From NCBI GenBank assembly GCA_031274925.1, contig JAISPL010000045.1, positions 1 through 63,096 on the forward strand: a DNA stretch of 63,096 nt. Direction: 5' to 3'. Numbering within the stretch: position 1 is the stretch's first letter; each line of letters starts with the position of its first letter. Both the position numbers and the translations under genes were made by a program. The notes under the pieces were generated by a model that was given only the letters and a program-made list of their open reading frames with translations, was not told the DNA's origin and did not search any database. This DNA is from Syntrophobacterales bacterium. GTDB lineage: Bacteria > Desulfobacterota > Syntrophorhabdia > Syntrophorhabdales > Syntrophorhabdaceae. Of this stretch, positions 1-63,096 are shown in pieces.

Positions 1-114
1 GGAGATACGCACCCAAACACAAAAGTTGTGAAAGAAAATATGAAGGCCGCATATCTCAACACTGATCGTAAGGAATTGTTTGAGGACTGGTTTCAAAGAA
101 TGTTTGATGTTTAA
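1..114 (+). CDS. TPR-repeat protein, C-terminal end (partial)
   Basis: This is the last 37 codons of a gene that starts before the window. The visible residues GDTHPNTKVVKENMKAAY fit the consensus of kinesin-light-chain-type tetratricopeptide repeats (G..HP.T..V..NM...Y), followed by a short acidic-aromatic tail ending in FDV. TPR arrays act as protein-protein interaction scaffolds. Nothing can be said about the N-terminal domains or the partner. The stop codon overlaps the start of a small downstream reading frame. Confidence 0.75.
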   Translation, partial: GDTHPNTKVVKENMKAAYLNTDRKELFEDWFQRMFDV

Positions 115-271
115 GCCGCTTTTTCCACTGTTCGGTGTTAAGTCAATAGAACAGTTAAAGGAAGCTGTCGAACTAAACAAATCAATAATGGACTTTAACT
201 ATCCTGGCGAGGAACCACCGCCGGTTATTTTGGACAGCATAAGCAGCAAGAAAATAGGAACACAGGATTAA
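107..271 (+). CDS. Hypothetical 54-aa protein overlapping the TPR gene end
   Basis: An ATG lies inside the last codons of the TPR gene (an 8-nt overlap of the ATGTTTAA type), which would allow translational coupling. The predicted peptide is soluble, with a short amphipathic stretch (SIEQLKEAVELNKS) and a PPP segment; it has no signal peptide or recognisable family. Support is only the overlap and the open frame, so it may be a chance ORF. Confidence 0.3.
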   Translation: MFKPLFPLFGVKSIEQLKEAVELNKSIMDFNYPGEEPPPVILDSISSKKIGTQD

Positions 272-484
272 GGAAGAACGATATATGCCCGCCAATACCA
301 GCGAACCCAGGCTTCACACCGAGAATATCAGGCACTGCGCCCGGTCAGATTATTACTGTATCTTCGACTCCATCATATACATATATAATCCACGACTATC
401 TGACCACACCGGAGAGAACCCCTTCCCCCAGCATCAAGATGACACAAGGATTTTGGCCTTAAACCAATTTCCAAATAGACGCTT

Positions 485-1618
485 ATGACAGACCAAACTA
501 AAGACATACCAACCGATCTTGAAATATCCGTTGAAGAAGCGAAAGAGCTTCTCGTGTCTGACAACCGGACCATACCCATCGACATACGTGGCAGCAGGGA
601 GATATATTTGGGTTATATCAGAGGCGCCCGGTTCGTTCCTCCGGGCCTCATTGAAGGGGAGTTAAACAAACTCTCAAGCGACCGGAGCGGTCCCATTATC
701 GTCTACTGCGCGGTGGGCGACCGTTCAGTAGCCGCCGCCCGCAAACTTAAGGATATGGGATTCAGTAATGCCCGCTCCCTGCGGGGAGGATACGACGCCT
801 GGCTCGGCGGAGGGGGAGATGTTGTCTCCGACAGCAGGCTCACCGTTCACCAGCTTAATCGCTACAGCAGAAATATGCTCCTTGAGGAGATCGGCAAAGA
901 AGGTCAGCTAAAGCTTTTAGATGCAAAGGTCCTCATAGTCGGAGCCGGCGGACTCGCATCTTCCGCCGTCCCTTATTTTGCCGCCGCAGGTGTGGGAACC
1001 ATGGGCATCGTCGATTTCGACAGGGTTGACCTCTCAAACCTCAACAGGCAAGTGGTACACAGCGCAGGGGACGTGGGCAGGCTCAAAGTTGATTCCCTGA
1101 AAGAAACGATTGAAAGAATAAATCCAGATGTGAAAGTCATATCTTATAACTCGCGCCTTACCTCAAAAAATGCCGTCCATATTATAGACGGCTTCGACGT
1201 CGTAATGGATGCCACCGATAACCTGGACACGAAATTTCTTCTCAACGATGCGAGCTATTTCTTAAATAAACCCTACGTTTTCGGAGGGGCGGTACAATTT
1301 GACGGCCAGGCGGGGGTGTTCTGGCCCAAAAAGGAAGGGCCATGCCTGAGGTGCCTTTTTCGTGAGCCGCCGCCCCGCAGTCTCACTCCTACCTGAAGTG
1401 AGGCGGGGGTCCTGGGGGTCATCCCGGGACAGATCGGCCTGGTCCAGGCGACCGAAGCGCTGAAGCTGATTCTCGGTATCGGTACACCCATGATCAATAA
1501 ATTCTATGTCTATAACGCCCTTACATTGACCTCCCGGTTCGTGGAGACAAGCAAAAACCCCAATTGCATCCTCTGCGGGCCAAACCCTGAAATAACGGAA
1601 CTTACAGGCGGAATTTGA
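485..1618 (+). CDS. Rhodanese-MoeB/ThiF-type E1 protein, probable selenoprotein (UGA = Sec304)
   Basis: Predicted 377-aa sulfur-transfer/adenylation protein. Residues ~12-110 form a rhodanese domain with active-site loop CAVGDRS (Cys75). Residues ~118-377 form a ubiquitin-E1-like domain: nucleotide-binding GAGGLAS (153-159), DFDRVDLSNLNRQ, DATDN, and zinc ligands CLRC (287/290) and CILC (361/364). A conventional reading stops at codon 304, a TGA. The same frame then continues with SEAGVLGVIPGQIGL and runs to a TGA after TGGI, so the family's conserved C-x-E-A-G-V-L-G block is complete except that its cysteine codon is TGA. In ThiF and MoeB/MOCS3 proteins this cysteine is the one near the activated sulfur-carrier C-terminus. 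A SECIS-like hairpin follows. By family, it would adenylate a ThiS/MoaD-like carrier and pass sulfur from the rhodanese. The rhodanese is N-terminal, unlike the C-terminal placement in MOCS3/MoeZ. Alternative reading: a point-mutated pseudogene. Confidence 0.8.
1409..1430 (+). promoter_or_regulatory. Bacterial SECIS-like hairpin downstream of the in-frame UGA
   Basis: A perfect 8-bp stem (GTCCTGGG pairing with CCCGGGAC, one G-U pair) closes a 6-nt loop GGTCAT. The loop begins 21 nt after the UGA at 1394-1396. Bacterial SECIS elements sit immediately 3' of the UGA and present a G in the first loop positions; the loop core GGTC also occurs in the Escherichia coli fdhF element (from memory). Position and loop fit the SelB-binding model; binding itself is inference. 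Confidence 0.7.
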
Positions 1619-1740
1619 ATCAAGTGCGTGGGGTGAGCTAGCACAAGGGCAGTCCCCACCCCACAGGATAAAGGGCAAGGGGCCGTCCACACCCGATTAA
1701 GCACGGATCGAAACAAACAAACACCCTCCTCCAAATAAAT

Positions 1741-1776
1741 GAGGGGCTTTAAGGCTTGCGCCTTATAAAGCCCCTC
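1741..1776. terminator. Bidirectional stem-loop between convergent genes
   Basis: GAGGGGCTTTA and TAAAGCCCCTC form an 11-bp outer stem, with a further AGGC/GCCT inner pairing and a two-base bulge. It lies between the selenoprotein gene on the plus strand and the TRAP gene on the minus strand, and is flanked by T-rich sequence on the plus-strand side. Likely a shared terminator. Confidence 0.7.
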
Positions 1777-1800
1777 TTCAATATTTGTTCTATTCTTATC

Positions 1801-2862
1801 TTAATAGGAATACACAGTCGGCACTTTCTGCTCCTTTTCCTGGCCCTTCCAGTATTCGATACGCTCTTTTACGAAGTTTACCCAGCCGTCAACTTCGGCA
1901 GCCTTGAACCCTTTGGCAATTAAATCTTTCTTGTAATCGCTGACCACCGGCTCCACGGCTTTCACCATTTTCGCCTGCTCGGCGTCGGATACGGGAACAA
2001 TCTGCCCGCCAAGCTTCATAAAATATTCCTTGCCTTCGAAGTCTATCTTATTCCACTCCACTGCCCATCTCTCAACGAATTCCTTTGAGAATTCCGTAAA
2101 AATATCTTTCACATCTGGAGGCAAGCTGTCCCATTTGCGCTTGTTGAAGACAACATAGAACTGAAAGACGCTTCCCACCTTCCATGTGGCGGAGCTGTAT
2201 TTCTCCACCTCTCCCAGCTTGAAACCCTTCAATGTCTCAAGAGGCGTATAGGTGCCATCGACCACACCCCTTCTTAACGCTTCATAGAGATCGACCGTCT
2301 CAATGGGCATCGGTATTGCGCCTAAGGCTTTCACGATATCTCCGATCCTTCCGGAACCCCTGATTTTAAGCCCCTTCAACTCATCAAGTGTCTTTACAGG
2401 TTTCTTCAATGTCTGGATCACGTTCGGGGGACTGGTGGAGAACATGAGAGGATGATAGGCGTCCCATTCTTTCGGTTTTACCTTCTCATAAAAATCCATA
2501 CCAACATGGGTGGCGATCCAACTGCTCGGGAACCCGAGAGGAAGTTCCATAATCTCCATTACCGGGAAGCGGCCCCGCGAGTAAGACAGATGCGAAAGGC
2601 CTATATCAGCGATCCCGCTCGACACGCCTGCCGCCATCTTCGTCGCGGTGAGGAGCGTCCCGCCCGTATACTGTGTTACTTCGGCTTTGCCCGCCAGTTT
2701 TTTGTTTATTTCCTCGCAATACTTGCCCATCATTACGGAATTCATGTGGGTAGGCGGGAAATAGTTGGCGAACTTGAGTTTAATGACATCTGCGCCAGCC
2801 ATTGAAGAAACGGATAAGACCAATGCAATTGCAAACAACAGAGCTGTAACCTTCCTTCCCAT
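1801..2862 (-). CDS. dctP: TRAP transporter periplasmic solute-binding protein, DctP type
   Basis: 353 aa with a Sec signal peptide (hydrophobic residues 7-20, cleavage probably after SSMAGA). The mature protein has the DctP fold signatures: KLKFANYFPPTH near the start, a GGTLL segment, and the LKGLKIRGSGRIGD segment whose arginine normally contacts the substrate carboxylate. It would capture an organic acid in the periplasm and hand it to the DctQM membrane subunits, driven by an ion gradient. It is the third gene of dctQ-dctM-dctP, separated from dctM by a 238-nt gap that holds two GTATAC palindromes. The substrate cannot be read from sequence; the nearby SDR and IclR genes hint at a hydroxy- or oxo-acid. 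Confidence 0.93.
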   Translation of the reverse strand: MGRKVTALLFAIALVLSVSSMAGADVIKLKFANYFPPTHMNSVMMGKYCEEINKKLAGKAEVTQYTGGTLLTATKMAAGVSSGIADIGLSHLSYSRGRFPVMEIMELPLGFPSSWIATHVGMDFYEKVKPKEWDAYHPLMFSTSPPNVIQTLKKPVKTLDELKGLKIRGSGRIGDIVKALGAIPMPIETVDLYEALRRGVVDGTYTPLETLKGFKLGEVEKYSSATWKVGSVFQFYVVFNKRKWDSLPPDVKDIFTEFSKEFVERWAVEWNKIDFEGKEYFMKLGGQIVPVSDAEQAKMVKAVEPVVSDYKKDLIAKGFKAAEVDGWVNFVKERIEYWKGQEKEQKVPTVYSY

Positions 2863-2885
2863 CTTGTCACCTCCGTTTTTACTTT

Positions 2886-2941
2886 GTATACATATGGTTT
2901 ATTATCACAATATCTGCTACTGTCAAGCCAATTTCGTATAC
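2886..2941. promoter_or_regulatory. Two GTATAC-centred palindromes upstream of dctP
   Basis: TTTGTATACATA (core 2886-2891) and TTTCGTATACAGC (core 2936-2941) lie 24-80 nt upstream of the dctP start. GntR/FCD-family repressors commonly bind palindromes of the TTGTATACAA type. Similar sites occur upstream of the GntR gene at 33177-33935, so regulation of dctP by that or a similar regulator is possible. A 6-bp core is weak evidence. Confidence 0.3.
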
Positions 2942-3100
2942 AGCATGAAAGATCTTTCTTTTCGGATTATGTTTCTAAGCTATTCATCAACCCTTTTACC
3001 ATGTATTTTCCATACATCTGGTGCGCCTCATGTCTGTTTAGTGGTTTTTTCTCCGTCTCACCTCCTTATTCATTTCGTTCTCATATGCTATTATGCACCC

Positions 3101-4402
3101 TCACTTATAAAGCACCGAAGGCAACCACAGGGCGAGTTGAGGGAAAGCGAAGAGAAGGCCCCACATGACGCAAAGAGAGATGAGAAAAGGGGCCACGCCT
3201 GCATAGATTCTACCCATAGGCTCTTTCGTAATGTTCTTTACCACAAAGACACAGACTGCCACGGGAGGGATCACCACCCCTATCATGACGACCACGCCTA
3301 TGACTATGCCGAACCAGAGAGGCGAGAAGCCCAATTTCAGGACGGCAGGGTAGAAGATTGGGGTCGCGAGGATCATGAAAGCCATGTCGTCAATGAAAGA
3401 CCCGCCGAACTCGTAGACGAGGCAGATGAGGAACATTATGACATAACGGTTGAGAGGTAAAGCGACAATCCAGTCAGCCGCTTTCTGGGGAATATTGGTC
3501 ACCGCGATGAAATGGCCTAAGACCGTGGACCCTGCGATAAGCATGAGAAGCATACCTGCGGTTCTGAGCGCCTCGGTCACCGATTTCGTGTATCCGCGGA
3601 ATTTTAAGTCCCTCTTGACGACGGCAAGGAGAAGAACAGTGAAGGTGCCGACGGCCCCTGCCTCGGTCGGGGTAAAGTAGCCTTCCATGATTCCGCCAAC
3701 CACGATGATAAAGACAATACCGATCCAGACGACTTCAGGGAGGGACTTCATTCTGGCGCTCCAGGTGGCCTTGATAGATTTGGGGGCAATGGCCGGGTTC
3801 ATCTTTGCCCACCCGTAGATGATACCCAGGAAGAAAAGGGCAATCATGAGTCCCGGGATCATACCTGCCATAAAGAGCTGTCCTATGGACTGCTCTGTCA
3901 AGATTCCGAAGATAATGAGGACCACGCTCGGCGGGATGATGCAGCCCAAGGTGCCGACCGTCGCCACGATGCCGGTAGAGAGCCTCCTGTCGTAGCCGTA
4001 GCGGTCCATCTCAGGGATTGCCACACTCGCGAAGGTAGCGGAGGTGGCGGCGGAGGAGCCGCAGATAGCTTTAAAGGCGGTAGCGCCAAGCACGGTGGCC
4101 ATGGCAAGGCCTCCGGGGATATGACCAACGAACTTGTTGGCCGCCCCGTAGAGCCGCACCGCGATCCCAGCGTTGAAGCCGATCTGCCCCATGAGGATGA
4201 AAAGAGGGAAGACCGTATAACCGTAGTTGGTAAAAACATCATAGATGTCTCTGCCAATGAGGTTCATGGCAGACGAGACGCCGTTAAGATACGCAAACCC
4301 GATGAAACCGACAAGGGCCATGCAAAAGCCGAGTTCAATGCCCGTGCCAAAGAGAATGAGGAGAAATAGAAGAGCAATAATTCCTACCATCATTTCATTC
4401 AT
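3101..4402 (-). CDS. dctM: TRAP transporter large permease, DctM type
   Basis: 433 aa, almost entirely hydrophobic, with about 12-13 predicted membrane segments, the usual length and character of DctM. Conserved-looking glycine-rich loops are visible (GSSAATSATFASVAIPEM near residue 115, and IIPPSVVLIIFG). It forms the transport channel that couples cation flow to substrate uptake, together with DctQ and the DctP binding protein. Its start overlaps the end of dctQ by 8 nt, showing co-translation. Confidence 0.93.
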   Translation of the reverse strand: MNEMMVGIIALLFLLILFGTGIELGFCMALVGFIGFAYLNGVSSAMNLIGRDIYDVFTNYGYTVFPLFILMGQIGFNAGIAVRLYGAANKFVGHIPGGLAMATVLGATAFKAICGSSAATSATFASVAIPEMDRYGYDRRLSTGIVATVGTLGCIIPPSVVLIIFGILTEQSIGQLFMAGMIPGLMIALFFLGIIYGWAKMNPAIAPKSIKATWSARMKSLPEVVWIGIVFIIVVGGIMEGYFTPTEAGAVGTFTVLLLAVVKRDLKFRGYTKSVTEALRTAGMLLMLIAGSTVLGHFIAVTNIPQKAADWIVALPLNRYVIMFLICLVYEFGGSFIDDMAFMILATPIFYPAVLKLGFSPLWFGIVIGVVVMIGVVIPPVAVCVFVVKNITKEPMGRIYAGVAPFLISLCVMWGLLFAFPQLALWLPSVLYK

Positions 4403-4883
4403 ATTGGCCCCTCCATATCTTGATGATGTCGTTCACAAAAACGAGTACTTCAATGAAGCAACAAACCCCTACCCCGTAGGCTACGGGGAAAAACGGAAGT
4501 TCCAGGGTAGGCGAGACTTCGCCTGAGGTGTGGAACTCGTTTCCAACGCTAAATAGGTTGTAGCCTATGATGATAAAAAGAAATATGCAGAGCAGTCGGG
4601 TAAAGGTGTTGAATATCTGCCTCCAGTTCCCAGGCATCTTATCTAAAAGGAACTCCATGTAGACGTGGCTGCGGTCCATGGAGACACTGGGGATGCCAAA
4701 ACCGATGACGATGGCAAGGGCTAGCCCCACAATCTCATAAGTACCGAGAATAGGGCGACCGCCTGCACGCATGAGGACGTCAGCGACCGTCAGGAACATC
4801 ATAAATGTAAGGGCCGAACCCCCGATGACGTTTAAGACCTTGGTCACTGCTGTAAGAAACTTATCGAGCATGTTGCTTTCCAT
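4395..4883 (-). CDS. dctQ: TRAP transporter small permease, DctQ type
   Basis: 162 aa with four predicted membrane helices (near residues 15-33, 46-66, 90-112 and 132-153), the DctQ topology. The GTYEIVGLALAIVIGFGIP segment and the MDRSHVYMEFL motif between helices 2 and 3 are typical of the family. It is the first gene of the dctQMP set and has an AGGAGG-type ribosome site just upstream. It acts as the small membrane partner of DctM. Confidence 0.9.
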   Translation of the reverse strand: MESNMLDKFLTAVTKVLNVIGGSALTFMMFLTVADVLMRAGGRPILGTYEIVGLALAIVIGFGIPSVSMDRSHVYMEFLLDKMPGNWRQIFNTFTRLLCIFLFIIIGYNLFSVGNEFHTSGEVSPTLELPFFPVAYGVGVCCFIEVLVFVNDIIKIWRGQYE

Positions 4884-5511
4884 GATACCTCCTTGTCCTT
4901 ATGCATCCACTGGAATTTTTATAACAGGGTCCGTCTGGAGGGCGAGGCGAAATGCTTCCGGGCTGTCTGCTAATGATATACGGAAACCTTGCCTCCAAGA
5001 GCTCAAAAAAGTTCTGCCGGCGTCATGTAGTATGTCCGGGCCATGCTGAAATACCGGTGCGTCGCATTGTACGGTGCTAAGACTACGGCGTACCCGCATA
5101 AAAGCAGGAGAGCGGAGCAACCGGTGGAGAGAACGCATCCTCCGCCAAGAAGGGTGCGTTCTTTGATCATATCGACGACGGCTCTGCCTGCGGTCGGTCC
5201 TTGGGGACGACATAGACGAGTAAATCTTCCACAAATTGTTCATCTTCATCGCGTCGTATTTAAAATACTTAACAAATGCGAGGGTATCTACAGCGAACGG
5301 ATTGCAGCAGGTTTTTATGACTTTGACTTTAGCAGGAAAGATCTCTCTGCATACTTCCTTGGGCCAAGGGGGAAAATGGGGTTATGCAATATTCTTTGAA
5401 AGGGAGATATGCCTTGGTATAGCTTTTCATAAGCCTCTTCCCTTTTTGATATTTGAGCGTGGAGCGAATAGCGCGCCGTGGCACGGGGCTTCGCTCCACT
5501 GCCTCTTTACT
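4884..5511. other. Intergenic region between dctQ and SDR gene
   Basis: 628 nt with no convincing gene. On the minus strand several short frames follow each other (for example DEQFVEDLLVYVVPKDRP, then a 58-codon frame containing VDMIKERTLLGGGCVL) and could be a frameshifted remnant, but I recognise no family. A 10-bp perfect stem GTGGAGCGAA/TTCGCTCCAC (5459-5499) with a 21-nt loop lies 13 nt past the SDR stop codon and may end that transcript. Confidence 0.4.
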
Positions 5512-6276
5512 TTAAAATACGAACAGATCGAGACCGCCCATCATGTTTACGATGGCACCGGTCATATATTTTGCTTTGTCGGAGACGGCGAAAGCGATGG
5601 CATCGGCGATCTCTTCGGGTTCGGCCGGTCTTCTCATGGCAATCCTTTTCTCGAATCTTTCTCTTGTTTCCTGGGGGATCGGCTCATAATAAGCTTCCGT
5701 GTTTGCCGTGCCTATGAGGACGCAGTTTGCGGTGATATTGGATCTCGAGCCTTCAAGGGCGAGAGATTTGGTGAATCCGATGAGGCCTGATTTTGCCGCA
5801 GCGTAGCCTGCCTGTCCTGATCCGCCCATTACGCCGGCAACCGAAGTCAGATTGATAATGCGCCCATATTTATTTGCCACCATGTCTGCCCACGCCTCTT
5901 TGGTGCAGTAAAAAGCGGAGTTAAGGCAGAGAGAAATATCGGCTTTCCAATCCTCTATGGTAATTTTGGACATGGGCACGAAGTGACGCATCTGAGCCAT
6001 ATTGTTCACGAGAATGCTGACCGGGCCAAGCTCCCCTTTGATCTCGGCGAAAGCTTTCTGCACGTCCGCATAGTCCCGACCGTTTACTTTAAGGGCCATT
6101 GATTTCCGGCCCATGGCCCTGATCTCTTCAGCGGCAACTTTCACGCCGTCCATGTTGTTGTAACCGGTGACCACCACGTCCGCTCCATCCCTGGCCAGGG
6201 CAAGTGCCGCAGCTTTGCCGATACCTCTCGGCATTGAAGCGCCCGTTACCAATGCCAGTTTTCCTGCTAATGACAT
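5512..6276 (-). CDS. SDR-family NAD(P)-dependent oxidoreductase, FabG-like
   Basis: 254-aa classical short-chain dehydrogenase/reductase. The cofactor motif TGASMPRGIGKA is near residue 12 and has two extra residues compared with TGxxxGIG. NNMAQ corresponds to the NNAG element, and the catalytic set is Ser in LTSVAGVMGG plus YAAAKSG (Tyr/Lys). The C-terminal half reads PAEPEEIADAIAFAVSDKAKYMTGAIVNMMGG, as in FabG-type enzymes. It would interconvert a hydroxyl and a keto group on an acyl or small carbonyl substrate. It lies between the TRAP operon and an IclR regulator, all on the minus strand, which suggests one catabolic unit. A direct repeat upstream may be its control site. Confidence 0.88.
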   Translation of the reverse strand: MSLAGKLALVTGASMPRGIGKAAALALARDGADVVVTGYNNMDGVKVAAEEIRAMGRKSMALKVNGRDYADVQKAFAEIKGELGPVSILVNNMAQMRHFVPMSKITIEDWKADISLCLNSAFYCTKEAWADMVANKYGRIINLTSVAGVMGGSGQAGYAAAKSGLIGFTKSLALEGSRSNITANCVLIGTANTEAYYEPIPQETRERFEKRIAMRRPAEPEEIADAIAFAVSDKAKYMTGAIVNMMGGLDLFVF

Positions 6277-6315
6277 ATGAAACCTCCTTTATTTTAAATT
6301 TATAATGACCATCTC

Positions 6316-6333
6316 CTGGTGTATCTGGTGTAT
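6316..6333. repeat. Tandem CTGGTGTAT direct repeat upstream of the SDR gene
   Basis: Two perfect head-to-tail copies of CTGGTGTAT lie 40 nt upstream of the SDR start codon. The position suits a regulator site for the SDR transcript, perhaps for the adjacent IclR protein; this is inference. Confidence 0.35.
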
Positions 6334-6786
6334 CCTATTTAAGCCTGACTCTTCGGGGTCAGCTAAATTCTTATCTTTCCTTCGGTTCCTTATCTGTAAG
6401 GTTTCCGATCTTTTCTCTTAATCTCGCCCATTACCTGACAAAGCACGTGATCTCAATTTTGTTGAGCTTTTTCAAGGCACGCCATATACATGCCAGATGT
6501 CCCAAAATTTCATAGCCGGACGCCTCGCTTTAAGTTTCGAAGGCCGGCAAAAAAATAAGAATGATGTCTCCGGTTTTGACATGGCGGGCGTCAGGCGCCA
6601 GTTTCCGGCATTCGCTTCAGGAAGACCGGAGGTGGAAAAGTTCGGCCAGCAAGGAGAGAACGCGGAGGGGTTGCAAACCGTGCCAATAAAAAGATTTCTC
6701 GCTTAAGCCATTTCCTCTTGTCTTATGTTATCCTGCGAATAAGCAGACGGCGAAAGAGTAACGCCTTGGCCGACGGCTTCAAGGTC
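6334..6786. other. Intergenic region, IclR to SDR
   Basis: About 450 nt between the IclR stop and the direct repeat. A 69-codon plus-strand frame is present but has no start context or family resemblance. I see no RNA gene or convincing terminator. Confidence 0.4.
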
Positions 6787-7578
6787 TCATTCCTTTATCT
6801 CCGTGCAGCCTAATTCCCGTGAGATGTTATTGGCTGTGGCCGTGGCTTCCTTTACTATCCTGTCTACGCCCTTTGAATCGAGAGACGAGGAAATAAAAGC
6901 GATACCGACGGCTGCAAAGACTCTTCCCGAGGCGTCACGGATCGGGGCGGCGACTCCGCTGATGCCGTCCATGGCCCTCTCATCATCGATGGCGAATCCC
7001 TGCTCCCGAATCTGGCGAAGCCATGCCACAAATTCCTCTTTATTTACAAAAGACTTTTTTGCCGTGGGCTCAAGACGGTGCTTATCGAGAATCCGGTCTA
7101 TCTCGCTGTCCGACTGGTGCGCCAATATGGCGGGTCCCAGCATGCCCCAGTAGGGCGGACGGCGGCGGCCTATCGCCGACGTAAATCTGACAGGGTTCTT
7201 GGGATCCTCCTTTTTGTCCATATAAAGCAGTTCGTCGTTATTGAGCGTGCCGAGGAACACCGTGGTGCCCACTTTCATTTTTAGCTGGGAAAGATGGGGA
7301 GACGCGATCCTTCTCAGGGAAAAAGAATTATACACAATACTCCCGAGTTCGAATAACCGGATACCGAGAGAATATCTCTTGGTTTCCGGGTCTTGTTTTA
7401 AGAAACTGTATTTTACCAGTGTCGAGCAAAGCCTGAGCACTGTGGCTCTGGGCAGGGTCAGAATGGAGGAAATCTGCGCCAGGGTGAGATTCTCCTTTTC
7501 CGTATCGAATGTATTCAATATTTGCAGGGCTCTTTCCAGAGATCTGTTGTAAAAGCCTTCTTCTTTTTCTTGGATCAT
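6787..7578 (-). CDS. IclR-family transcriptional regulator
   Basis: 263 aa. An N-terminal winged helix-turn-helix (residues ~14-70: RALQILNTFDTEKENLTLAQ, then LPRATVLRLCSTLVKYSFL) is followed by the IclR effector-binding GAF-like domain (~85-255), with HLSQLKMKVGTTVFLG and AIDDERAMDGISGVAAPIRDA typical of the family. It probably controls the adjacent SDR and TRAP genes in response to a small aromatic or organic acid; the effector is not predictable. It is preceded by a 915-nt non-coding stretch. Confidence 0.92.
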   Translation of the reverse strand: MIQEKEEGFYNRSLERALQILNTFDTEKENLTLAQISSILTLPRATVLRLCSTLVKYSFLKQDPETKRYSLGIRLFELGSIVYNSFSLRRIASPHLSQLKMKVGTTVFLGTLNNDELLYMDKKEDPKNPVRFTSAIGRRRPPYWGMLGPAILAHQSDSEIDRILDKHRLEPTAKKSFVNKEEFVAWLRQIREQGFAIDDERAMDGISGVAAPIRDASGRVFAAVGIAFISSSLDSKGVDRIVKEATATANNISRELGCTEIKE

Positions 7579-8493
7579 ATGTTCCGTTAAGTGAAATTAA
7601 GTTTGATTAATCTGCAACAGAATGTCCTCGGAGTCAACAGTACTTTTAGGCTGCAGAGCATTTCTTTATCTGTTTTAGGAACGTTCCCATGCCCTTTTTT
7701 GAACCCCGGTGGATCCCCCTCCGTTATTTCACGACTCTACCTGCCTACCGGCCTTACCCCTGCTTTGTGCCGATGGCGAAGAGGCGGGGCCTGTCCCTGA
7801 TACTCGAAACTGTAAGCTTCTTAAGCAACATCTCATTCACAACGGCACCAGAGAGAATATAAGCTAACTATTCCGTCTAATGCAATGCTTGTTCGTAGAA
7901 TGATATTATCACGTCCATAATTTTTGTCAAGAAAAAAGTATCTTTTCTTTGACCGGCAACGGCCGACCGGCTCGCTCATCCAATTTATGCTCATCTTATC
8001 TTATGCTCATCCCCGAACCGCCATCCATTTCCCGTAATTTTTATGGTGAAAGAGAATGTAATCGTGCTGTTTTAAATTCAACCGAACGCACGGAGATATG
8101 TGTATATACAGAGATGTTTTTCGTCGCACGGTTCATGCTGTTTCTTGGTTATCGCGGCCAGCCCATGCCAGCGCCCCTCAGCCAATTCAAGGTACCGCCG
8201 TTATGTCGCTTCTTATATGGATACGTTCGCCCTCCCCGTAGGCGGCGCTGTACTTATCATGCAATTTATTCTCCATTACCGGACTTATCCGACTTATCCT
8301 GGTAGTCCCGGCGGACTATATCTGCCAAAAGCTATAAGGCCGCTTTTTTATTGCGTTTATATGCACGATGGATTGCAAGATTGAGGACAGGCGGCTTAAG
8401 AAGCTCATACCGCCAGCACTTTTCGTATTATGTTGCATTACCTTGAAAAACTTACTATAATCTGCGCGATAAATCCCCTTAGGAGGATACAAG
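7579..8493. other. Long intergenic region between iclR and phoU
   Basis: 915 nt separating divergent transcription units. No frame has family resemblance or good start context. An A/T-rich stretch at about 7900-7945 may hold the iclR promoter. The right end holds the phoU promoter, listed separately. I found no clear Pho box (tandem CTGTCA-type repeats) by eye. Confidence 0.4.
8433..8461 (+). promoter_or_regulatory. Sigma-70-like promoter for the phoU-pst-moe block
   Basis: TTGCAT (8433-8438), 17-nt spacer, TATAAT (8456-8461). It ends 32 nt before the phoU TTG start, which has an AGGAGG ribosome site at 8481-8486. Confidence 0.6.
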
Positions 8494-9174
8494 TTGGACG
8501 GACATATTTATAAGGCCTTTGACTTGGAATTGAAGGAACTCAAGGAAAAACTGCTCTACGAGGGCGGCTTGGTGGAACAGGCAATCAGAGACGCCACCAC
8601 GGCGCTTCTTGAGCGGGACCCAAAGTTAGCCGAGAAGGTCATTGACGACGACCATCTCGTTAACGCCAAGGAGGTGGAGATTGATGAATTCTGTCTCAAG
8701 CTCCTTGCCCTTCGCCAGCCGGCAGCACGGGACCTGAGGTTCATCACCACGGCCATCAAGATTAATTACGACCTTGAACGGATCGGTGACATGGCGGTGA
8801 ATATTTCCGAACGGGTGTTGGAACTCAACCAGGAACCGCAACTAAAGCCCTACATAGACCTCCCCACAATGGCGGAATCCGTCCAGCTCATGGTAAAGAA
8901 AAGCCTCGACGCTTTCGTGAAGGAAGACGTCAATCTGGCCAGACAAGTAACAAAAGAAGACGAAAAGGTGGATCAGCTTCTCGAACAGGTATTCCGTGAA
9001 CTGCTCACCTATATGATGCAGGATTTGAAGACCATATCCAGGGCCACAAGACTTCTTTTCATTTCCAAATACCTTGAAAGAATGGCGGATCACGCGGTAA
9101 ATATCGCCGAGCTTGTAATATTCATGGTTGAAGGAAAAATTATAAGGCATCTGAAGGATAACGCCGGAGAATAA
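8494..9174 (+). CDS. phoU: Phosphate signalling protein PhoU
   Basis: 226 aa, the normal PhoU length. Two symmetric three-helix bundles each carry the metal-binding signature: INYDLERIGDMAVNISE in the first and SKYLERMADHAVNIAE in the second. PhoU links Pst transporter activity to the PhoR/PhoB phosphate response and restrains uptake when phosphate is plentiful. The TTG start is chosen because AGGAGG lies 7 nt upstream and the first residues match the family. It is placed first in the pst block, whereas in Escherichia coli it is last. Confidence 0.95.
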   Translation: MDGHIYKAFDLELKELKEKLLYEGGLVEQAIRDATTALLERDPKLAEKVIDDDHLVNAKEVEIDEFCLKLLALRQPAARDLRFITTAIKINYDLERIGDMAVNISERVLELNQEPQLKPYIDLPTMAESVQLMVKKSLDAFVKEDVNLARQVTKEDEKVDQLLEQVFRELLTYMMQDLKTISRATRLLFISKYLERMADHAVNIAELVIFMVEGKIIRHLKDNAGE

Positions 9175-9178
9175 CATA

Positions 9179-9994
9179 GTGACGCGAGCCTTTGGTATTT
9201 TCTCCCTTGCCGTGATTTTGTTTCTGTCTGGTTGTTACGGGTCGTTCATGGACGGGCAGAGGGAGAAGAAACAGACCATTACCGTCGCAGGCTCCACATC
9301 CGTAATGCCATTTACTGAAAAACTGGCCGAGCATTTCATGGTCGACCATCCCCAGTTCGTGATAGATGTGCAGGGCGGTGGTTCTACCGCCGGCATCCAG
9401 GCATGCATGAACCGGACCGTCAATATAGGCATGTCTTCGAGACAACTAAAAGAAGACGAAATGGTCCTGAAGGAAACTGTCATCTGCTTCGACGGGATAT
9501 CAATTGTAGTGCACCCCAAAAACCCCGTTGGCCAACTTACGCTCACGCAGGTGGCCGATATTTATGCGGGCCGGATAACCAGATGGAGCGAACTCGGCTG
9601 GGTGGACAGGAAAATTGACATTATCACGAGGGAGGAAGGTTCTGGGACCCGCGGGTCCTTTGAAGATCTGGTGATGAAAAAATTGGACATCGACGACAGC
9701 ATAATGGTTCAGGATTCGAATGGCTCCGTCAGGGAGATCGTGGCCACAGACCCATATGCCCTAGGATACATATCCATGGGACTCGTAGATAAGCGGGTTA
9801 AGGTTCTGGCCGTTGACGGAATCCTGCCCACAGTCGATAACATCAAAGCAAAGAGGTACCGGATCGTACGCCCCTTTCTCTACCTTACAAACGAGGATTC
9901 AACGGCAAATGTAAAAACGTTTATAGATTACGTGCTTAATAAAGATGGACAGCGCATTCTGAGGAAAGAGGGGCTCATTTCAGTCAATGACTAA
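9179..9994 (+). CDS. pstS: Phosphate-binding lipoprotein PstS
   Basis: 271 aa starting at GTG, 4 nt after phoU. A lipoprotein signal (hydrophobic residues 5-17, lipobox LSGC) anchors it to a membrane. Phosphate-binding segments are visible: AGSTSVMPF, GGGSTAGI, NIGMSSR and the anion-binding REEGSGTRGSF. It captures inorganic phosphate for PstCA. The strong PstS motifs and the phoU neighbour favour phosphate over the molybdate or tungstate that the downstream moe genes might suggest. Its end overlaps pstC by 8 nt. Confidence 0.93.
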   Translation: MTRAFGIFSLAVILFLSGCYGSFMDGQREKKQTITVAGSTSVMPFTEKLAEHFMVDHPQFVIDVQGGGSTAGIQACMNRTVNIGMSSRQLKEDEMVLKETVICFDGISIVVHPKNPVGQLTLTQVADIYAGRITRWSELGWVDRKIDIITREEGSGTRGSFEDLVMKKLDIDDSIMVQDSNGSVREIVATDPYALGYISMGLVDKRVKVLAVDGILPTVDNIKAKRYRIVRPFLYLTNEDSTANVKTFIDYVLNKDGQRILRKEGLISVND

Positions 9995-10850
9995 GAAACT
10001 TTTTGCGAAAGAGCGTTTTGTCAGTTGGGTGCTAACGGCCTTTGCCTTTTCATCCCTCCTCTTTCTTTTTCTTATCTTCGCTTTCATTTTGGTCGAAGGC
10101 CTGCCGCTATTCCTGAAGGTGGGTCTGAATAAGATTATCCTAGGATTCAAATGGGCTCCCACAAAGGGTCATTTCGGCATATTCCCCATGATCATATCCT
10201 CTTTTTTAGTCACCTTCGGCGCCTTGGTGATCGGCGCGCCCATGGGACTCTCGTGCGCCATTTACCTCTCGGAATATTCGGGGAAGAAAATGAAGATGTT
10301 CCTCAAGCCAGCCTTGGAGCTCCTTGCTGGAATTCCTTCGGTGGTTTACGGTTTTTTAGGCGTGATCTACATTGTCCCTATGGTTAGAAATTACCTCGGC
10401 AGCTCCGGTTTTTCACTTCTCGCCACATCAATTATCCTCGGGATAATGATCCTCCCCACTGTGATCAGTATCTCCTTTGACGCCCTGGTGAGCGTTCCCC
10501 GGACATACAGGGAGGGTTCTTTCGCCATGGGGGCCACAAAGTGGCAGACGATCTACAAAGTCGTCATCCCTTCCGCCAAGTCCGGTATCCTCGCAAGCTT
10601 TATTCTGGGTATGGGCCGAGCCATAGGCGAGACAATGGCGGTGATCATGGTTGCCGGGAACGCCCTTAAAATCCCGGTAAGCATATTGGACCCCCTGAGG
10701 ACGCTTACGGGTAACATTGCCCTGGAGCTTGCATACGCTACCGGGGACCACCGTCAAAGCCTCTTTTCCACCGGGGTCGTGCTCCTTGTTATTATCATGA
10801 TTCTTAATTATATCGCTAATTTCGGGATTAAGCGGAAGGTTCTTAAATGA
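9987..10850 (+). CDS. pstC: Phosphate ABC transporter permease PstC
   Basis: 287 aa with six predicted membrane segments. The PstC/PstA permease loop is clear: VPRTYREGSFAMGATKWQTI followed by GMGRAIGETMAV, the EAA-type coupling region that docks on the ATPase. It forms half of the phosphate channel with PstA. Overlaps of 8 nt with pstS and 4 nt with pstA indicate translational coupling. Confidence 0.95.
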   Translation: MTKKLFAKERFVSWVLTAFAFSSLLFLFLIFAFILVEGLPLFLKVGLNKIILGFKWAPTKGHFGIFPMIISSFLVTFGALVIGAPMGLSCAIYLSEYSGKKMKMFLKPALELLAGIPSVVYGFLGVIYIVPMVRNYLGSSGFSLLATSIILGIMILPTVISISFDALVSVPRTYREGSFAMGATKWQTIYKVVIPSAKSGILASFILGMGRAIGETMAVIMVAGNALKIPVSILDPLRTLTGNIALELAYATGDHRQSLFSTGVVLLVIIMILNYIANFGIKRKVLK

Positions 10851-11683
10851 GGATTAAGCCGCGCATAACCGATACTATTATGAAAATAGGTCTAAACGTC
10901 CAGACCTATTTCACCGTAAGTATCCTGGTGGTCATCGTCGCCGTGATTTTCGTGAAAGGCGCCCCCTATGTGAATCTCGAATTCATCCTTTCTTCCCCGG
11001 AAGACATGGGAAGACACGGCGGGATATTTTCTACCATCATCGGAACCGTCCTTCTTGCCCTTATCTCCATAGTCTTCGCCACTCCGCTCGGAGTCGGCAC
11101 AGCGATATTTCTGACGGAATATACCAAGGAGTCGGTACTCACGAAGATGATCCGGTTCGGCGTTGAGTCATTAGCCGGCATCCCTTCCATTCTTTACGGT
11201 CTCTTCGGCTTTATCTTCTTCGTCATCAAGCTCAAGATGGGATGGTCGGTCCTCGCGGGAGTTCTGACCATGACCATAATGATTCTTCCCACCATCATAA
11301 GAACAAGCGAAGAGGCAATAAAAGCCGTGCCAAGGAACCTCCGAATCGTAAGCTACTCTCTGTCCGCCACCCGGTGGGAGACGGTGACAAAGGTTGTGAT
11401 ACCTTCGGCCACTCCGGGTATATTGACCGGTATAATGCTGAGCGTAGGAAGGGCCGTGGGCGAGACGGCAGCCGTCATCTTCACCATGGGCAGTTCGCTC
11501 CGGGTCCCCACGTCACTCATGGATTCAGGGAGGACAATGGCCGTCCACTTCTATATTTTGGCCAGGGAAGGTATCTCCATGGAGAAGGCCTATGCTACCG
11601 CGCTGATCCTTATCCTCAGCATATTGTGCATTAATATCGTTGCGTATTACATCATGAACAGGGTGATATCGAAGTATTCGTGA
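10847..11683 (+). CDS. pstA: Phosphate ABC transporter permease PstA
   Basis: 278 aa, six predicted membrane segments, paralogous to PstC. The coupling loop reads VPRNLRIVSYSLSATRWETV, then SVGRAVGETAAVIFTMG. It pairs with PstC as the channel. The two permeases being distinct fits a heterodimeric transporter whose two ATPases are also distinct in this operon. Confidence 0.95.
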   Translation: MRIKPRITDTIMKIGLNVQTYFTVSILVVIVAVIFVKGAPYVNLEFILSSPEDMGRHGGIFSTIIGTVLLALISIVFATPLGVGTAIFLTEYTKESVLTKMIRFGVESLAGIPSILYGLFGFIFFVIKLKMGWSVLAGVLTMTIMILPTIIRTSEEAIKAVPRNLRIVSYSLSATRWETVTKVVIPSATPGILTGIMLSVGRAVGETAAVIFTMGSSLRVPTSLMDSGRTMAVHFYILAREGISMEKAYATALILILSILCINIVAYYIMNRVISKYS

Positions 11684-11689
11684 GCGGCC

Positions 11690-12445
11690 ATGGAGATTAA
11701 GATACGGATAGAAAAACTAAAGGTGTCCTTCGGGCAGAACGAAGTTCTAAAAGGAATAAGCGCCGACGTATTCAAGAACAGAATAACCGGGTTCATGGGG
11801 CCTGCGGGAAGCGGCAAATCAACACTCATATCAATCATCAACAAGATGATCGGGTTTGAAGACGGGGTCAAAATAGAAGGTAACGTATGCATTGACAATA
11901 CGGACATCCTGGGCCAGGAGATTGATGACGTCCAATTAAGGCGAAGGGTGGGTACTGTATTTGCGGTTCCCATACCGCTTCCACGCTCAATATTTGAGAA
12001 TATCGCCTATGGCCCGAGACTTCAGGGCATAGGCGATAAGGCGAAACTAAAACGAATCGTGGAGGAGAGTCTTAGGCAGGCGGTACTCTGGGACGAAGTG
12101 AAGGACAGGCTTGGCTCCTCCGCTCTGAAACTCTCCGGCGGCCAGCAGCAGCGGCTCTGCCTCGCGAGGACGCTGGCGCTAAAACCCGAGATAATCCTCC
12201 TTGACGAGCCATGTTCCGGCCTTGACCCCATTTCGACGGCAAAAATTGAAGAAGCCTTAGACGAGCTGAAGAAGGATTACACCATCATCCTTGTCTCAAA
12301 CAACACGAAGCAGATCGCCCGCATCACGGATTACGCCTCCTTCTTTTACATGGGCGACCTGGTGGAATACGGCCCTACCGAAAAGGTATTCACGAATCCA
12401 TCCGTGCAGCAGACCGAAGACTATATCCAGGGGAAATTCGGATAA
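11690..12445 (+). CDS. pstB: PstB-type ATPase 1, intact signature but lacking Q-loop Gln and H-loop His
   Basis: 251-aa PstB homologue. Walker [10 protein letters not shown] (37-45), signature LSGGQ (148-152) and Walker B IILLDEP (168-174) are intact. Two catalytic switch residues are not: the Q-loop, normally VFQ.PNPFP in PstB, reads VFAVPIPLP (Gln replaced by Ala92), and the H-loop, normally VTHNM, reads VSNNT (His replaced by Asn204). The next gene has the reverse pattern. By analogy with asymmetric ABC transporters, this subunit probably supplies the signature motif to the one active ATP site and binds ATP in a degenerate site. The 1-nt overlap with the next gene supports equal synthesis. 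Confidence 0.93.
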
Positions 12446-13197
12446 TGGACGTATACGCACTCAATACAGAGAAACTTAATCTCTATTATGGAAGCTTTCA
12501 TGGTCTCATTGATGTGGACTTTCATGCGTACCCCCGATCAATCACCTCCCTTATCGGGCCGTCCGGGTGCGGCAAATCGACGCTCTTAAGATGCTTTAAC
12601 CGCATGAACGACCTCATTGATGATGTAAGGATCGACGGGACCATACGGGTGGAAGGGCAGGACATCCGGGAGGTGGACATTATTGATCTCCGCAAGAGAG
12701 TGGGTATGGTCTTTCAAAGGCCCAACCCGTTTCCTTTTTCCGTCTATGAAAATCTGATTTACGGCCTTAAGATTCACGGTATTGGAAACAGGAGACAGAA
12801 ACAGGAAGTCGTTGAGCGGTGCCTGCGGGCAGTGGGTTTGTGGGACGATTTGAAAGACAAATTGACAGCCGCCGCCCTCGGCCTGTCCGAAGAGATCAAA
12901 CAGCGGCTCTGCATTGCAAGGCTCCTCACAGTGGAGCCTGAGATCATCCTTCTTGATGAACCATGTTCTGCCCTTGACCCTATAGCGACGCTCAGGATTG
13001 AAGAGCTTATGCTGGAGCTGAAGAAGGATTACACGATCCTCATTGTGACCCACAACATGCAGCAGGCAGCGCGTGTCTCCGACTACACGGGGTTCATGCT
13101 CCTGGGTGAGCTTGTGGAGTTCGGCAATACATCGCATATTTTCACGTCTCCCGAGGATAATAGGACTGAAGATTATATCACTGGCCGTTTCGGATAG
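12445..13197 (+). CDS. pstB: PstB-type ATPase 2, intact Q-loop and H-loop but degenerate signature
   Basis: 250-aa PstB homologue, partner of the preceding ATPase. Walker [10 protein letters not shown] (38-46), Q-loop VFQRPNPFP (Gln91), Walker B IILLDEP (167-173) and H-loop VTHNM (His203) are all canonical. The ABC signature LSGGQ is replaced by LSEEI (147-151). Paired with ATPase 1, its Walker and switch residues would face the intact LSGGQ of ATPase 1, giving one complete and one degenerate ATP site. It probably powers phosphate import with PstSCA. Tandem pstB genes are known, for example in Bacillus subtilis, but I do not recall this complementary decay there. Confidence 0.93.
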
Positions 13198-13212
13198 GAG
13201 TCGTTTTATCTC

Positions 13213-14430
13213 ATGGAATTCCTGAAATCCATCAATTCGACGGAAGCGCTCGGTATGATCGGATCGTTTGCCGTCTCTCCCAAGACCGAGGCCGTCCTTA
13301 TTGAGGAGGCCTGCGGAAGGGTACTCGCCGAGGACATTGTATCTAGAGAGGATATCCCGCAATTTCCACGGTCTCTTGTGGATGGATATGCGGTGATGGC
13401 CAAAGAGACATACGGCGCCAAAGAGACAAGCCCCGCGCTTCTCGCCGTAACCGGCGAGATAAAGATCGGAGAGGAAACAGACCTGAGTCTTGCCGAAGGG
13501 TCCTCCATATACGTCAGCACCGGGTCCATGGTGCCGGGGGGAGCAGACGGCGTGGTCATGCAGGAGTTCGTCCGCAAGATGGACGATGCGGTGGAAGTCA
13601 CAAAGGGTGTGTTTAGAGGTGAAAACATCTGCTTTAAGGGTGAGGATATACATAATGGAGCCGTGGTACTCACCTCAGGCACCCGCCTCGGGCCTTTTCA
13701 CACAGGGATACTTGCCGCCCTCGGCATATCCCGTGTACCCGTCTTTGTGAAGCCGTCGGTGAGCATCATATCTTCAGGCGACGAGATAGTCGATATCAAC
13801 GTTATGCCCCCTCCGGGAAAAATCAGGGATATCAACCGTTATACTCTTACCGGACTTCTCGGAAGAAGGGGGGCCGCCGTCACGTTCCAAGGCATCGCCG
13901 CCGACAACATGAAAGATATCGCCTCGATGCTTCGCTTATCAAAGGATTCCGACCTAATCCTCGTCTCCGCGGGCAGCTCCAAGGGGGCGAGAGACTTTGT
14001 CGTTGCCGCCGTCGAAGCGATAGGAGGGAGTATCCTGTTCCACGGGGTCAACATTAAACCAGGAAAACCCACCATATTCGGAGAATTCGAGGGGAAATCC
14101 CTTTTCGGTCTGCCGGGGCATCCGGCCTCATGTGTTTTGGCCACGGTCAGGTTTGTCCTCCCCCTGCTTGCAAGGCTTGCAGGCGAGAGAGACTACCGGC
14201 CACTCACGGCCAACGCCCGTTTATCCACCAATATCCCGTCTTCCTATGGAATTGAGGAGTTCGTGAGGGTGAGACTCGAAAATACGGAAGGGCGTCTCGA
14301 AGCAGCGCCGGTCTTTTCCAAATCAGCAGTCATCTCCTCTCTCGCCATGGCGTCAGGATATGTGATAGTTCCAGACGGCAGGGAGGGTCTTGAGACCGGC
14401 GAAGAAGTGAAGGTGTATCTCTTTGACTAA
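13213..14430 (+). CDS. moeA: Molybdopterin molybdenumtransferase MoeA
   Basis: 405 aa, standard MoeA length. Family segments are in order: RVLAEDIVSREDIPQFPRSLVDGYAV near the start, STGSMVPGGADGVVMQE, SGDEIVD, and the metal-transfer region LVSAGSSKGARDFV ... VNIKPGKPTIFG ... LFGLPGHPAS. MoeA inserts molybdate (or tungstate) into adenylylated molybdopterin made by MogA. It follows the second pstB by 15 nt, in the same direction, so phosphate uptake and cofactor synthesis may share a transcript. A second MoeA-like gene follows immediately. Confidence 0.93.
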   Translation: MEFLKSINSTEALGMIGSFAVSPKTEAVLIEEACGRVLAEDIVSREDIPQFPRSLVDGYAVMAKETYGAKETSPALLAVTGEIKIGEETDLSLAEGSSIYVSTGSMVPGGADGVVMQEFVRKMDDAVEVTKGVFRGENICFKGEDIHNGAVVLTSGTRLGPFHTGILAALGISRVPVFVKPSVSIISSGDEIVDINVMPPPGKIRDINRYTLTGLLGRRGAAVTFQGIAADNMKDIASMLRLSKDSDLILVSAGSSKGARDFVVAAVEAIGGSILFHGVNIKPGKPTIFGEFEGKSLFGLPGHPASCVLATVRFVLPLLARLAGERDYRPLTANARLSTNIPSSYGIEEFVRVRLENTEGRLEAAPVFSKSAVISSLAMASGYVIVPDGREGLETGEEVKVYLFD

Positions 14431-16330
14431 AAGATACCTGCATACGATAAAGAGAGAAGAGGCGGTAAAGATGGTCCTTGAGCGCCTCTTCCCCATTGAA
14501 GAAGAGGAGTATCTGCCGGCCCATCAGTGCAGGGACAGGGTCACCGCCCAGCCTGTCTATGCCGCGTCGTCGAACCCGCCCTTCATATGCTCCGCCATGG
14601 ACGGGTATGCCGCGCCATTTGAGGAGACAGTGGAGGCTGACGTGACAAGGCCCGTGGTTCTTGCCAAAGAGATCAAGGCCTTTCGGGTTAATACTGGCGA
14701 TCCCATGCCTTTCGGGACCGATGCTGTTATCATGAGGGAGGATATTGAGGAATCTGATACCCATATCACCATCAGAAGGCCTGTCTACCTGTGGCAGAAT
14801 GTGAGAATGACAGGAGAAGACATCATTGAAGGTGATATGCTGGCGCCCGCCAATCACCGTATCAGAGCCTTTGATGTGGGCATGTTTCTGTCCGGAGGGG
14901 TAAATACCGTCTCCGTAAAGAGAAAGCCGACCTGCCTTATTATCCCCACAGGCAGGGAACTGGTGGACCCTTACGATAAGACGGCTAAGGAACTCCCTCA
15001 TCGGCTTATTGATTTCAATTCTTATACCCTGCTCGTCCTTGCCGAAGAGTTGGGATTTAAAGCAACCCAGTCCGGCATCATTTTGAGCAGAGAAGATCTC
15101 GCTAATCTCCTGTCGAACGCTGCCGAAAATTATGACGTGATCCTCGTTAATGCCGGATCAAGCGCGGGAAGCGAGGACTTCACGGAAGACGTGATCAGCA
15201 GGCTCGGGGAGATCGTGTTTCACGGGGTCTCCATGATGCCCGGCAAACCCGTCATGTTCGGCATGGTGAAGGGCGCCCCCGTGTTCGGCATCCCAGGTTA
15301 TCCCGTCTCCGCTGTCGTAAGTTTCAAGGCCTTCCTCGAACCGCTCTACGAAAAGATTTCAAACACCAGGCTCTCAAGAAGGCTGATCAAATGCGTAACC
15401 CCTTACAAAATCCCGTCAAGGATCGGGGTTGAAGAGATTTTGAGGGTTAGCCTCGTGAAAGAAAAAGAAGTATACCACGCGTTTCCCCTTCCGAGAGGAG
15501 CGTCCATATTTTCTTCTATGGCAAGGGCCGACGGCCTCATCACCATCCCTGGGCACGTGGAAGGCTATGATGAAGGCGAGGAGCTAAACTGCGAACTCAT
15601 GGTTCAGAAAGATACGCTTTCGAAGCGGATCCATGTGGTGGGCAGTCACGATCTGTCGCTTGACGCCATTCGGGACATGGGGAAGAAACGATATCCCGAC
15701 AGCGACCTCATTTCGACTCATGTTGGAAGTATGAGCGGCATCATGGCGTTTGGGAAAGGCATTACCTCGCTTTGCACCACGCACATCCTGGACGAAGAAG
15801 AGAGGATCTATAACATTCCGGCATTACTTAAGTACATTCCAGAAAAAAAATGGACCCTCGTACACATCGCCAAACGGATGCAAGGGCTCCTCGTAAAGCA
15901 GGGAAACCCCGCGAAAATCAATGATGTGACAGACCTCGCAAGAAATGATATACTATTTGTCAATAGGCAGTCCGGCTCGGGCACCAGGATTCTTTTCGAT
16001 ACACTCTTAAAGGATAAGGGCATAAAGAAAGGATCTATCCGCGGGTATGACAGAGAAGAGTCGTCCCACACTGCGGTAGGCATACTGGTCAAGGAAGGCA
16101 TAGCTGACGCAGGTATCGGCATCTACGGGGTATCGAAGCTTTTTTCCCTTGATTGTATCCCCCTGATGGAAGAGGATTACGATCTTCTCGTCTCAGAAGA
16201 ATTTATGAAGGACGAAAGATTCGCATACCTCATGGACCTGATCCGGTCCCCGGAATTCAGGGCGAGGCTTGAAGAGATGGGCGGCTACAACACAAAGGAG
16301 ACTGGCACAATAAAGTATGTCAATAAGTAA
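14423..16330 (+). CDS. moeA: MoeA fused to a periplasmic-binding-protein-like (COG1910-type) domain
   Basis: 635 aa. Residues ~1-400 are a full MoeA: PPFICSAMDGYAAPF, NTGDPMPFGTDAVIM, VNAGSSAGSEDF, MMPGKPVMFG and GIPGYPVSAV. Residues ~405-635 form a PBP-like domain (RIHVVGSHDLSLDAI, then NRQSGSGTRILFD and YDREESSHTAVG), as seen in archaeal and anaerobe MoeA fusions; it may sense or bind an oxyanion or cofactor intermediate. It has a TTG start and overlaps the previous moeA by 8 nt. Two MoeA paralogues side by side are often read as one for Mo and one for W; that assignment is inference. Confidence 0.93.
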   Translation: MTKRYLHTIKREEAVKMVLERLFPIEEEEYLPAHQCRDRVTAQPVYAASSNPPFICSAMDGYAAPFEETVEADVTRPVVLAKEIKAFRVNTGDPMPFGTDAVIMREDIEESDTHITIRRPVYLWQNVRMTGEDIIEGDMLAPANHRIRAFDVGMFLSGGVNTVSVKRKPTCLIIPTGRELVDPYDKTAKELPHRLIDFNSYTLLVLAEELGFKATQSGIILSREDLANLLSNAAENYDVILVNAGSSAGSEDFTEDVISRLGEIVFHGVSMMPGKPVMFGMVKGAPVFGIPGYPVSAVVSFKAFLEPLYEKISNTRLSRRLIKCVTPYKIPSRIGVEEILRVSLVKEKEVYHAFPLPRGASIFSSMARADGLITIPGHVEGYDEGEELNCELMVQKDTLSKRIHVVGSHDLSLDAIRDMGKKRYPDSDLISTHVGSMSGIMAFGKGITSLCTTHILDEEERIYNIPALLKYIPEKKWTLVHIAKRMQGLLVKQGNPAKINDVTDLARNDILFVNRQSGSGTRILFDTLLKDKGIKKGSIRGYDREESSHTAVGILVKEGIADAGIGIYGVSKLFSLDCIPLMEEDYDLLVSEEFMKDERFAYLMDLIRSPEFRARLEEMGGYNTKETGTIKYVNK

Positions 16331-17330
16331 CCTGAAAGAAACCGGAACGTTGACGGACCGGTTCGACAGGGTGACCGATTATCTAAGGATTTCCGTTACT
16401 GACAGGTGCAATCTCAGATGCAAGTACTGCGTAGACGGTCAATTTCCCTTCATTCCTCATGAACAGATCCTGAGATACGAGGAGATTATACGTTTCGTCC
16501 GCATCGCGGCGGGGTTGGGGGTAAGGAAAATCCGCCTCACAGGGGGCGAACCCCTGGTGAAGAGGGGCATACCGTTTCTCATCAAGGAGATTGAGTCCAT
16601 TCCCGGCATAGAGGACGTTGCGATTACCACCAACGGCGTCTTACTCGGCAGGATGCTCCCCGAACTCCAGGAGGCAGGCCTGAGGCGGGTCAACATAAGC
16701 CTCGACACCATGAAGAGAGATAGATTCGCCTATATCACGGGGGTAGACGCCTTCGACGAGGTGTTAAAGAGCATCAGGGCGTCGGTAAAATCCGGCCTAA
16801 ACCCGGTGAAGATTAATACAGTAATCATCCAAGACTTCAACGATGACGAAATCCTCGATTTTGCGAAGCTGGCAAAGACCCGTAATGTTGAGGTCCGGTT
16901 CATAGAGTACATGCCTTTCGGCAATTCGGATCTCTGGCACAGCGCCCACATCATCACTTCCACCGAGATAGAAGAAATCATACGGACAAAGTACGTCATT
17001 ACACCCATTCCGAAGTCTCAAGCAGGGCCATCAGGGCCGGCGAGGGTCTTCCATATCAAGGGGGGCGTGGGGAGAGTGGGCTTCATAAGCCCAGTTTCCA
17101 CCCACATATGCCATCAGTGTAACAGGATCCGCCTCACTGCCAAGGGTACCATCAAACCGTGCCTATTTGCGGACGAAGAGTACGACGTGAAATCCATGCT
17201 CAGATCAGATACGCCGGACGACGAGATACGCGCCTTTATCAAAGAAGCTGTGAAAGCGAAGCCGGAGCGGAAAGAGGAGATAAACCAGATAAAAAAATGT
17301 CAGAGAAACTTGCGGCACATCGGAGGATGA
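16317..17330 (+). CDS. moaA: GTP 3',8-cyclase MoaA
   Basis: 337-aa radical SAM enzyme. The N-terminal cluster motif CNLRCKYC binds the SAM-cleaving [4Fe-4S] cluster, and CHQCNRIR plus CLF near residues 265-285 give the C-terminal cluster ligands that bind GTP. RLTGGEPLVKRG is the SAM-binding element, and the chain ends in the diglycine required in MoaA. It converts GTP to 3',8-cyclo-7,8-dihydro-GTP, the first molybdopterin step, together with MoaC. It overlaps the upstream gene by 14 nt. Confidence 0.96.
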   Translation: MSISNLKETGTLTDRFDRVTDYLRISVTDRCNLRCKYCVDGQFPFIPHEQILRYEEIIRFVRIAAGLGVRKIRLTGGEPLVKRGIPFLIKEIESIPGIEDVAITTNGVLLGRMLPELQEAGLRRVNISLDTMKRDRFAYITGVDAFDEVLKSIRASVKSGLNPVKINTVIIQDFNDDEILDFAKLAKTRNVEVRFIEYMPFGNSDLWHSAHIITSTEIEEIIRTKYVITPIPKSQAGPSGPARVFHIKGGVGRVGFISPVSTHICHQCNRIRLTAKGTIKPCLFADEEYDVKSMLRSDTPDDEIRAFIKEAVKAKPERKEEINQIKKCQRNLRHIGG

Positions 17331-17382
17331 TTGACGAACATGGAAGTCTCGTAAATAACCCCTGATTAAAATCGCAGACTTT

Positions 17383-17400
17383 CTCTGACTAAAGTCAGAG
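17383..17400 (+). other. Stem-loop between moaA and moaC
   Basis: CTCTGAC/GTCAGAG form a 7-bp stem with a TAAA loop, followed by GTTTCC and then the moaC ribosome site GGAGG. There is no proper T tract, so it may protect or attenuate the mRNA rather than terminate it. Confidence 0.4.
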
Positions 17401-17419
17401 GTTTCCTTACGGAGGATTT

Positions 17420-17890
17420 ATGAAGCTGACCCACGTTGACGAAGACGGCAAGGCCCGCATGGTAGATGTATCCGGGAAGCAGGAGACGGAGCGGGAAGCT
17501 CGAGCTACAGGAAAGGTGAAGATGGCGAGGGCGACCTACGATCTGGTAAGAACGGGCCAGGGTCCCAAGGGCGACATCTTTACTGTGGCTAAAATAGCGG
17601 GCATTACTGGGGCAAAGAAGACCCACGACCTTATCCCGCTTTGCCATCCGCTACCCATCACCTACATAGACGTGGGTTTTACCTTTGATGATAACGAAGG
17701 AAGTGTGACAATCACCTCTTTCGTCAAGACGAGAGGGCAGACAGGCGTTGAAATGGAGGCCATTACCTGCGCAATGATCACAGCCCTTACCATATACGAC
17801 ATGTGCAAGGCCGTGGACAAAAGCATAGAATTGGGTCCGTTTTTTCTCCTTGAGAAAAGCGGGGGGAAAAGCGGAAACTATAAACGATAG
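17420..17890 (+). CDS. moaC: Cyclic pyranopterin monophosphate synthase MoaC
   Basis: 156 aa, the expected length. Signature segments are LTHVDEDGKARMVDVSGK at the start, LIPLCHPLPITY (active-site region), VEMEAITC, and YDMCKAVDKSIEL near the C-terminus, followed by KSGNYKR. It converts the MoaA product to cPMP. The start is supported by ACGGAGG 7-10 nt upstream. It is co-directional with moaA after an 89-nt gap containing a small hairpin. Confidence 0.96.
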   Translation: MKLTHVDEDGKARMVDVSGKQETEREARATGKVKMARATYDLVRTGQGPKGDIFTVAKIAGITGAKKTHDLIPLCHPLPITYIDVGFTFDDNEGSVTITSFVKTRGQTGVEMEAITCAMITALTIYDMCKAVDKSIELGPFFLLEKSGGKSGNYKR

Positions 17891-17902
17891 CCACCGGTTA
17901 AT

Positions 17903-18009
17903 GGCCATCAGCAGCAGACGCTTGATGTGCGTGCAAGGAAAAGTCTGATGCTGCCGAGGGTTGATATCATAGCCGTCAACAGCAGGCGCTTGAAGGGATA
18001 AGGAAAGTT
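17903..18009 (+). repeat. Degenerate tandem repeat in the moaC-MOSC/mogA spacer
   Basis: Two related segments, beginning GCCATCAGCAGCAGACGCTTG (trimmed: GCCATCAGCAGCAGACGC) at 17903 and GCCGTCAACAGCAGGCGC at 17972, each end in AAGGAAAAGT or AAGGAAAGT. The spacer is 225 nt, long for this operon. Function unknown; it does not match any riboswitch I know. Confidence 0.3.
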
Positions 18010-18115
18010 TCACGGAGGTAAAGCAAATTCAGCCGTTTATAAAGAAGCGAATAAATAAAAACCGGAGCAGCACAAGTTACAAAAAAATAAATAATTGATT
18101 GATAAATAAGGGAAT

Positions 18116-19039
18116 ATGACAAAAGGAAAAGTGGTATCGGTAAATGTAAGCGACAACAAGGGTGAGAAGAAACACAATATCGGACAGTGCAAGGTTATCA
18201 GGGCGTTCGGTCTTGAGAACGATGCCCACGGAGGCTTTATGCACCGGCAGATCAGCCTGCTCTCAGCGGAAAGCATCGAGAAGATGCGAACAAAAGGGGT
18301 TCATGTAGGCGCCGGTGATTTCGCCGAAAACCTTACTGTTGAAGGGATTGACCTCCCGGCCCTTCCCATAGGAACAACCCTTCGGATCGGAGAGAGCCTT
18401 TTTGTCAGAGTAACTCAGATAGGCAAAGAATGTCACAGCCGGTGCGCCATATTCCAACAGGTGGGCGACTGCGTGATGCCGCGGGAGGGGATATTCGTCG
18501 AGGTGCTAAATGACGGGACCGTATCCGTGGGAGACGAGATAGAGGTAGTGATGGGCTTAAGAGCGCACATTATTACAGTAAGCGACAAAGGTTCAGCAGG
18601 CCATAGAGTCGACAGAAGCGGGCCGGAGATCAGAAAAATTCTTGAGAAAACATTTGAGGTAACGGGCATCACCATAATACCGGACGAAGTATCAGTTATT
18701 GCCCAAACGATTATCGAGCAGATTGACGAAAAGGGTGTCGATGTGGTCGTCACCACCGGCGGCACGGGGGTGAGTAAACGGGACGTGACGCCCGAAGCCA
18801 CAAGGTCGGTCATTGACCGCGAGCTTCCAGGCTTTGCCGAGGTCATGCGCATGGAGAGTTATAAGATCACGCCCCACAGCATCATTTCAAGAGCCATATG
18901 CGGAATCCGCAGGGAAAGCATCATTATAAACCTGCCTGGCAGCCCGAAAGCCGCTACTGAATGTCTCACCTTCGTCCTCGGCGCCATTCCTCACGCCCTC
19001 TCAAAAATCAAGGGCGACCAGAGCGACTGCGGGGGTTGA
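18116..19039 (+). CDS. MOSC domain fused to MogA/MoaB-type molybdopterin adenylyltransferase
   Basis: 307 aa. Residues ~1-145 are a MOSC domain (GLENDAHGGFMHRQISLLS, and the cysteine segment GKECHSRCAIF), a fold used for sulfur or molybdopterin ligand handling. Residues ~148-305 are a MogA/MoaB domain (AHIITVSDKGSAGHRVDRSG, TTGGTGVSKRDVTPEATR, GSPKAA), which adenylylates molybdopterin before MoeA inserts the metal. The order completes the local set moeA, moeA, moaA, moaC, mogA. moaD, moaE and mobA are not in the window. It is the last gene of the co-directional block. Confidence 0.92.
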   Translation: MTKGKVVSVNVSDNKGEKKHNIGQCKVIRAFGLENDAHGGFMHRQISLLSAESIEKMRTKGVHVGAGDFAENLTVEGIDLPALPIGTTLRIGESLFVRVTQIGKECHSRCAIFQQVGDCVMPREGIFVEVLNDGTVSVGDEIEVVMGLRAHIITVSDKGSAGHRVDRSGPEIRKILEKTFEVTGITIIPDEVSVIAQTIIEQIDEKGVDVVVTTGGTGVSKRDVTPEATRSVIDRELPGFAEVMRMESYKITPHSIISRAICGIRRESIIINLPGSPKAATECLTFVLGAIPHALSKIKGDQSDCGG

Positions 19040-19330
19040 CAGAAGTATAGAGGCGGGCTATTACCTAATAAATAAACGGTTTTTCAAACGGTTCGTCCGG
19101 TTCGTCGTCAGTTTTGAGCCTGAAAATACGGCTCTTTCCTTGATCCGTGTCGTCCTTCCTCGCTTCAGCCATCTTGATTTTTAAGCTTATACGTCATTCG
19201 GGCTGTCAGAGCGTGCGATGGATGGCGCTTTCATAACTTATCCTTCCGCCATATAGATACCGAAGATACGCTGGCCAAAGGCCTAAAATGCCTTCATTGT
19301 ACGCAATAGTCACCACTTCCTTCCGGCAGG

Positions 19331-19567
19331 TCAATCTCGCCTTTGAATGGTGAGGTCCTTGACCTTGGGGGTATTGAGGGGTATCTCCATAGCCGCCCTC
19401 TTCCCGTCAACGGTGGGTATCAGTCTCTGAGATTGTTGGATAGTTTCGCTTTTCTCATCTCTCCTTGAGAATCCTGATATAAGGCCGTTTTCGGGAACTG
19501 ATATGAAGGCCTGATCATGGCTCTCTATTGGAAGATTAGTAATTCGGAAATATCTATATTGGCTCAC
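19331..19567 (-). CDS. Hypothetical 78-aa protein after scpB
   Basis: A GTG start lies 1 nt after the scpB stop, which would suit translational coupling. The predicted protein is polar with no membrane segment, cysteine motif or recognised family (MSQYRYFRITNLPIES at the start, ending LTIQRRD). Many relatives have a pseudouridine synthase gene here; this frame does not resemble it. It may be a non-coding chance frame. Confidence 0.3.
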   Translation of the reverse strand: MSQYRYFRITNLPIESHDQAFISVPENGLISGFSRRDEKSETIQQSQRLIPTVDGKRAAMEIPLNTPKVKDLTIQRRD

Positions 19568-19568
19568 T

Positions 19569-20087
19569 TCAGGCGTCTAAACTTGCTATTTCTTTAAGAG
19601 TCGGCAAATCTGCCGTATTCTTCAGGCAAAATGTTTCAAGAAATAGCTTTGTTGTCCGGAATACCATCGGCTTGCCTGCGTCTTCAAGTCTTCCCCCGAG
19701 TTCGATCAGCTTTCTTTCCAAAAGCTGTTTGACGGCACGTGACGAATCCACGCCCCTCAGACGGTCTATCTCCTTCTTTGGCACAGGCTGTTTATAAGCG
19801 ATAATCGACAGGGTCTCCATTACGGACCTTGTGAGTCCCATCTCTTTTTCCCTGACGAACCGCTTTACCCAATCCCCGTACTCCGCCTTCGTCTGCATCT
19901 GGAAGCCTCCCGAGACTTCGGCGATCAAGAAAGCTCTGTCCGCCGAGTTGTACTCGGCGATCAAGCGGCTCAACGCCTCCAGCACCTCTTCAGGAGGGAA
20001 ATCATCCAACTTTTTTATCATCTGTTTTGCGGTGATTGACCGTGCCGACGAGAAAAGGACTGCCTCGATAATCCTCTTTAGTTCCAT
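19569..20087 (-). CDS. scpB: Segregation and condensation protein B (ScpB)
   Basis: 172-aa winged-helix protein. The start MELKRIIEAVLFSSARSIT and the core GGFQMQTKAEYGDWVKRF ... LSIIAYKQPVPKKEIDRLRGVDS match ScpB closely. It forms the kleisin-associated part of the SMC-ScpA-ScpB complex that compacts and segregates the chromosome. scpA, usually adjacent, is not in the window. The start overlaps the end of miaA by 10 nt. Confidence 0.95.
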   Translation of the reverse strand: MELKRIIEAVLFSSARSITAKQMIKKLDDFPPEEVLEALSRLIAEYNSADRAFLIAEVSGGFQMQTKAEYGDWVKRFVREKEMGLTRSVMETLSIIAYKQPVPKKEIDRLRGVDSSRAVKQLLERKLIELGGRLEDAGKPMVFRTTKLFLETFCLKNTADLPTLKEIASLDA

Positions 20088-21007
20088 CTCTCCAAAAACT
20101 CTGCGGTTTTGACCCTGATATCCTCGTTATCCTCGGGATACCTGAACCAGCTCACATCTCTCTCTTTTGCGAACCAGGTAAACTGACGCTTCGCATAATG
20201 TCTCGTGTGCTTCTTTATCTCTTCTACCATATCGTCATAATGAATTAAACCTTTTATGTAGAGAATGATCTCCCTGTAACCGATACCTGAGAAAGGTTTT
20301 GCTGTCTCGTCAAGTCCCATGGAGAGGAGCTTTTCAACCTCCCCAACCCATCCTCTCACGAACATTTCGTCAACCCTTCTGTTTATCCTCCGGTAAAGCT
20401 CATCTCTCTCCCTTTTAAGGCCGATTTTGAGCATACTATATCGGGCCTCCCCGAAACCGTGATCCCGCTCAAGTTCCGACATGGGTTTCCCGGTGAGACG
20501 AAAGACTTCCACGGCCCTTACGACCCTTACCTTATCCCTAACGCTTATCCGCATGGCATATGCGTGGTCGACGCGCTTCAACTCATCATAGAGAAAGATC
20601 GGGTCCTTCTCATAGACGTCCCTCAGTTCCTCGCGCAAGGTCTTATCCGTGGGAGCGGCAAACAGGCCGTAGGCCAAAGCCCTGAGATAAAGACCCGTTC
20701 CGCCGACGAGGATGGGCAGGTTGCCGCGGATCTTTATTTGGCGGATGGCCTCATCTGCTCTTTCCTTGAAGATCGCCGCATTAAATTCCTCGTGGGCATC
20801 GACTATGTCGATCAGGTGGTGGCCGCATTTCTCGAAAGAGGCGACATCGGGCTTCGCGGTCCCGATATTGAAATGCCTGTAGACCTGCATGGAATCAGCA
20901 TTTATGATTTCTCCGCCCAGCAATTCGGCCATGTCGAGTGAAAGGGCCGACTTACCGGTACACGTGGGGCCTACTATCGCGATGACATTCCTATTGTTTG
21001 ATAACAT
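20078..21007 (-). CDS. miaA: tRNA dimethylallyltransferase MiaA
   Basis: 309 aa. P-loop GPTCTGKSALS (residues 13-23), INADSMQVYR (catalytic Asp region), IGTAKP, HHLIDI and VGGTGLYLRAL are the classic MiaA motifs, and RQFTWF lies near the C-terminus. It transfers a dimethylallyl group to A37 of tRNAs reading UNN codons, including tRNA-Trp and the tRNA-Leu (UAA) encoded in this window. In enteric bacteria loss of MiaA relaxes trp attenuation, which is relevant to the Trp leader found here (inference). Confidence 0.96.
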   Translation of the reverse strand: MLSNNRNVIAIVGPTCTGKSALSLDMAELLGGEIINADSMQVYRHFNIGTAKPDVASFEKCGHHLIDIVDAHEEFNAAIFKERADEAIRQIKIRGNLPILVGGTGLYLRALAYGLFAAPTDKTLREELRDVYEKDPIFLYDELKRVDHAYAMRISVRDKVRVVRAVEVFRLTGKPMSELERDHGFGEARYSMLKIGLKRERDELYRRINRRVDEMFVRGWVGEVEKLLSMGLDETAKPFSGIGYREIILYIKGLIHYDDMVEEIKKHTRHYAKRQFTWFAKERDVSWFRYPEDNEDIRVKTAEFLERWN

Positions 21008-21036
21008 AGGTGCATATAAAGTATAATATATTGGTT

Positions 21037-22908
21037 ATGTATGCAAGGGCTATAAAACTGGCTATACTCTTCCTTCTCCTTCCTGCTATGTTCGGCGCAG
21101 GCTTCGGGTACGCTCTCGTTAATTACCTGGAGATTCCCGATGTGAAACAGCTCGAGAGCTATAAACCCAAGTCAGCCACCAGGCTTTATGCGGACGACGG
21201 AACCCTTTTTGCCGAACTCTTTGTAGAAAAGAGGATCCCCATACCCATCACAGACATGCCGTACAACCTGAAGTATGCGTTCGTCGCCATTGAAGATGTG
21301 AGGTTCTACAGCCATTTCGGCGTCGATGTGAAGGGTATAGGGAGGGCGGCTTTCAAAAACATCGTGAAAGGCGGCATCAGCGAAGGGGCTTCTACCATAA
21401 CACAGCAGTTGGCGCGCAATCTCTATCTCAGCCAGCAGAAGACCTACAAGAGAAAGATTGAGGAGGCAGTCCTCGCAATACAGATCGAAAGGACTTACTC
21501 GAAAGACGAGATACTCAACATGTATCTCAATCTCATTTATTTAGGCGAAGGCGCCCATGGAGTCGAGGCGGCAAGCTACACTTACTTCCACAAGAAAGCA
21601 AAAGAACTGACCTTGGAGGAATGCGCAACCCTCGCAGCCCTCACGAAATCGCCTTCAAGGCTTTCCCCTTTCAAAAATATGACAAGAGCCCTTGAGAGGA
21701 GAAACATCGTCCTCCAGAAGATGGCCGCCGCGGGGTTTATTCCGAAGAGCATTTACGCTAGAGCAGTGAAAACACCAATAACCCTGGCCCCCTTCAGGGC
21801 TTATGAAAAAAAGACCGGCTATTTCATAGAATACGTGAAGCAGACCCTTGAAGAGGTAGTTACCGAGCCGTTACAGATATACACAACAGGACTCAACGTA
21901 AAGACGGCGGTAAATCTCAACATGACCAACATCGCCTATGAAGCCATACAGAAAGGCGTCGAGGCCTACAAAAAGAGGAACCCGAACGTATCCTCGACTC
22001 CCGAGGTAGCCCTTATCGCGATCGAGGTGAAAACCGGCGACCTGAAGGTCCTGATCGGCGGAAAGGACTTCCTGAGCTCTCCTTTCAACAGGGCGGTTCA
22101 GGCCAAGAGGCAGCCCGGGTCCTCCTTCAAGCCGATTATATATCTCGCTGCCCTGGAGAGGGGGTTTAAGGCCGACACCATGCTCTTAGACGCACCCATC
22201 TCATTCACTAACCCGTACACCCACAAGGTCTGGAGTCCTAAAAACTACAGGCACGAGTATATGGGGAGTGTGACGATGCGGAAAGCCCTTGAGAACTCGC
22301 TCAACACCGCCACCGTGCGGCTTCTCGAAAGGACGGGCATTGATCACGTAGTAGACCTCGCAAAGAGGCTCCATATCGATGCAAATTTCCAGTCGAACCT
22401 GTCGCTTGCCCTCGGTACCACGGAGGTTGCCCCTCTTGATCTTGCCAACGCATACGCCGTGTTTGCCAGAGGAGGGATCTACATGCGGCCTCTGGCCGTG
22501 AAAAACGTGACCACCACTGAAGGCGAGGAAAAGTATTCTGAGGAAATCCACGGCGAAACGATCATCTCTCCGGAAGTCGCAATGACCCTGGTGGACATTA
22601 TGAAAGGCGTCATAAAAAAAGGCACAGGCCGCGCCGCCGCGGGAATGCCTTACTCTCTCGCAGGCAAAACAGGAACGACCGACGAGTTCAGAGACGCCTG
22701 GTTCATCGGGTTCTCCCCCAACCTGCTATGTGCGGTCTGGATCGGTTTCGACAAGAAGACTTACCTGGGAAACAGGGAATCCGGCGCTACCGCCGCCCTT
22801 CCAATATGGATAGATTTCATGTCAAAGGCCCTTACCTCGTACCCTAATGAGGATTTCACGTTTCAGGCAGAGGAACAAAGGGCAGGAGCAAACGCAGGAC
22901 TACCCTGA
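21037..22908 (+). CDS. Class A penicillin-binding protein (PBP1A family)
   Basis: About 623 aa: a short cytoplasmic end, a membrane anchor (residues ~6-26), a GT51 glycosyltransferase domain (EDVRFYSHFGVD, then GASTITQQLARNLYLS) and a transpeptidase domain with SxxK in GSSFKP, SxN in SLNTATV and KTGTTDEFRDAW. It polymerises and cross-links peptidoglycan at the inner membrane. The ATG at 21037 is preferred because it directly precedes the anchor; a GTG 27 nt upstream is in frame but nearly touches the divergent miaA start. A second class A PBP lies at 50.1 kb. Confidence 0.94.
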   Translation: MYARAIKLAILFLLLPAMFGAGFGYALVNYLEIPDVKQLESYKPKSATRLYADDGTLFAELFVEKRIPIPITDMPYNLKYAFVAIEDVRFYSHFGVDVKGIGRAAFKNIVKGGISEGASTITQQLARNLYLSQQKTYKRKIEEAVLAIQIERTYSKDEILNMYLNLIYLGEGAHGVEAASYTYFHKKAKELTLEECATLAALTKSPSRLSPFKNMTRALERRNIVLQKMAAAGFIPKSIYARAVKTPITLAPFRAYEKKTGYFIEYVKQTLEEVVTEPLQIYTTGLNVKTAVNLNMTNIAYEAIQKGVEAYKKRNPNVSSTPEVALIAIEVKTGDLKVLIGGKDFLSSPFNRAVQAKRQPGSSFKPIIYLAALERGFKADTMLLDAPISFTNPYTHKVWSPKNYRHEYMGSVTMRKALENSLNTATVRLLERTGIDHVVDLAKRLHIDANFQSNLSLALGTTEVAPLDLANAYAVFARGGIYMRPLAVKNVTTTEGEEKYSEEIHGETIISPEVAMTLVDIMKGVIKKGTGRAAAGMPYSLAGKTGTTDEFRDAWFIGFSPNLLCAVWIGFDKKTYLGNRESGATAALPIWIDFMSKALTSYPNEDFTFQAEEQRAGANAGLP

Positions 22909-22947
22909 TCATTTGGGGTTACCCATGGTATGTATTTTACACATTTG

Positions 22948-22976
22948 TTGACAAATAGCCTGTATTTCATTATACA
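22948..22976 (+). promoter_or_regulatory. Sigma-70-like promoter of gspG
   Basis: TTGACA (22948-22953), 17-nt spacer, TATACA (22971-22976). It ends 21 nt before the gspG ATG. This is the best consensus promoter in the window. Confidence 0.7.
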
Positions 22977-22997
22977 TATTCAGGATGGAGGTCAGCC

Positions 22998-23429
22998 ATG
23001 CTTACTAAGAGATTAAAAAGATCCAACCAAAGAGGTTTTACGCTCGTTGAGCTCCTTGTCGTTATGGTAATCATCGGCCTGCTTGCCGCCCTCGTAGGTC
23101 CTAAGCTTTTCCCGAAGCTGGGAAAAGGCAAGCAGTCGGCAGCAAAGGCTCAAATTGAGCTGCTAAGCCAGGCATTGGATCAGTTCCGCCTTGATGTGGG
23201 ACGATACCCGACAACCCAGGAAGGTCTCGCCGCCCTGATCACCAATCCAGGAGGGGTGGATAATTGGGACGGGTCTTACCTCAAAAAAGCCTTACCGAAC
23301 GATCCTTGGGGGAAACCATACGGGTATCAGTGCCCGGGAACACACGGGGAGTTTGATATATACTCCTACGGGAGGGACGGCGCACCCGGAGGGGAAGGCG
23401 AAGATAAAGACGTAGCCAGTTGGGAATGA
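22998..23429 (+). CDS. gspG: Type II secretion major pseudopilin GspG
   Basis: 143 aa with a class III leader: a basic stretch, then the cleavage site G/FTLVELLVVMVIIGLLAALV with Glu5. The globular part has the GspG pattern: KAQIELLSQALDQFRLDVGRYPTT, EGLAAL, GKPYGYQCPG and the calcium-loop-like GRDGAPGGEGEDKD. It is the main subunit of the secretion pseudopilus after PilD-type processing. It has its own strong promoter and is followed by gspD; other gsp genes are absent from the window. Confidence 0.95.
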   Translation: MLTKRLKRSNQRGFTLVELLVVMVIIGLLAALVGPKLFPKLGKGKQSAAKAQIELLSQALDQFRLDVGRYPTTQEGLAALITNPGGVDNWDGSYLKKALPNDPWGKPYGYQCPGTHGEFDIYSYGRDGAPGGEGEDKDVASWE

Positions 23430-23588
23430 TGATAGAACGGATGGGCAAAACGTTGCGGCCCGATTATGGGAGATCATTTAAAACCGATATTCAGGATTAT
23501 TCCCGGTCAGCACAGGCCGCCGATAGAGCGGCGCCTACTATGACACGCAGCGGTTTCTGTCCTGCATATAATAAAATACTCACTTGGA

Positions 23589-23617
23589 TTGACATACCCG
23601 GCCAGATGTATTATTTT
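23589..23617 (+). promoter_or_regulatory. Candidate promoter of gspD
   Basis: TTGACA (23589-23594), 17-nt spacer, TATTTT (23612-23617), followed by an AGGGGG stretch about 30 nt before the gspD ATG. This suggests gspD can be expressed apart from gspG. Confidence 0.45.
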
Positions 23618-23665
23618 AACATTTTATAGGGGGTCAACCTGGACAAAGGACGTATACAACATATA

Positions 23666-26203
23666 ATGGGCTTGCACGGTCTATATGAAAGTCGTCTCAC
23701 CAACCTGCGTGGTTTCATCCTTGTCGGGGCTTTCCCTGTCCTTCTTACCATTTTTGGCGCGGCGACACCGGCGAGCGCCGGTCAGGACCGTCTTTCTTTA
23801 GAAAACAGCTCGCCCCTTATACTGCTTGCGCAAGCGGAAACTATTCCTTCCTCTGGGGTTGCAACTCCACAGGGGGAACCACAGCGCGGCCAGGGAGCGG
23901 TGCAAATGAACGCTCAGGTTCCAGCGTCAGCACAGCCTGCTCTGGGAACGCCTACTCCACAGGCGATGAAACCCGAACCTGCTCAGGTTCCTCAGACCGT
24001 AAATATTCCGCCATCACCGCCATATCCTCAGGCACAGCAGGTCAAACAGCCAATACCGCAGACAGGTCCTTCAACCATCCCACCCGCCAGTCCTTTCAGG
24101 CCCGCCTACCCAATACAAAATGGAGGACCGCAAAAAGCCGAGCAATCTCGAACGACACAGATGCCGTCACAGACATTCCCGGCCAGGATGCCTGGAGGGA
24201 TGTCTGGAGGCGTCAGAAGACAAGGTCCTGCCGGCATTGCGGCACCTGGGGGCATGATAAGCCTAAACTTTGATGATGCAGACGTTTTTTCGGTTATTCA
24301 GACCGTGTTCGGCGATATATTAAAGGTCAACTACGTGGTCGATTCACGCGTCAAGGGCCGCGTCACTTTCAGGTCAGTGGCCCCCGTCCCGAAGGACCAG
24401 GTACTCCCCGTCATGGAAGTGATCCTCCGGCTCAACGCCATTGGAATTGTGGAAGACAGCGGCATTTATAGAATGGTTCCTCTCTCCGATGTATCGAGGG
24501 AACCCTCTTCCGTTTATTCAGGAAGAGATGCAGACCAGATCCCCGTTACCGGTAAGTCGATCATCCAGATAATACCCATTACGCACCTTCAGTCAACTGA
24601 GGTGTCAAAGCTCGTCGCGCCCTTCCTGTCTGCCAACGCGGTGATGCTTGATATACCAAAGAGCAATCAGATCATAGTGGTCGATACGGATGCGAGCGTG
24701 CGCAGAGCGCTCCAGATCATCAATGCCTTCGACAATGAAGTGCAGAAAAAGAAAAGAGCCACCGTATTCGTCTATCACGTTCAGAACGGGAAGGCAAAGG
24801 ACATTGCCAACCTCCTGAACCAGATTTATCTTGGAGCAAGACCGGGGATTACCTCTGGGAGCACCACTACAGGTTCTATGGCCCCGGCAACGACGAGTAC
24901 GACCGGTTCCGGGACAAGACCCGCCGGCACCACGCCTGCCACCGGAGCAACCGGAGCAACAACAACAAGTACAAGTACCCTTCCCACTCCCTCCATCGCA
25001 CAGCCGTCCATGGCGCCTCTCGGAGCGGTAACCGAAACTCTCGTCTCACCCATCACGAGAATATTCGCGGACGAAACTATAAATTCCGTGATAGTCCTCG
25101 CTACCCCGGAAGATTATGAGACTATAAAAGAGAGTATCACCAAGATTGATATTACCCCAAGGCAGGTGGTAATTGAGGGGATGATCGCGCAAGTTATTAT
25201 GAAGGATGAGCTGAACTTGGGCCTTGCCTATTCATTGAATCTGCAGATCAATTCGGGGAATCTCAACCTTGGCGGCCCAATGACCCTTAACAGCGCACAA
25301 CTCCTGTCTTCTAAAAATTCGGACGGTGAGATTATCAAGCCGGGGGATTCGAACTCAGGTTTCACTTTTGTGGGCACGGACGACAAAGGCATTGTGAGGG
25401 CTTACCTCAACGCCCTGGCCACGGACTCCAAGGCAAAGCTGCTCGCATCCCCCCACATACTCGTTTCCGACAACCGGGAAGCGCGTATTCAGGTGGGTAA
25501 GCAGGTCCCCGTCATCACGGGGGAGACTTACGGTTCCACGATGGTCTCGTCCCAAAGGACTATCCAGTATAAGGACATCGGTATCATCTTAAAGGTAAAA
25601 CCACAGATCAACGCAAGCGGTCTGGTAGCTATGGAAGTGTCTCAAGAGGTTTCGACTTTCGAGACGCTCGCCCTTTATGCCAATGAGACCCAGATCATTA
25701 TCAACAAGACGGAGGCGGTTTCAAACTTGGTGGTCCAGGACGGTCAGACCATAATCATAGGCGGCCTCATCCAGGAAAATAATACGAGAGATGGACTCGG
25801 CATCCCTTTTCTTAAAAACATACCGATTCTTGGGTATCTGTTCGGCAACAAGCACAGGATGGCGGATCGGACGGAGCTTATTATCCTCCTTACCCCGCGC
25901 GTGGTCAGAGATCAGAGGGAAGCAAGAGGCGTCACGAATGATTATATCGATAATATAACAGGCACATCGGTAAAGGGTGGACTGCATAAAGAAGAGATGC
26001 TTAAGGGCGGCGTCCAACTCAGGAGTGGGCTTGGAGATGCGGTAGCAACGGAAATGCCCTACCAGACTGACTTATTCATACCCGATGTATTCATACCTCT
26101 CAACGAACCGGAGAGGACCGGGGAAAACGAAACGCCTCGGATGCCGGAAAGTGCTCCCGAAGCGCAAACACCGGCTCCGCCGCCTCAGGCTCCCAATCCC
26201 TGA
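23666..26203 (+). CDS. gspD: Type II secretion outer-membrane secretin GspD
   Basis: 845 aa. An N-terminal hydrophobic segment, then a Pro/Gln/Ala-rich linker (~70-190), an N0 domain (NFDDADVFSVIQTVFGDILKVNYVVDSRVKG), N1-N3 domains split by a long Thr/Ser/Gly insert (~390-445), and a C-terminal secretin pore domain (~470-770) with VIEGMIAQVIM, the KLLASPHILVSDNREARIQVGKQVP element and GIPFLKNIPILGYLFG. A Pro-rich tail follows. It forms the outer-membrane channel for folded exoproteins. The low-complexity N-terminal linker is longer than in classical GspD. Confidence 0.94.
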   Translation: MGLHGLYESRLTNLRGFILVGAFPVLLTIFGAATPASAGQDRLSLENSSPLILLAQAETIPSSGVATPQGEPQRGQGAVQMNAQVPASAQPALGTPTPQAMKPEPAQVPQTVNIPPSPPYPQAQQVKQPIPQTGPSTIPPASPFRPAYPIQNGGPQKAEQSRTTQMPSQTFPARMPGGMSGGVRRQGPAGIAAPGGMISLNFDDADVFSVIQTVFGDILKVNYVVDSRVKGRVTFRSVAPVPKDQVLPVMEVILRLNAIGIVEDSGIYRMVPLSDVSREPSSVYSGRDADQIPVTGKSIIQIIPITHLQSTEVSKLVAPFLSANAVMLDIPKSNQIIVVDTDASVRRALQIINAFDNEVQKKKRATVFVYHVQNGKAKDIANLLNQIYLGARPGITSGSTTTGSMAPATTSTTGSGTRPAGTTPATGATGATTTSTSTLPTPSIAQPSMAPLGAVTETLVSPITRIFADETINSVIVLATPEDYETIKESITKIDITPRQVVIEGMIAQVIMKDELNLGLAYSLNLQINSGNLNLGGPMTLNSAQLLSSKNSDGEIIKPGDSNSGFTFVGTDDKGIVRAYLNALATDSKAKLLASPHILVSDNREARIQVGKQVPVITGETYGSTMVSSQRTIQYKDIGIILKVKPQINASGLVAMEVSQEVSTFETLALYANETQIIINKTEAVSNLVVQDGQTIIIGGLIQENNTRDGLGIPFLKNIPILGYLFGNKHRMADRTELIILLTPRVVRDQREARGVTNDYIDNITGTSVKGGLHKEEMLKGGVQLRSGLGDAVATEMPYQTDLFIPDVFIPLNEPERTGENETPRMPESAPEAQTPAPPPQAPNP

Positions 26204-27261
26204 AAACAGGCGAGGTTATAAGGTCATGAGTGATGGAAACGTACCACTCATTGCTGTCTCACCTGTTTTTCTGTCCCATATCGTTCACGGTCGTTTTCTC
26301 TAACCTTTTCTGGTCTTTTTTCTTTTTGCAAGTGCATCGGTTTTCCGCAGAGCGAGGAGATTCATTCACCGTGGCGGTGCGACCTATCGGCCTTGGCCCT
26401 TCAATCAAGCCTGATATGTATAGTCATGGCACATGACAATCACATCAATATAAGGGAGTGCAAACTAAAAAGATAAGTTACAATGATCAATACCCGCCAA
26501 AGGATGGTGCGGAGTATGGCGAGTCAGGACCGCACTTGAAGAATACCAGCCAGATTTGCAGGCGTCCATGGAAGCGATAGGCGATAATGACAGGAGCTGC
26601 ACTATAAGAGATTGGCAGTTTTGAAAAACAAAGCTGCCCCGCCGCTATAAGAAAATAGACCTCCAAGAGACATATATCTATCTAAACGGCAGACAGGTTT
26701 TCCTGCGGAGAGTCGCTATTCGGAAAGCGCCGGGCGTCACGGGTAAAAAAGACGAAACGTTTTTAAAGCCTGCATTCCTGTGTACCAAATGATGAAACTG
26801 ACATAGATCAATATCTATATCGCGGATATGACAGGGCCAAGAAGGGACCCAAGCGCAACTAAAAAAGAGGGAGGCTTTGGGCCTCCCTCTAAACAAAACA
26901 CACAACACACAACAACAACAAAAGGATGTTTTTATTTTATACAGACGCTTTGCGTCTTGTCAAGTAAAAAACAGGGGCGGACAAAAATTCCGCCTTCTCT
27001 TGTAAGCTCTCCTTAAGACTCTCGGAGTGACCAGCGACGCGGGTATCACAAATAGAAACTTGCTCCATTGCAGCATGATGGAACTTTGAGGCAATACCGC
27101 TCCTCCTGCCCCCGAATCACCCCTCATTATGATTGATAACGCCACTTGTGCGGAAAAGGCACGGCGCATAGCGCCCTCCTATCGCCCTATTCTCCACAGC
27201 TCTCAATCATATTGAACATTTCTGGAATTGGTTGAAATGACAATTGCGAAAATGTCTGCCC
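26204..27261. other. Non-coding region downstream of gspD
   Basis: About 1.06 kb without a convincing gene. On the plus strand a short frame at about 26487-26624 reads EEYQPDLQASMEAIGDNDRS and could be a gene tail or remnant, but I do not recognise it. An intrinsic terminator active on the minus strand lies at 26866-26890. The rest is unassigned. Confidence 0.4.
26866..26890 (-). terminator. Intrinsic terminator reading on the minus strand
   Basis: AGAGGGAGGC/GCCTCCCTCT is a perfect 10-bp stem with a TTTGG loop. On the minus strand the stem is followed by six T residues (plus-strand AAAAAA at 26861-26866, the last pairing at the stem base). It faces transcription arriving from the lon-type gene, 830 nt upstream, or from an unrecognised RNA in between. 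Confidence 0.8.
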
Positions 27262-27370
27262 TTTAATCTCTGCTGGTCTAATTCCCCGCCCTTTAAAGCG
27301 CACGCGCTTACCTAATAGTCAGTCGTAAAAACCCCGGGATACCCCGCCGCTTGGGGGCGGGGAGGTTCAT
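27262..27370 (-). repeat. Dispersed ~100-bp palindromic repeat, copy A
   Basis: Minus-strand copy of a family with conserved blocks ATGAACCTCCCCGCC, GGTTTACGACTGACTAT, and GGGGCGGGGAATTAGACC, ending in AGATTAAA. A hairpin (CCGC.AGCGG type) lies at one end. Here it lies downstream of the lon-type gene. Related copies: 30231-30339, 34081-34180, 45264-45364, 52369-52476 and a half copy at 39501-39546. Confidence 0.85.
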
Positions 27371-27721
27371 TTCATCTTTCGATATCACTTTATCTGAATG
27401 TTTTTAAATATAGGAATTATAATCGTTATGAACATAATCACATGAATCCGCTTGGAAAAACTGCCGTGATTACATCCCAGGCCTTTTTAATTGAGTTCTT
27501 AAGGGCACTGAAAAACTGAGCAAAGACATCCTGTTTCTTGAAGGAACCAATGATTAGCAAATTCAATGCGCTTGTATATGGCAGGGAAACGTTAATATAA
27601 GACGCATAAAAATAATCACAGCGCCAAGACATATCCATCTGCGGATATGTCTCGTGTCATCATTTGACCGGCTGCCGCGTTAGAAAAATATCACCATGAA
27701 GAGGCTTGTCAAATTTTAACA
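27371..27721. other. Intergenic stretch between repeat A and the Lon-type gene
   Basis: 351 nt. A 66-codon minus-strand frame is present but has no family resemblance. Nothing else seen. Confidence 0.35.
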
Positions 27722-30160
27722 TCATGATTTTTGATCCTCGGCGGGCGGTTTGGAGACAAGGCCCTTACCCTTCTTCTCTTTCTTTCTCTCAAGGGCCGCC
27801 GAAATTTCAGCAAGCCTCTTCATTACAAGGTTATTGATCGTTCCTTCGGGATACGTACCGTCTTCCCTCAATTCCCCCGCAGACATGCCGGTCAGTATCT
27901 CCAGACCTTCTTCCATCTCATCAATGGCATATACGGAGAACCGTCCGGTTTCTACCGCCTCACATATGTCTCCCCGAAGCATGAGATTCTTCACGTTTCG
28001 CTTCGGTATGATCACACCATTGCTCCCGTCAAGCCCCCGCATCTTGCAAAGATCGAAAAAACCCTCTATCTTCTGATTCACCCCGCCTATGGGTTGGACA
28101 TCCCCATTCTGGTCCATGGAGCCTGTTACCGCAAAACCTTGCTTCACAGGCACGCCGGAGATGCTGGAGAGGAGCGCGTACAACTCGGCGCATGTGGCGC
28201 TGTCGCCTTCAATCATTTCATAAAGCTGTTCAAAAGTAATAAACGCGGAGAGACTGATAGGCCCTTTTATCGCATACTTGGCTCCAAGGTAGCTCGAAAT
28301 AATGAATATCGCCTTCTCGTGGATCTTGCCGCTCATTTTGGTCTCGCGCTCAATGTTGACAATTCCGGCCTTTCCGATATAAGTCCGAGCCGTTATCCGC
28401 GATGGTTTCCCGAAACTGTAATCACCCATATCGAGAACAGCAAGGCCGTTGATCTGGCCCACTTTCTTATCTGTCGTGTCGATTATCAGCGTATCTTCAA
28501 GGATCATCTCTCTGATTCTCTCTTCCACCCTGTTCACGCGGAATACCTTTTCGTCGATTGCCTTCGTCACGTGCAAAGCGCTTATCACATCCGAATCCGC
28601 TTTCTTTGCCCAATAGTGCGACTCACGTATAAGGTCACGGATGGCGCTCATTTTGGTCGAAAGCTTGTCTTGACTGTCCGCATACCGCGAGCTCACCTCT
28701 ATGATCCTGGCGACACCGCTCCTGTCGACGGGCAGGAGATTTTCCTTCTTCTGGCATTGGGCGACAAAAACCGCGTATTTCTCCATATTTTCAGAGGTAC
28801 GGTCCATTCGGCTGTCAAAATCAGCCTTTACTTTGAATAATTCCCTGGATTCCTCGTCATATGTATATAGGAGGTAATAAACGTACTGATTTCCGGTGAG
28901 AATGACCTTGACATTGAGGGGGATCGATTCCGGTTTCAGCGAGGTGGTGCTTATCAGTCTATATTGTTCCAGGACATCCTCGATTTTGATTTCCCGGTTC
29001 TTGAGGGCCCGCTTCAGGGCATCATATGAAAAAGCATTCTTGAAAAGCTCCGTGGCGTCGACGACGAGATAGCCGCCATTCGCCCTGTGAACCGAACCGG
29101 CTTTGATCATGGTAAAATCGGTAGATGCCATCCCGTAAGTCACTTTATGCTCAATCCTTCCGAAAAGATTGAGGTACGTGGGATTGCTCTCAAAGACCAC
29201 GGGAGCGCCTTTATTCTCGCCGTTATTGACCATGACGTTCACCGAGTATTTCATGAACGAAGGTTCCTGTTTCGGTATATTGAGAAGAGGGAGGGCCGAA
29301 GGTTGCTCCTCAGTCGTCTTGAACTCGTCGAGGTGGGAGATGATTTCCTCTTTTACGTCCTCAAGATAGGAGGCTATTTTCGGCCGGTCTTTATATTTCA
29401 GCTTGAGGGTTTCGATGAAGGGACCCACCAGTTCAAGGCCGATCATTCTTTCAAGGCTGATAAGCATATCTCTCACGAGTTTTTCTGCGTCCCGAAGGAT
29501 TCTCACCACATCGTTGAGTTTCTCCTGGAACATTTTCCCCGTTTCTTCCATCTTCTTTCTGGTCAGCTCATCCAGGACATCAAACTCTTCTTTTGTGAGG
29601 GCTTCGCCGTTTTCCCTGATGGGGGTAATAAGGACACCGCTCGGCCCCCGCTTCACGCTGAAGCCTCTTGATTTGGCCTCCTCGTCGAGCCTCGACAGGT
29701 ACTCATTTTGCTTTTGCTGGAAATCATCAACGATCTTGCTTCTTTGTATCTCGAATTCTTTTGATTCAAATGCCTTGGGAATCTCGATCCTCAGAGCGCC
29801 TATGAAGTCGCTCATCTCCTTCTGAAAAATAACGCCATGTCCCGGATCCAGAGAAATGGCACTGGAGGCATCAGGAGTCTTGAAATTATAGACGTAACAC
29901 CAGTCCTCAGGCGTAGCTTCTCTTGCCGCCTTTTCGGTGAGGAGCGTGGTAATGGTGGTCATCTTCCCTGTGCCGCTCTCTCCCAGAGCAAAAATGTTGA
30001 ATCCGTCACTGTTTATGCCGAGGCCGAAATCAAGGGCTTTCAACGCCTTTTCCTGGCCGATCATACCGCTGAAGTCAACAATATCCTGCGTAGTGTTGAA
30101 TTTAAAAAACTCAGGGTCGCACTTCCGATATATATCTTTAGAATTAAGTTTCGTGATCAT
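27722..30160 (-). CDS. ATP-dependent Lon-family protease, LonB/AAA_32 type
   Basis: 812 aa. An N-terminal AAA domain carries Walker A GESGTGKMTT (residues ~59-68), with a long coiled-coil insertion (~120-280, rich in E/K/L). The VHRANGGYLVVDATELF segment follows, and a C-terminal Lon protease domain has catalytic Ser in EGDSATCAELYALLS and catalytic Lys in QPIGGVNQKIEGFF. This is the bacterial LonB-like or YcbZ-related class, which degrades damaged or regulatory proteins in the cytosol. It is monocistronic and flanked on both sides by copies of the ~100-bp repeat in the same orientation. Confidence 0.92.
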   Translation of the reverse strand: MITKLNSKDIYRKCDPEFFKFNTTQDIVDFSGMIGQEKALKALDFGLGINSDGFNIFALGESGTGKMTTITTLLTEKAAREATPEDWCYVYNFKTPDASSAISLDPGHGVIFQKEMSDFIGALRIEIPKAFESKEFEIQRSKIVDDFQQKQNEYLSRLDEEAKSRGFSVKRGPSGVLITPIRENGEALTKEEFDVLDELTRKKMEETGKMFQEKLNDVVRILRDAEKLVRDMLISLERMIGLELVGPFIETLKLKYKDRPKIASYLEDVKEEIISHLDEFKTTEEQPSALPLLNIPKQEPSFMKYSVNVMVNNGENKGAPVVFESNPTYLNLFGRIEHKVTYGMASTDFTMIKAGSVHRANGGYLVVDATELFKNAFSYDALKRALKNREIKIEDVLEQYRLISTTSLKPESIPLNVKVILTGNQYVYYLLYTYDEESRELFKVKADFDSRMDRTSENMEKYAVFVAQCQKKENLLPVDRSGVARIIEVSSRYADSQDKLSTKMSAIRDLIRESHYWAKKADSDVISALHVTKAIDEKVFRVNRVEERIREMILEDTLIIDTTDKKVGQINGLAVLDMGDYSFGKPSRITARTYIGKAGIVNIERETKMSGKIHEKAIFIISSYLGAKYAIKGPISLSAFITFEQLYEMIEGDSATCAELYALLSSISGVPVKQGFAVTGSMDQNGDVQPIGGVNQKIEGFFDLCKMRGLDGSNGVIIPKRNVKNLMLRGDICEAVETGRFSVYAIDEMEEGLEILTGMSAGELREDGTYPEGTINNLVMKRLAEISAALERKKEKKGKGLVSKPPAEDQKS

Positions 30161-30230
30161 TTGACAGGTCTCCTTATTTCATGTCCCGCGCTAAGATACG
30201 ATTTAAGGTGCGAGCACTTTGCGTCCCTCA

Positions 30231-30339
30231 TTTAATCTCTACTGGTCTAATTCCCCGCCCCGTGAGGCATGCGTTTGCCTAAAGTCAGTCGTAAGCCCCG
30301 CGGGATACCCAGCCGCTTAGGGGGGGGCGGGAGGTTCGT
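30231..30339 (-). repeat. Dispersed ~100-bp palindromic repeat, copy B
   Basis: Same family and orientation as copy A: TTTAATCTCTACTGGTCTAA (start), then CCCCGCCC, AGTCAGTCGTAA and GGAGGTTCGTT at the far end. It lies between the downstream SDR gene and the lon-type gene start. Confidence 0.85.
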
Positions 30340-30400
30340 TTTAATACCTTGTCCCGCTGCAGCCAAATCTTTCGAGTAAAGAATCCGCTTTTTAAACTCC

Positions 30401-31156
30401 TTATCTCATCCAGCTCCCGCCGGTAACACAGATCGTCTGACCAGTTATATATTCGCCTTCATCGGATACGAGAAAAACGACCGTGTTTGCCACGTCCTCC
30501 GGGGTCCCTTTCCTGGGATAGGGTATATTCTCGTACATCCTTTCGATTTCCTCCTCGGGATAGATGCGGGGGATGAATTCGTTATAAATGAAGCTGGGCG
30601 CAATGGAGTTCACCGTCACACAATTGGGCGCAGCCTCCATGGCGAGGCACCTTGTAAAGGCCATCACTCCCGCCTTCGCCGCAGCATAATGGGCGTGACC
30701 AGCCTTGAGCCCCATGAACCCCGCAACGGAAGTAATGTTCACTATACGGCCCCCATTTTGCGTGATCATGGAGGGTATCACCGCCCTGCAGAAATAAAAA
30801 GTCCCTCTGAGGGAAGTATTAATCACCGTATCCCACATCTCGTCCGTCATATCCACCACCTGCGACGGACGGTTGGTTCCGGCGTTATTTATAAGTATAT
30901 CCACGCGGCCGAATCTTTCGAGAGTTCTCACGACCGCCTCCTCCACTTCCTCTTTTTTGGTTACGTCGCACTTAAGCCCCAAAGTGGACACACCGTATTC
31001 CGCCAGAATGGCCTCGGCCACGCTGACGGACCGCTCTTCATGGACGTCTGTTATAACCACGTGCGCCCCTTCTTTTGCCAATACACGGGCAACAGCCTGA
31101 CCTATACCCGCACCCGCCGCTGCCGTGACCAGCGCTACCTTGCCGCTAAGTCTCAT
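30401..31156 (-). CDS. SDR-family oxidoreductase, FabG-like
   Basis: 251 aa from the ATG at MRLSGKV, chosen because AGGAGGCGGAAT precedes it; an upstream in-frame ATG would add 44 non-homologous residues. The cofactor loop TAAAGAGIGQAVA has Ala where the first Gly of TGxxxGIG is usual. NNAGTN, TSVAGFMGLK and YAAAKAG supply the structural Asn and the catalytic Ser, Tyr and Lys. The GEYITGQTICVTGGSWMR tail is typical. It probably reduces or oxidises a hydroxyacyl or carbonyl substrate; substrate unknown. Stands alone on its strand. Confidence 0.88.
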   Translation of the reverse strand: MRLSGKVALVTAAAGAGIGQAVARVLAKEGAHVVITDVHEERSVSVAEAILAEYGVSTLGLKCDVTKKEEVEEAVVRTLERFGRVDILINNAGTNRPSQVVDMTDEMWDTVINTSLRGTFYFCRAVIPSMITQNGGRIVNITSVAGFMGLKAGHAHYAAAKAGVMAFTRCLAMEAAPNCVTVNSIAPSFIYNEFIPRIYPEEEIERMYENIPYPRKGTPEDVANTVVFLVSDEGEYITGQTICVTGGSWMR

Positions 31157-31697
31157 ATTCCGCCTCCTATCCATATCATATACAAAAATTTCCCTAAGGC
31201 TCAAGAAGAAAACATGGACAGATCCGGTTTTCGGCTGACAGTCAGATGGGCTTTGAGGACTATAGGCCCCCAGCAGAACCACCCTCAAGGCAGCGGAAGA
31301 ACAACAGAACGCATGGATTCATTTATACCTTAAGTCTCTTTTCGATAAACTGCAGGAGAAAATTGCAGGCATAGCGGCAGAGTATTATTATAGGACTTAT
31401 TCGCCGGGCTTCCGTATCCCTATATACCAGAATAATGGTTCCATTCCAGTCAAACCCTGCCCCCTGACATTATAGAGGGAAACATGCCGCACATTGCCGG
31501 CAGAGCTGACGAAAGCATCCAAACCTGTCAGTCTAAGTATATAAGCCGCCTCGTCATCCTCGGCAACGTTCCGGCCCTTTATGCGGCGGCATGAGCAAGA
31601 ACGGGTAAATAAAAGATGTACACGCTCAGGACCAGGGCAGGCAGCTTGCGGCAGATTAAGAAAATATGAAAATTTTCTTAATCTGGAGATAGTATCG

Positions 31698-31743
31698 ACG
31701 GAGGAATTCTTGGCTTTTCTGGGATTGCTTTTGCAACCCCGCA
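31698..31743 (+). repeat. Imperfect direct repeat, copy 1, upstream of the V4R gene
   Basis: 46 bp beginning ACGGAGGAATTCTTGG and ending CCCCGCA. It matches a copy at 32537-32583 at roughly 85 percent. Both copies, read in the frame ACG GAG GAA TTC, encode TEEFLxFxGLLL. Confidence 0.6.
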
Positions 31744-31874
31744 GCTTCCTGACGGAATGAGTTTCATAATATTTTAAATTCTATCGAACTTTTTTGATAA
31801 AATGTCAAATTTTCTACAAATTTTTCATCGTTACATATTGACTGCTAAGCATAAAATATAGTAAAAGAGTTCGA

Positions 31875-31890
31875 GTTATCTATAGATAAC
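31875..31890. promoter_or_regulatory. 16-bp perfect palindrome upstream of the V4R gene
   Basis: GTTATCTATAGATAAC is fully self-complementary and lies 58 nt before the V4R start codon. It may be an operator for a dimeric regulator; the regulator is not identified. Confidence 0.4.
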
Positions 31891-31948
31891 GGATACATAA
31901 ACCACTCTGCCATATGGATACCAACCGCACAAAAAAGGAGATGATTTT

Positions 31949-32464
31949 ATGAGAAAGTACCAATTCAGAGGGGAACTTATCGGCGACGTGAACTTAGGCA
32001 GACCTAATCTTGGCGTTCAGATTGATGTGGAAATTTACCGATTGATGCAGTTTACCCTGCGCGATATTCTGGAAGAAAGATACGGCTCCGACGCAGCGGA
32101 TGAAGTGTTCAGAGGCGCGGGGAGGCTTGCCGGAAATGAATTTTATAAAAATTTAGTCCATCCCGCCGAAACATTGGATGAATTTATCTCAAAGGTTCAA
32201 AGTGCTTTAATAGAAAAGAAGATCGGCGTTTTACGTATTGAGGAAGTGGACGTAAACGTAAGCAGAATCATACTCACCGTGGATGAGGACCTTGATTGTT
32301 CTGGTTTGCCTGAACTTGACTACGAAGCATGTCTTTACGACGAGGGATTTATATCCGCGCTCTTTGATTGCTTCACAAAAGAAAAATGGACGGCGAAGGA
32401 AATTGATTGCTGGTGCACAGGATCTCGGACTTGTCGTTTTATTGTAACAAAGAATTGGATTTAA
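31949..32464 (+). CDS. V4R (4-vinyl reductase) domain protein
   Basis: 171 aa, essentially one V4R domain. Recognisable parts are YGSDAADEVFRGAGRLAGNEFY in the first half and the cysteine-rich core CSGLPELDYEACLYDEGFIS ... CWCTGSRTCRF at the C-terminus. V4R domains bind small hydrophobic or aromatic ligands and occur in regulators such as XylR/DmpR and in BchJ. As a free-standing domain it may be a ligand sensor or carrier. It is preceded by AAAAAAGGAGATG and by a palindrome, and flanked by direct repeats. Confidence 0.82.
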   Translation: MRKYQFRGELIGDVNLGRPNLGVQIDVEIYRLMQFTLRDILEERYGSDAADEVFRGAGRLAGNEFYKNLVHPAETLDEFISKVQSALIEKKIGVLRIEEVDVNVSRIILTVDEDLDCSGLPELDYEACLYDEGFISALFDCFTKEKWTAKEIDCWCTGSRTCRFIVTKNWI

Positions 32465-32503
32465 GACGACCTGAAACTGACATGAACAACCAAAACGCAA
32501 GCA

Positions 32504-32641
32504 ATGGAGGGGGGGGAAAAGGATAAACCATATTCCACGGAGGAATTCTTAGATTTTATGGGATTGCTTTTGTCAATCCCGCACTATGTATCTTATAAGC
32601 TTTACAATCATATTTCGTACCCTGTTTCGGTCCGCCTGTGA
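32504..32641 (+). CDS. Possible 45-aa protein downstream of the V4R gene
   Basis: ATG GAG followed by a Gly/Lys-rich start and the repeat-encoded segment STEEFLDFMGLLLSIP, then YKLYNHISYPVSVRL. It begins 40 nt after the V4R stop. The relationship to the upstream repeat copy, which encodes a similar stretch, is the only support. Could be a remnant. Confidence 0.25.
   Translation: MEGGEKDKPYSTEEFLDFMGLLLSIPHYVSYKLYNHISYPVSVRL
32537..32583 (+). repeat. Imperfect direct repeat, copy 2, downstream of the V4R gene
   Basis: 47 bp starting ACGGAGGAATTCTTAGATTT and ending AATCCCGCA, matching 31698-31743. The two copies bracket the V4R gene at a distance of 840 nt. The region 32642-32997 beyond it holds nothing recognisable. 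Confidence 0.6.
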
Positions 32642-32997
32642 TCATGCCCTATTGGCCGACTATCTGCCCGGCCTTCTCCTTGATACAAACCAAATAGTTT
32701 CAGATATTTGCCGCGAAATGGGATAATATCCAAGAGCGGCTCGGTGGCTTCGCCTGCTTCAGAAATTATCCGCAAGAATATGCCCGCATCTTTTGAGACA
32801 TTTTTTTGCCACACATATTTACAACGAGACAGGCGACTTAAACGCCCTGTGAGAAACAATGGGACATGCCAACTTCAGATTAAAAAAAATCTATACCCAA
32901 TTATCGGAGGATCACGAGAGAGAAGTTGTTGAAAAGGGGCTGATGTTGTGACATGTTGTTACAACTATCAAACCCCCTGTCCCGTAACTCATTGAAA

Positions 32998-33074
32998 TGG
33001 TGGAGCTGATGGGGATCGAACCCACGAACCTCTTGACTGCCAGTCAAGCGCTCTCCCAGTTGAGCTACAGCCCC
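32998..33074 (-). tRNA. tRNA-Ala (GGC)
   Basis: Minus-strand cloverleaf: acceptor GGGGCTG pairs with CAGCTCC and includes G3-U70, the alanine identity pair. The anticodon stem CTTGA/TCAAG holds loop CTGGCAG (anticodon GGC), and the T loop is TTCGATC. The 3' CCA is encoded (32998-33000). It reads GCC and GCU codons. Confidence 0.96.
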
Positions 33075-33176
33075 AGTGGCTATTTTATAACAGCATCCCG
33101 TCTGATTGTCAACACGCAGTTTTCCATGGAGCTTGGGGCTTCTCACCCCGCCAAGGCATCTCTCATGGAAAAGACT

Positions 33177-33935
33177 CTAATTAGACTTCGCGGCCCTCTT
33201 TTTCGGCCCCATCGTCTTGACAACGTAGTTGCAACCCCTTAAAATATGCTTCTTTGCGATTTTTTCGGCCCGCCCTTTATCTCCTTTTTTTATCGCATCA
33301 AGCATTCTCCCGTGGTCTTGGATGTATGTGAGTCTGCCTTTCGCGTGGAAGAGCGGTCTACCGTATCTCGCCATATAGTCTCTGAGGGCACCTATCATGT
33401 TGCAGAGCTTCGGACTACGGGTAGCCTTGTAGACCATCTCGTGAAATTCCGCATTTAATTCGGTAAACCTTTCCAGATCTTTTTCCGCCAGCGCCTGGTA
33501 GGATAACTCCACATTTTTCTCCATGTCCGCGATAAACTCAGGTGTGACATATTCCGTTGCCATTGAGACAGCATAGCTTTCAAGTGCGGCTCTGATCCCG
33601 AAGGTCTCCCTCACCTCCTCCCCGGACGTCATGCTGACTCTGAATCCCCGCAAGGGAAGTCTCTCCAGGAAGCCCCTATGTTCCAGCGTCATCATCGCCT
33701 CTCTTACGGGTATCCTGCTTGTCTTGAACTGCTCTGACAGTTCCTGTTCAATGACCCTCTCGCCAGGTTTAAGCTGTCCACTGACAATTGCGCTCTTGAG
33801 GGCGTCGAAAATCATTTCTCCGGTGGACCGCTTTCTGACTGACTCGGCCACTTTCGGAATTTCTTCTTTCCTGTAGTTAACCTCCTTCTTTTCTTTTTCG
33901 TCACAACTTCTGCCTTTGGCATTCTCCTTTCTCAT
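33177..33935 (-). CDS. GntR-family regulator with FCD domain (FadR subfamily)
   Basis: 252 aa. After a charged N-terminal extension, the winged HTH occupies ~35-100 (SGQLKPGERVIEQELSEQFK, TSRIPVREAMMTLEHRGFLERLP), followed by the all-helical FCD effector domain (~110-235) with FHEMVYKATRS carrying family metal or ligand residues. Such regulators respond to organic acids. GTATAC-type palindromes upstream suggest self-regulation. It stands alone between the tRNA-Ala gene and the Trp-related group. Confidence 0.92.
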   Translation of the reverse strand: MRKENAKGRSCDEKEKKEVNYRKEEIPKVAESVRKRSTGEMIFDALKSAIVSGQLKPGERVIEQELSEQFKTSRIPVREAMMTLEHRGFLERLPLRGFRVSMTSGEEVRETFGIRAALESYAVSMATEYVTPEFIADMEKNVELSYQALAEKDLERFTELNAEFHEMVYKATRSPKLCNMIGALRDYMARYGRPLFHAKGRLTYIQDHGRMLDAIKKGDKGRAEKIAKKHILRGCNYVVKTMGPKKRAAKSN

Positions 33936-33991
33936 TTCGGCACAACCCCCTTAAACATTCGCATATCCCCTCTGCAGGGACTATTTGCATA

Positions 33992-34042
33992 GTATACAAC
34001 ATTTGGCGGCCAATGTGTAGAATTAGTGTCATTTGTGTATAC
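33992..34042. promoter_or_regulatory. Paired GTATAC palindromes upstream of the GntR gene
   Basis: AGTATACAACA (core 33992-33997) and TTTGTGTATACGA (core 34037-34042), about 60-105 nt upstream of the gene start, arranged as GTATACAA ... TTTGTGTATAC. They fit the TTGTATACAA-type FCD operators known for related GntR proteins; autoregulation is inference. Confidence 0.4.
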
Positions 34043-34080
34043 GACCGGCATCAGGTCTCTAAAGCCAAGTCTAAAGAAAA

Positions 34081-34180
34081 ATGAACCTCCCGCCGCAAGC
34101 GGGGTATCCCAGGGTTTACGACTGACTATCAGACAGCGCGCTCTTTCAAGGGGCGGGGAATTAGACCCGTAGAGATTAAA
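34081..34180 (+). repeat. Dispersed ~100-bp palindromic repeat, copy C
   Basis: Plus-strand copy: ATGAACCTCCCGCCGCAAGC at one end with a CCGC/GCGG hairpin, GGTTTACGACTGACTAT in the middle, GGGGCGGGGAATTAGACCC and AGATTAAA at the other end. It lies between the GntR gene start and the iorB end. Confidence 0.85.
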
Positions 34181-34372
34181 GTTCCTTATCTTTGCGGCAA
34201 ATGATTTTGGTGATGTCTTGATATCTTGATGCCCTGAAGAATAGTATTCTATCCTGAAATAGGATTTTCAGTTTTTATGATAGAAAAAAAGCATCATGCT
34301 TGATATGCTTATGATATGCGGAGCTCAAAGGCGGAGTACATAAAGATTTGCAGATGACTTAAGGTCTGCTCC

Positions 34373-34945
34373 TTATGTTTTCCGGTATTGTCTCAGGTTG
34401 TCACCCCAGGCGCATCCCTCACGGAATACCTCCAGGTTCTTTTCCGCCACCCTCTTATGAACCTTTTCTCCGATGGTCTTCATGATGTTCTCTTCTGTAT
34501 AGGGCGCTATTGCAAGACGGGAGAAAAATCCGAGAACCGCCATGTTGGAGGCCTGGATCATTCCCAACTGTTTTGCCAGGGCGTCGGCATCAATGAGGTA
34601 CGAGATTGTTTTCCGGCCCATGAGCAATTCGGTAACCGCATCAGGGAGTTTTTTCTTATCCGTGTTGATAACGACAAGCGCTCCTTTCCCGAGGAAACGG
34701 AGGTTCCTGTAAAATTCACTCTCTTCAAAAGCAAGGAGTATACCGGCATTTTCCGCACCTATGAGGGGACTTCTGAAATTACCGATCTTTACAAGGGAAA
34801 CGACCGAGCCGCCTCTCTGGCTCATGCCGTACTCATCCGACGCCATGGCGCTTAGGCCTGCTTTTATGGCAGTCTCCATGAGGATCGTTGAAGCCATGAG
34901 CACGCCCCTTCCTCCTATTCCCGCACATACGATTTCAAGATTCAT
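34373..34945 (-). CDS. iorB: Indolepyruvate:ferredoxin oxidoreductase beta-type subunit (IorB)
   Basis: 190 aa, the length of IorB or the gamma domain of 2-oxoacid:ferredoxin oxidoreductases. The N-terminus EIVCAGIGGRGVLMASTILMET and the segment SDEYGMSQRGGSVVSLVKIG are characteristic of the subunit that binds coenzyme A. With a full IorA it oxidises arylpyruvates to aryl-acetyl-CoA, or the reverse in biosynthesis. Here its partner is an unusually short IorA-like protein. It is the last gene of the group led by trpB2. Confidence 0.9.
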   Translation of the reverse strand: MNLEIVCAGIGGRGVLMASTILMETAIKAGLSAMASDEYGMSQRGGSVVSLVKIGNFRSPLIGAENAGILLAFEESEFYRNLRFLGKGALVVINTDKKKLPDAVTELLMGRKTISYLIDADALAKQLGMIQASNMAVLGFFSRLAIAPYTEENIMKTIGEKVHKRVAEKNLEVFREGCAWGDNLRQYRKT

Positions 34946-34968
34946 AAACCCCCTGCTCCCTTTTAAGC

Positions 34969-36207
34969 CTACACAATGCCCTTGTAAAAGAGCACGGTCA
35001 TTTCATTGCTGTCTTTAAAACGCTCTATCTCCGCCGGATTGTCAATATGGAAAAACACCCTGCACCCGCACGCCTCCATAATGCGCTGCATCTCGTTTTC
35101 TCTGGTGGCAGCGAGTATGAGGAGCACGTAAGCTGAGCCATTATACATGGTGTTCACGAGGGCAGGCATGCCGGCCTGAAAAAAATAGTCCTCAAAGGTA
35201 ACGGCGAGTATCTTTATACCAGGCTCTTTCTTCTTTACCCCGTGGGCCATATTGATCGAAGACGCCGCTCCCAGCGTGTCCCGGATCACTTTGAAACCGT
35301 ACATGATCTCCTCCGGCTTCGTTTTTGTCTTAGCACCGAAGGCGGGTCCCCGTATTATCTTCGAGCGGTCGCTTATCTGGAGCTCAATAATAGGGTAAGA
35401 CCCCTCGGCTATGAAAACCTCGTCCATGTCCGCCAAGAACGCCTCTATAAGCTTCAAAGGGAGGGGAAATACGGTGGAGAGACAGAGCATGCTCGCATCA
35501 TCGTCAAAAAATTCAGCCGCAGACCTGGTGTACGTAATAATGCCGGTCCCACCTTTCTTCGTGATCACATTGCCTTCGTAAGCCTCAAACTCTTCCCTGA
35601 TTTTTTCAATTTTTTCATTGAGCTGCCTGTGCAGGTCGTATCTGAATTTCGGCGTTGCCGCCCACCGGTCCGGGTTCTTGATAAAATTCGCCTCACGGAT
35701 CTCGTGTGAACGGGTCCCCGTCTTCCGGTCCGGCCCGCCTACGCCCCGTATACTCTCGCCAGGATGGATGGCGGACTGAATCACTACGGGGATTTCATAC
35801 TTCTCCGATATGGCATATCCGAAACGGACGGCCCGCGCAAGCTCCTCTGCCCCTTCTGCTACCAGGACGGGTAGTTTGGAGAACAGCCCGACAGGCGTGG
35901 CTTCTTCCTCTATCTCCCTCATACAGAGTACGAGAAAACCTCCCGTAATGCCAATATATGCAGAGCTCATCACAGGGTCCAGGGCATCGTAGAGGCCTTC
36001 AGTGGAGAAGATACACGCCCCTCTCTTGGCCGTACAACTCCCTGTAAGGGCAAGCTCAAAGGCAGTCTTCCCGTCAAGGGAGACTTCGGAGTGCATGAAC
36101 GGATAATCCCCTTCAAGGCTTTTAAGGGTCTTTCCGAGCATCCTGTTGGTGGTATGGATAAGGCGCGCCCCTTCATCAAGGAGCAGCTTCACAACGAATT
36201 CGTACAT
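34969..36207 (-). CDS. IorA-like 2-oxoacid oxidoreductase subunit, short, with degenerate TPP site and no ferredoxin domain
   Basis: 412 aa against about 600 for IorA. The pyrimidine-domain region is recognisable (SEVSLDGKTAFELALTGSCT, KRGACIFSTEGLYDALDPVM) and so is the TPP-domain core FFQAGMPALVNTMYN, corresponding to FFHSGIPALINAVYN in IorA. The cofactor motif is altered: GDSTFF becomes FEDYFF, and the DN that follows becomes AA. The CPxCPH-type motif and the C-terminal two-[4Fe-4S] ferredoxin domain are absent. It ends 4 nt after the aminotransferase gene begins its downstream neighbour spacing, i.e. the two genes are 4 nt apart. It may work with an external ferredoxin and TPP subunit, or have a non-redox role with IorB. 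Alignment from memory. Confidence 0.75.
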   Translation of the reverse strand: MYEFVVKLLLDEGARLIHTTNRMLGKTLKSLEGDYPFMHSEVSLDGKTAFELALTGSCTAKRGACIFSTEGLYDALDPVMSSAYIGITGGFLVLCMREIEEEATPVGLFSKLPVLVAEGAEELARAVRFGYAISEKYEIPVVIQSAIHPGESIRGVGGPDRKTGTRSHEIREANFIKNPDRWAATPKFRYDLHRQLNEKIEKIREEFEAYEGNVITKKGGTGIITYTRSAAEFFDDDASMLCLSTVFPLPLKLIEAFLADMDEVFIAEGSYPIIELQISDRSKIIRGPAFGAKTKTKPEEIMYGFKVIRDTLGAASSINMAHGVKKKEPGIKILAVTFEDYFFQAGMPALVNTMYNGSAYVLLILAATRENEMQRIMEACGCRVFFHIDNPAEIERFKDSNEMTVLFYKGIV

Positions 36208-36211
36208 ACTC

Positions 36212-37309
36212 TTACACCATGCTCCTTAGTATCTCGATCCCCTTCAGGAGATTCTCTTCGTTCGCAGCAAAGGAGATCCTGACGTTGGACTTCTTTCCGG
36301 AAAAAACACTGCCCGGAATTATAAACAGGTTCTTATCCAATGCCCTCTCCACGAAAGCATCGCCGTCGCCGTCCGGCACTTCCGGAAAGATAAAGTAAGC
36401 CCCGTTCGGCTTCACGACCCGGAATTTATCCCTTAGTCCTTCGTAGATGAGGTCTCTGCGCCGCCTGTAACCCTCGATAAGGGGGTCTGTATTGTAATCA
36501 AGGGCGACTATTGCCGCCTTCTGAGCAAAAGAATTAATGCTGCTGAACACGTACTGCTGCATGGTGACCATGCACTGAATGATCTGCTCAGGGCCTGCCG
36601 CAAATCCGACTCGCCAGCCGGTCATGGCCCACGTCTTTGAAAACCCGCCGAAAGTGATGGTATTCTCATAAAGCTGGCCCAAGTAGTCCTTCGTGAATCC
36701 ATTGTCATAAACGAACCGGTCGTAGATGTCATCCGAATAGACCAACAAATTCTTCTCCCTGGCGACGCGGGCCACCATTTCCAACTCCTGCCTGGAATTT
36801 ACTTTTCCCGTGGGGTTATTCGGGCTGTTTACAAGGATTATCCTGGTCTTATCCGTAATGGCCGCCCTAAGCACGTCTTCCTTTAGTGTAAAATCGGGAT
36901 AGGTATCAATGAAAACTGGTTTGCCGCCAAGAAGCTGGACCTGGTACTCATAAAGAACGAAGTAGGGATCAGGGATGATCACTTCGTCGCCCGGGTTCAA
37001 TGTGACCATGAGGGCAAGAAGGAGCCCGCCTGTCACCCCTGCAGTAATGATCACGTCGTCGCAGATAATATTCTTCCCTTTAAGGTAAAGGAGGACCTTC
37101 TCCCTCAACTCCGGGATACCACCCGACGGCGTATATTTATTGAATCCTGCCCTGATCCATTTGATGCCCTCTTCCTTGATTTCATCAGGTATGTCGAAAT
37201 GGGGCTCGCCAATGCTTAAGTTAATGGGATCCTTCACCTTGTTTGCAAGGTCGAATATCTTCCTCACCCCAGACGGTCTTACGCTACTCACTCTGTCTGA
37301 GAGAAACAC
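36212..37309 (-). CDS. PLP-dependent aminotransferase, class I/II (aromatic or aspartate type)
   Basis: 365 aa. It has the fold-type I features NLSIGEPHFDIPDEI near the start, AGVTGGLLLAL, NSPNNPTGKV, YSDDIYDRF and the PLP lysine in FGGFSKTWAMTGWRVGF, with the substrate-binding arginine in SNVRISFA. It interconverts an amino acid and its 2-oxoacid. In this group, between trpB2 and the ior genes, an aromatic substrate such as tryptophan/indolepyruvate is likely but not shown. A 177-nt spacer precedes it. Confidence 0.9.
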   Translation of the reverse strand: MFLSDRVSSVRPSGVRKIFDLANKVKDPINLSIGEPHFDIPDEIKEEGIKWIRAGFNKYTPSGGIPELREKVLLYLKGKNIICDDVIITAGVTGGLLLALMVTLNPGDEVIIPDPYFVLYEYQVQLLGGKPVFIDTYPDFTLKEDVLRAAITDKTRIILVNSPNNPTGKVNSRQELEMVARVAREKNLLVYSDDIYDRFVYDNGFTKDYLGQLYENTITFGGFSKTWAMTGWRVGFAAGPEQIIQCMVTMQQYVFSSINSFAQKAAIVALDYNTDPLIEGYRRRRDLIYEGLRDKFRVVKPNGAYFIFPEVPDGDGDAFVERALDKNLFIIPGSVFSGKKSNVRISFAANEENLLKGIEILRSMV

Positions 37310-37486
37310 AAAAATCCTCCTTCACCGATCCGTCTTGAACACATTCTCCCCGCTTAAGTCCGCTACAGGGAACCCATACCTCTGCCGTCTCTACCGGAGG
37401 AGTAAGAGGCGAGGCGCCTCCACCCAAGCGATGGTTGATATGGGTAAGAAGTATGCGCTCCGCAGCATGCTACCCGGGCAGATTTA

Positions 37487-37726
37487 TTACGGATCAGCGT
37501 TATGTACGCTTTTAAGCGATTCAATTATCCGTTCAATACGGGTTTTGGGCAACCCGCCGAAGCATTCCCGTAGCTCTTCTTCCGTAAAGACCCGCCTGAG
37601 AAGCTTCACAATATCGACTCTTTCCCTCCAGCAACCAATCATGCTCCGGCATGGCGCCTCCCCGTTCGCGGAGAGACAATAAGAAAAATCAGTGACCATA
37701 CCCAGTTGGGTACAATATATTTCCAT
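37487..37726 (-). CDS. Small conserved-looking protein (79 aa) between trpB2 and the aminotransferase
   Basis: 79 aa. Four cysteines in the first half (IYC, SYC, APC, IGC) in the pattern YCLSANGEAPCRSMIGCW, then a helical basic half (ELRECFGGLPKTRIERIIES). Starts 22 nt after the trpB2 stop and has no membrane segment. I do not recognise the family with certainty, though the CR.MIGCW and LPK..IERI segments look conserved rather than random. The cysteines could bind a metal or cluster. Co-transcription with the Trp group suggests an accessory role. Confidence 0.65.
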   Translation of the reverse strand: MEIYCTQLGMVTDFSYCLSANGEAPCRSMIGCWRERVDIVKLLRRVFTEEELRECFGGLPKTRIERIIESLKSVHNADP

Positions 37727-37748
37727 AAAATCTCCCGTTATACAATCT

Positions 37749-39107
37749 TCACGGTTTGGGAAATTTTTCCAAGTCCTTTATCAGTTCCGCGATATCTTCA
37801 TCAGGGAGCGAGTAATCTTCGAGTTTTCCGCTCATAAAGGCGTCGTAGGAAGGCAGATCAATGATCCCGTGGCCGCTGAAGTTCATTAGTATTACCTTTT
37901 CTTTTCCCTCTTCCTTTGCCCGTTTTGCTTCTTCAATGGCGCATGCGATGGCGTGGTTCGTCTCGGGGGCTGGAATGAATCCCTCGGTCCGCGCAAAAAT
38001 AAGACCCGCGCTGAAGGTCTCAACCTGGTTGTAGGCTTTGGCCTCAATGAGACCGTCCATGAGGACCCTGCTCACAAGGGGCGCCATGCCGTGGTACCGG
38101 AGTCCTCCCGCGTGGATCGGGGCAGGTACGAATCCATGACCGATGGAGTGCATGGGCAGAAGCGGCGTGGTTCCCGCTGTATCACCGAAGTCATAGGTAT
38201 AAGGCCCTTTGGTAAGCGTTGGGCACGAAGTGGGCTCGGAGGCGATGATTCTCACTTCTTTTCCGTGGATCTTGTCCCTTACGAAGGGGAACGTGAGACC
38301 TCCAAAATTGCTGCCTCCGCCCGCACATCCTATCACCACATCAGGATACTCGCCCGCGATGGCTAATTGTTTCTCTGCCTCAAGGCCGATGATGGTCTGA
38401 TGCATGATGACGTGGTTGAGTACGCTCCCTAACGAATACTTCGTATCTTTGGATGTGACGCAGTCCTCGATAGCTTCGCTGATGGCAATGCCAAGGCTTC
38501 CTGAATGCTCGGGATTCTCGGCTAAGAATTTCCTTCCTACGCTCGTGTCGGGACTCGGACTGGGCACGCACCTGCCTCCCCATGTCTCCATCATGATCCT
38601 CCGGTATGGCTTCTGGTTGTAGCTGACCCGCACCATGTATACCTTAATGTCAAGGCCGAACTGGTTGCATGCGAAAGAGATGGCGCTCCCCCATTGGCCG
38701 GCGCCGGTTTCGGTCGTGAGTCTCTTGATGCCGGCAATCTTGTTGTAATAAGCTTGTGCGATGGCCGTATTCGGCTTATGGCTCCCGGCAGGGCTTACCC
38801 CCTCGTTCTTATAATAAATGTGCGCGGGCGTTCCCAGGAACTGTTCCAGAGCATAGGCGCGGCAAAGAGGTGAGGGCCTGTACATGAGGAGTCTTTCCAT
38901 CACTTCATCCGGAATGTCGATCCATCTCTCGGTACTCACCTCCTGCTCAATCAGGTTCATGGGGAGAATGGGCGCGAGCATGTCGGGAGTGATTGGTTCT
39001 CCGGTTGCGGGGTTGAGGGGCGGCGGAAGGGGGTTGGGCAGATCCGCCTGAATATTGTACCAAGCCCTCGGCATATCCTTCTCAGTCAAAAAGATCTTCT
39101 TCTCCAT
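37749..39107 (-). CDS. trpB: Tryptophan synthase beta chain, TrpB2 type
   Basis: 452 aa from the ATG preceded by AAGGAGGAAGATA; an ATG 42 nt further upstream would overlap the leader terminator. The PLP lysine is in [17 protein letters not shown], with the family-specific [23 protein letters not shown] (trimmed: [10 protein letters not shown]) and [11 protein letters not shown] phosphate-binding loop. Length and the [10 protein letters not shown]-terminus identify the TrpB2 class, which acts without a tightly bound TrpA and condenses indole with serine. It is the first gene behind a Trp-codon leader and terminator hairpin, so its control by tryptophan supply is directly visible. Confidence 0.94.
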
Positions 39108-39132
39108 TATCTTCCTCCTTATCACGAAATAG

Positions 39133-39162
39133 AAAAGGCCATGAGTCACACATCATGGCCTT
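39133..39162 (-). terminator. Attenuator terminator hairpin of the trpB2 leader
   Basis: Minus strand: AAGGCCATGA and TCATGGCCTT form a perfect 10-bp stem with an 8-nt loop, followed by TTCTATTTC. It sits 26-55 nt before the trpB2 start codon. The upstream arm GGCCATGA can instead pair with TCATGGCC at 39174-39181, which would prevent this hairpin. Confidence 0.85.
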
Positions 39163-39173
39163 TAAACAAAATC

Positions 39174-39224
39174 GGCCATGAACGGTGTGAAACCGTCCAT
39201 GGCCAGAGATCGCGGTTTCACACC
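39174..39224 (-). promoter_or_regulatory. Competing pause and antiterminator hairpins of the trpB2 leader
   Basis: In transcript order: A = GGTGTGAAACCG (39224-39213), B = GGCCATGG (39204-39197), A' = CGGTTTCACACC (39195-39184), B' = TCATGGCC (39181-39174). A pairs perfectly with A' over 12 bp and encloses B. B can pair with B', helped by inner ACGG/CCGT. B' can pair with the first arm of the terminator. A begins at the last base of the leader stop codon. A ribosome finishing the leader would cover A, letting B-B' and then the terminator form. A ribosome stalled on the Trp codons leaves A-A' free, so B' can block the terminator. Confidence 0.75.
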
Positions 39225-39283
39225 TATAATATTCTCTGCCACCACCACCAGTTTGATTTGGAGATAATTGTTCCGTTGAGCAT
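39224..39283 (-). CDS. trpL: trp leader peptide, 19 aa with four consecutive Trp codons
   Basis: ATG to TAG, peptide MLNGTIISKSNWWWWQRIL. Residues 12-15 are four consecutive TGG codons, 8-20 nt before the stop, exactly the design of ribosome-mediated trp attenuators. It is followed by mutually exclusive hairpins and an intrinsic terminator, then trpB2. No good Shine-Dalgarno is visible; the nearest promoter would place the transcript start only a few bases before the ATG, so the leader may be translated from a nearly leaderless mRNA. Confidence 0.88.
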   Translation of the reverse strand: MLNGTIISKSNWWWWQRIL

Positions 39284-39292
39284 AATAATAGT

Positions 39293-39321
39293 CATATAGC
39301 ATACAGAGAGCGCGAAGTCAA
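39293..39321 (-). promoter_or_regulatory. Candidate promoter of the trpL-trpB2 group
   Basis: Minus strand TTGACT (39321-39316), 17-nt spacer, TATATG (39298-39293). An alternative -10 TATAAT lies at 39330-39325. A perfect 12-bp palindrome CCAAGCGCTTGG at 39348-39359 lies just upstream and could be an operator. Confidence 0.5.
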
Positions 39322-39415
39322 GTTATTATATATGGTCCAAATAGGGTCCAAGCGCTTGGGTGGGGGAGCATTTTCATTGACAATATACGATTTTACGATT
39401 ATAACAAACCCTAAT

Positions 39416-39500
39416 GCCTGGGTGGCGGAACAGGTAGACGCAAGGGACTTAAAATCCCTCGGTCCTCGCGGCTGTACGGGTTCGATTCCCGTCCTAGGCA
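39416..39500 (+). tRNA. tRNA-Leu (UAA)
   Basis: 85 nt with a long variable arm. Acceptor GCCTGGG pairs with CCTAGGC, the anticodon loop is CTTAAAA (anticodon TAA), and the T arm is GGGTTCGATTCCC. The CCA end is not encoded, unlike the tRNA-Ala gene in this window. A half copy of the dispersed repeat begins directly at its 3' end. Confidence 0.96.
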
Positions 39501-39546
39501 TTTAACTCTACGGGTCTAATTCCACGCACCTTGAGGCACGCGCTTA
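39501..39546 (-). repeat. Half copy of the dispersed repeat at the tRNA-Leu 3' end (copy F)
   Basis: TTTAACTCTACGGGTCTAAT followed by GAGGCACGCGCTTA matches only the AGATTAAA half of the family. The hairpin end is missing. It abuts the tRNA-Leu discriminator base, a typical place for element insertion. Confidence 0.7.
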
Positions 39547-39644
39547 TTCCCATCCCGTTCATAATATCTTGCCGCAGGTACCCTTGCCGCAAGCCTAAAC
39601 CAGTGTCAGGAAAGTAAGGGTATGAATCATTTTGCTCAAAAAAA

Positions 39645-39671
39645 TTCGGAGGGGTTTTCAACCCCCCCGAA
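39645..39671 (-). terminator. Intrinsic terminator after groEL
   Basis: TTCGGAGGGG/CCCCCCCGAA stem (one mismatch) with a TTTTCAA loop. On the minus strand it is followed by seven T residues. It lies 15 nt past the groEL stop codon. Confidence 0.85.
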
Positions 39672-39686
39672 CACTGATACCGGGTA

Positions 39687-41638
<1,952 letters not shown>

Positions 41639-41670
41639 CGTATCACACTCCTTCCAAAAATTTTTGTTTG

Positions 41671-41697
41671 TTGGCAATAGGATATATTGATTGCTAA
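41671..41697 (-). promoter_or_regulatory. CIRCE-like HrcA operator of groES-groEL
   Basis: TTAGCAATC-N9-TATTGCCAA on the minus strand keeps the 9-9-9 layout of CIRCE (TTAGCACTC-N9-GAGTGCTAA) with several changes. It lies between the promoter -10 and the groES start. Confidence 0.65.
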
Positions 41698-41700
41698 AAT

Positions 41701-41730
41701 AATATACGAACGAGTGGGGCTTGTTGTCAA
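41701..41730 (-). promoter_or_regulatory. groES promoter
   Basis: Minus strand TTGACA (41730-41725), 18-nt spacer, TATATT (41706-41701), directly followed by the CIRCE-like operator. Confidence 0.65.
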
Positions 41731-41740
41731 GCCCCACAAG

Positions 41741-42520
41741 CTAAATTTTCATAAGCAAATTTACGCCTTGCTTGTACCACAGGGAAAATAGCCTGTTTTC
41801 GGCCATGTTGCTTTTCCTGTCATTCATGATCAAGTTGAAGATCTCGTCCTTATTAAGCGCTATGTTATAATCCGTTTCCGCCTGGACGGAGAGCCGGTCA
41901 AGCATGGCGCCAAGGATCTTGTCCTTCTCTTTGCCGCAATGCCAGAGACTCCACCATTCTCCGTACAAATTTTTTATGGTTTTCGAGGGCTTGTCATAAT
42001 AGTTGGCGAGGCACGGGAGCCAAGCCTTGAGATGGGCCTTCGACTGGTCAAATATATTTTCCACTGCCGGGTAACGCTCAAGCACATCCATCTCGACTCT
42101 GATTTTCTGTATAAACCCATTAATGATTGCCTGAGGGTCGTGCTTCTTCACAGGCACTTTTTCTTTCAGGGTATTCCAGACTTCAATGACAGGATATATC
42201 TCCATGTTCTTTTTGGAATAGTCGATAATCTCCAGATTTTTGATGGACGGCCGCGTGCTTACTGGCGCTCCATACAGGAGAAGGCTAAGAACGTCCGAGA
42301 CGACGTGCATGAGAAGGGATCGGTTCCTTGGTCTTAGTATCGGGTACAGGTAGCATATGAACTCGTTGAGTTCCACGGCCCCCACAAGATGGTCATTCTT
42401 GTACTCCGGATCAAGGTGCTTGACCGCATCGATAGCGAGGATCACCGTGCACATGGGGATGAGGTCATCTTTGTTTTTTACGAACTCGCATACATCCAGG
42501 ATATGCCTTCGGGGCAGCAT
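41741..42520 (-). CDS. Uncharacterised 259-aa protein in the chaperone cluster
   Basis: 259 aa, soluble, rich in helix-forming residues, no signal peptide and no motif I recognise. Notable parts are PRRHILDVCEFVKNKDDLIP at the start, RNRSLLMHVVSDVLSLLLYG in the middle and a Trp-rich stretch (LYGEWWSLWHCGKEKD). Its start overlaps the dnaJ-family stop by 1 nt (TGATG), and groES follows. Placement between a J-protein and GroES suggests a folding or stress role; this is guilt by association. Confidence 0.85.
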   Translation of the reverse strand: MLPRRHILDVCEFVKNKDDLIPMCTVILAIDAVKHLDPEYKNDHLVGAVELNEFICYLYPILRPRNRSLLMHVVSDVLSLLLYGAPVSTRPSIKNLEIIDYSKKNMEIYPVIEVWNTLKEKVPVKKHDPQAIINGFIQKIRVEMDVLERYPAVENIFDQSKAHLKAWLPCLANYYDKPSKTIKNLYGEWWSLWHCGKEKDKILGAMLDRLSVQAETDYNIALNKDEIFNLIMNDRKSNMAENRLFSLWYKQGVNLLMKI

Positions 42521-43467
42521 CAGAGACCTTCTCTTTTAAGCTCTTCAATCAGCTCTTTTTGTTTGTCCGTCAATTTCTTAGGTATTTCCGGCACTACTTC
42601 CACATAGAGGTCGCCCTGGGCCGCCTTTCCGAGGCCTGGTACGCCTAAACCCTTGAGACGCACTTTCCCGTGGCTCTTCATTCCCGCCGGAATCCTGACC
42701 CGTTTCGCGCCGTCGGCGGAAGGAACCTCCACCTCGGCCCCTAAAAGCATATCGGTCAATCTTATCTCCTTTGTCACGTAGAGATCGTTGTCCACCCTTC
42801 TGAAGACGGGGTGTTCGCCCACCTTCACGGTGATATAAAAGTCGCCTCTCCGGCCTGTGCCGGGATCCGCGTTCCCTTTTCCATTTAGCCTGAGTTTCTT
42901 GCCCGTGGAGATGCCTGCGGGGATCTTCACGCTCATCTCTTCGGTCCCGTAGTGGGTGGTAAAGGATACCTGTTTCTGGCTCCCCTTCACGGCGTCCATA
43001 AAAGGTATCTCCAGCTCATAGTGAATATCCAGACCCATGCCCGGTCCTTCGGGCTGCTCTCTCGTGATAAAATCGCGGAAGTCAAATCCGGGCTGCTGGC
43101 GCTGATGTCTCTGCCTGCCTGCACCCCTGCCGCGCCCTCCGAAGATTACGTTGAACATGTCTCCGCCGCCAAACCCGAGGTCCTTGAAAAGGTCGCCCAT
43201 GGAGAACCCTTTGAAGATATCCTCTTCCGAATATCTCTGCTGGAAACCGCCCATGCCGAACTGATCGTACTGGGCCCTTTTTTCTTTATCCGAGAGGACC
43301 GCATAGGCCTCGCTTATCTCCTTGAACTTTTCTTCGGCGCTCTTATCGCCCGGATTCTTGTCCGGATGATATTTCAGGGCGAGTTTTCTGTATGCCTTCT
43401 TTAGATCGTCATCCGACGCACCCTTTGCCACTCCCAGAATATCGTAATAATCCTTTTTATTTGGCAT
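42520..43467 (-). CDS. DnaJ-family co-chaperone without zinc fingers (CbpA/type II)
   Basis: 315 aa from the ATG at [14 protein letters not shown] domain (~5-72) with the HPD triad in [10 protein letters not shown], a Gly/Phe-rich linker (FGMGGFQQR ... GGRGRGAG), then two C-terminal beta domains with [14 protein letters not shown]. The four CxxCxGxG repeats of type I DnaJ are absent. It stimulates DnaK ATPase and delivers clients. The 5' end overlaps the DUF89 gene end by 11 nt. Confidence 0.94.
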
Positions 43468-44296
43468 TTGTCTCACCACCCGAAATAGCAATATAGGTAC
43501 CAACCGCGCGATTGACGTTGTCCGCCACAACGGGGCACTTTACTTTCATTATATGTATGACGGGCCGCTTTGTGTTGAATTCAGAGATCGTCTCGTAATT
43601 ACCCATGCCCTTTGCAATGATCACCGCGCCGCCCTCCCAGAAATCTCTGATCGCCCCCCGGATATGAGCCTCCCGCAGACCCACCTCGTCCGAACCGGTG
43701 GAGATGATATTGCGGCACAGCTCATGAAAACCATAGGCTACAACCTCTTGCATCGACAGATCATTTTGTACGGGATGCTCCCGTACCGCATAGGATACGC
43801 GTTTACCAATCCCTTCAAGGAACCTTATGAGTCTGACATCGAAGATGAAGTCGCCCACATTGTCCCCCAGTATGAGGATCTCGTTTCCTTTATTATTATA
43901 AATCTCCCCGGTTATTTTATCCAGTGGACCGAAAAAGGGGAACGGCTCAGGGCTGAAGTCTCCTTTCACAAAGAAGTCGGTGGAATTCCCGAGAGCCGAG
44001 AACATGATTGCTCCTTGAAGGGTGGGTCCGAAAAGCCCCTCCAACTTCTCCGCCGTCTCCCGTGCCCGTTCAAGCTCCAGTTTCTTCATATGCCGGAAAG
44101 GGTCATAAGCGCCCGTCACTTCTCTGATGCGGGCAAGGAGCGCGTTTGCAATGGCAGGCGGCGAGCCTTGCCCTGTCCAGAGGCGGTCAAGCAAGCCGAC
44201 AGCATCGGAGAGAACCGTATTGTCCCCGCCTGACAGGGCAACCGTATTCTCCGCGAGTCCTTTTAAGCAGTCATAGCAATGTGCAGTAACTTTCAT
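43457..44296 (-). CDS. DUF89/ARMT1-like metal-dependent phosphatase family protein
   Basis: 279 aa from the ATG at [18 protein letters not shown] at the start, GNSTDFF near the middle, [17 protein letters not shown] (metal-binding Asp/Asn) and [13 protein letters not shown] near the C-terminus are the marks of the DUF89 family (AF1104-like proteins). Members dephosphorylate damaged or side-product sugar phosphates. It precedes the dnaJ-family gene in the chaperone cluster. An ATG 66 nt upstream is in frame but the added residues do not fit the family. Confidence 0.82.
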
Positions 44297-44419
44297 TGAG
44301 TAGGAATAGAATATACTTAAAACGGAAACCATTGCAACGGCTTTAGACGCGGCAGAGCGCAAAGGCGGCCGCTCTCCCTCCGAAGCCTGACATGGGCTTT
44401 CTAACTTGACCTTACGCGG

Positions 44420-44854
44420 CTATTTCGGTATTACCAGTGCGAGGACATTCTTCTTATTCTTCGCATCCCGCCGATACTCTATATTTTTTACTCCTTTTTT
44501 CAGCATTTTGAGGGATGGCTTCGGCCCCGGCTTCAGAAAATCCTCAGTCTCGGGAAACGCATCGGAAATGAGCATGTTGAACTGTTCGCCCGAATCGATA
44601 ATATCAATCACGAGGGCTGGCGCATCGTAGAACGTGCATCTTATGGTAATCTCTTCCGAACCGCCAGGGCAGGCAAACCGTACTATATTTTCAAGGGCTT
44701 CAGCCACGGCAAGCTCTATGTTTGTTACTCTTTCATCCTCAAATCCTCCCTCCCAGGCCCGCGTCCTCACAAATTCGACCAGCGCCGGAATGGAATCCAT
44801 ATTGGCAGACAGGGTGATCTCGTCTAAAAGCTCCATGCCATCTCGTTTCTGCAT
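44420..44854 (-). CDS. RsbW-like anti-sigma/serine kinase-type ATPase (HATPase_c_2)
   Basis: 144 aa, single GHKL ATPase domain. The N box reads NIELAVAEALENIVRFA, the G1 box IDIIDSGEQFN, and the C-terminal part contains GVKNIEYRRDAKNKKNVL. RsbW-type proteins phosphorylate anti-sigma-factor antagonists or bind sigma factors. No antagonist or sigma gene is adjacent. It is probably transcribed just ahead of the DUF89 gene. Confidence 0.85.
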   Translation of the reverse strand: MQKRDGMELLDEITLSANMDSIPALVEFVRTRAWEGGFEDERVTNIELAVAEALENIVRFACPGGSEEITIRCTFYDAPALVIDIIDSGEQFNMLISDAFPETEDFLKPGPKPSLKMLKKGVKNIEYRRDAKNKKNVLALVIPK

Positions 44855-45263
44855 ATTGTTCTCCTGATAACTTCTTTATAAGTAGTGTGTGGGGATAACG
44901 CACAAACAGTATTTTACACATACCAGGGCTGGCATTCAAGTCCTCCACCCATGCTGGACCGGAAAAGAATCTGATTCAAATGCCCCTGATTTCGCATCAG
45001 ATGCTTAAGTGACAGACAAATAAAGGGCTCCGCTTCCTTCCTCGTGAAGCAAAGCCTTGATGCTGTGAAAGCACTTCTCTTTCATGTTCGAACTCAATGG
45101 TACAGCGGATTAGTCTTATAGGGAAAGGCAGCGAATAGCTCGCCTGTAAAAAAATGAGGCGGCCTGGGCATCCCTCATATACTCAACAAGCCTGTAAAAT
45201 AGAACGGAATAGCCTCTTAACACGCAGCCAAATTGCTTTCTGGTCCAATATCGTAATTATGGG
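44855..45263. other. Intergenic region
   Basis: 409 nt between the RsbW-like gene and repeat copy D. I see no gene, terminator or recognisable remnant. Confidence 0.4.
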
Positions 45264-45364
45264 AATGAACCTCCCCGCCGCAAGCGGGGGGGTATCCCGG
45301 GGTTTACGACTTACTATCAGGCAAGCGCGTGCCTCAAGGGACGAGAAATTAGACCCGAGAGAGT
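45264..45364 (+). repeat. Dispersed ~100-bp palindromic repeat, copy D
   Basis: Plus-strand copy: ATGAACCTCCCCGCCGCAAG, GGTTTACGACTTACTATCAG, and GAGAAATTAGACCC at the end. Its AGAGATTAAA end is replaced by AGAGAGTAA and abuts a truncated DNA methyltransferase reading frame. Confidence 0.85.
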
Positions 45365-45365
45365 A

Positions 45366-45607
45366 AGCCAAAAAACTCCCGGACGATTTGAGCACCTGTA
45401 TGATTTCTCTAATATTTTCAACATGTTGTCAATATAATCTTTGTAGCCTTTTTCTAAACCTATACTATCTGTATTTTCATATTCCCTTTTCCCCAATCAG
45501 GGAGGGCTGGTCATAACCATATCTATACAGTTGCCAAGGAGAGATTCTAAAACTTCATGCGAATCACCTGCTAAAAAAAGTGGTTCGAAATCATTTGTAT
45601 TAAGCAT
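45366..45607 (-). pseudogene. DNA methyltransferase fragment (N4/N6 class)
   Basis: About 80 codons. LFLAGDSHEVLESL and DMVMTSPP match the start and catalytic motif IV (SPP[YW]) of site-specific methyltransferases; the following GKREYENTDSIGLEKGYKDY is also family-like. An in-frame TGA replaces the motif IV Tyr codon, and the frame is cut in the region corresponding to RVLKP.G.FWL where repeat copy D begins. Non-functional remnant. Confidence 0.7.
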
Positions 45608-45842
45608 TGCTCTGCCGGTCCCTTAACTTCCGTCAGGTAACTATTGCCTGCCATAACATCTTATCAAACATATTCGCCTGTCTATATATTAGATCTGAAA
45701 CAAAACTCTTTTACATATTCCTGTTGATAGCGCTCACCCAAAGATAGCCAACCGTGGATAAAACCGATGCCGTTTGTAAAGGCACTACCAAAACTTTTTA
45801 AGAGTGTGGTAAGTATACCGGCATCGGGTGTCATTTTTCTAT
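45608..45842. other. Spacer in the decayed mobile region
   Basis: 235 nt, no gene seen. Confidence 0.35.
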
Positions 45843-45930
45843 CCTAAAAATGTTTTATTCCCGGACCCTTGCCCGGACCGTCAAGGGGTCTTCTCGGGGG
45901 GCCAAAGTCAAACTGTCTTTTCATATTGGC
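45843..45930. repeat. 88-bp direct repeat, copy 1
   Basis: Matches 46116-46203 with two mismatches. It encodes (minus strand) the shared protein tail that contains KRQFDFGPPRRPLDGPG. Confidence 0.9.
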
Positions 45931-46104
45931 ACGGCTGACTGCCATGCACTCCCTGTCAGCCATTATTTCCGCTTGAGACATCCTGCCGCATGCTTCTATC
46001 TTCGCTCTCATCTCTTCGGGGTGTTTTTCATAGTATTCAGCGGTTTTTGATCCGCAGGCCGGAAGTAACATAGCGATGGCAACAAGAAGCAATAGTTTTT
46101 TCAT
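45844..46104 (-). CDS. EexN/TrbK-like entry-exclusion lipoprotein
   Basis: 86 aa. Lipoprotein signal MKKLLLLVAIAMLLPACGSK (lipobox LPAC), then KTAEYYEKHPEEMRAKIEAC and DRECMAVSRAN, the short Cys-containing pattern of EexN-family lipoproteins, which block redundant conjugative entry. The C-terminal 27 residues are duplicated from or into the upstream TrbJ-like remnant. The gene looks intact, but its conjugation partners are decayed. Confidence 0.75.
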   Translation of the reverse strand: MKKLLLLVAIAMLLPACGSKTAEYYEKHPEEMRAKIEACGRMSQAEIMADRECMAVSRANMKRQFDFGPPRRPLDGPGKGPGIKHF

Positions 46105-46115
46105 GATTTTATTCT

Positions 46116-46203
46116 CCTAAAAATGTTGTATTCCCGGACCCTTCCCCGGACCGTCAAGGGGTCTTCTCGGGGGGCCAAAGTCAAACTGTCTTTTCATATT
46201 GGC
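46116..46203. repeat. 88-bp direct repeat, copy 2
   Basis: Encodes the C-terminus of the TrbJ-like remnant (minus strand). It differs from copy 1 at two positions; one changes the penultimate residues from KHF to QHF. Confidence 0.9.
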
Positions 46204-46463
46204 TTCCGCCATCGCTCTCCTCTGCGCTTCCGCTGCAAAGTACGATGTCTGCGCCCTATTGCTCGCGGCGACGATCTCATGCAGGCGCATAAGCTATTTG
46301 GATCGTCATTCCCTATGATAGTGATTTTCCCTGCCTGGGCAGCGGCAAGGGCGACTGGTGCCGATTGTGACGCTTGCGTGAGGCTTTTCAGGTTCACTGC
46401 AAATTGGTTTTTTTGTTCACTGCATATCTTTATGCGCTCTCACGGCATCGCAGGCGCTGTTGC
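46117..46463 (-). pseudogene. TrbJ-like conjugal transfer protein remnant
   Basis: Two frames joined by a frameshift give NLKSLTQASQSAPVALAAAQ, then LMRLHEIVAASNRAQTSYFA, then EAQRRAMAEANMKRQF. This matches the C-terminal half of TrbJ (QAGNQL...LMRLREIVAAQ...AY.A.EAQRR pattern, from memory). The N-terminal half is gone and the IS1595-type remnant abuts. trbJ and trbK are neighbours in P-type conjugation operons, which supports the call. Confidence 0.6.
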
Positions 46464-47117
46464 TACTCTGGCCTGAGAGTCCTTCCTTTTTCCTGTAAGT
46501 ACTTAATGGAGCCTTGATAGTATATAACAAGAATACTTTTTAAGGCCGCCCATAAACTTTCAATATTATTCGTATGGACATCATCCTCTGCAAAAACATT
46601 AGAGCAGTCTGCCTTAAAATGTGTATGATTAGTACGTTTCAAAATACTATAACCTTATAAATTCATCTGCAATAATAATGCTTTCAATCTTACAGGCTTG
46701 TTCAAGAACATCCGGCAATTGTTTTCCAGTCAATGCTTTACCGTCTTTGTCACAGGAGGCATAACTATAGCATACATCTGTTTATTATCTCCATAAGCAA
46801 ATTCCTTCCTGCTGCTGGATTTTTTGTTCCTCTGCCTCTTTTATTTACCGATGGAGCAGGCTGGTTGTCATGATCATCATCCCTATTGCGTATCATTACC
46901 CTTGCAAGGCTTTCCGTCTAATATGTTTCACCCATTTCTATTATGGCATAAAATTCTTTATTCTCTGCATTACCCATAGCTTCACAAATTTTATGCAACA
47001 TTCCCCGTGCTGTTTTATGCGTAACGCAGACTTCTTGTTCAAGAAGATAACTCGAAATACCTTTTTAGAGTTCAAAAACAAGTTAATAGCATAAAACCAA
47101 GTTACGATGAAATATTT
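46464..47117 (-). pseudogene. IS1595-type transposase remnant
   Basis: Pieces in different frames follow the order of IS1595/ISXO2-like transposases: WFYAINLFLNSKKG, ISSYLLEQEVCVTHKTARGM, IIEMGETY (stop) with GKPCKGND-like continuation, NKRGRGTKNPAAGRN, IESIIIADE, and at the end NHTHFKADCSNVF, HTNNIESLWAALKSIL and RTLRPE. At least three frameshifts and stops. Catalytic Asp in the first ETY block is replaced by Gly. Confidence 0.75.
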
Positions 47118-47271
47118 TATTGCTTTTTCTTCTGTCAGGAATAATTTTGAAATTCTTTGTAATTCACACTTATATGTCCCTGAAACTATGTTATAATTTT
47201 CATATAATATACATTATAACTACGTGGCAAAAGGGCTATTCCGATTTAAATCAACGCATTGGGAGGTACGC

Positions 47272-48051
47272 ATGAGTTACGAAACACTGTTGGTGGAAAA
47301 AGAGGAAAACATTGCAGTAGTGAAGTTGAACAGGCCCCCTGTCAATTCCCTGAATGTGAAGGCGTACGGTGATATCTATGATGCGTTCTGCGAGCTCGAA
47401 AAAGATGGGTCGGTAAAGGCCATCGTCCTTACCGGCGCGGGCGACAAGGCCTTTGCCGCAGGCCTTGATGTTAAAGAAGTAGCGGGCAAAACGATACCGG
47501 ACTATTTTGCCTTCGGCAGAATCAGCAGAATGTGTCTCGACAAAATCGCAGACGTTGAAAAACCGACAATTGCCGCCATTCTTGGGTTTGCCTTCGGCGG
47601 CGGTTGCGAGCTTGCCCTTGCCTGCGATTTAAGGATCGCGGCAAGCGACGCGTCCATAGGCTGCCCTGAGATCAATCTGGGCATCATACCAGGTTCCGGA
47701 GGAACTCAGAGACTTCCCAGACTCCTGGGCATGGCGAAGGCCAAGGAACTCCTCATGATGGGCGATACGGTAAGCGGCGAGGAAGCTGCCCGCATCGGCC
47801 TTGTAAACAAGGCGGTACCCAAGGAAGCGCTGCTAAGCGAAGCCAAGGCGTGGGCAAAGAAGCTCGCCTCCAAACCTAAAGTCGCCATGGCCGTGCTCAA
47901 AGACGCCATGAATACCGGCATAAACATGGACCTTCATTCAGCGCTCACCTACGAGAATGACTGCTTCGTCATCAGCTACGTGTCGGAAGACGGCAGGGAA
48001 GGATTCAAAGCGTTCCAGGAAAAAAGAAAGCCGGAATTTAAGGACAGGTAA
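47272..48051 (+). CDS. Enoyl-CoA hydratase/isomerase family protein
   Basis: 259 aa from the ATG preceded by GGGAGGTACGC; the upstream in-frame GTG adds 16 unlike residues. Crotonase motifs: AAGLDVKEVAG (oxyanion hole), FGGGCELALACDLRIAA with the first catalytic Glu, and CPEINLGIIPGSGGTQRL with the second. Both glutamates present argue for true hydratase activity on 2-enoyl-CoA in beta-oxidation or aromatic degradation. It is a single gene. Confidence 0.94.
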   Translation: MSYETLLVEKEENIAVVKLNRPPVNSLNVKAYGDIYDAFCELEKDGSVKAIVLTGAGDKAFAAGLDVKEVAGKTIPDYFAFGRISRMCLDKIADVEKPTIAAILGFAFGGGCELALACDLRIAASDASIGCPEINLGIIPGSGGTQRLPRLLGMAKAKELLMMGDTVSGEEAARIGLVNKAVPKEALLSEAKAWAKKLASKPKVAMAVLKDAMNTGINMDLHSALTYENDCFVISYVSEDGREGFKAFQEKRKPEFKDR

Positions 48052-48391
48052 AACAAGATAATAAAGACGGGTAAAGTATGGGGCAGGGCAAAGAGAAAGG
48101 AAGAGGTGCGCTCCCCTTCCTCTTTGCCCTGCCCCTCTGCCATGCCCTTTGTCTGTCCTCTTTTTCACCATATCTTTGTATGTTTCGCGCTATGCTGCGC
48201 TGCCCCTCCTCATCTTTCTTGATTAAATCTTCCTGTTACGATAGATTTTATTTAGTCTGTCCGCAACCCGTAATAGCCATTTCAAAACAACAGGTGTGCG
48301 TACAATAGAATTGCTGAATTGCCAGTAGACGGGCGGGCAGCGAAGATATTCAACGGGAGCGAGGCATGGACCGAAGGACTGACTGGTCTTA
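48052..48391. other. Spacer holding a large stem-loop
   Basis: 340 nt. A 15-bp perfect stem GGGGCAGGGCAAAGA (48080-48094) with TCTTTGCCCTGCCCC (48121-48135) and an inner GGAAG/CTTCC pairing form a long hairpin 29 nt after the hydratase stop. No T tract follows, so it may act as a 3' mRNA stabiliser or processing site. No gene seen in the remainder. Confidence 0.6.
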
Positions 48392-50131
48392 ATGATAAAG
48401 AAGAACCTCAAAGATTTGAAAGGGCTGATACAAGTCTCTCTGGGGGAAAGTCCACCTGATTTGGTGATAAGAGACGCGAGTATACTCGACGTCTTCAGCG
48501 GGACATTTTTCAGGGGACACATTGAGGTCTATAAAAGCTGGATAGCCTTTGTGGGAGATAAGGCCCCATATACGGGAGACAAAACGGTCGTTGTGGACGG
48601 AAGGGGAAAGACAGCGGTACCGGGGTATGTGGATGCTCATGGACATACGGACCTTTTCTATAATCCGTCGGCCTTTGCGGATGCAGCCGTAACAAGGGGA
48701 GGCACTACCGTCTTTTCCGATGCCGTGGATATGGTCAATTCCATAGGCGTCTCCGGTTTCGTCGAGGTCTTAAAGGCAAATGACGGGTTTGCCCTTAAAT
48801 ACCTGTGGAGTTTTCCGGCTGTCTATCCTTCCTACCCGGAAGTGGAAGGCGGGGAACTCTATTCGATAGACGATATATGCAAATTTTTTTCGGACTACAG
48901 GGAATGTATCGCCATAAGCGAGGTGTCCTCATACGCAAGGATACTGAAGAGTGACGACAGTATCTTGGAAAAGATGCTCTTAGCGAAATTTTACGGCAAA
49001 AATATCGAAGGCCATACCCTGGGCGCCTCCTATGACAAATTGAATGCCCTTGCGGCGGCTGGCATTACCTCATGCCACGAGTCGGTAACAGGGGACGACT
49101 TGAGAAACAGGGTAAGGCTTGGCCTCTATGCCATGATCCGGCACAGTTCCATAAGGAGCGACCTTGAGGAACTGGTAAGGGCCGCATGTACGCTGCCTAA
49201 AGATTCCCTCATGTTAGTATCGGATGGCATCTTACCTGACGACCTGTGTGAAAAAGGTTACCTTGACTTCGTGATACGAGAGGCAATAGGGTTTGGTCTT
49301 GATCCTGTGGACGCCATAAAGATGACCACGTTGAATCCGGCTCGCTACCTCAAACAGGAGGCAGATATAGGGAGCATTGCCCCCGGAAGGATTGCCGACA
49401 TCCTGCTCCTTGAAGATATAAGCCGCCCCACGCCGGTTAAGGTGATAGAGAGGGGCAGGGTCGTCTCCGAAGAGGGAAAGCTCGTCGTCGAATCAGCGCC
49501 CTTTCCCATCACAGGGAACAGACACAACCCATACGTATTTGACAGTGTGGACAAAGACGAGCTCAGGATAGAGTCCGGCGGAGGCAAAGAACTGGTCCCT
49601 GTAATAGATTTAGTCGATAAGACGGTCACGAGAAGGTTTGATCACGTCATGCGCAGGGATGGGGACTCTCTGCTTTCCCACAGAGAGGAAGATATAAGAA
49701 AGGCCCTTTACTCAAGGAGAGACAAGAAACACTGGGGGAAGGGGTTTGTGAGGGGCATCGGGGCAGACATCGGCGGGATTGCGCTCACCGTCGCCCATGA
49801 GACCCATGGACTCCTCATCCTCGGTTTCGACGACGACGATATGGCTCTTGCGGGAAACACGGCCCTTGCAATGGGCGGAGGTATAGTCCTTGCCGACAAG
49901 GGAAAGATACTCTGCAGTCTGTCTCTGCCTATAGGGGCCACAATGTCGTCTTTGAAGGTGGGAGAACTTGCACGGGAGCTGACCAAAGTGAAAAGGATGA
50001 TGGCGCGCCTTGGAAGCCTTCTTGCCGACCCGCTTCTCACTATGAGCTACATTACTTCACCCTCTATTATCGATCTCAGGCTTACCGTCTCTGGCATCTA
50101 TGACGTAAGGAAAGGCAGAATCGTATTTTGA
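48392..50131 (+). CDS. ade: Adenine deaminase
   Basis: 579 aa, amidohydrolase superfamily. Metal-binding PGYVDAHGHTDLF near residue 80, TRGGTTVFSDAVD, GHTLGASYDKLNALAAAGIT, CHESVT and LVSDGILPDDL (catalytic Asp), then a C-terminal Ade-specific domain (ALAGNTALAMGGGIVLADKG). It deaminates adenine to hypoxanthine for purine salvage. HGHTD differs from the HxH-plus-E context of some relatives but is usual for Ade. Its last codons overlap the next gene by 4 nt. Confidence 0.93.
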   Translation: MIKKNLKDLKGLIQVSLGESPPDLVIRDASILDVFSGTFFRGHIEVYKSWIAFVGDKAPYTGDKTVVVDGRGKTAVPGYVDAHGHTDLFYNPSAFADAAVTRGGTTVFSDAVDMVNSIGVSGFVEVLKANDGFALKYLWSFPAVYPSYPEVEGGELYSIDDICKFFSDYRECIAISEVSSYARILKSDDSILEKMLLAKFYGKNIEGHTLGASYDKLNALAAAGITSCHESVTGDDLRNRVRLGLYAMIRHSSIRSDLEELVRAACTLPKDSLMLVSDGILPDDLCEKGYLDFVIREAIGFGLDPVDAIKMTTLNPARYLKQEADIGSIAPGRIADILLLEDISRPTPVKVIERGRVVSEEGKLVVESAPFPITGNRHNPYVFDSVDKDELRIESGGGKELVPVIDLVDKTVTRRFDHVMRRDGDSLLSHREEDIRKALYSRRDKKHWGKGFVRGIGADIGGIALTVAHETHGLLILGFDDDDMALAGNTALAMGGGIVLADKGKILCSLSLPIGATMSSLKVGELARELTKVKRMMARLGSLLADPLLTMSYITSPSIIDLRLTVSGIYDVRKGRIVF

Positions 50132-52356
50132 AAAAGAAAAACCAAAAAAAGAGGAAGAATAAGAATAAGACAAGAAAGGTGCTACATTATCTTGTCTTTC
50201 TTCTGGCCTTTTCCGTTCTCTTCCTTATAGTAGGCTCGTATCTTTATCTCATAAACGACATCCCGACGGTCGCCGCGCTCAAGGACCTCCGAAACAGGCC
50301 CGTAAGTACCGTCTATGGAACAAACAACGAGGTCGTCTACCTTCTTGTTCCCGATAACAGGATATTCGTAAAATATGAAAAAATGCCGAAATACGTGAAG
50401 GACGCTTTTCTCGCGGCGGAAGACGCCGAGTTCTTCAGCCACGGAGGAATTTACCCCCAGGGGATATTGAGGGCCCTTGCAAAGGACATCATATATGGGC
50501 GAATGGCCCAAGGCGGGAGCACAATCACTCAGCAGGTCATCAAATCTCTCGTTCTTGGCCCCGAGAAGAGCATATTCAGGAAGATCAGGGAAGCCATTCT
50601 GGCACATCGGCTTGAGCATTATTGTACAAAAAAGGAAATTCTTAATCTTTATCTGAACAACATCTACATGGGCCATGGGGTTTATGGCATAGAAGCGGCC
50701 TCTCAGGTATATTTCGGGAAACACGCGGGAAACCTCACAAAATCGGAGGCGGCGCTCCTGGCAGGTTTGGTGGCAGCACCATCCAGATATTCGCCCAAGA
50801 AACACCCGGGAGGCGCGAGGATCAGGCAGGAATACGTGATCGGCCAGATGTACGCAAAAGGCTTCATTGATGAGAAAAGGAAGAATGAGATGCTCTCCGA
50901 GAAAATACATATCAGAGAAGACCATGGCGTCTTCGGTGAGAGCTATTTCAAGGATTATATCTATAAATATCTGGAAGACAAATACGGGAGAGGTATATTG
51001 TCCCGAAAGCAGCTCAAAATATACACCACAGTGGATGGCAGCCTTCAAAAACTCGGCGAAGAGGCGGTAAAGCGCGGTCTCAACCTGTATGAACAGAGAA
51101 AGGGCGACTATGCAATCCAGTACCACCTCGCTAAGAGAAAATGGGATGATTTCCAAAAGGTGAGCGACAGAGACCTTAAACTCGAAGGACTTCAGACGGG
51201 CAAAACCTACAACATTCTCGTGTCGGAAAAGATAAAGGACGGCTACGCAGTCTTCGCAGGCCGGAGCAAAGGCGTCATGTTCATAGATGTCTTTCCTTTC
51301 AAGCCCGGAGACATAATAAGGGGCGTATATGCCGGACCGGACAAACATAAGGGTCATACGTTTCAACCCGTGAAGAGCCTGAATGTGGAAGCGGCCCTTC
51401 TCTGTATGGATGTGGAGACAGGTTATGTGCGGGCTATGGTGGGGGGGAGAGACTTCGACAGGAGTCCTTACAACAGGGCTATTTCGGCAAAAATTCAGGC
51501 GGGAAGCGCCTTCAAACCATTCATCTACCTTACCGCTCTTAAAAAAGGCTACGAGCTTGACTCAATAATCCCGGATACGCCCAAGGCATACACCTTAAGG
51601 GCCGGAAAAACGTGGACGCCGCGAAACTACGACGGCAGATACGATGGGCAGATCACGGTCAGGGATGCAGTGGCTTATTCCAAGAATGCGGCCACGGTGA
51701 GACTCCTTGAGGAGGTAGGGATAGGCGCGCTCAAGGAAAACCTGAAGGCTTTAGGTATAAACGAGGATGTGCCGAATAACCTTTCCGTGGCCTTGGGATC
51801 ATCAAACTTGACGCTCCTTGACCTTGTGAAGGGTTTTTCGGTTTTTGCGAACGGCGGCCGCAGGGTAAAGCCTCTTTTTGTAATACGGGTGGAGGATTCT
51901 AAAGGCAATGCGCTTGAAGAGAACTGGGTCGTTAAGGAGCGGGTGATATCTGAGGAGATCGCCCTTAAGATGAACATGCTGCTGAAAGGGCCTGTGGAGT
52001 ACGGGACCGCTAAAGGCGTGGCGTCAAGGCTCGGCTACCCCTTAGCCGGAAAGACGGGAACCACGACCAACTATTATGACGCACTGTTCGTAGGCTACTC
52101 GCCACACATCGCCACGGGCGTGTGGGTTGGTTTCGACTCAAGGACATCACTGGGTAAAGGAGAGAGCGGAGCGCGCGTCTGCCTGCCCATATGGATGCAC
52201 TTTATGGGTTCCGCCCTTAGACGGTGGGCCCCGGACGATTTCGGAATAACCATGCCGGAAACAGAGACCACGGATTCTCAAGAACCTCCTCCACTTGGCA
52301 GCGCCCCCGCCCCATCGCCGGATAATTCGCCGATCAACCCAGTCCCGCACTTATAA
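50128..52356 (+). CDS. Class A penicillin-binding protein (second copy)
   Basis: 742 aa from a TTG overlapping the ade stop. A very basic N-terminus (KKKNQKKRKNKNKTRK), one membrane anchor (~20-42), a GT51 domain (LAAEDAEFFSHGGIYPQGI, QGGSTITQQVIKSL) and a transpeptidase domain (GSAFKP, SKNAATV, KTGTTTN), with a long OB-like insertion between (~240-420) and a Pro-rich tail. It builds and cross-links peptidoglycan. It differs from the 21-kb paralogue in the insertion and tail, so the two may act at different places or stages. Confidence 0.94.
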   Translation: MKKKNQKKRKNKNKTRKVLHYLVFLLAFSVLFLIVGSYLYLINDIPTVAALKDLRNRPVSTVYGTNNEVVYLLVPDNRIFVKYEKMPKYVKDAFLAAEDAEFFSHGGIYPQGILRALAKDIIYGRMAQGGSTITQQVIKSLVLGPEKSIFRKIREAILAHRLEHYCTKKEILNLYLNNIYMGHGVYGIEAASQVYFGKHAGNLTKSEAALLAGLVAAPSRYSPKKHPGGARIRQEYVIGQMYAKGFIDEKRKNEMLSEKIHIREDHGVFGESYFKDYIYKYLEDKYGRGILSRKQLKIYTTVDGSLQKLGEEAVKRGLNLYEQRKGDYAIQYHLAKRKWDDFQKVSDRDLKLEGLQTGKTYNILVSEKIKDGYAVFAGRSKGVMFIDVFPFKPGDIIRGVYAGPDKHKGHTFQPVKSLNVEAALLCMDVETGYVRAMVGGRDFDRSPYNRAISAKIQAGSAFKPFIYLTALKKGYELDSIIPDTPKAYTLRAGKTWTPRNYDGRYDGQITVRDAVAYSKNAATVRLLEEVGIGALKENLKALGINEDVPNNLSVALGSSNLTLLDLVKGFSVFANGGRRVKPLFVIRVEDSKGNALEENWVVKERVISEEIALKMNMLLKGPVEYGTAKGVASRLGYPLAGKTGTTTNYYDALFVGYSPHIATGVWVGFDSRTSLGKGESGARVCLPIWMHFMGSALRRWAPDDFGITMPETETTDSQEPPPLGSAPAPSPDNSPINPVPHL

Positions 52357-52368
52357 ATGAATCTATAA

Positions 52369-52476
52369 ATGAATCTCCCAACCGCAAGCGGCGCGGGGTA
52401 TCAAGGGGTTTACGACTGACTATTGGGCCTAAGCGCGCGTTTTAAGGGACTCCAAATTATACCCGTAGAGATTAAA
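52369..52476 (+). repeat. Dispersed ~100-bp palindromic repeat, copy E
   Basis: Plus-strand copy with a CCGCAAGCGG hairpin, GGTTTACGACTGACTATTGG and ACCCGTAGAGATTAAA. It follows the PBP stop codon by 12 nt and lies between convergent genes, where it might also help terminate. Confidence 0.8.
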
Positions 52477-52624
52477 TTAATTGACCGGCCTGTTGCAGGT
52501 TCTTTGGACAAATCAGCCGGCCTTCCGGTCATATATAAATCACACCTTATCAAGAGGATGAGCCGCTGCCGCTATTGCCAGCCGTAATCCGCCCCATCCT
52601 TCTCCCTATCCGTTCTGCGCTCTC

Positions 52625-53953
52625 TTATTTTCCCCGGAGCGCCTCCCATCCCTTCAGTATCTGAAGGCCCATATGAAGCTGGAAGTCATCTTCATCTGAA
52701 TTTTTGATATCGTTCAGCTTCACGTTGTCGTTCCCTTCTTTCTCTTCCTGGTTCTTCTTCAGATTCTTGTCGGGCGTAGCGGCTTTTTCGAAGAGATCCT
52801 TTTCAGTAATAGGGGTTATTTTGTCCTTTCCCCTCGTTATGTTGGCGTCAACCAATATATCAGGGGTCACACCCTCACCTTGGATTGACCTGCCCTTGGG
52901 CGTGTAGTACTTTGCTGTGGTGAGCCGTACCGCCGAGCCGTCCGCAAAGGGGAAAATCGTCTGAACCGAGCCTTTTCCAAAGGTCTTTTTTCCTACGATA
53001 ATGGCCCTCTTGTAGTCCTGTAGGGCGGCGGCGACAATTTCGGATGCGCTTGCGCTTCCCTCGTTTACGAGGATCACCATAGCGCCCTTGTAGTCCGTAT
53101 TTGTCTTATGGGCAAAGAATTTCAATTTGTTCTCTTCTTTCTTCCTCCCCTCAATGTAGACAATCAGCCCGTCCTCAAGGAACCTGTCCGTAACCTCTAC
53201 GGCCTGCTCAAGGAGGCCGCCGGGATCGTTTCTTAGATCAAGCACAATCCCTTTTAGGGGGGTCTTTGCCTGTTTCTCAAGATCCTTCAATGCCCCATCA
53301 AGGTCTTTTGAGGTCTTCTCCTGAAACTGGACAATTCTGATGTACCCGTAGTTATCTTCCAGCATCCGGTATTTTACGCTTTTCACCTGGATCACGTCTC
53401 TCACCACGGTAAATTCCTTAGGCGCCTGAAAACCCTCCCTGAATATGGTGAGCACCACCGGTTTGCCTTTCTGTCCTCTAATGATCTTGACGACATCCAT
53501 TATACTCATGTTCTTGGCCGGCTTATTGTCGATCCTGATGATCTGGTCTCCCGCCTTCAGGCCCGCCTTGTACGCCGGGGTGTCTTCGATTGGCGTAATA
53601 ACCGTGGGGAAACCGTCCTTGACGGTGATCTCAATGCCAATGCCCCCGAATTCACCTTTTGTCTCCGTCTGCATGTCTTTGTACATGTCCGGAGGCAGGA
53701 AAGAGGAATGGGGGTCTAAGGATTCGAGAATACCCTTTATCGCGGAATAGATCATTTCTTTGTCTTTTACCGGTTCCACGTAACTCTTTTTGATAAGATC
53801 AATGACGTCGGAGAATGTCTTCAGATACTCGTACATTTCCTTGTCGTCATCGCCTTCCATGGCGATCTTTCTTCCCTGGGCCCCAAAATAGAATCCAAGG
53901 ATAAAAATACAGACAAATACCAGACTCAAAAATGCCTTGGTCTTTTTATTCAT
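52625..53953 (-). CDS. ctpA: C-terminal processing peptidase, S41 family (CtpA)
   Basis: 442 aa. An N-terminal membrane anchor/signal (~6-24), a PDZ domain (~100-180: GGIGIEITVKDGFPTVITPI, AGLKAGDQIIRIDNKPA) and an S41 catalytic domain with nucleophile Ser in NEGSASASEIVAAAL and Lys in GKKTFGKGSVQT. It cleaves periplasmic or envelope proteins near their C-termini, often peptidoglycan-modifying enzymes; the PBP gene faces it. Confidence 0.95.
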   Translation of the reverse strand: MNKKTKAFLSLVFVCIFILGFYFGAQGRKIAMEGDDDKEMYEYLKTFSDVIDLIKKSYVEPVKDKEMIYSAIKGILESLDPHSSFLPPDMYKDMQTETKGEFGGIGIEITVKDGFPTVITPIEDTPAYKAGLKAGDQIIRIDNKPAKNMSIMDVVKIIRGQKGKPVVLTIFREGFQAPKEFTVVRDVIQVKSVKYRMLEDNYGYIRIVQFQEKTSKDLDGALKDLEKQAKTPLKGIVLDLRNDPGGLLEQAVEVTDRFLEDGLIVYIEGRKKEENKLKFFAHKTNTDYKGAMVILVNEGSASASEIVAAALQDYKRAIIVGKKTFGKGSVQTIFPFADGSAVRLTTAKYYTPKGRSIQGEGVTPDILVDANITRGKDKITPITEKDLFEKAATPDKNLKKNQEEKEGNDNVKLNDIKNSDEDDFQLHMGLQILKGWEALRGK

Positions 53954-54043
53954 TCATTTTCCTCCTGACTACTCTTATTAAGAGTACAACAAACGACGCT
54001 AACTTTCAATCCATTCACCTCTGTGGTATCTTTATATCAGGTT

Positions 54044-55123
54044 ATGGAGACGGTATTTGTGGCAATGAGCGGGGGGATGGACAGCTCCTTTGCGGCCTAT
54101 ATCCTGAAGCAGAAGGGGTACGATGTGGTGGGTATCACCTATCAGCTCCTGCCGGACTTCATGAAAGACGCGAACGGCCAAAAGGCGTGCTGCGCCATGG
54201 AGACGGTCAACCGTGCGAGAAAGGTGGCCGCAGACCTTTCTATCCGTCACTTCGTCATGGACTTAAGGGAAGATTTCGAGCGATATGTGATTGAGCGGTT
54301 CATTGAGGAGTACAAGGCGGGCCGGACGCCTAACCCGTGCGTTCTCTGTAACAAGTATATCAAATTTTCCTCCTTCTTCCGCAAGGCGATGTCGATGGGA
54401 GGCGAAAAGGTGGCCACAGGGCACTATGCCGTCATTGAGGATACGCCGGATGGTCCGGTTCTAAAGAAAAGCAGGGACAGGCTCAAAGACCAGTCATATT
54501 TTCTTTACCCCATTGAAAGGGATGTCTTAAGAGCGGTCCTCTTTCCCCTTGGAGAGGAGATTAAGGGCGAACTGAAGGAAAAATCACACCTCGTACACAC
54601 CGATTACCGGAAGGTAAAAGAAAGCCAGGATATCTGCTTCGTCTCCGGGAACGACTACAGGGAGTTCTTGAATAGGTTTATCCCGCTCAGGAAAGGACCC
54701 GCCTATTTCACAGACGGTACGCTCCTTGGGTATCATGAGGGCACTCATCTCTACACCCTGGGGCAGCGGAAGGGATTAGGGATTCCGTTTCGAGAACCCC
54801 TATACGTCGTGGAGATCAGGAGCGAGGAAAACACGTTGATTCTGGGCACAAAAGGGCATCTCAATGGGAGACGGCTTGTCGCCGGGGAGATAAACCTGTT
54901 CGGGCCCGAGTCAGGGCAATCTTTCGGCAAGGTCCGGTACAGACAGGAGGATGTGCCGTGCGCTTACCGCATCTCAGGCAGCGCCATGGAAGTCGAATTC
55001 GATAAACCCATACACGCGATCACGCCCGGACAGTCCGTCGTGCTTTATCAAGACGACATAGTGGTTGCCGGCGGGGTGATCGAAACGGTTCAGCAGGAAG
55101 GATGTGCGGCGAATAAGTGTTGA
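54044..55123 (+). CDS. mnmA: tRNA-specific 2-thiouridylase MnmA
   Basis: 359 aa from the ATG at METVFVAMSGGMDS; an ATG 21 nt earlier is also possible. PP-loop AMSGGMDSSFAA binds ATP; NPCVLCNKYIKF carries the nucleophilic cysteine and DICFVSG the catalytic one; LKDQSYFLYP and YTLGQRKGLGI are family signatures. It makes 2-thiouridine at the wobble position of tRNAs for Glu, Gln and Lys. Confidence 0.96.
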   Translation: METVFVAMSGGMDSSFAAYILKQKGYDVVGITYQLLPDFMKDANGQKACCAMETVNRARKVAADLSIRHFVMDLREDFERYVIERFIEEYKAGRTPNPCVLCNKYIKFSSFFRKAMSMGGEKVATGHYAVIEDTPDGPVLKKSRDRLKDQSYFLYPIERDVLRAVLFPLGEEIKGELKEKSHLVHTDYRKVKESQDICFVSGNDYREFLNRFIPLRKGPAYFTDGTLLGYHEGTHLYTLGQRKGLGIPFREPLYVVEIRSEENTLILGTKGHLNGRRLVAGEINLFGPESGQSFGKVRYRQEDVPCAYRISGSAMEVEFDKPIHAITPGQSVVLYQDDIVVAGGVIETVQQEGCAANKC

Positions 55124-55187
55124 CAATCAGCGCCTGATGATATAAAAGGTTGACAGATATGATATTGATGAACAAGGGGGTAATGCC

Positions 55188-55472
55188 ATGGGTCTTTATG
55201 TAATGTTTACAACCCTGACTGATGAAGGCAGAAAAACGACTAAGAATAACCCCGAAAGGATAAAAGAGGTCGACAAGGAAGTGGAGAAAATGGGCGCCAA
55301 GATCATTGCCCAGTATGCTGTCATAGGGGCCTATGATTTTGTGACCATCCTTGAAGCGCCTAATAACGAGGCAATCGCTAAAGTATCCGTCGAACTCGGG
55401 TCCAGGGGAACCATAGAGGTTGAAACTCATGCCGCGATCCCCATTTATGAGTTCATCGAAAAGATGACCTGA
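55188..55472 (+). CDS. GYD-domain protein
   Basis: 94 aa, a single GYD domain, a ferredoxin-like fold (alpha-beta dimeric barrel type) of unknown function. YVMFTTLTDEGRKTTKNNPE at the start and YAVIGAYDFVTILEAPN carry the name-giving G-[AY]-[YFW]-D motif. Start supported by AAGGGGGTAATGCC. Stands alone, 64 nt after mnmA. Confidence 0.88.
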   Translation: MGLYVMFTTLTDEGRKTTKNNPERIKEVDKEVEKMGAKIIAQYAVIGAYDFVTILEAPNNEAIAKVSVELGSRGTIEVETHAAIPIYEFIEKMT

Positions 55473-55569
55473 TACGTCCGGCCTATGCCGGCATTTTCCG
55501 GCCTGCCCTAAGCTGTTCGCTCCGTCGTCTTTTTTAAGACCGGCGTCTCATGTTTAAGGCCGTCTCTAT

Positions 55570-56013
55570 CTATAACCGCGAGTCTATAATCAGCGTGACT
55601 GGACCATCATTGACGAGGGCAATCTCCATGGAGGCCTGGAAGATACCCGTCTCCACCCTCCCGACTTTCCCGCGGACCTTGTCAACGAAAAGCTCAAAAA
55701 ACTTCTTTGCCTGAGCCGCATCCATAGCGTCTGAAAAGGATGGCCTCCTGCCTTTCGAACAGTTCCCGTAAAGGGTAAACTGGGACACAAGAAGGAGTTC
55801 TCCGCCGGTGTCGAGAAGAGACTTGTCGAGCCTGCCTTCATCGGTTTCGAAGATCCTTAAGTTGACGATCTTATCAGCCATCCACTCCATATCCCTGAGA
55901 GCGTCGTCTTTATGTATACCGATTAGCGCGAGTATCCCCGGCCCGATCTTCCCTACAATTTCTCCGCCCACGGAAACGGACGCACTTTTGACGCGCTGCA
56001 GAACCGCCCTCAT
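55570..56013 (-). CDS. dtd: D-aminoacyl-tRNA deacylase Dtd
   Basis: 147 aa from the ATG at MRAVLQRVKSASV. Both catalytic motifs are present: SQFTLYGNCSKGRRPSF and ALVNDGPVTLIIDS (the NxGPVT element). It hydrolyses D-amino acids mischarged to tRNA. The longer frame adds 22 residues that are not family-like. Confidence 0.96.
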   Translation of the reverse strand: MRAVLQRVKSASVSVGGEIVGKIGPGILALIGIHKDDALRDMEWMADKIVNLRIFETDEGRLDKSLLDTGGELLLVSQFTLYGNCSKGRRPSFSDAMDAAQAKKFFELFVDKVRGKVGRVETGIFQASMEIALVNDGPVTLIIDSRL

Positions 56014-56109
56014 GTATAAAGCCCCCTTTCTTTCCGGGCAGCGCGCGCAACGGCCATACAAGTCACGACTCACGGCCATTTAGGCGCCCCGGCTATACCG
56101 ACTATACTA

Positions 56110-56148
56110 AAGGAGGTTGAGAGATATCCGCCGTCTCTCAACCTCCTT
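56110..56148. terminator. Stem-loop between the EF-G gene end and dtd start
   Basis: AAGGAGGTTGAGAGA pairs perfectly with TCTCTCAACCTCCTT (15 bp) around a 9-nt loop. On the minus strand only a short T run follows. Likely ends the EF-G transcript. Confidence 0.7.
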
Positions 56149-56209
56149 AATTTCAGATCAAATGCTGCCGGACAGGACTGCCGGCCATATCACTGTTTGA
56201 GCGCCTTCC

Positions 56210-58303
56210 TTACTTCTCCTGTTCCTTTTCCTTCTTCGCCGCCTCGACTATTTTGGGCAGAATGTGGGCCGGAACTTCTTCGTAGTGAGAGAATTCCATG
56301 GTGAAGGTGCCTCTGCCTCCGGTCATGGATTTCAGGTCCGGTGCATATTTCAGGATCTCCGCCATGGGAACCGCCGCTTTTACCACCTGGTTGTTCCCCT
56401 TTGATTCAACGCCGATGATTTTACCTCTCCTTGAGTTAAGATCGCCCATGATATCGCCCATGTGCTCGTCTGGGACAATTACTTCTATTTTCGTGATCGG
56501 CTCAAGAAGGGTCGGACTGCACATTTCCAGCCCCTTTTTGAAACCCATGGACGCGGCGATCTTGAACGCCATTTCCGAAGAATCGACATCGTGATATGAT
56601 CCATCGTAAAGGATAATCTTGAAATCAGTAACAGGGTAACCCGCAAGGATACCCTGGTTCATGGCTTCCACAACACCCTTCTCCACGGCCGGTATGTACT
56701 GCCTTGGGATCGCGCCGCCCACTATTTTGTCAACAAACTCGAATCCCGACCCCCTCTGGAGAGGCGCAAGCTCAAGCCAGGTGTCGCCGTACTGTCCCTT
56801 CCCTCCCGACTGCTTCTTATATTTTCCCTGGACCTTCGTGGTCCCTCTGATGGTCTCTTTGTAAGGTACTTTCGGTTCCTTGAGTTCCACTTCCACGCCG
56901 AATTTTCTCTTCATTCTTTCGACGATTACTTCTATATGAACCTGTCCCATGCCAGACAATATGAATTCCTTCGTCTGCTCGTCCCTCGTGTATTTGACGG
57001 TCTGATCCTCTTCCATCAATCTGGAGAGAGAGGTGTTGAGTTTGTCCTCGTCGCCCTTTGCCTTTGGCTGTAGGGAAAAGGAGATGAGCGGAGGAGGACT
57101 TACGACGCCCGGGTATTTTATGGGAGTCTTCTCGTCGCAGAGCGTATCGCCCGTGCCTGTGCTTTTAAGCTTCGCCACTACCGCAATGTCGCCTGCAGAA
57201 GCGAATCCGGCGGGCTTTTGCTTCTTGCCCACGAGGTAAAATATCTGTCCGATCCTTTCCTTCTCGTCCGTCGTGGTGTTGAGAATGGTCATATCAGGAT
57301 GGACTTCACCCGAATATACCCTGAAGAGGGTCAGTTTACCTGCAAAAGGATCGGTAATTGTCTTGAATACATAAGCGCTGAAAGGCTGATCGGCTACAAC
57401 CGTTCTTTTTATGGTTTCCCCGGTTTTAGGATCAATTCCTTCCGCCTCGGCCTTGTAAGCAGGCGGCGGGAAGTACTTCGCCACCGTGTCAAGGAGCATG
57501 GGGATGCCGATGTTTTTTGAGGCTGAGCCGCAGATAACAGGAGCGATCTTCATGGTCCATATGCCTTCCTTCAGGCACTTCTCTATCTCTTCTTCCGATA
57601 TATCTTCACCGTTTAAGTAGCGCTCCATTATCTCGTCGTCCGTCTCTACTGCGCTTTCCACGAGTTTTTCGCGGTACTTTGCCGCCTCGTCCTTGTATTC
57701 AGCGGGAATGTCGACCGTGTCGAACCCTCCTGAAGCGTCCCCTTTGAACATATATGCCTTCATGGCGAGAAGGTCGACGATACCCTTAAAGTTTTCCTCT
57801 TTGCCGATGGGAAGCTGGATGGCAAGGACCGACCGGTCGGAAAAATTCTTCTGCACATCCCCAAGAGCACGCTCGAAATCGGCCCGCTCGCGGTCCATCT
57901 TGTTGATAAAGATGCACGCCGGGATACGGAACTCGTTTGCATAGCCCCATACCTTCTCGGTCTGGACCTGGACTCCTGATACCGCCCCTACGACCACCAC
58001 CGCGCCGTCGACAACGCGCATACATGACTTTGCGTCAGCCACAAAATTGTCGTCGCCGGGCGTATCGATAAAATTGATCTTGTTCTTACCCCACTCAAAG
58101 CACGCGATGGAAGACGATATGGTTACCTTGCGCTCCACCTCTTCAGGCTCATAGTCCATAAGCGACGTACCGTCGTCCACTTTGCCGAGTCTCGTGTTCT
58201 CCCCGGAAAGAAAAAGCATAGCCTCAACAATTGACGTCTTGCCCTCTCCTCCATGCGAAAAAATTCCTACGTTTCTTAATGTTGCAGGCTCGTACTTTTT
58301 CAT
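56210..58303 (-). CDS. Elongation factor G paralogue (EF-G-2 type)
   Basis: 697 aa, five-domain EF-G layout. The GTPase P-loop reads SHGGEGKTS rather than the AHIDHGKTT of canonical EF-G; switch II DTPGDDNF and NKMD are present. Domain IV includes GGKGQYGDTW. The Glu after Gly in the P-loop and the overall type match the EF-G-2 group, found beside the main EF-G in many bacteria. It translocates tRNA or aids recycling; the precise split of labour is not known. It is not near rpsL/rpsG or tuf. Confidence 0.92.
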   Translation of the reverse strand: MKKYEPATLRNVGIFSHGGEGKTSIVEAMLFLSGENTRLGKVDDGTSLMDYEPEEVERKVTISSSIACFEWGKNKINFIDTPGDDNFVADAKSCMRVVDGAVVVVGAVSGVQVQTEKVWGYANEFRIPACIFINKMDRERADFERALGDVQKNFSDRSVLAIQLPIGKEENFKGIVDLLAMKAYMFKGDASGGFDTVDIPAEYKDEAAKYREKLVESAVETDDEIMERYLNGEDISEEEIEKCLKEGIWTMKIAPVICGSASKNIGIPMLLDTVAKYFPPPAYKAEAEGIDPKTGETIKRTVVADQPFSAYVFKTITDPFAGKLTLFRVYSGEVHPDMTILNTTTDEKERIGQIFYLVGKKQKPAGFASAGDIAVVAKLKSTGTGDTLCDEKTPIKYPGVVSPPPLISFSLQPKAKGDEDKLNTSLSRLMEEDQTVKYTRDEQTKEFILSGMGQVHIEVIVERMKRKFGVEVELKEPKVPYKETIRGTTKVQGKYKKQSGGKGQYGDTWLELAPLQRGSGFEFVDKIVGGAIPRQYIPAVEKGVVEAMNQGILAGYPVTDFKIILYDGSYHDVDSSEMAFKIAASMGFKKGLEMCSPTLLEPITKIEVIVPDEHMGDIMGDLNSRRGKIIGVESKGNNQVVKAAVPMAEILKYAPDLKSMTGGRGTFTMEFSHYEEVPAHILPKIVEAAKKEKEQEK

Positions 58304-58826
58304 GAAAAACTCCTTTCCCGGATAATCAAGCTGACTGAATCCTGTGATTCTACCCTGTCTTTTGCCAAGAAATCAAGAATTTAAAAGCCAGCCCCGGGAG
58401 GCGGGTCCGGTGAAATATCTCCCGCGCCGTTTCAATATTTTCAGACACTTGAAAAAACGCCTGCCTTATATACTTGCAATTTTTCCGGAAAGCGTATCTT
58501 CCGGTCCCGTTCCGGCCGTTCCATGCGACATTCCGTCCAAATAAGCGCGAGAATCAGAATTGGCTCCGCCCGCCCAATGCCCCGCCCAACTATCCGCTGT
58601 CCCTCCGCTGCCAATGCCCTATCTTGCCGGTTTGCTTATCTATTTACAATGATAAATATGTGCGATATATAAGCTTATGCACATGATCGCGCGGAAACTG
58701 TTCCTACCTTCCTGTCCACACGCTCATCACCTGCGTCACAGGAAAACACTGGCTAAAGTTACGGTCGGCTCATCGCCGCCAACAGCATACTTGGGCTTAA
58801 TGATTAAATAATTGATTAAATAGGGA
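58304..58826. other. Intergenic region between divergent EF-G and MFS genes
   Basis: 523 nt. It should hold both promoters, but I see no strong consensus. No gene or repeat found. Confidence 0.4.
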
Positions 58827-60206
58827 GTGACCTTGGCGGAAGAGAGAGACAACAGGAAGTCCGTACTGATCGTCACCACGGTTTCGAGCTTTCTCGTACC
58901 TTTGTCCCTCGCGACCGTAAATATCGCCCTTCCCACAATCGGAAGAGAGCTGGGCGCGACCGCCATTGCGCTCAACTGGATCGCCACAGCCTATCTCCTC
59001 ACCGCCGCAATGTTCCTTGTCCCTTTTGGAAAGATGGCGGACATGTTCGGCAGAAGAAGGATCTTTATTTACGGGATGTGGTGGTTTACCGCCACATCTT
59101 TTTGTCTCGGCATGGCTCCTTCCGCCGGGGTTCTCATATTCTTAAGAGCCCTCCAGGGTGTGGGCGCCGCCATGATCTTCGGTACAGCCGTCGCCATAGT
59201 GAGTTCCGTTTTCCCTCCCGGAGAAAGAGGCAGGGCCTTGGGGATAAACATAGCGGCGGTCTATATGGGCCTCTCATGCGGCCCATTTTTCGGGGGTATA
59301 CTAACCCAGCAGATAGGGTGGAGAAGCGTCTTTTTCATCAATGTGCCAATGGGGCTTTTTGTCATCCTCCTGAGTATCCGGAAACTGAAGCAGGAATGGA
59401 TGGAAGCGAAAGGGGAGTCTTTCGATTTCGTTGGCTCCTTTATCTATGTCCTCATGCTGCTTATGATCATGTACGGGTTTTCATGCCTCCCGTCGGCAGC
59501 CGGCGGCGTCTTCATCCTTCTCGGGGCGGCGGCTGTCGGGACGCTCATATGGTGGGAACTCCGGACGGAAAACCCCGTTCTCGAAATCAGGCTCTTCATC
59601 ACCAACAAGGCATTCACCTTTTCGAATGTGGCGGCCCTTATCAGTTACAGCGCCACCTTTGCAGTCGGGTTTCTCATGAGTTTCTACCTCCAAAGCATAA
59701 AAGGACTCACGCCGCAAAACGCAGGTATCATTCTTGTATCCCAGCCCATCGTACAAGCCGCTTTCTCGCCCCTTGCCGGCCGGCTCTCCGACCGCATTGA
59801 GCCAAGACGGGTGGCGTCGGCAGGGATGACCGTCACCGCAGCGGGCCTCTTATTACTCGCCTTTCTGCAAAGGGAGACCTCTTTGACCTTCATCGCCATG
59901 AGTCTCGTGATCCTCGGGTTCGGTTTTGCCCTTTTCTCCTCGCCCAATACAAATGCAGTCATGTCCTCGGTGGAGAAAAGGTTTTACGGAATCGCCTCCT
60001 CGACCCTTGGGACCATGCGCCTCGTGGGGCAGATGCTGAGCATGGGCATCGCCATGCTGGTTTTCGCGGTCTATATGGGAAAGACCGCTATCACTCCGCA
60101 GTATAATGACCTTCTTCTGAAAAGCATCAAAGTTATTTTCAGCATTTTTGTGGTCCTCTGCGCGGCCGGGATATTTGCGTCGCTTAAACGGGGAAAACTC
60201 CACTAA
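58827..60206 (+). CDS. MFS drug/proton antiporter, DHA2-like
   Basis: 459 aa, about 14 predicted membrane segments. Motif A GKMADMFGRRRIF lies in the loop after helix 2; RALQGVGAAMIFG and GPFFGGILTQQIGWRSVFFIN are hallmarks of the EmrB/QacA-like DHA2 family. It exports toxic or waste compounds using the proton gradient. The start may be GTG (58827) or TTG (58833), the latter better spaced from AGGGAG. Confidence 0.93.
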   Translation: MTLAEERDNRKSVLIVTTVSSFLVPLSLATVNIALPTIGRELGATAIALNWIATAYLLTAAMFLVPFGKMADMFGRRRIFIYGMWWFTATSFCLGMAPSAGVLIFLRALQGVGAAMIFGTAVAIVSSVFPPGERGRALGINIAAVYMGLSCGPFFGGILTQQIGWRSVFFINVPMGLFVILLSIRKLKQEWMEAKGESFDFVGSFIYVLMLLMIMYGFSCLPSAAGGVFILLGAAAVGTLIWWELRTENPVLEIRLFITNKAFTFSNVAALISYSATFAVGFLMSFYLQSIKGLTPQNAGIILVSQPIVQAAFSPLAGRLSDRIEPRRVASAGMTVTAAGLLLLAFLQRETSLTFIAMSLVILGFGFALFSSPNTNAVMSSVEKRFYGIASSTLGTMRLVGQMLSMGIAMLVFAVYMGKTAITPQYNDLLLKSIKVIFSIFVVLCAAGIFASLKRGKLH

Positions 60207-60236
60207 AAAAAAGGGGGGGTGGAGGCCGGTAAAAGG

Positions 60237-60455
60237 ATGTATACGTTTCAGCCGCTCCTCAAAAATCTATGGGATATTGTTTTTATTATGGTAAATTCGC
60301 TATTCTTCTTGACATTATCAACATTATGGTATTTTTGTATATTCAACATGCGGTATTATTGCCCATGCAGGATAAGAGCGCCTCATAAAGATTTTCCGAA
60401 ATCTTTTGGATGTAAAAAATTACCATGCTTTCTTGCTTGTCCAAATCCGGACTGA
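60237..60455 (+). CDS. Possible small membrane protein with Cys-rich tail
   Basis: 72 aa. One hydrophobic helix (NLWDIVFIMVNSLFFLTL, continuing to FCIF) followed by a tail with five cysteines: YYCPCR ... GCKKLPCFLACPNPD. It begins 31 nt after the MFS stop and its own stop falls inside the stem of an intrinsic terminator, as expected for a last operon gene. GGAGG lies 12 nt upstream. I do not recognise a family. Confidence 0.4.
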   Translation: MYTFQPLLKNLWDIVFIMVNSLFFLTLSTLWYFCIFNMRYYCPCRIRAPHKDFPKSFGCKKLPCFLACPNPD

Positions 60456-60480
60456 TACGTGTCCTGGTATCAGTATTTTT
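60451..60480 (+). terminator. Intrinsic terminator downstream of the MFS gene
   Basis: ACTGATAC/GTATCAGT, 8-bp stem, 8-nt loop, followed by ATTTTTTCT. Confidence 0.75.
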
Positions 60481-60615
60481 TCTGCTTCAGGGCAAGAGGC
60501 GCATCGCCTCGTTTCTTAAGGCAGGAGGCATCAATTAAACAAGGCGCGGGAGACACTTAAACTGCAAAGAGCATGCGGTGCTCGCCGTAACAATCTTATC
60601 TAAAGGAGTATATTT

Positions 60616-61542
60616 ATGCCAGGAGCATATACCCATCTTACCATGGTATCGTTGCTAAACAGATCCAACGAGCTTGCCGGGCTTGGAGGTCTGTCAAAAG
60701 AAAAACTTGGCCCGCTTATGCAGCACAGTAAATTTTTTGAACTTGGCGCGGTCGGTCCGGATTATCCCTATTTAAGCGTCGCAAGCGGCGCGTCTCAAGA
60801 ATGGGCAGAAGCCATGCATTACAGGCATACCGGTGACAGGCTTAAGGCAGGCATAAAATATGTTCAAGAAATGTCCGGACCGGAAAAAGAAAAATATAAA
60901 GCCCTTGCCTGGCTTTTGGGCTTTGCTTCCCACATCATATTAGACGTTACGATACACCCCGTTACGAAACTGAAGGTCGGTCCGTATAAAGGGAACGAAA
61001 AAGCGCACAGGACCTGCGAGATGCACCAGGACGTATTCATATATAAGGAAATGAATGTTGGAGAAATATACTATGCCAATTTCTTGAAAGACGGCATCGC
61101 CACCTGCAACGACCCGAATCATAGTAACAGGCTTGATCCGACAATCTGCGAAGTTTGGGGACACATGCTGAAAACCGCGGACAGCCAGTTGTACAATGGT
61201 AATATCCCAAATTTTGATGCGTGGCACGCATGGTTCAAGACTCTCTTAGCAACCGCCTCCCCAGGCAAGTTATTTGCCTGGTCCCGCCATATGGCGATTG
61301 GCGACGGCCTTCTTTACCCCGCAGCACCTGACAATTCCTATATCACTTCCCTTCAAACGCCAAGCGGCGGTCCCCTCCCCTTTTTGGAGGTTTTTAGAAA
61401 AGCCCGGACCAATGTCCGTGAATACTGGGCAATTATCGCACGCGCGTGTCTTTCGAAAGATGAGGCTGATTTACCGCGAATCAGGAATTGGAATCTGGAT
61501 ACCGGAGAAGACGAAGCGGGAACTATTACTTTTTGGGGGTAA
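60616..61542 (+). CDS. Zinc-dependent phospholipase C-like protein
   Basis: 308 aa, no signal peptide. Start MPGAYTHLTM, FFELGAVGPDYPYLS, EAMHYRHTGD and LLGFASHIILDVTIHPVTK give the His/Asp metal ligands in the Zn_dep_PLPC pattern. Members of this family are often secreted or phage/spore-associated, and substrate specificity is uncertain. Preceded by AAGGAG 8 nt before the ATG. A lipoprotein gene follows after 5 nt. Confidence 0.82.
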   Translation: MPGAYTHLTMVSLLNRSNELAGLGGLSKEKLGPLMQHSKFFELGAVGPDYPYLSVASGASQEWAEAMHYRHTGDRLKAGIKYVQEMSGPEKEKYKALAWLLGFASHIILDVTIHPVTKLKVGPYKGNEKAHRTCEMHQDVFIYKEMNVGEIYYANFLKDGIATCNDPNHSNRLDPTICEVWGHMLKTADSQLYNGNIPNFDAWHAWFKTLLATASPGKLFAWSRHMAIGDGLLYPAAPDNSYITSLQTPSGGPLPFLEVFRKARTNVREYWAIIARACLSKDEADLPRIRNWNLDTGEDEAGTITFWG

Positions 61543-61547
61543 TCGGA

Positions 61548-61970
61548 ATGCGAAAACTATATTTAACCTTTGCTGTTTTTCTGCTGCTCGCCTCCTGCGC
61601 CACTGTCTCATGCAATGGCATAACAACGGAGAAAATGAACAGGCTGGAGATTGCCCTTGGCCGATTGAGCAATGCTGTGGAAGGCTTGTTGTGGACCAAC
61701 CCTGAGAACACCACGGGCTTGATCGACACGGCATGCAAGGACGACCCTTCCATGTGCGAAGCCTTTGGCGACAATAAGCTTTACAGCAGGGTTGTCGGCG
61801 GCCATGCCGTACTGTTGCTTTGCACCAAGGACGGCAAGCGTGCGCTTGTGGAAGATATTGCCTGCACGCCAACGCCTGATCTCAAAGCGTGGGTTGATGG
61901 CATTGCGCCATGCAAGTTCACTTTACCCGACCAAAAGATATATGACTCCTGCACACCAGAGGGAAAGTAA
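61548..61970 (+). CDS. Hypothetical lipoprotein
   Basis: 140 aa. The start at MRKLYLTFAVFLLLASCATV is chosen for its lipoprotein signal (lipobox LASC) and the GGGGG stretch 8 nt before it. The mature part has six further cysteines (for example TACKDDPSMC, IACTPTP, IAPCKF, SCTPEGK), which probably form disulfides in the periplasm. No family recognised. It is coupled to the phospholipase-like gene. Confidence 0.8.
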   Translation: MRKLYLTFAVFLLLASCATVSCNGITTEKMNRLEIALGRLSNAVEGLLWTNPENTTGLIDTACKDDPSMCEAFGDNKLYSRVVGGHAVLLLCTKDGKRALVEDIACTPTPDLKAWVDGIAPCKFTLPDQKIYDSCTPEGK

Positions 61971-62039
61971 AGGCGCAGGGCTTAAATGGTCCTGACGGGT
62001 TTTATTGCTTTTAAGCGTTAAACTTATCTGATTAGCCAT

Positions 62040-62504
62040 TTACTGGCCAGCGTGGCGGCGTGAATTCAGCAGGTCCCACTTCACCCGCACGGGGGTAGGG
62101 CTGAAGTCAATAGAGGTCCTGGCACCCAACTGACCGTTTTGATTACTTCCCCAAGCCCATACCGTACCATCCATGTCAAGGGCAAGAGAATGGAGGCTTC
62201 CCCCGGCCAGGGCAGCCACACCGGATAGTGGAACTAACGTGCCGTCATAATCTTTGACCTTAACCCTGACGGGGGTAGTTTTATCAGCAGTGGTCCCGTC
62301 GCCTAACTGACCGCTATCGTTCCTTCCCCAAGCCCACACCGTGCCGTCGTCTCTAAGGACGAGAGAGTGATAGAATCCGGCCGTCGCCATGGGAGTCACC
62401 TTTGCCGCAGATGCAGATGCGGCGGGCGCCATAAAGGGCATGAGCATAAGCGCAAACGCCGCTCTTAAGAGTATTAAGAAGAGCCTGCTTTCCCTGGTTT
62501 GCAT
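62040..62504 (-). CDS. RCC1-repeat protein, truncated
   Basis: 154 aa with a signal peptide (~8-32) and about two RCC1 (regulator of chromosome condensation) beta-propeller blades: GFYHSLVLRDDGTVWAWGRN, SGQLGDGT, SLHSLALDMDGTVWAWGSNQ. A full propeller needs about seven blades. The repeat pattern stops after TPVRVK and is followed by an unrelated short tail, so the gene is probably broken or a tail-truncated copy. Confidence 0.8.
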   Translation of the reverse strand: MQTRESRLFLILLRAAFALMLMPFMAPAASASAAKVTPMATAGFYHSLVLRDDGTVWAWGRNDSGQLGDGTTADKTTPVRVKVKDYDGTLVPLSGVAALAGGSLHSLALDMDGTVWAWGSNQNGQLGARTSIDFSPTPVRVKWDLLNSRRHAGQ

Positions 62505-63096
62505 GTTTGCTCCTTATCCTGAGGGAGTACCCCCCCCGTTTTGCGTTTTGTTTTCCGGCAGTGCCTTTAGCGCCTTAAAGATTAAAGAAACACGGCTTAT
62601 TACTGTCTTACAGTATGGGGATAACTGGAATATCGGCAAATAAAATAACGGCAACCGGTTTGAAACTGTCTTAGTTAACCCCCCCCTCATGTATTATAAG
62701 CACGATATATGAAAAAACAAGGTCCTGCGGCGAAGAAATGTACTAAAAAGAGTCCGAAATATAGTTTACCCCTGAGCGTCAAAGGGTACGAGGGGTTTGT
62801 TCGCCCCCAAAGTCCAAGAGTTAACCCCCTTTTGGGGGATACGAGGGATCCCCGCTTTCTCGCCTACCCCCGCCCCGTCGAGGGAAGGGATTAGCCCCAG
62901 AACCTTCACCCCGATTGCATAAGCATCGAAGGGATCCAAAGGTATTCTATCTGGGAAAAACTGATAAAGGAGAGCGTCGGTATAATGAATATCTGCAGGC
63001 TGCGCGCTACTTTATTGAAAATACTTATCCTCAATATGAAGCGTCAGCGGGATACACTTTTTACCCGTTATTGGAAGAACGTTAGCTTCATCGCCA
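62505..63096. other. Window end, no firm gene
   Basis: 592 nt upstream of the RCC1 gene. Two short plus-strand frames exist: one starting MKKQGPAAKKCTKKSPKYSL (62709 on) and one ending about 63088 with YNEYLQAARYFIENTYPQYE. The latter looks protein-like but lacks a start and family. Possibly a decayed gene. Confidence 0.35.

Follow-up and report, generated by a model that had tools for sequence, protein, structure and literature searches.

In this work we present a sequence-based analysis of the leader preceding trpB2 in a Syntrophobacterales bacterium, which is very probably a ribosome-mediated transcription attenuator of the relay type, reading the supply of charged tRNA-Trp. The leader lies in the window, i.e. 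the whole 63,096-nucleotide stretch of DNA analysed (genome G000). In the proposed mechanism RNA polymerase would start just 5' of the leader ATG and a ribosome would load on the near-leaderless transcript. When charged tRNA-Trp is scarce, this ribosome would stall at the Trp codons with its leading edge just short of arm A, and A would pair with A' once A' is transcribed, before B' exists. The A:A' helix would trap B, B' would pair with T, T:T' would be blocked and trpB2 with the aminotransferase and IOR (indolepyruvate oxidoreductase) genes would be transcribed. When Trp is plentiful, the ribosome would proceed to the stop codon and cover arm A, with which this codon overlaps, allowing B:B' to form; this hairpin, a protector and possibly a first terminator, would leave T free for T' and transcription would end.

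All features are collected in Table 1. The 19-codon frame with four consecutive TGG codons, claimed by a reading made from the sequence alone (hereafter the sequence-only reading), matches the minus strand base for base. The four mutually exclusive arms, the 12-bp A:A' stem and the intrinsic terminator before trpB2 described there are likewise read directly in the window copy. Arm A' overlaps B by 3 nt and B' by 2 nt, which makes A:A' and B:B' directly exclusive of each other. The B':T helix comprises 8 bp. Terminator-like calls were obtained on both B:B' (39205-39173) and T:T' (39163-39134); since B:B' is itself trailed by a U-rich tract, there are potentially two tandem terminators. Folding of the leader region gave z = -4.8 relative to shuffled sequences, none of 200 shuffles being as good. 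The 12-mer TGGTGGTGGTGG occurs once in the 63 kb window and in none of 100 shuffles.

Table 1. Elements of the trpB2 attenuator and genes placed under its control (positions in the window)
Feature	Positions	Strand	Remarks
-35 box TTGACT	39316..39321	-	sequence; TTGAC(A/T) with a 17-nt spacer also before relatives' leaders
-10 box TATATG	39293..39298	-	17 nt after the -35 box, 9 nt before the leader ATG
Leader peptide ORF, MLNGTIISKSNWWWWQRIL and stop	39224..39283	-	ATG 39283-39281, stop TAG 39226-39224, 19 codons
Four regulatory Trp codons (TGG x4), TGGTGGTGGTGG	39239..39250	-	WWW or WWWW in other leaders
Arm A, GGTGTGAAACCG	39213..39224	-	begins on the final base of the leader's stop codon
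Arm B, GGCCATGGACGG	39193..39204	-	5' arm of the protector / first potential terminator
Arm A', CGGTTTCACACC	39184..39195	-	pairs with A, 12 bp
Arm B', CCGTTCATGGCC	39174..39185	-	partner is B, or T once B is trapped
U-rich tract after B:B', GATTTTGTTTA	39163..39173	-	sequence
Arm T, AAAGGCCATGA	39153..39163	-	5' arm of the final terminator; alternative partner of B'
Arm T', TCATGGCCTTT	39134..39144	-	final intrinsic terminator, then U-rich tail
Shine-Dalgarno region of trpB2, AAGGAGGAAG	39111..39120	-	sequence
trpB2 (TrpB-like PLP enzyme)	37749..39107	-	first controlled gene; ATG at 39107
Class I/II aminotransferase	36212..37309	-	second controlled gene
Short IorA-like protein	34969..36207	-	without the CPGCPHR, GDIGC, GDS..DNS and Fe-S (ferredoxin) segments of full IorA
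IorB-like (indolepyruvate oxidoreductase beta / POR domain)	34373..34945	-	profile

From the position of the promoter boxes, transcription of the trpB2 leader is predicted to start at about 39284-39288, with a 5' UTR of about 1-5 nt. In all leaders of alignment A1, which comprises 27 Syntrophorhabdales leaders, the first in-frame start codon falls 6-11 nt past the -10 box. This conserved spacing bears out the earlier remark that the leader is nearly leaderless; the 5' UTRs would measure about 0-5 nt and translation of the leader is probably leaderless throughout A1. One exception is the leader of a TRAP transporter operon in genome G017 (L160), with an apparent Shine-Dalgarno sequence. The same geometry weighs against our reading, as the near-leaderless Trp-codon ORF offers no room for a Shine-Dalgarno sequence and its translation is an assumption. 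The A1 leaders carry WWW or WWWW, in some cases WxWWW, in a short ORF before trpB2; tandem codons of the regulating amino acid are thus found between promoter and first gene.

Position of the Trp codons relative to arm A is nearly constant. The last Trp codon is separated from A by 11 nt in 20 of the 27 leaders, by 8 nt in four, by 14 nt in two and by 10 nt in one. The stop codon starts 2 nt ahead of A in 23 leaders and 7 nt ahead in one; in three it starts 4 nt inside the arm. A ribosome covers about 12 nt counted from the first base of its A-site codon, so when stalled on the last Trp codon it would leave A free or with one base covered, and at the stop codon it would cover most of A. The codons are therefore placed such that a stalled ribosome would free the first arm and a terminating one would cover it.

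Pairs were counted across A1 on the structure read from the window. For A:A', 98.1% of cells were paired, with both-sided changes in 5 of the 12 pairs; the respective values were 98.5% and six pairs for B:B', 94.5% and two pairs for T:T', and 99.2% and one pair for B':T. When the partners were slid by 1-3 columns as a control, only 21-55% were paired. No shuffle equalled the covariation score of A1, but related sequences can exceed shuffles, and for this reason we put the weight on two-sided changes and on independent copies. The sequence-only reading had staked its case on Trp codons and covarying arms in homologous leaders; both are kept, and 12 further copies agree, so that mutually exclusive antiterminator and terminator helices are maintained in relatives.

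These data also bear on the least probable of the alternatives, that two ordinary tandem intrinsic terminators end upstream readthrough, with a short ORF present by chance and no regulation. Both stems do look like terminators, and B:B' and T:T' share the sequence GGCCATG. However, groEL, which lies upstream, ends in a separate terminator at 39672-39644, with a promoter in between, and the A:A' stem, which belongs to neither terminator, is kept with its five two-sided changes. Conserved Trp codons, stop position and spacing, as well as duplication of the promoter-plus-leader cassette before another operon, speak further against such a coincidence and for attenuation.

A covariance model built from A1 was searched in related genomes and matched at E < 1e-20 in 30 of 37 Syntrophorhabdaceae-family genomes and at E < 1e-12 in all seven genomes of the order's other families. 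Twelve copies found by the model were outside the training set, at least 10 of them not before trpB2. In these, A:A' and B':T were paired in 98.8% of cells, in an alignment that was fitted to the model and so leans towards it, and at one B':T pair UA replaced CG in three of the 12.

The latter replacement is relevant to a simpler attenuator, which we consider unlikely, though less so than chance terminators: A:A' would only block the terminator B:B', T:T' would be an independent or constitutive weaker terminator, and B':T a by-product of shared sequence. It draws on the U tracts, that of B:B' being as rich as that of T:T' (mean 7.2 and 6.7 T in 9 nt in the 27 trpB2 leaders), and on the near-palindrome GGCCATGG, which is present in both stems, is nearly self-complementary and could partly explain the B':T complementarity. 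Yet B':T pairing persists in 99.2% and 98.1% of cells while B' varies in step with B, a constraint that, along with the UA for CG, argues for the relay. Moreover, several TRAP or aminotransferase copies have a degraded U tract behind B:B' (TCAGAG, TTCAAG, TTTAAA) and B' and T still pair in them, so that B:B' is there a protector only. In the trpB2 leaders B:B' may serve as first terminator; judging by its degraded U tract in those copies, its basic role looks like that of a protector.

Folding was consistent with the relay in its early step. With the transcript folded up to A' and a stalled ribosome in place, the probability of A:A' was 0.8-1.0 in 27 of 27 leaders. In the complete leader at equilibrium, B:B' and T:T' win in nearly all leaders with the ribosome in either position; the only leaders with appreciable A:A' under a stalled ribosome are L017 (0.51) and L022 (0.34). 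Equilibrium thus favours termination and the switching must be kinetic. The earlier claim that the switch logic works therefore stands as regards anatomy, conservation and covariation, and does not stand at equilibrium, where the terminator is favoured whatever the ribosome position and only kinetic switching fits. The need for kinetic trapping counts against our reading. A pseudoknot joining B and B' while A:A' stands seems sterically impossible, as B, A' and B' abut closely.

In the ribosome-free transcript the probability of A:A' averaged 0.84 and exceeded 0.9 in most leaders; it was near 0 in L012 and L021, where A is sequestered, and partly weakened in L003, L023 and L030. No arm 1, i.e. 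an upstream partner of A, was consistently conserved among the A1 leaders. As A:A' forms with no ribosome and such an arm is missing, an untranslated leader should read through. We infer a default-on state in the absence of translation, with L012 and L021 as exceptions, so that it would not be universal.

Beyond the order, the same succession of arms (UCUGCCCA / UGGGCAGGGA / CUUCCCAUGACUC / UGCCAUGGGAAG / CCAUGGCA), in unrelated sequence and with a longer 5' UTR, precedes trpB2 in Syntrophales and other Desulfobacterota (11 loci, arms read by eye). In the Nitrospirae TrpB2 loci (L039-L043) no leader with a Trp run was seen. In a single leader upstream of trpB2, L028 of genome G007, Trp codons and arm A have decayed together; a gene search did not find trpA, trpC and trpD in that genome. 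L028 retains B:B' and T:T', both with matching GGCC-to-GACC/GGTC changes.

Weak matches of the model (E about 1e-7 to 1e-6) had been candidates for chance terminators, which was rejected, as all seven inspected carry Phe/Tyr-rich leader ORFs, e.g. MNEFTPYFGFYFYFRNSHPGINLL (L184, L185, L186, L188, L189 and L190 of G005, G004, G009, G032, G040 and G018, and L187 of G002). They have tandem hairpins of the GGCCATGG type, and in six of the seven a second aminotransferase gene (PRK06836-like) follows at short distance. They apparently represent a parallel Phe/Tyr attenuator.

The regulated proteins were assigned by profile and sequence. The trpB2 product exceeds the curated cut-offs of PRK12391 (741 bits, cut-off 366) and TIGR01415 (668 bits, cut-off 518.85) and is a COG1350-type TrpB2. 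Of 60 related genomes, 56 carry relatives of it, the named close ones belonging to Syntrophorhabdus and other Syntrophorhabdaceae, which probably places the window in this family as well. The usual gene order after the switch is trpB2, aminotransferase, short IorA and IorB, often followed by full IorA; in three genomes (G028, G003, G037) the switch stands directly before the aminotransferase-IOR genes, with trpB2 missing. Judging from the segments it lacks, the short IorA-like protein alone is probably not a working ThDP enzyme. In Syntrophorhabdaceae its gene is conserved beside IorB and often full IorA. Upstream of the full-length iorA of G000 (contig C6) no attenuator was seen.

A further copy of the switch precedes TRAP transporter genes in G000 and in seven genomes of genus g5. 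In G000 this copy (L155) seems to stem from the duplication of one segment that held promoter, leader and the neighbouring tRNA-Leu(TAA) gene. The two tRNA-Leu(TAA) genes, at 39415-39501 and L155:7943-8029, are each divergent from one attenuator. A perfect palindrome, CCAAGCGCTTGG, lies upstream of both attenuator promoters in this genome (39348-39359 and L155:7876-7887) and is absent from every fetched locus of other genomes; it could be an operator, or merely part of the duplicated segment. Other DctP orthologues mostly have no Trp leader upstream, with a degenerate one in G016. At L156 (G006, contig C99) dctQM comes after the TRAP attenuator and a long dctP reading frame is missing; dctP may be lost or broken there. 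The closest solved relatives of the G000 TRAP DctP are 4n6d, 4pgn/4pgp and 4nap (396 to 330 bits), of which we take 4pgn, 4pgp and 4nap to be Dde_0634 of Desulfovibrio alaskensis with indolepyruvate, indoleacetate and D-tryptophan. According to the literature, Dde_0634 binds indoleacetate.

The sequence-only reading had rightly noted that the controlled genes do not form a standard trp operon. In G000 (97% complete) trpA, trpB1 (canonical trpB), trpC and trpD were not found, and the same holds for G001, G007, G008, G013, G016, G017, G019, G021 and G022, with one sub-threshold trpA fragment in G013. By contrast, trpS turned up in each of the 36 genomes searched. Canonical trp operons of G002, G006 and G010 (L171, L174, L175) have a Trp leader of other architecture, with peptides ending in NWWWGS, NVWWWGS and NIWWWDS and a hairpin on ACCGTTTAAG / GTTTAAACGG.

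Taken together, the switch-controlled genes would constitute a Trp-salvage regulon. In G000, where it includes at least the trpB2 operon and the TRAP transporter, Trp is most likely obtained from imported indole compounds, a reading which follows from the de novo genes not being found. A more specific scheme is tentative and has in our view somewhat less than an even chance: in bacteria whose de novo pathway has been lost, a relay-type attenuator with a leaderless ORF would govern TRAP import of indoleacetate/indolepyruvate, a reductive (carboxylating) IOR with a degenerate IorA partner, the aminotransferase, and a TrpB2 acting on free indole. The indoleacetate route needs an enzyme of the phenylacetate-CoA-ligase-like kind, and in G000 one was found only below the curated cut-off of the family.

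IOR and aminotransferases often serve in amino acid degradation. The operon could accordingly be catabolic, degrading aromatic amino acids via IOR, with the leader mediating another response, e.g. TnaC-like induction by Trp. This is very improbable, since the architecture makes Trp scarcity the on-signal and intrinsic terminators adjoin the leader; furthermore, the Trp codons are in tandem rather than single, trpB2 is the first gene, and many of the genomes are devoid of de novo Trp genes.

Attenuators tell the purpose of genes, as those switched on when Trp is lacking make or import Trp. The present one is relevant to what stand-alone TrpB2 does and to what IOR does in anaerobes, where aromatic amino acids may be made or degraded; both roles are unsettled. 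Should the salvage scheme be true, scavenged indole acids would be the source of Trp, and the attenuator would show the in vivo direction of TrpB2 and IOR. A prediction from the attenuator is that these syntrophs import indole compounds from the community for Trp synthesis. An indole-scavenging role of TrpB2 was proposed earlier (PMC2700814), and Pyrococcus horikoshii is a trpB2-only genome with no other trp genes (PMC1854888).

Among Rfam families, including the trp operon leader, only two tRNAs scored above the gathering cut-off in the window, with no relevant match up to E 10, and the T-box covariance model did not match in it. Our literature search, mostly of sources other than subscription journals, returned no earlier description of a Desulfobacterota trpB2 attenuator. 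One of the closest known systems is trpL of E. coli, a short ORF with tandem Trp codons, where stalling leads to the antiterminator and completed translation to the intrinsic terminator. The tandem Trp codons in a short ORF and the proposed stall-dependent choice of antiterminator are common to both. In contrast to trpL, the target here is trpB2-aminotransferase-IOR instead of trpEDCBA, a relay of four competing helices replaces the single 2:3 / 3:4 choice, and the leader is devoid of a Shine-Dalgarno sequence. The E. coli-type pairing of arm 1 with arm 2, which terminates an untranslated leader, was not found; such a leader is here predicted to read through, whereas E. coli shows superattenuation. 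The leaders thus offer a natural test series for a relay attenuator with a leaderless ORF, whose default in the absence of translation is predicted to be on, the reverse of E. coli.

Another related system is the enterobacterial his operon attenuator with its arms A-F. For the ilvBNC attenuator of Corynebacterium glutamicum an antiantiterminator has been described (PMC11857589). Both resemble our switch in the relay of more than two alternative hairpins and respond to other amino acids; unlike in his, the first arm is missing here, hence the predicted read-through when translation does not occur. The trpL / rnTrpL of Sinorhizobium meliloti is a leaderless Trp attenuator with a transcript beginning at the leader ATG (PMC7298713), but it controls trpE(G), so the regulon differs. 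Finally, an attenuator was predicted upstream of trpB2A in Corynebacterium diphtheriae, described as a biosynthetic operon with trpA (PMC1262725), whereas here a COG1350-type TrpB2 is encoded with aminotransferase and IOR genes; on our reading, the name trpB2 denotes different types in the two cases.
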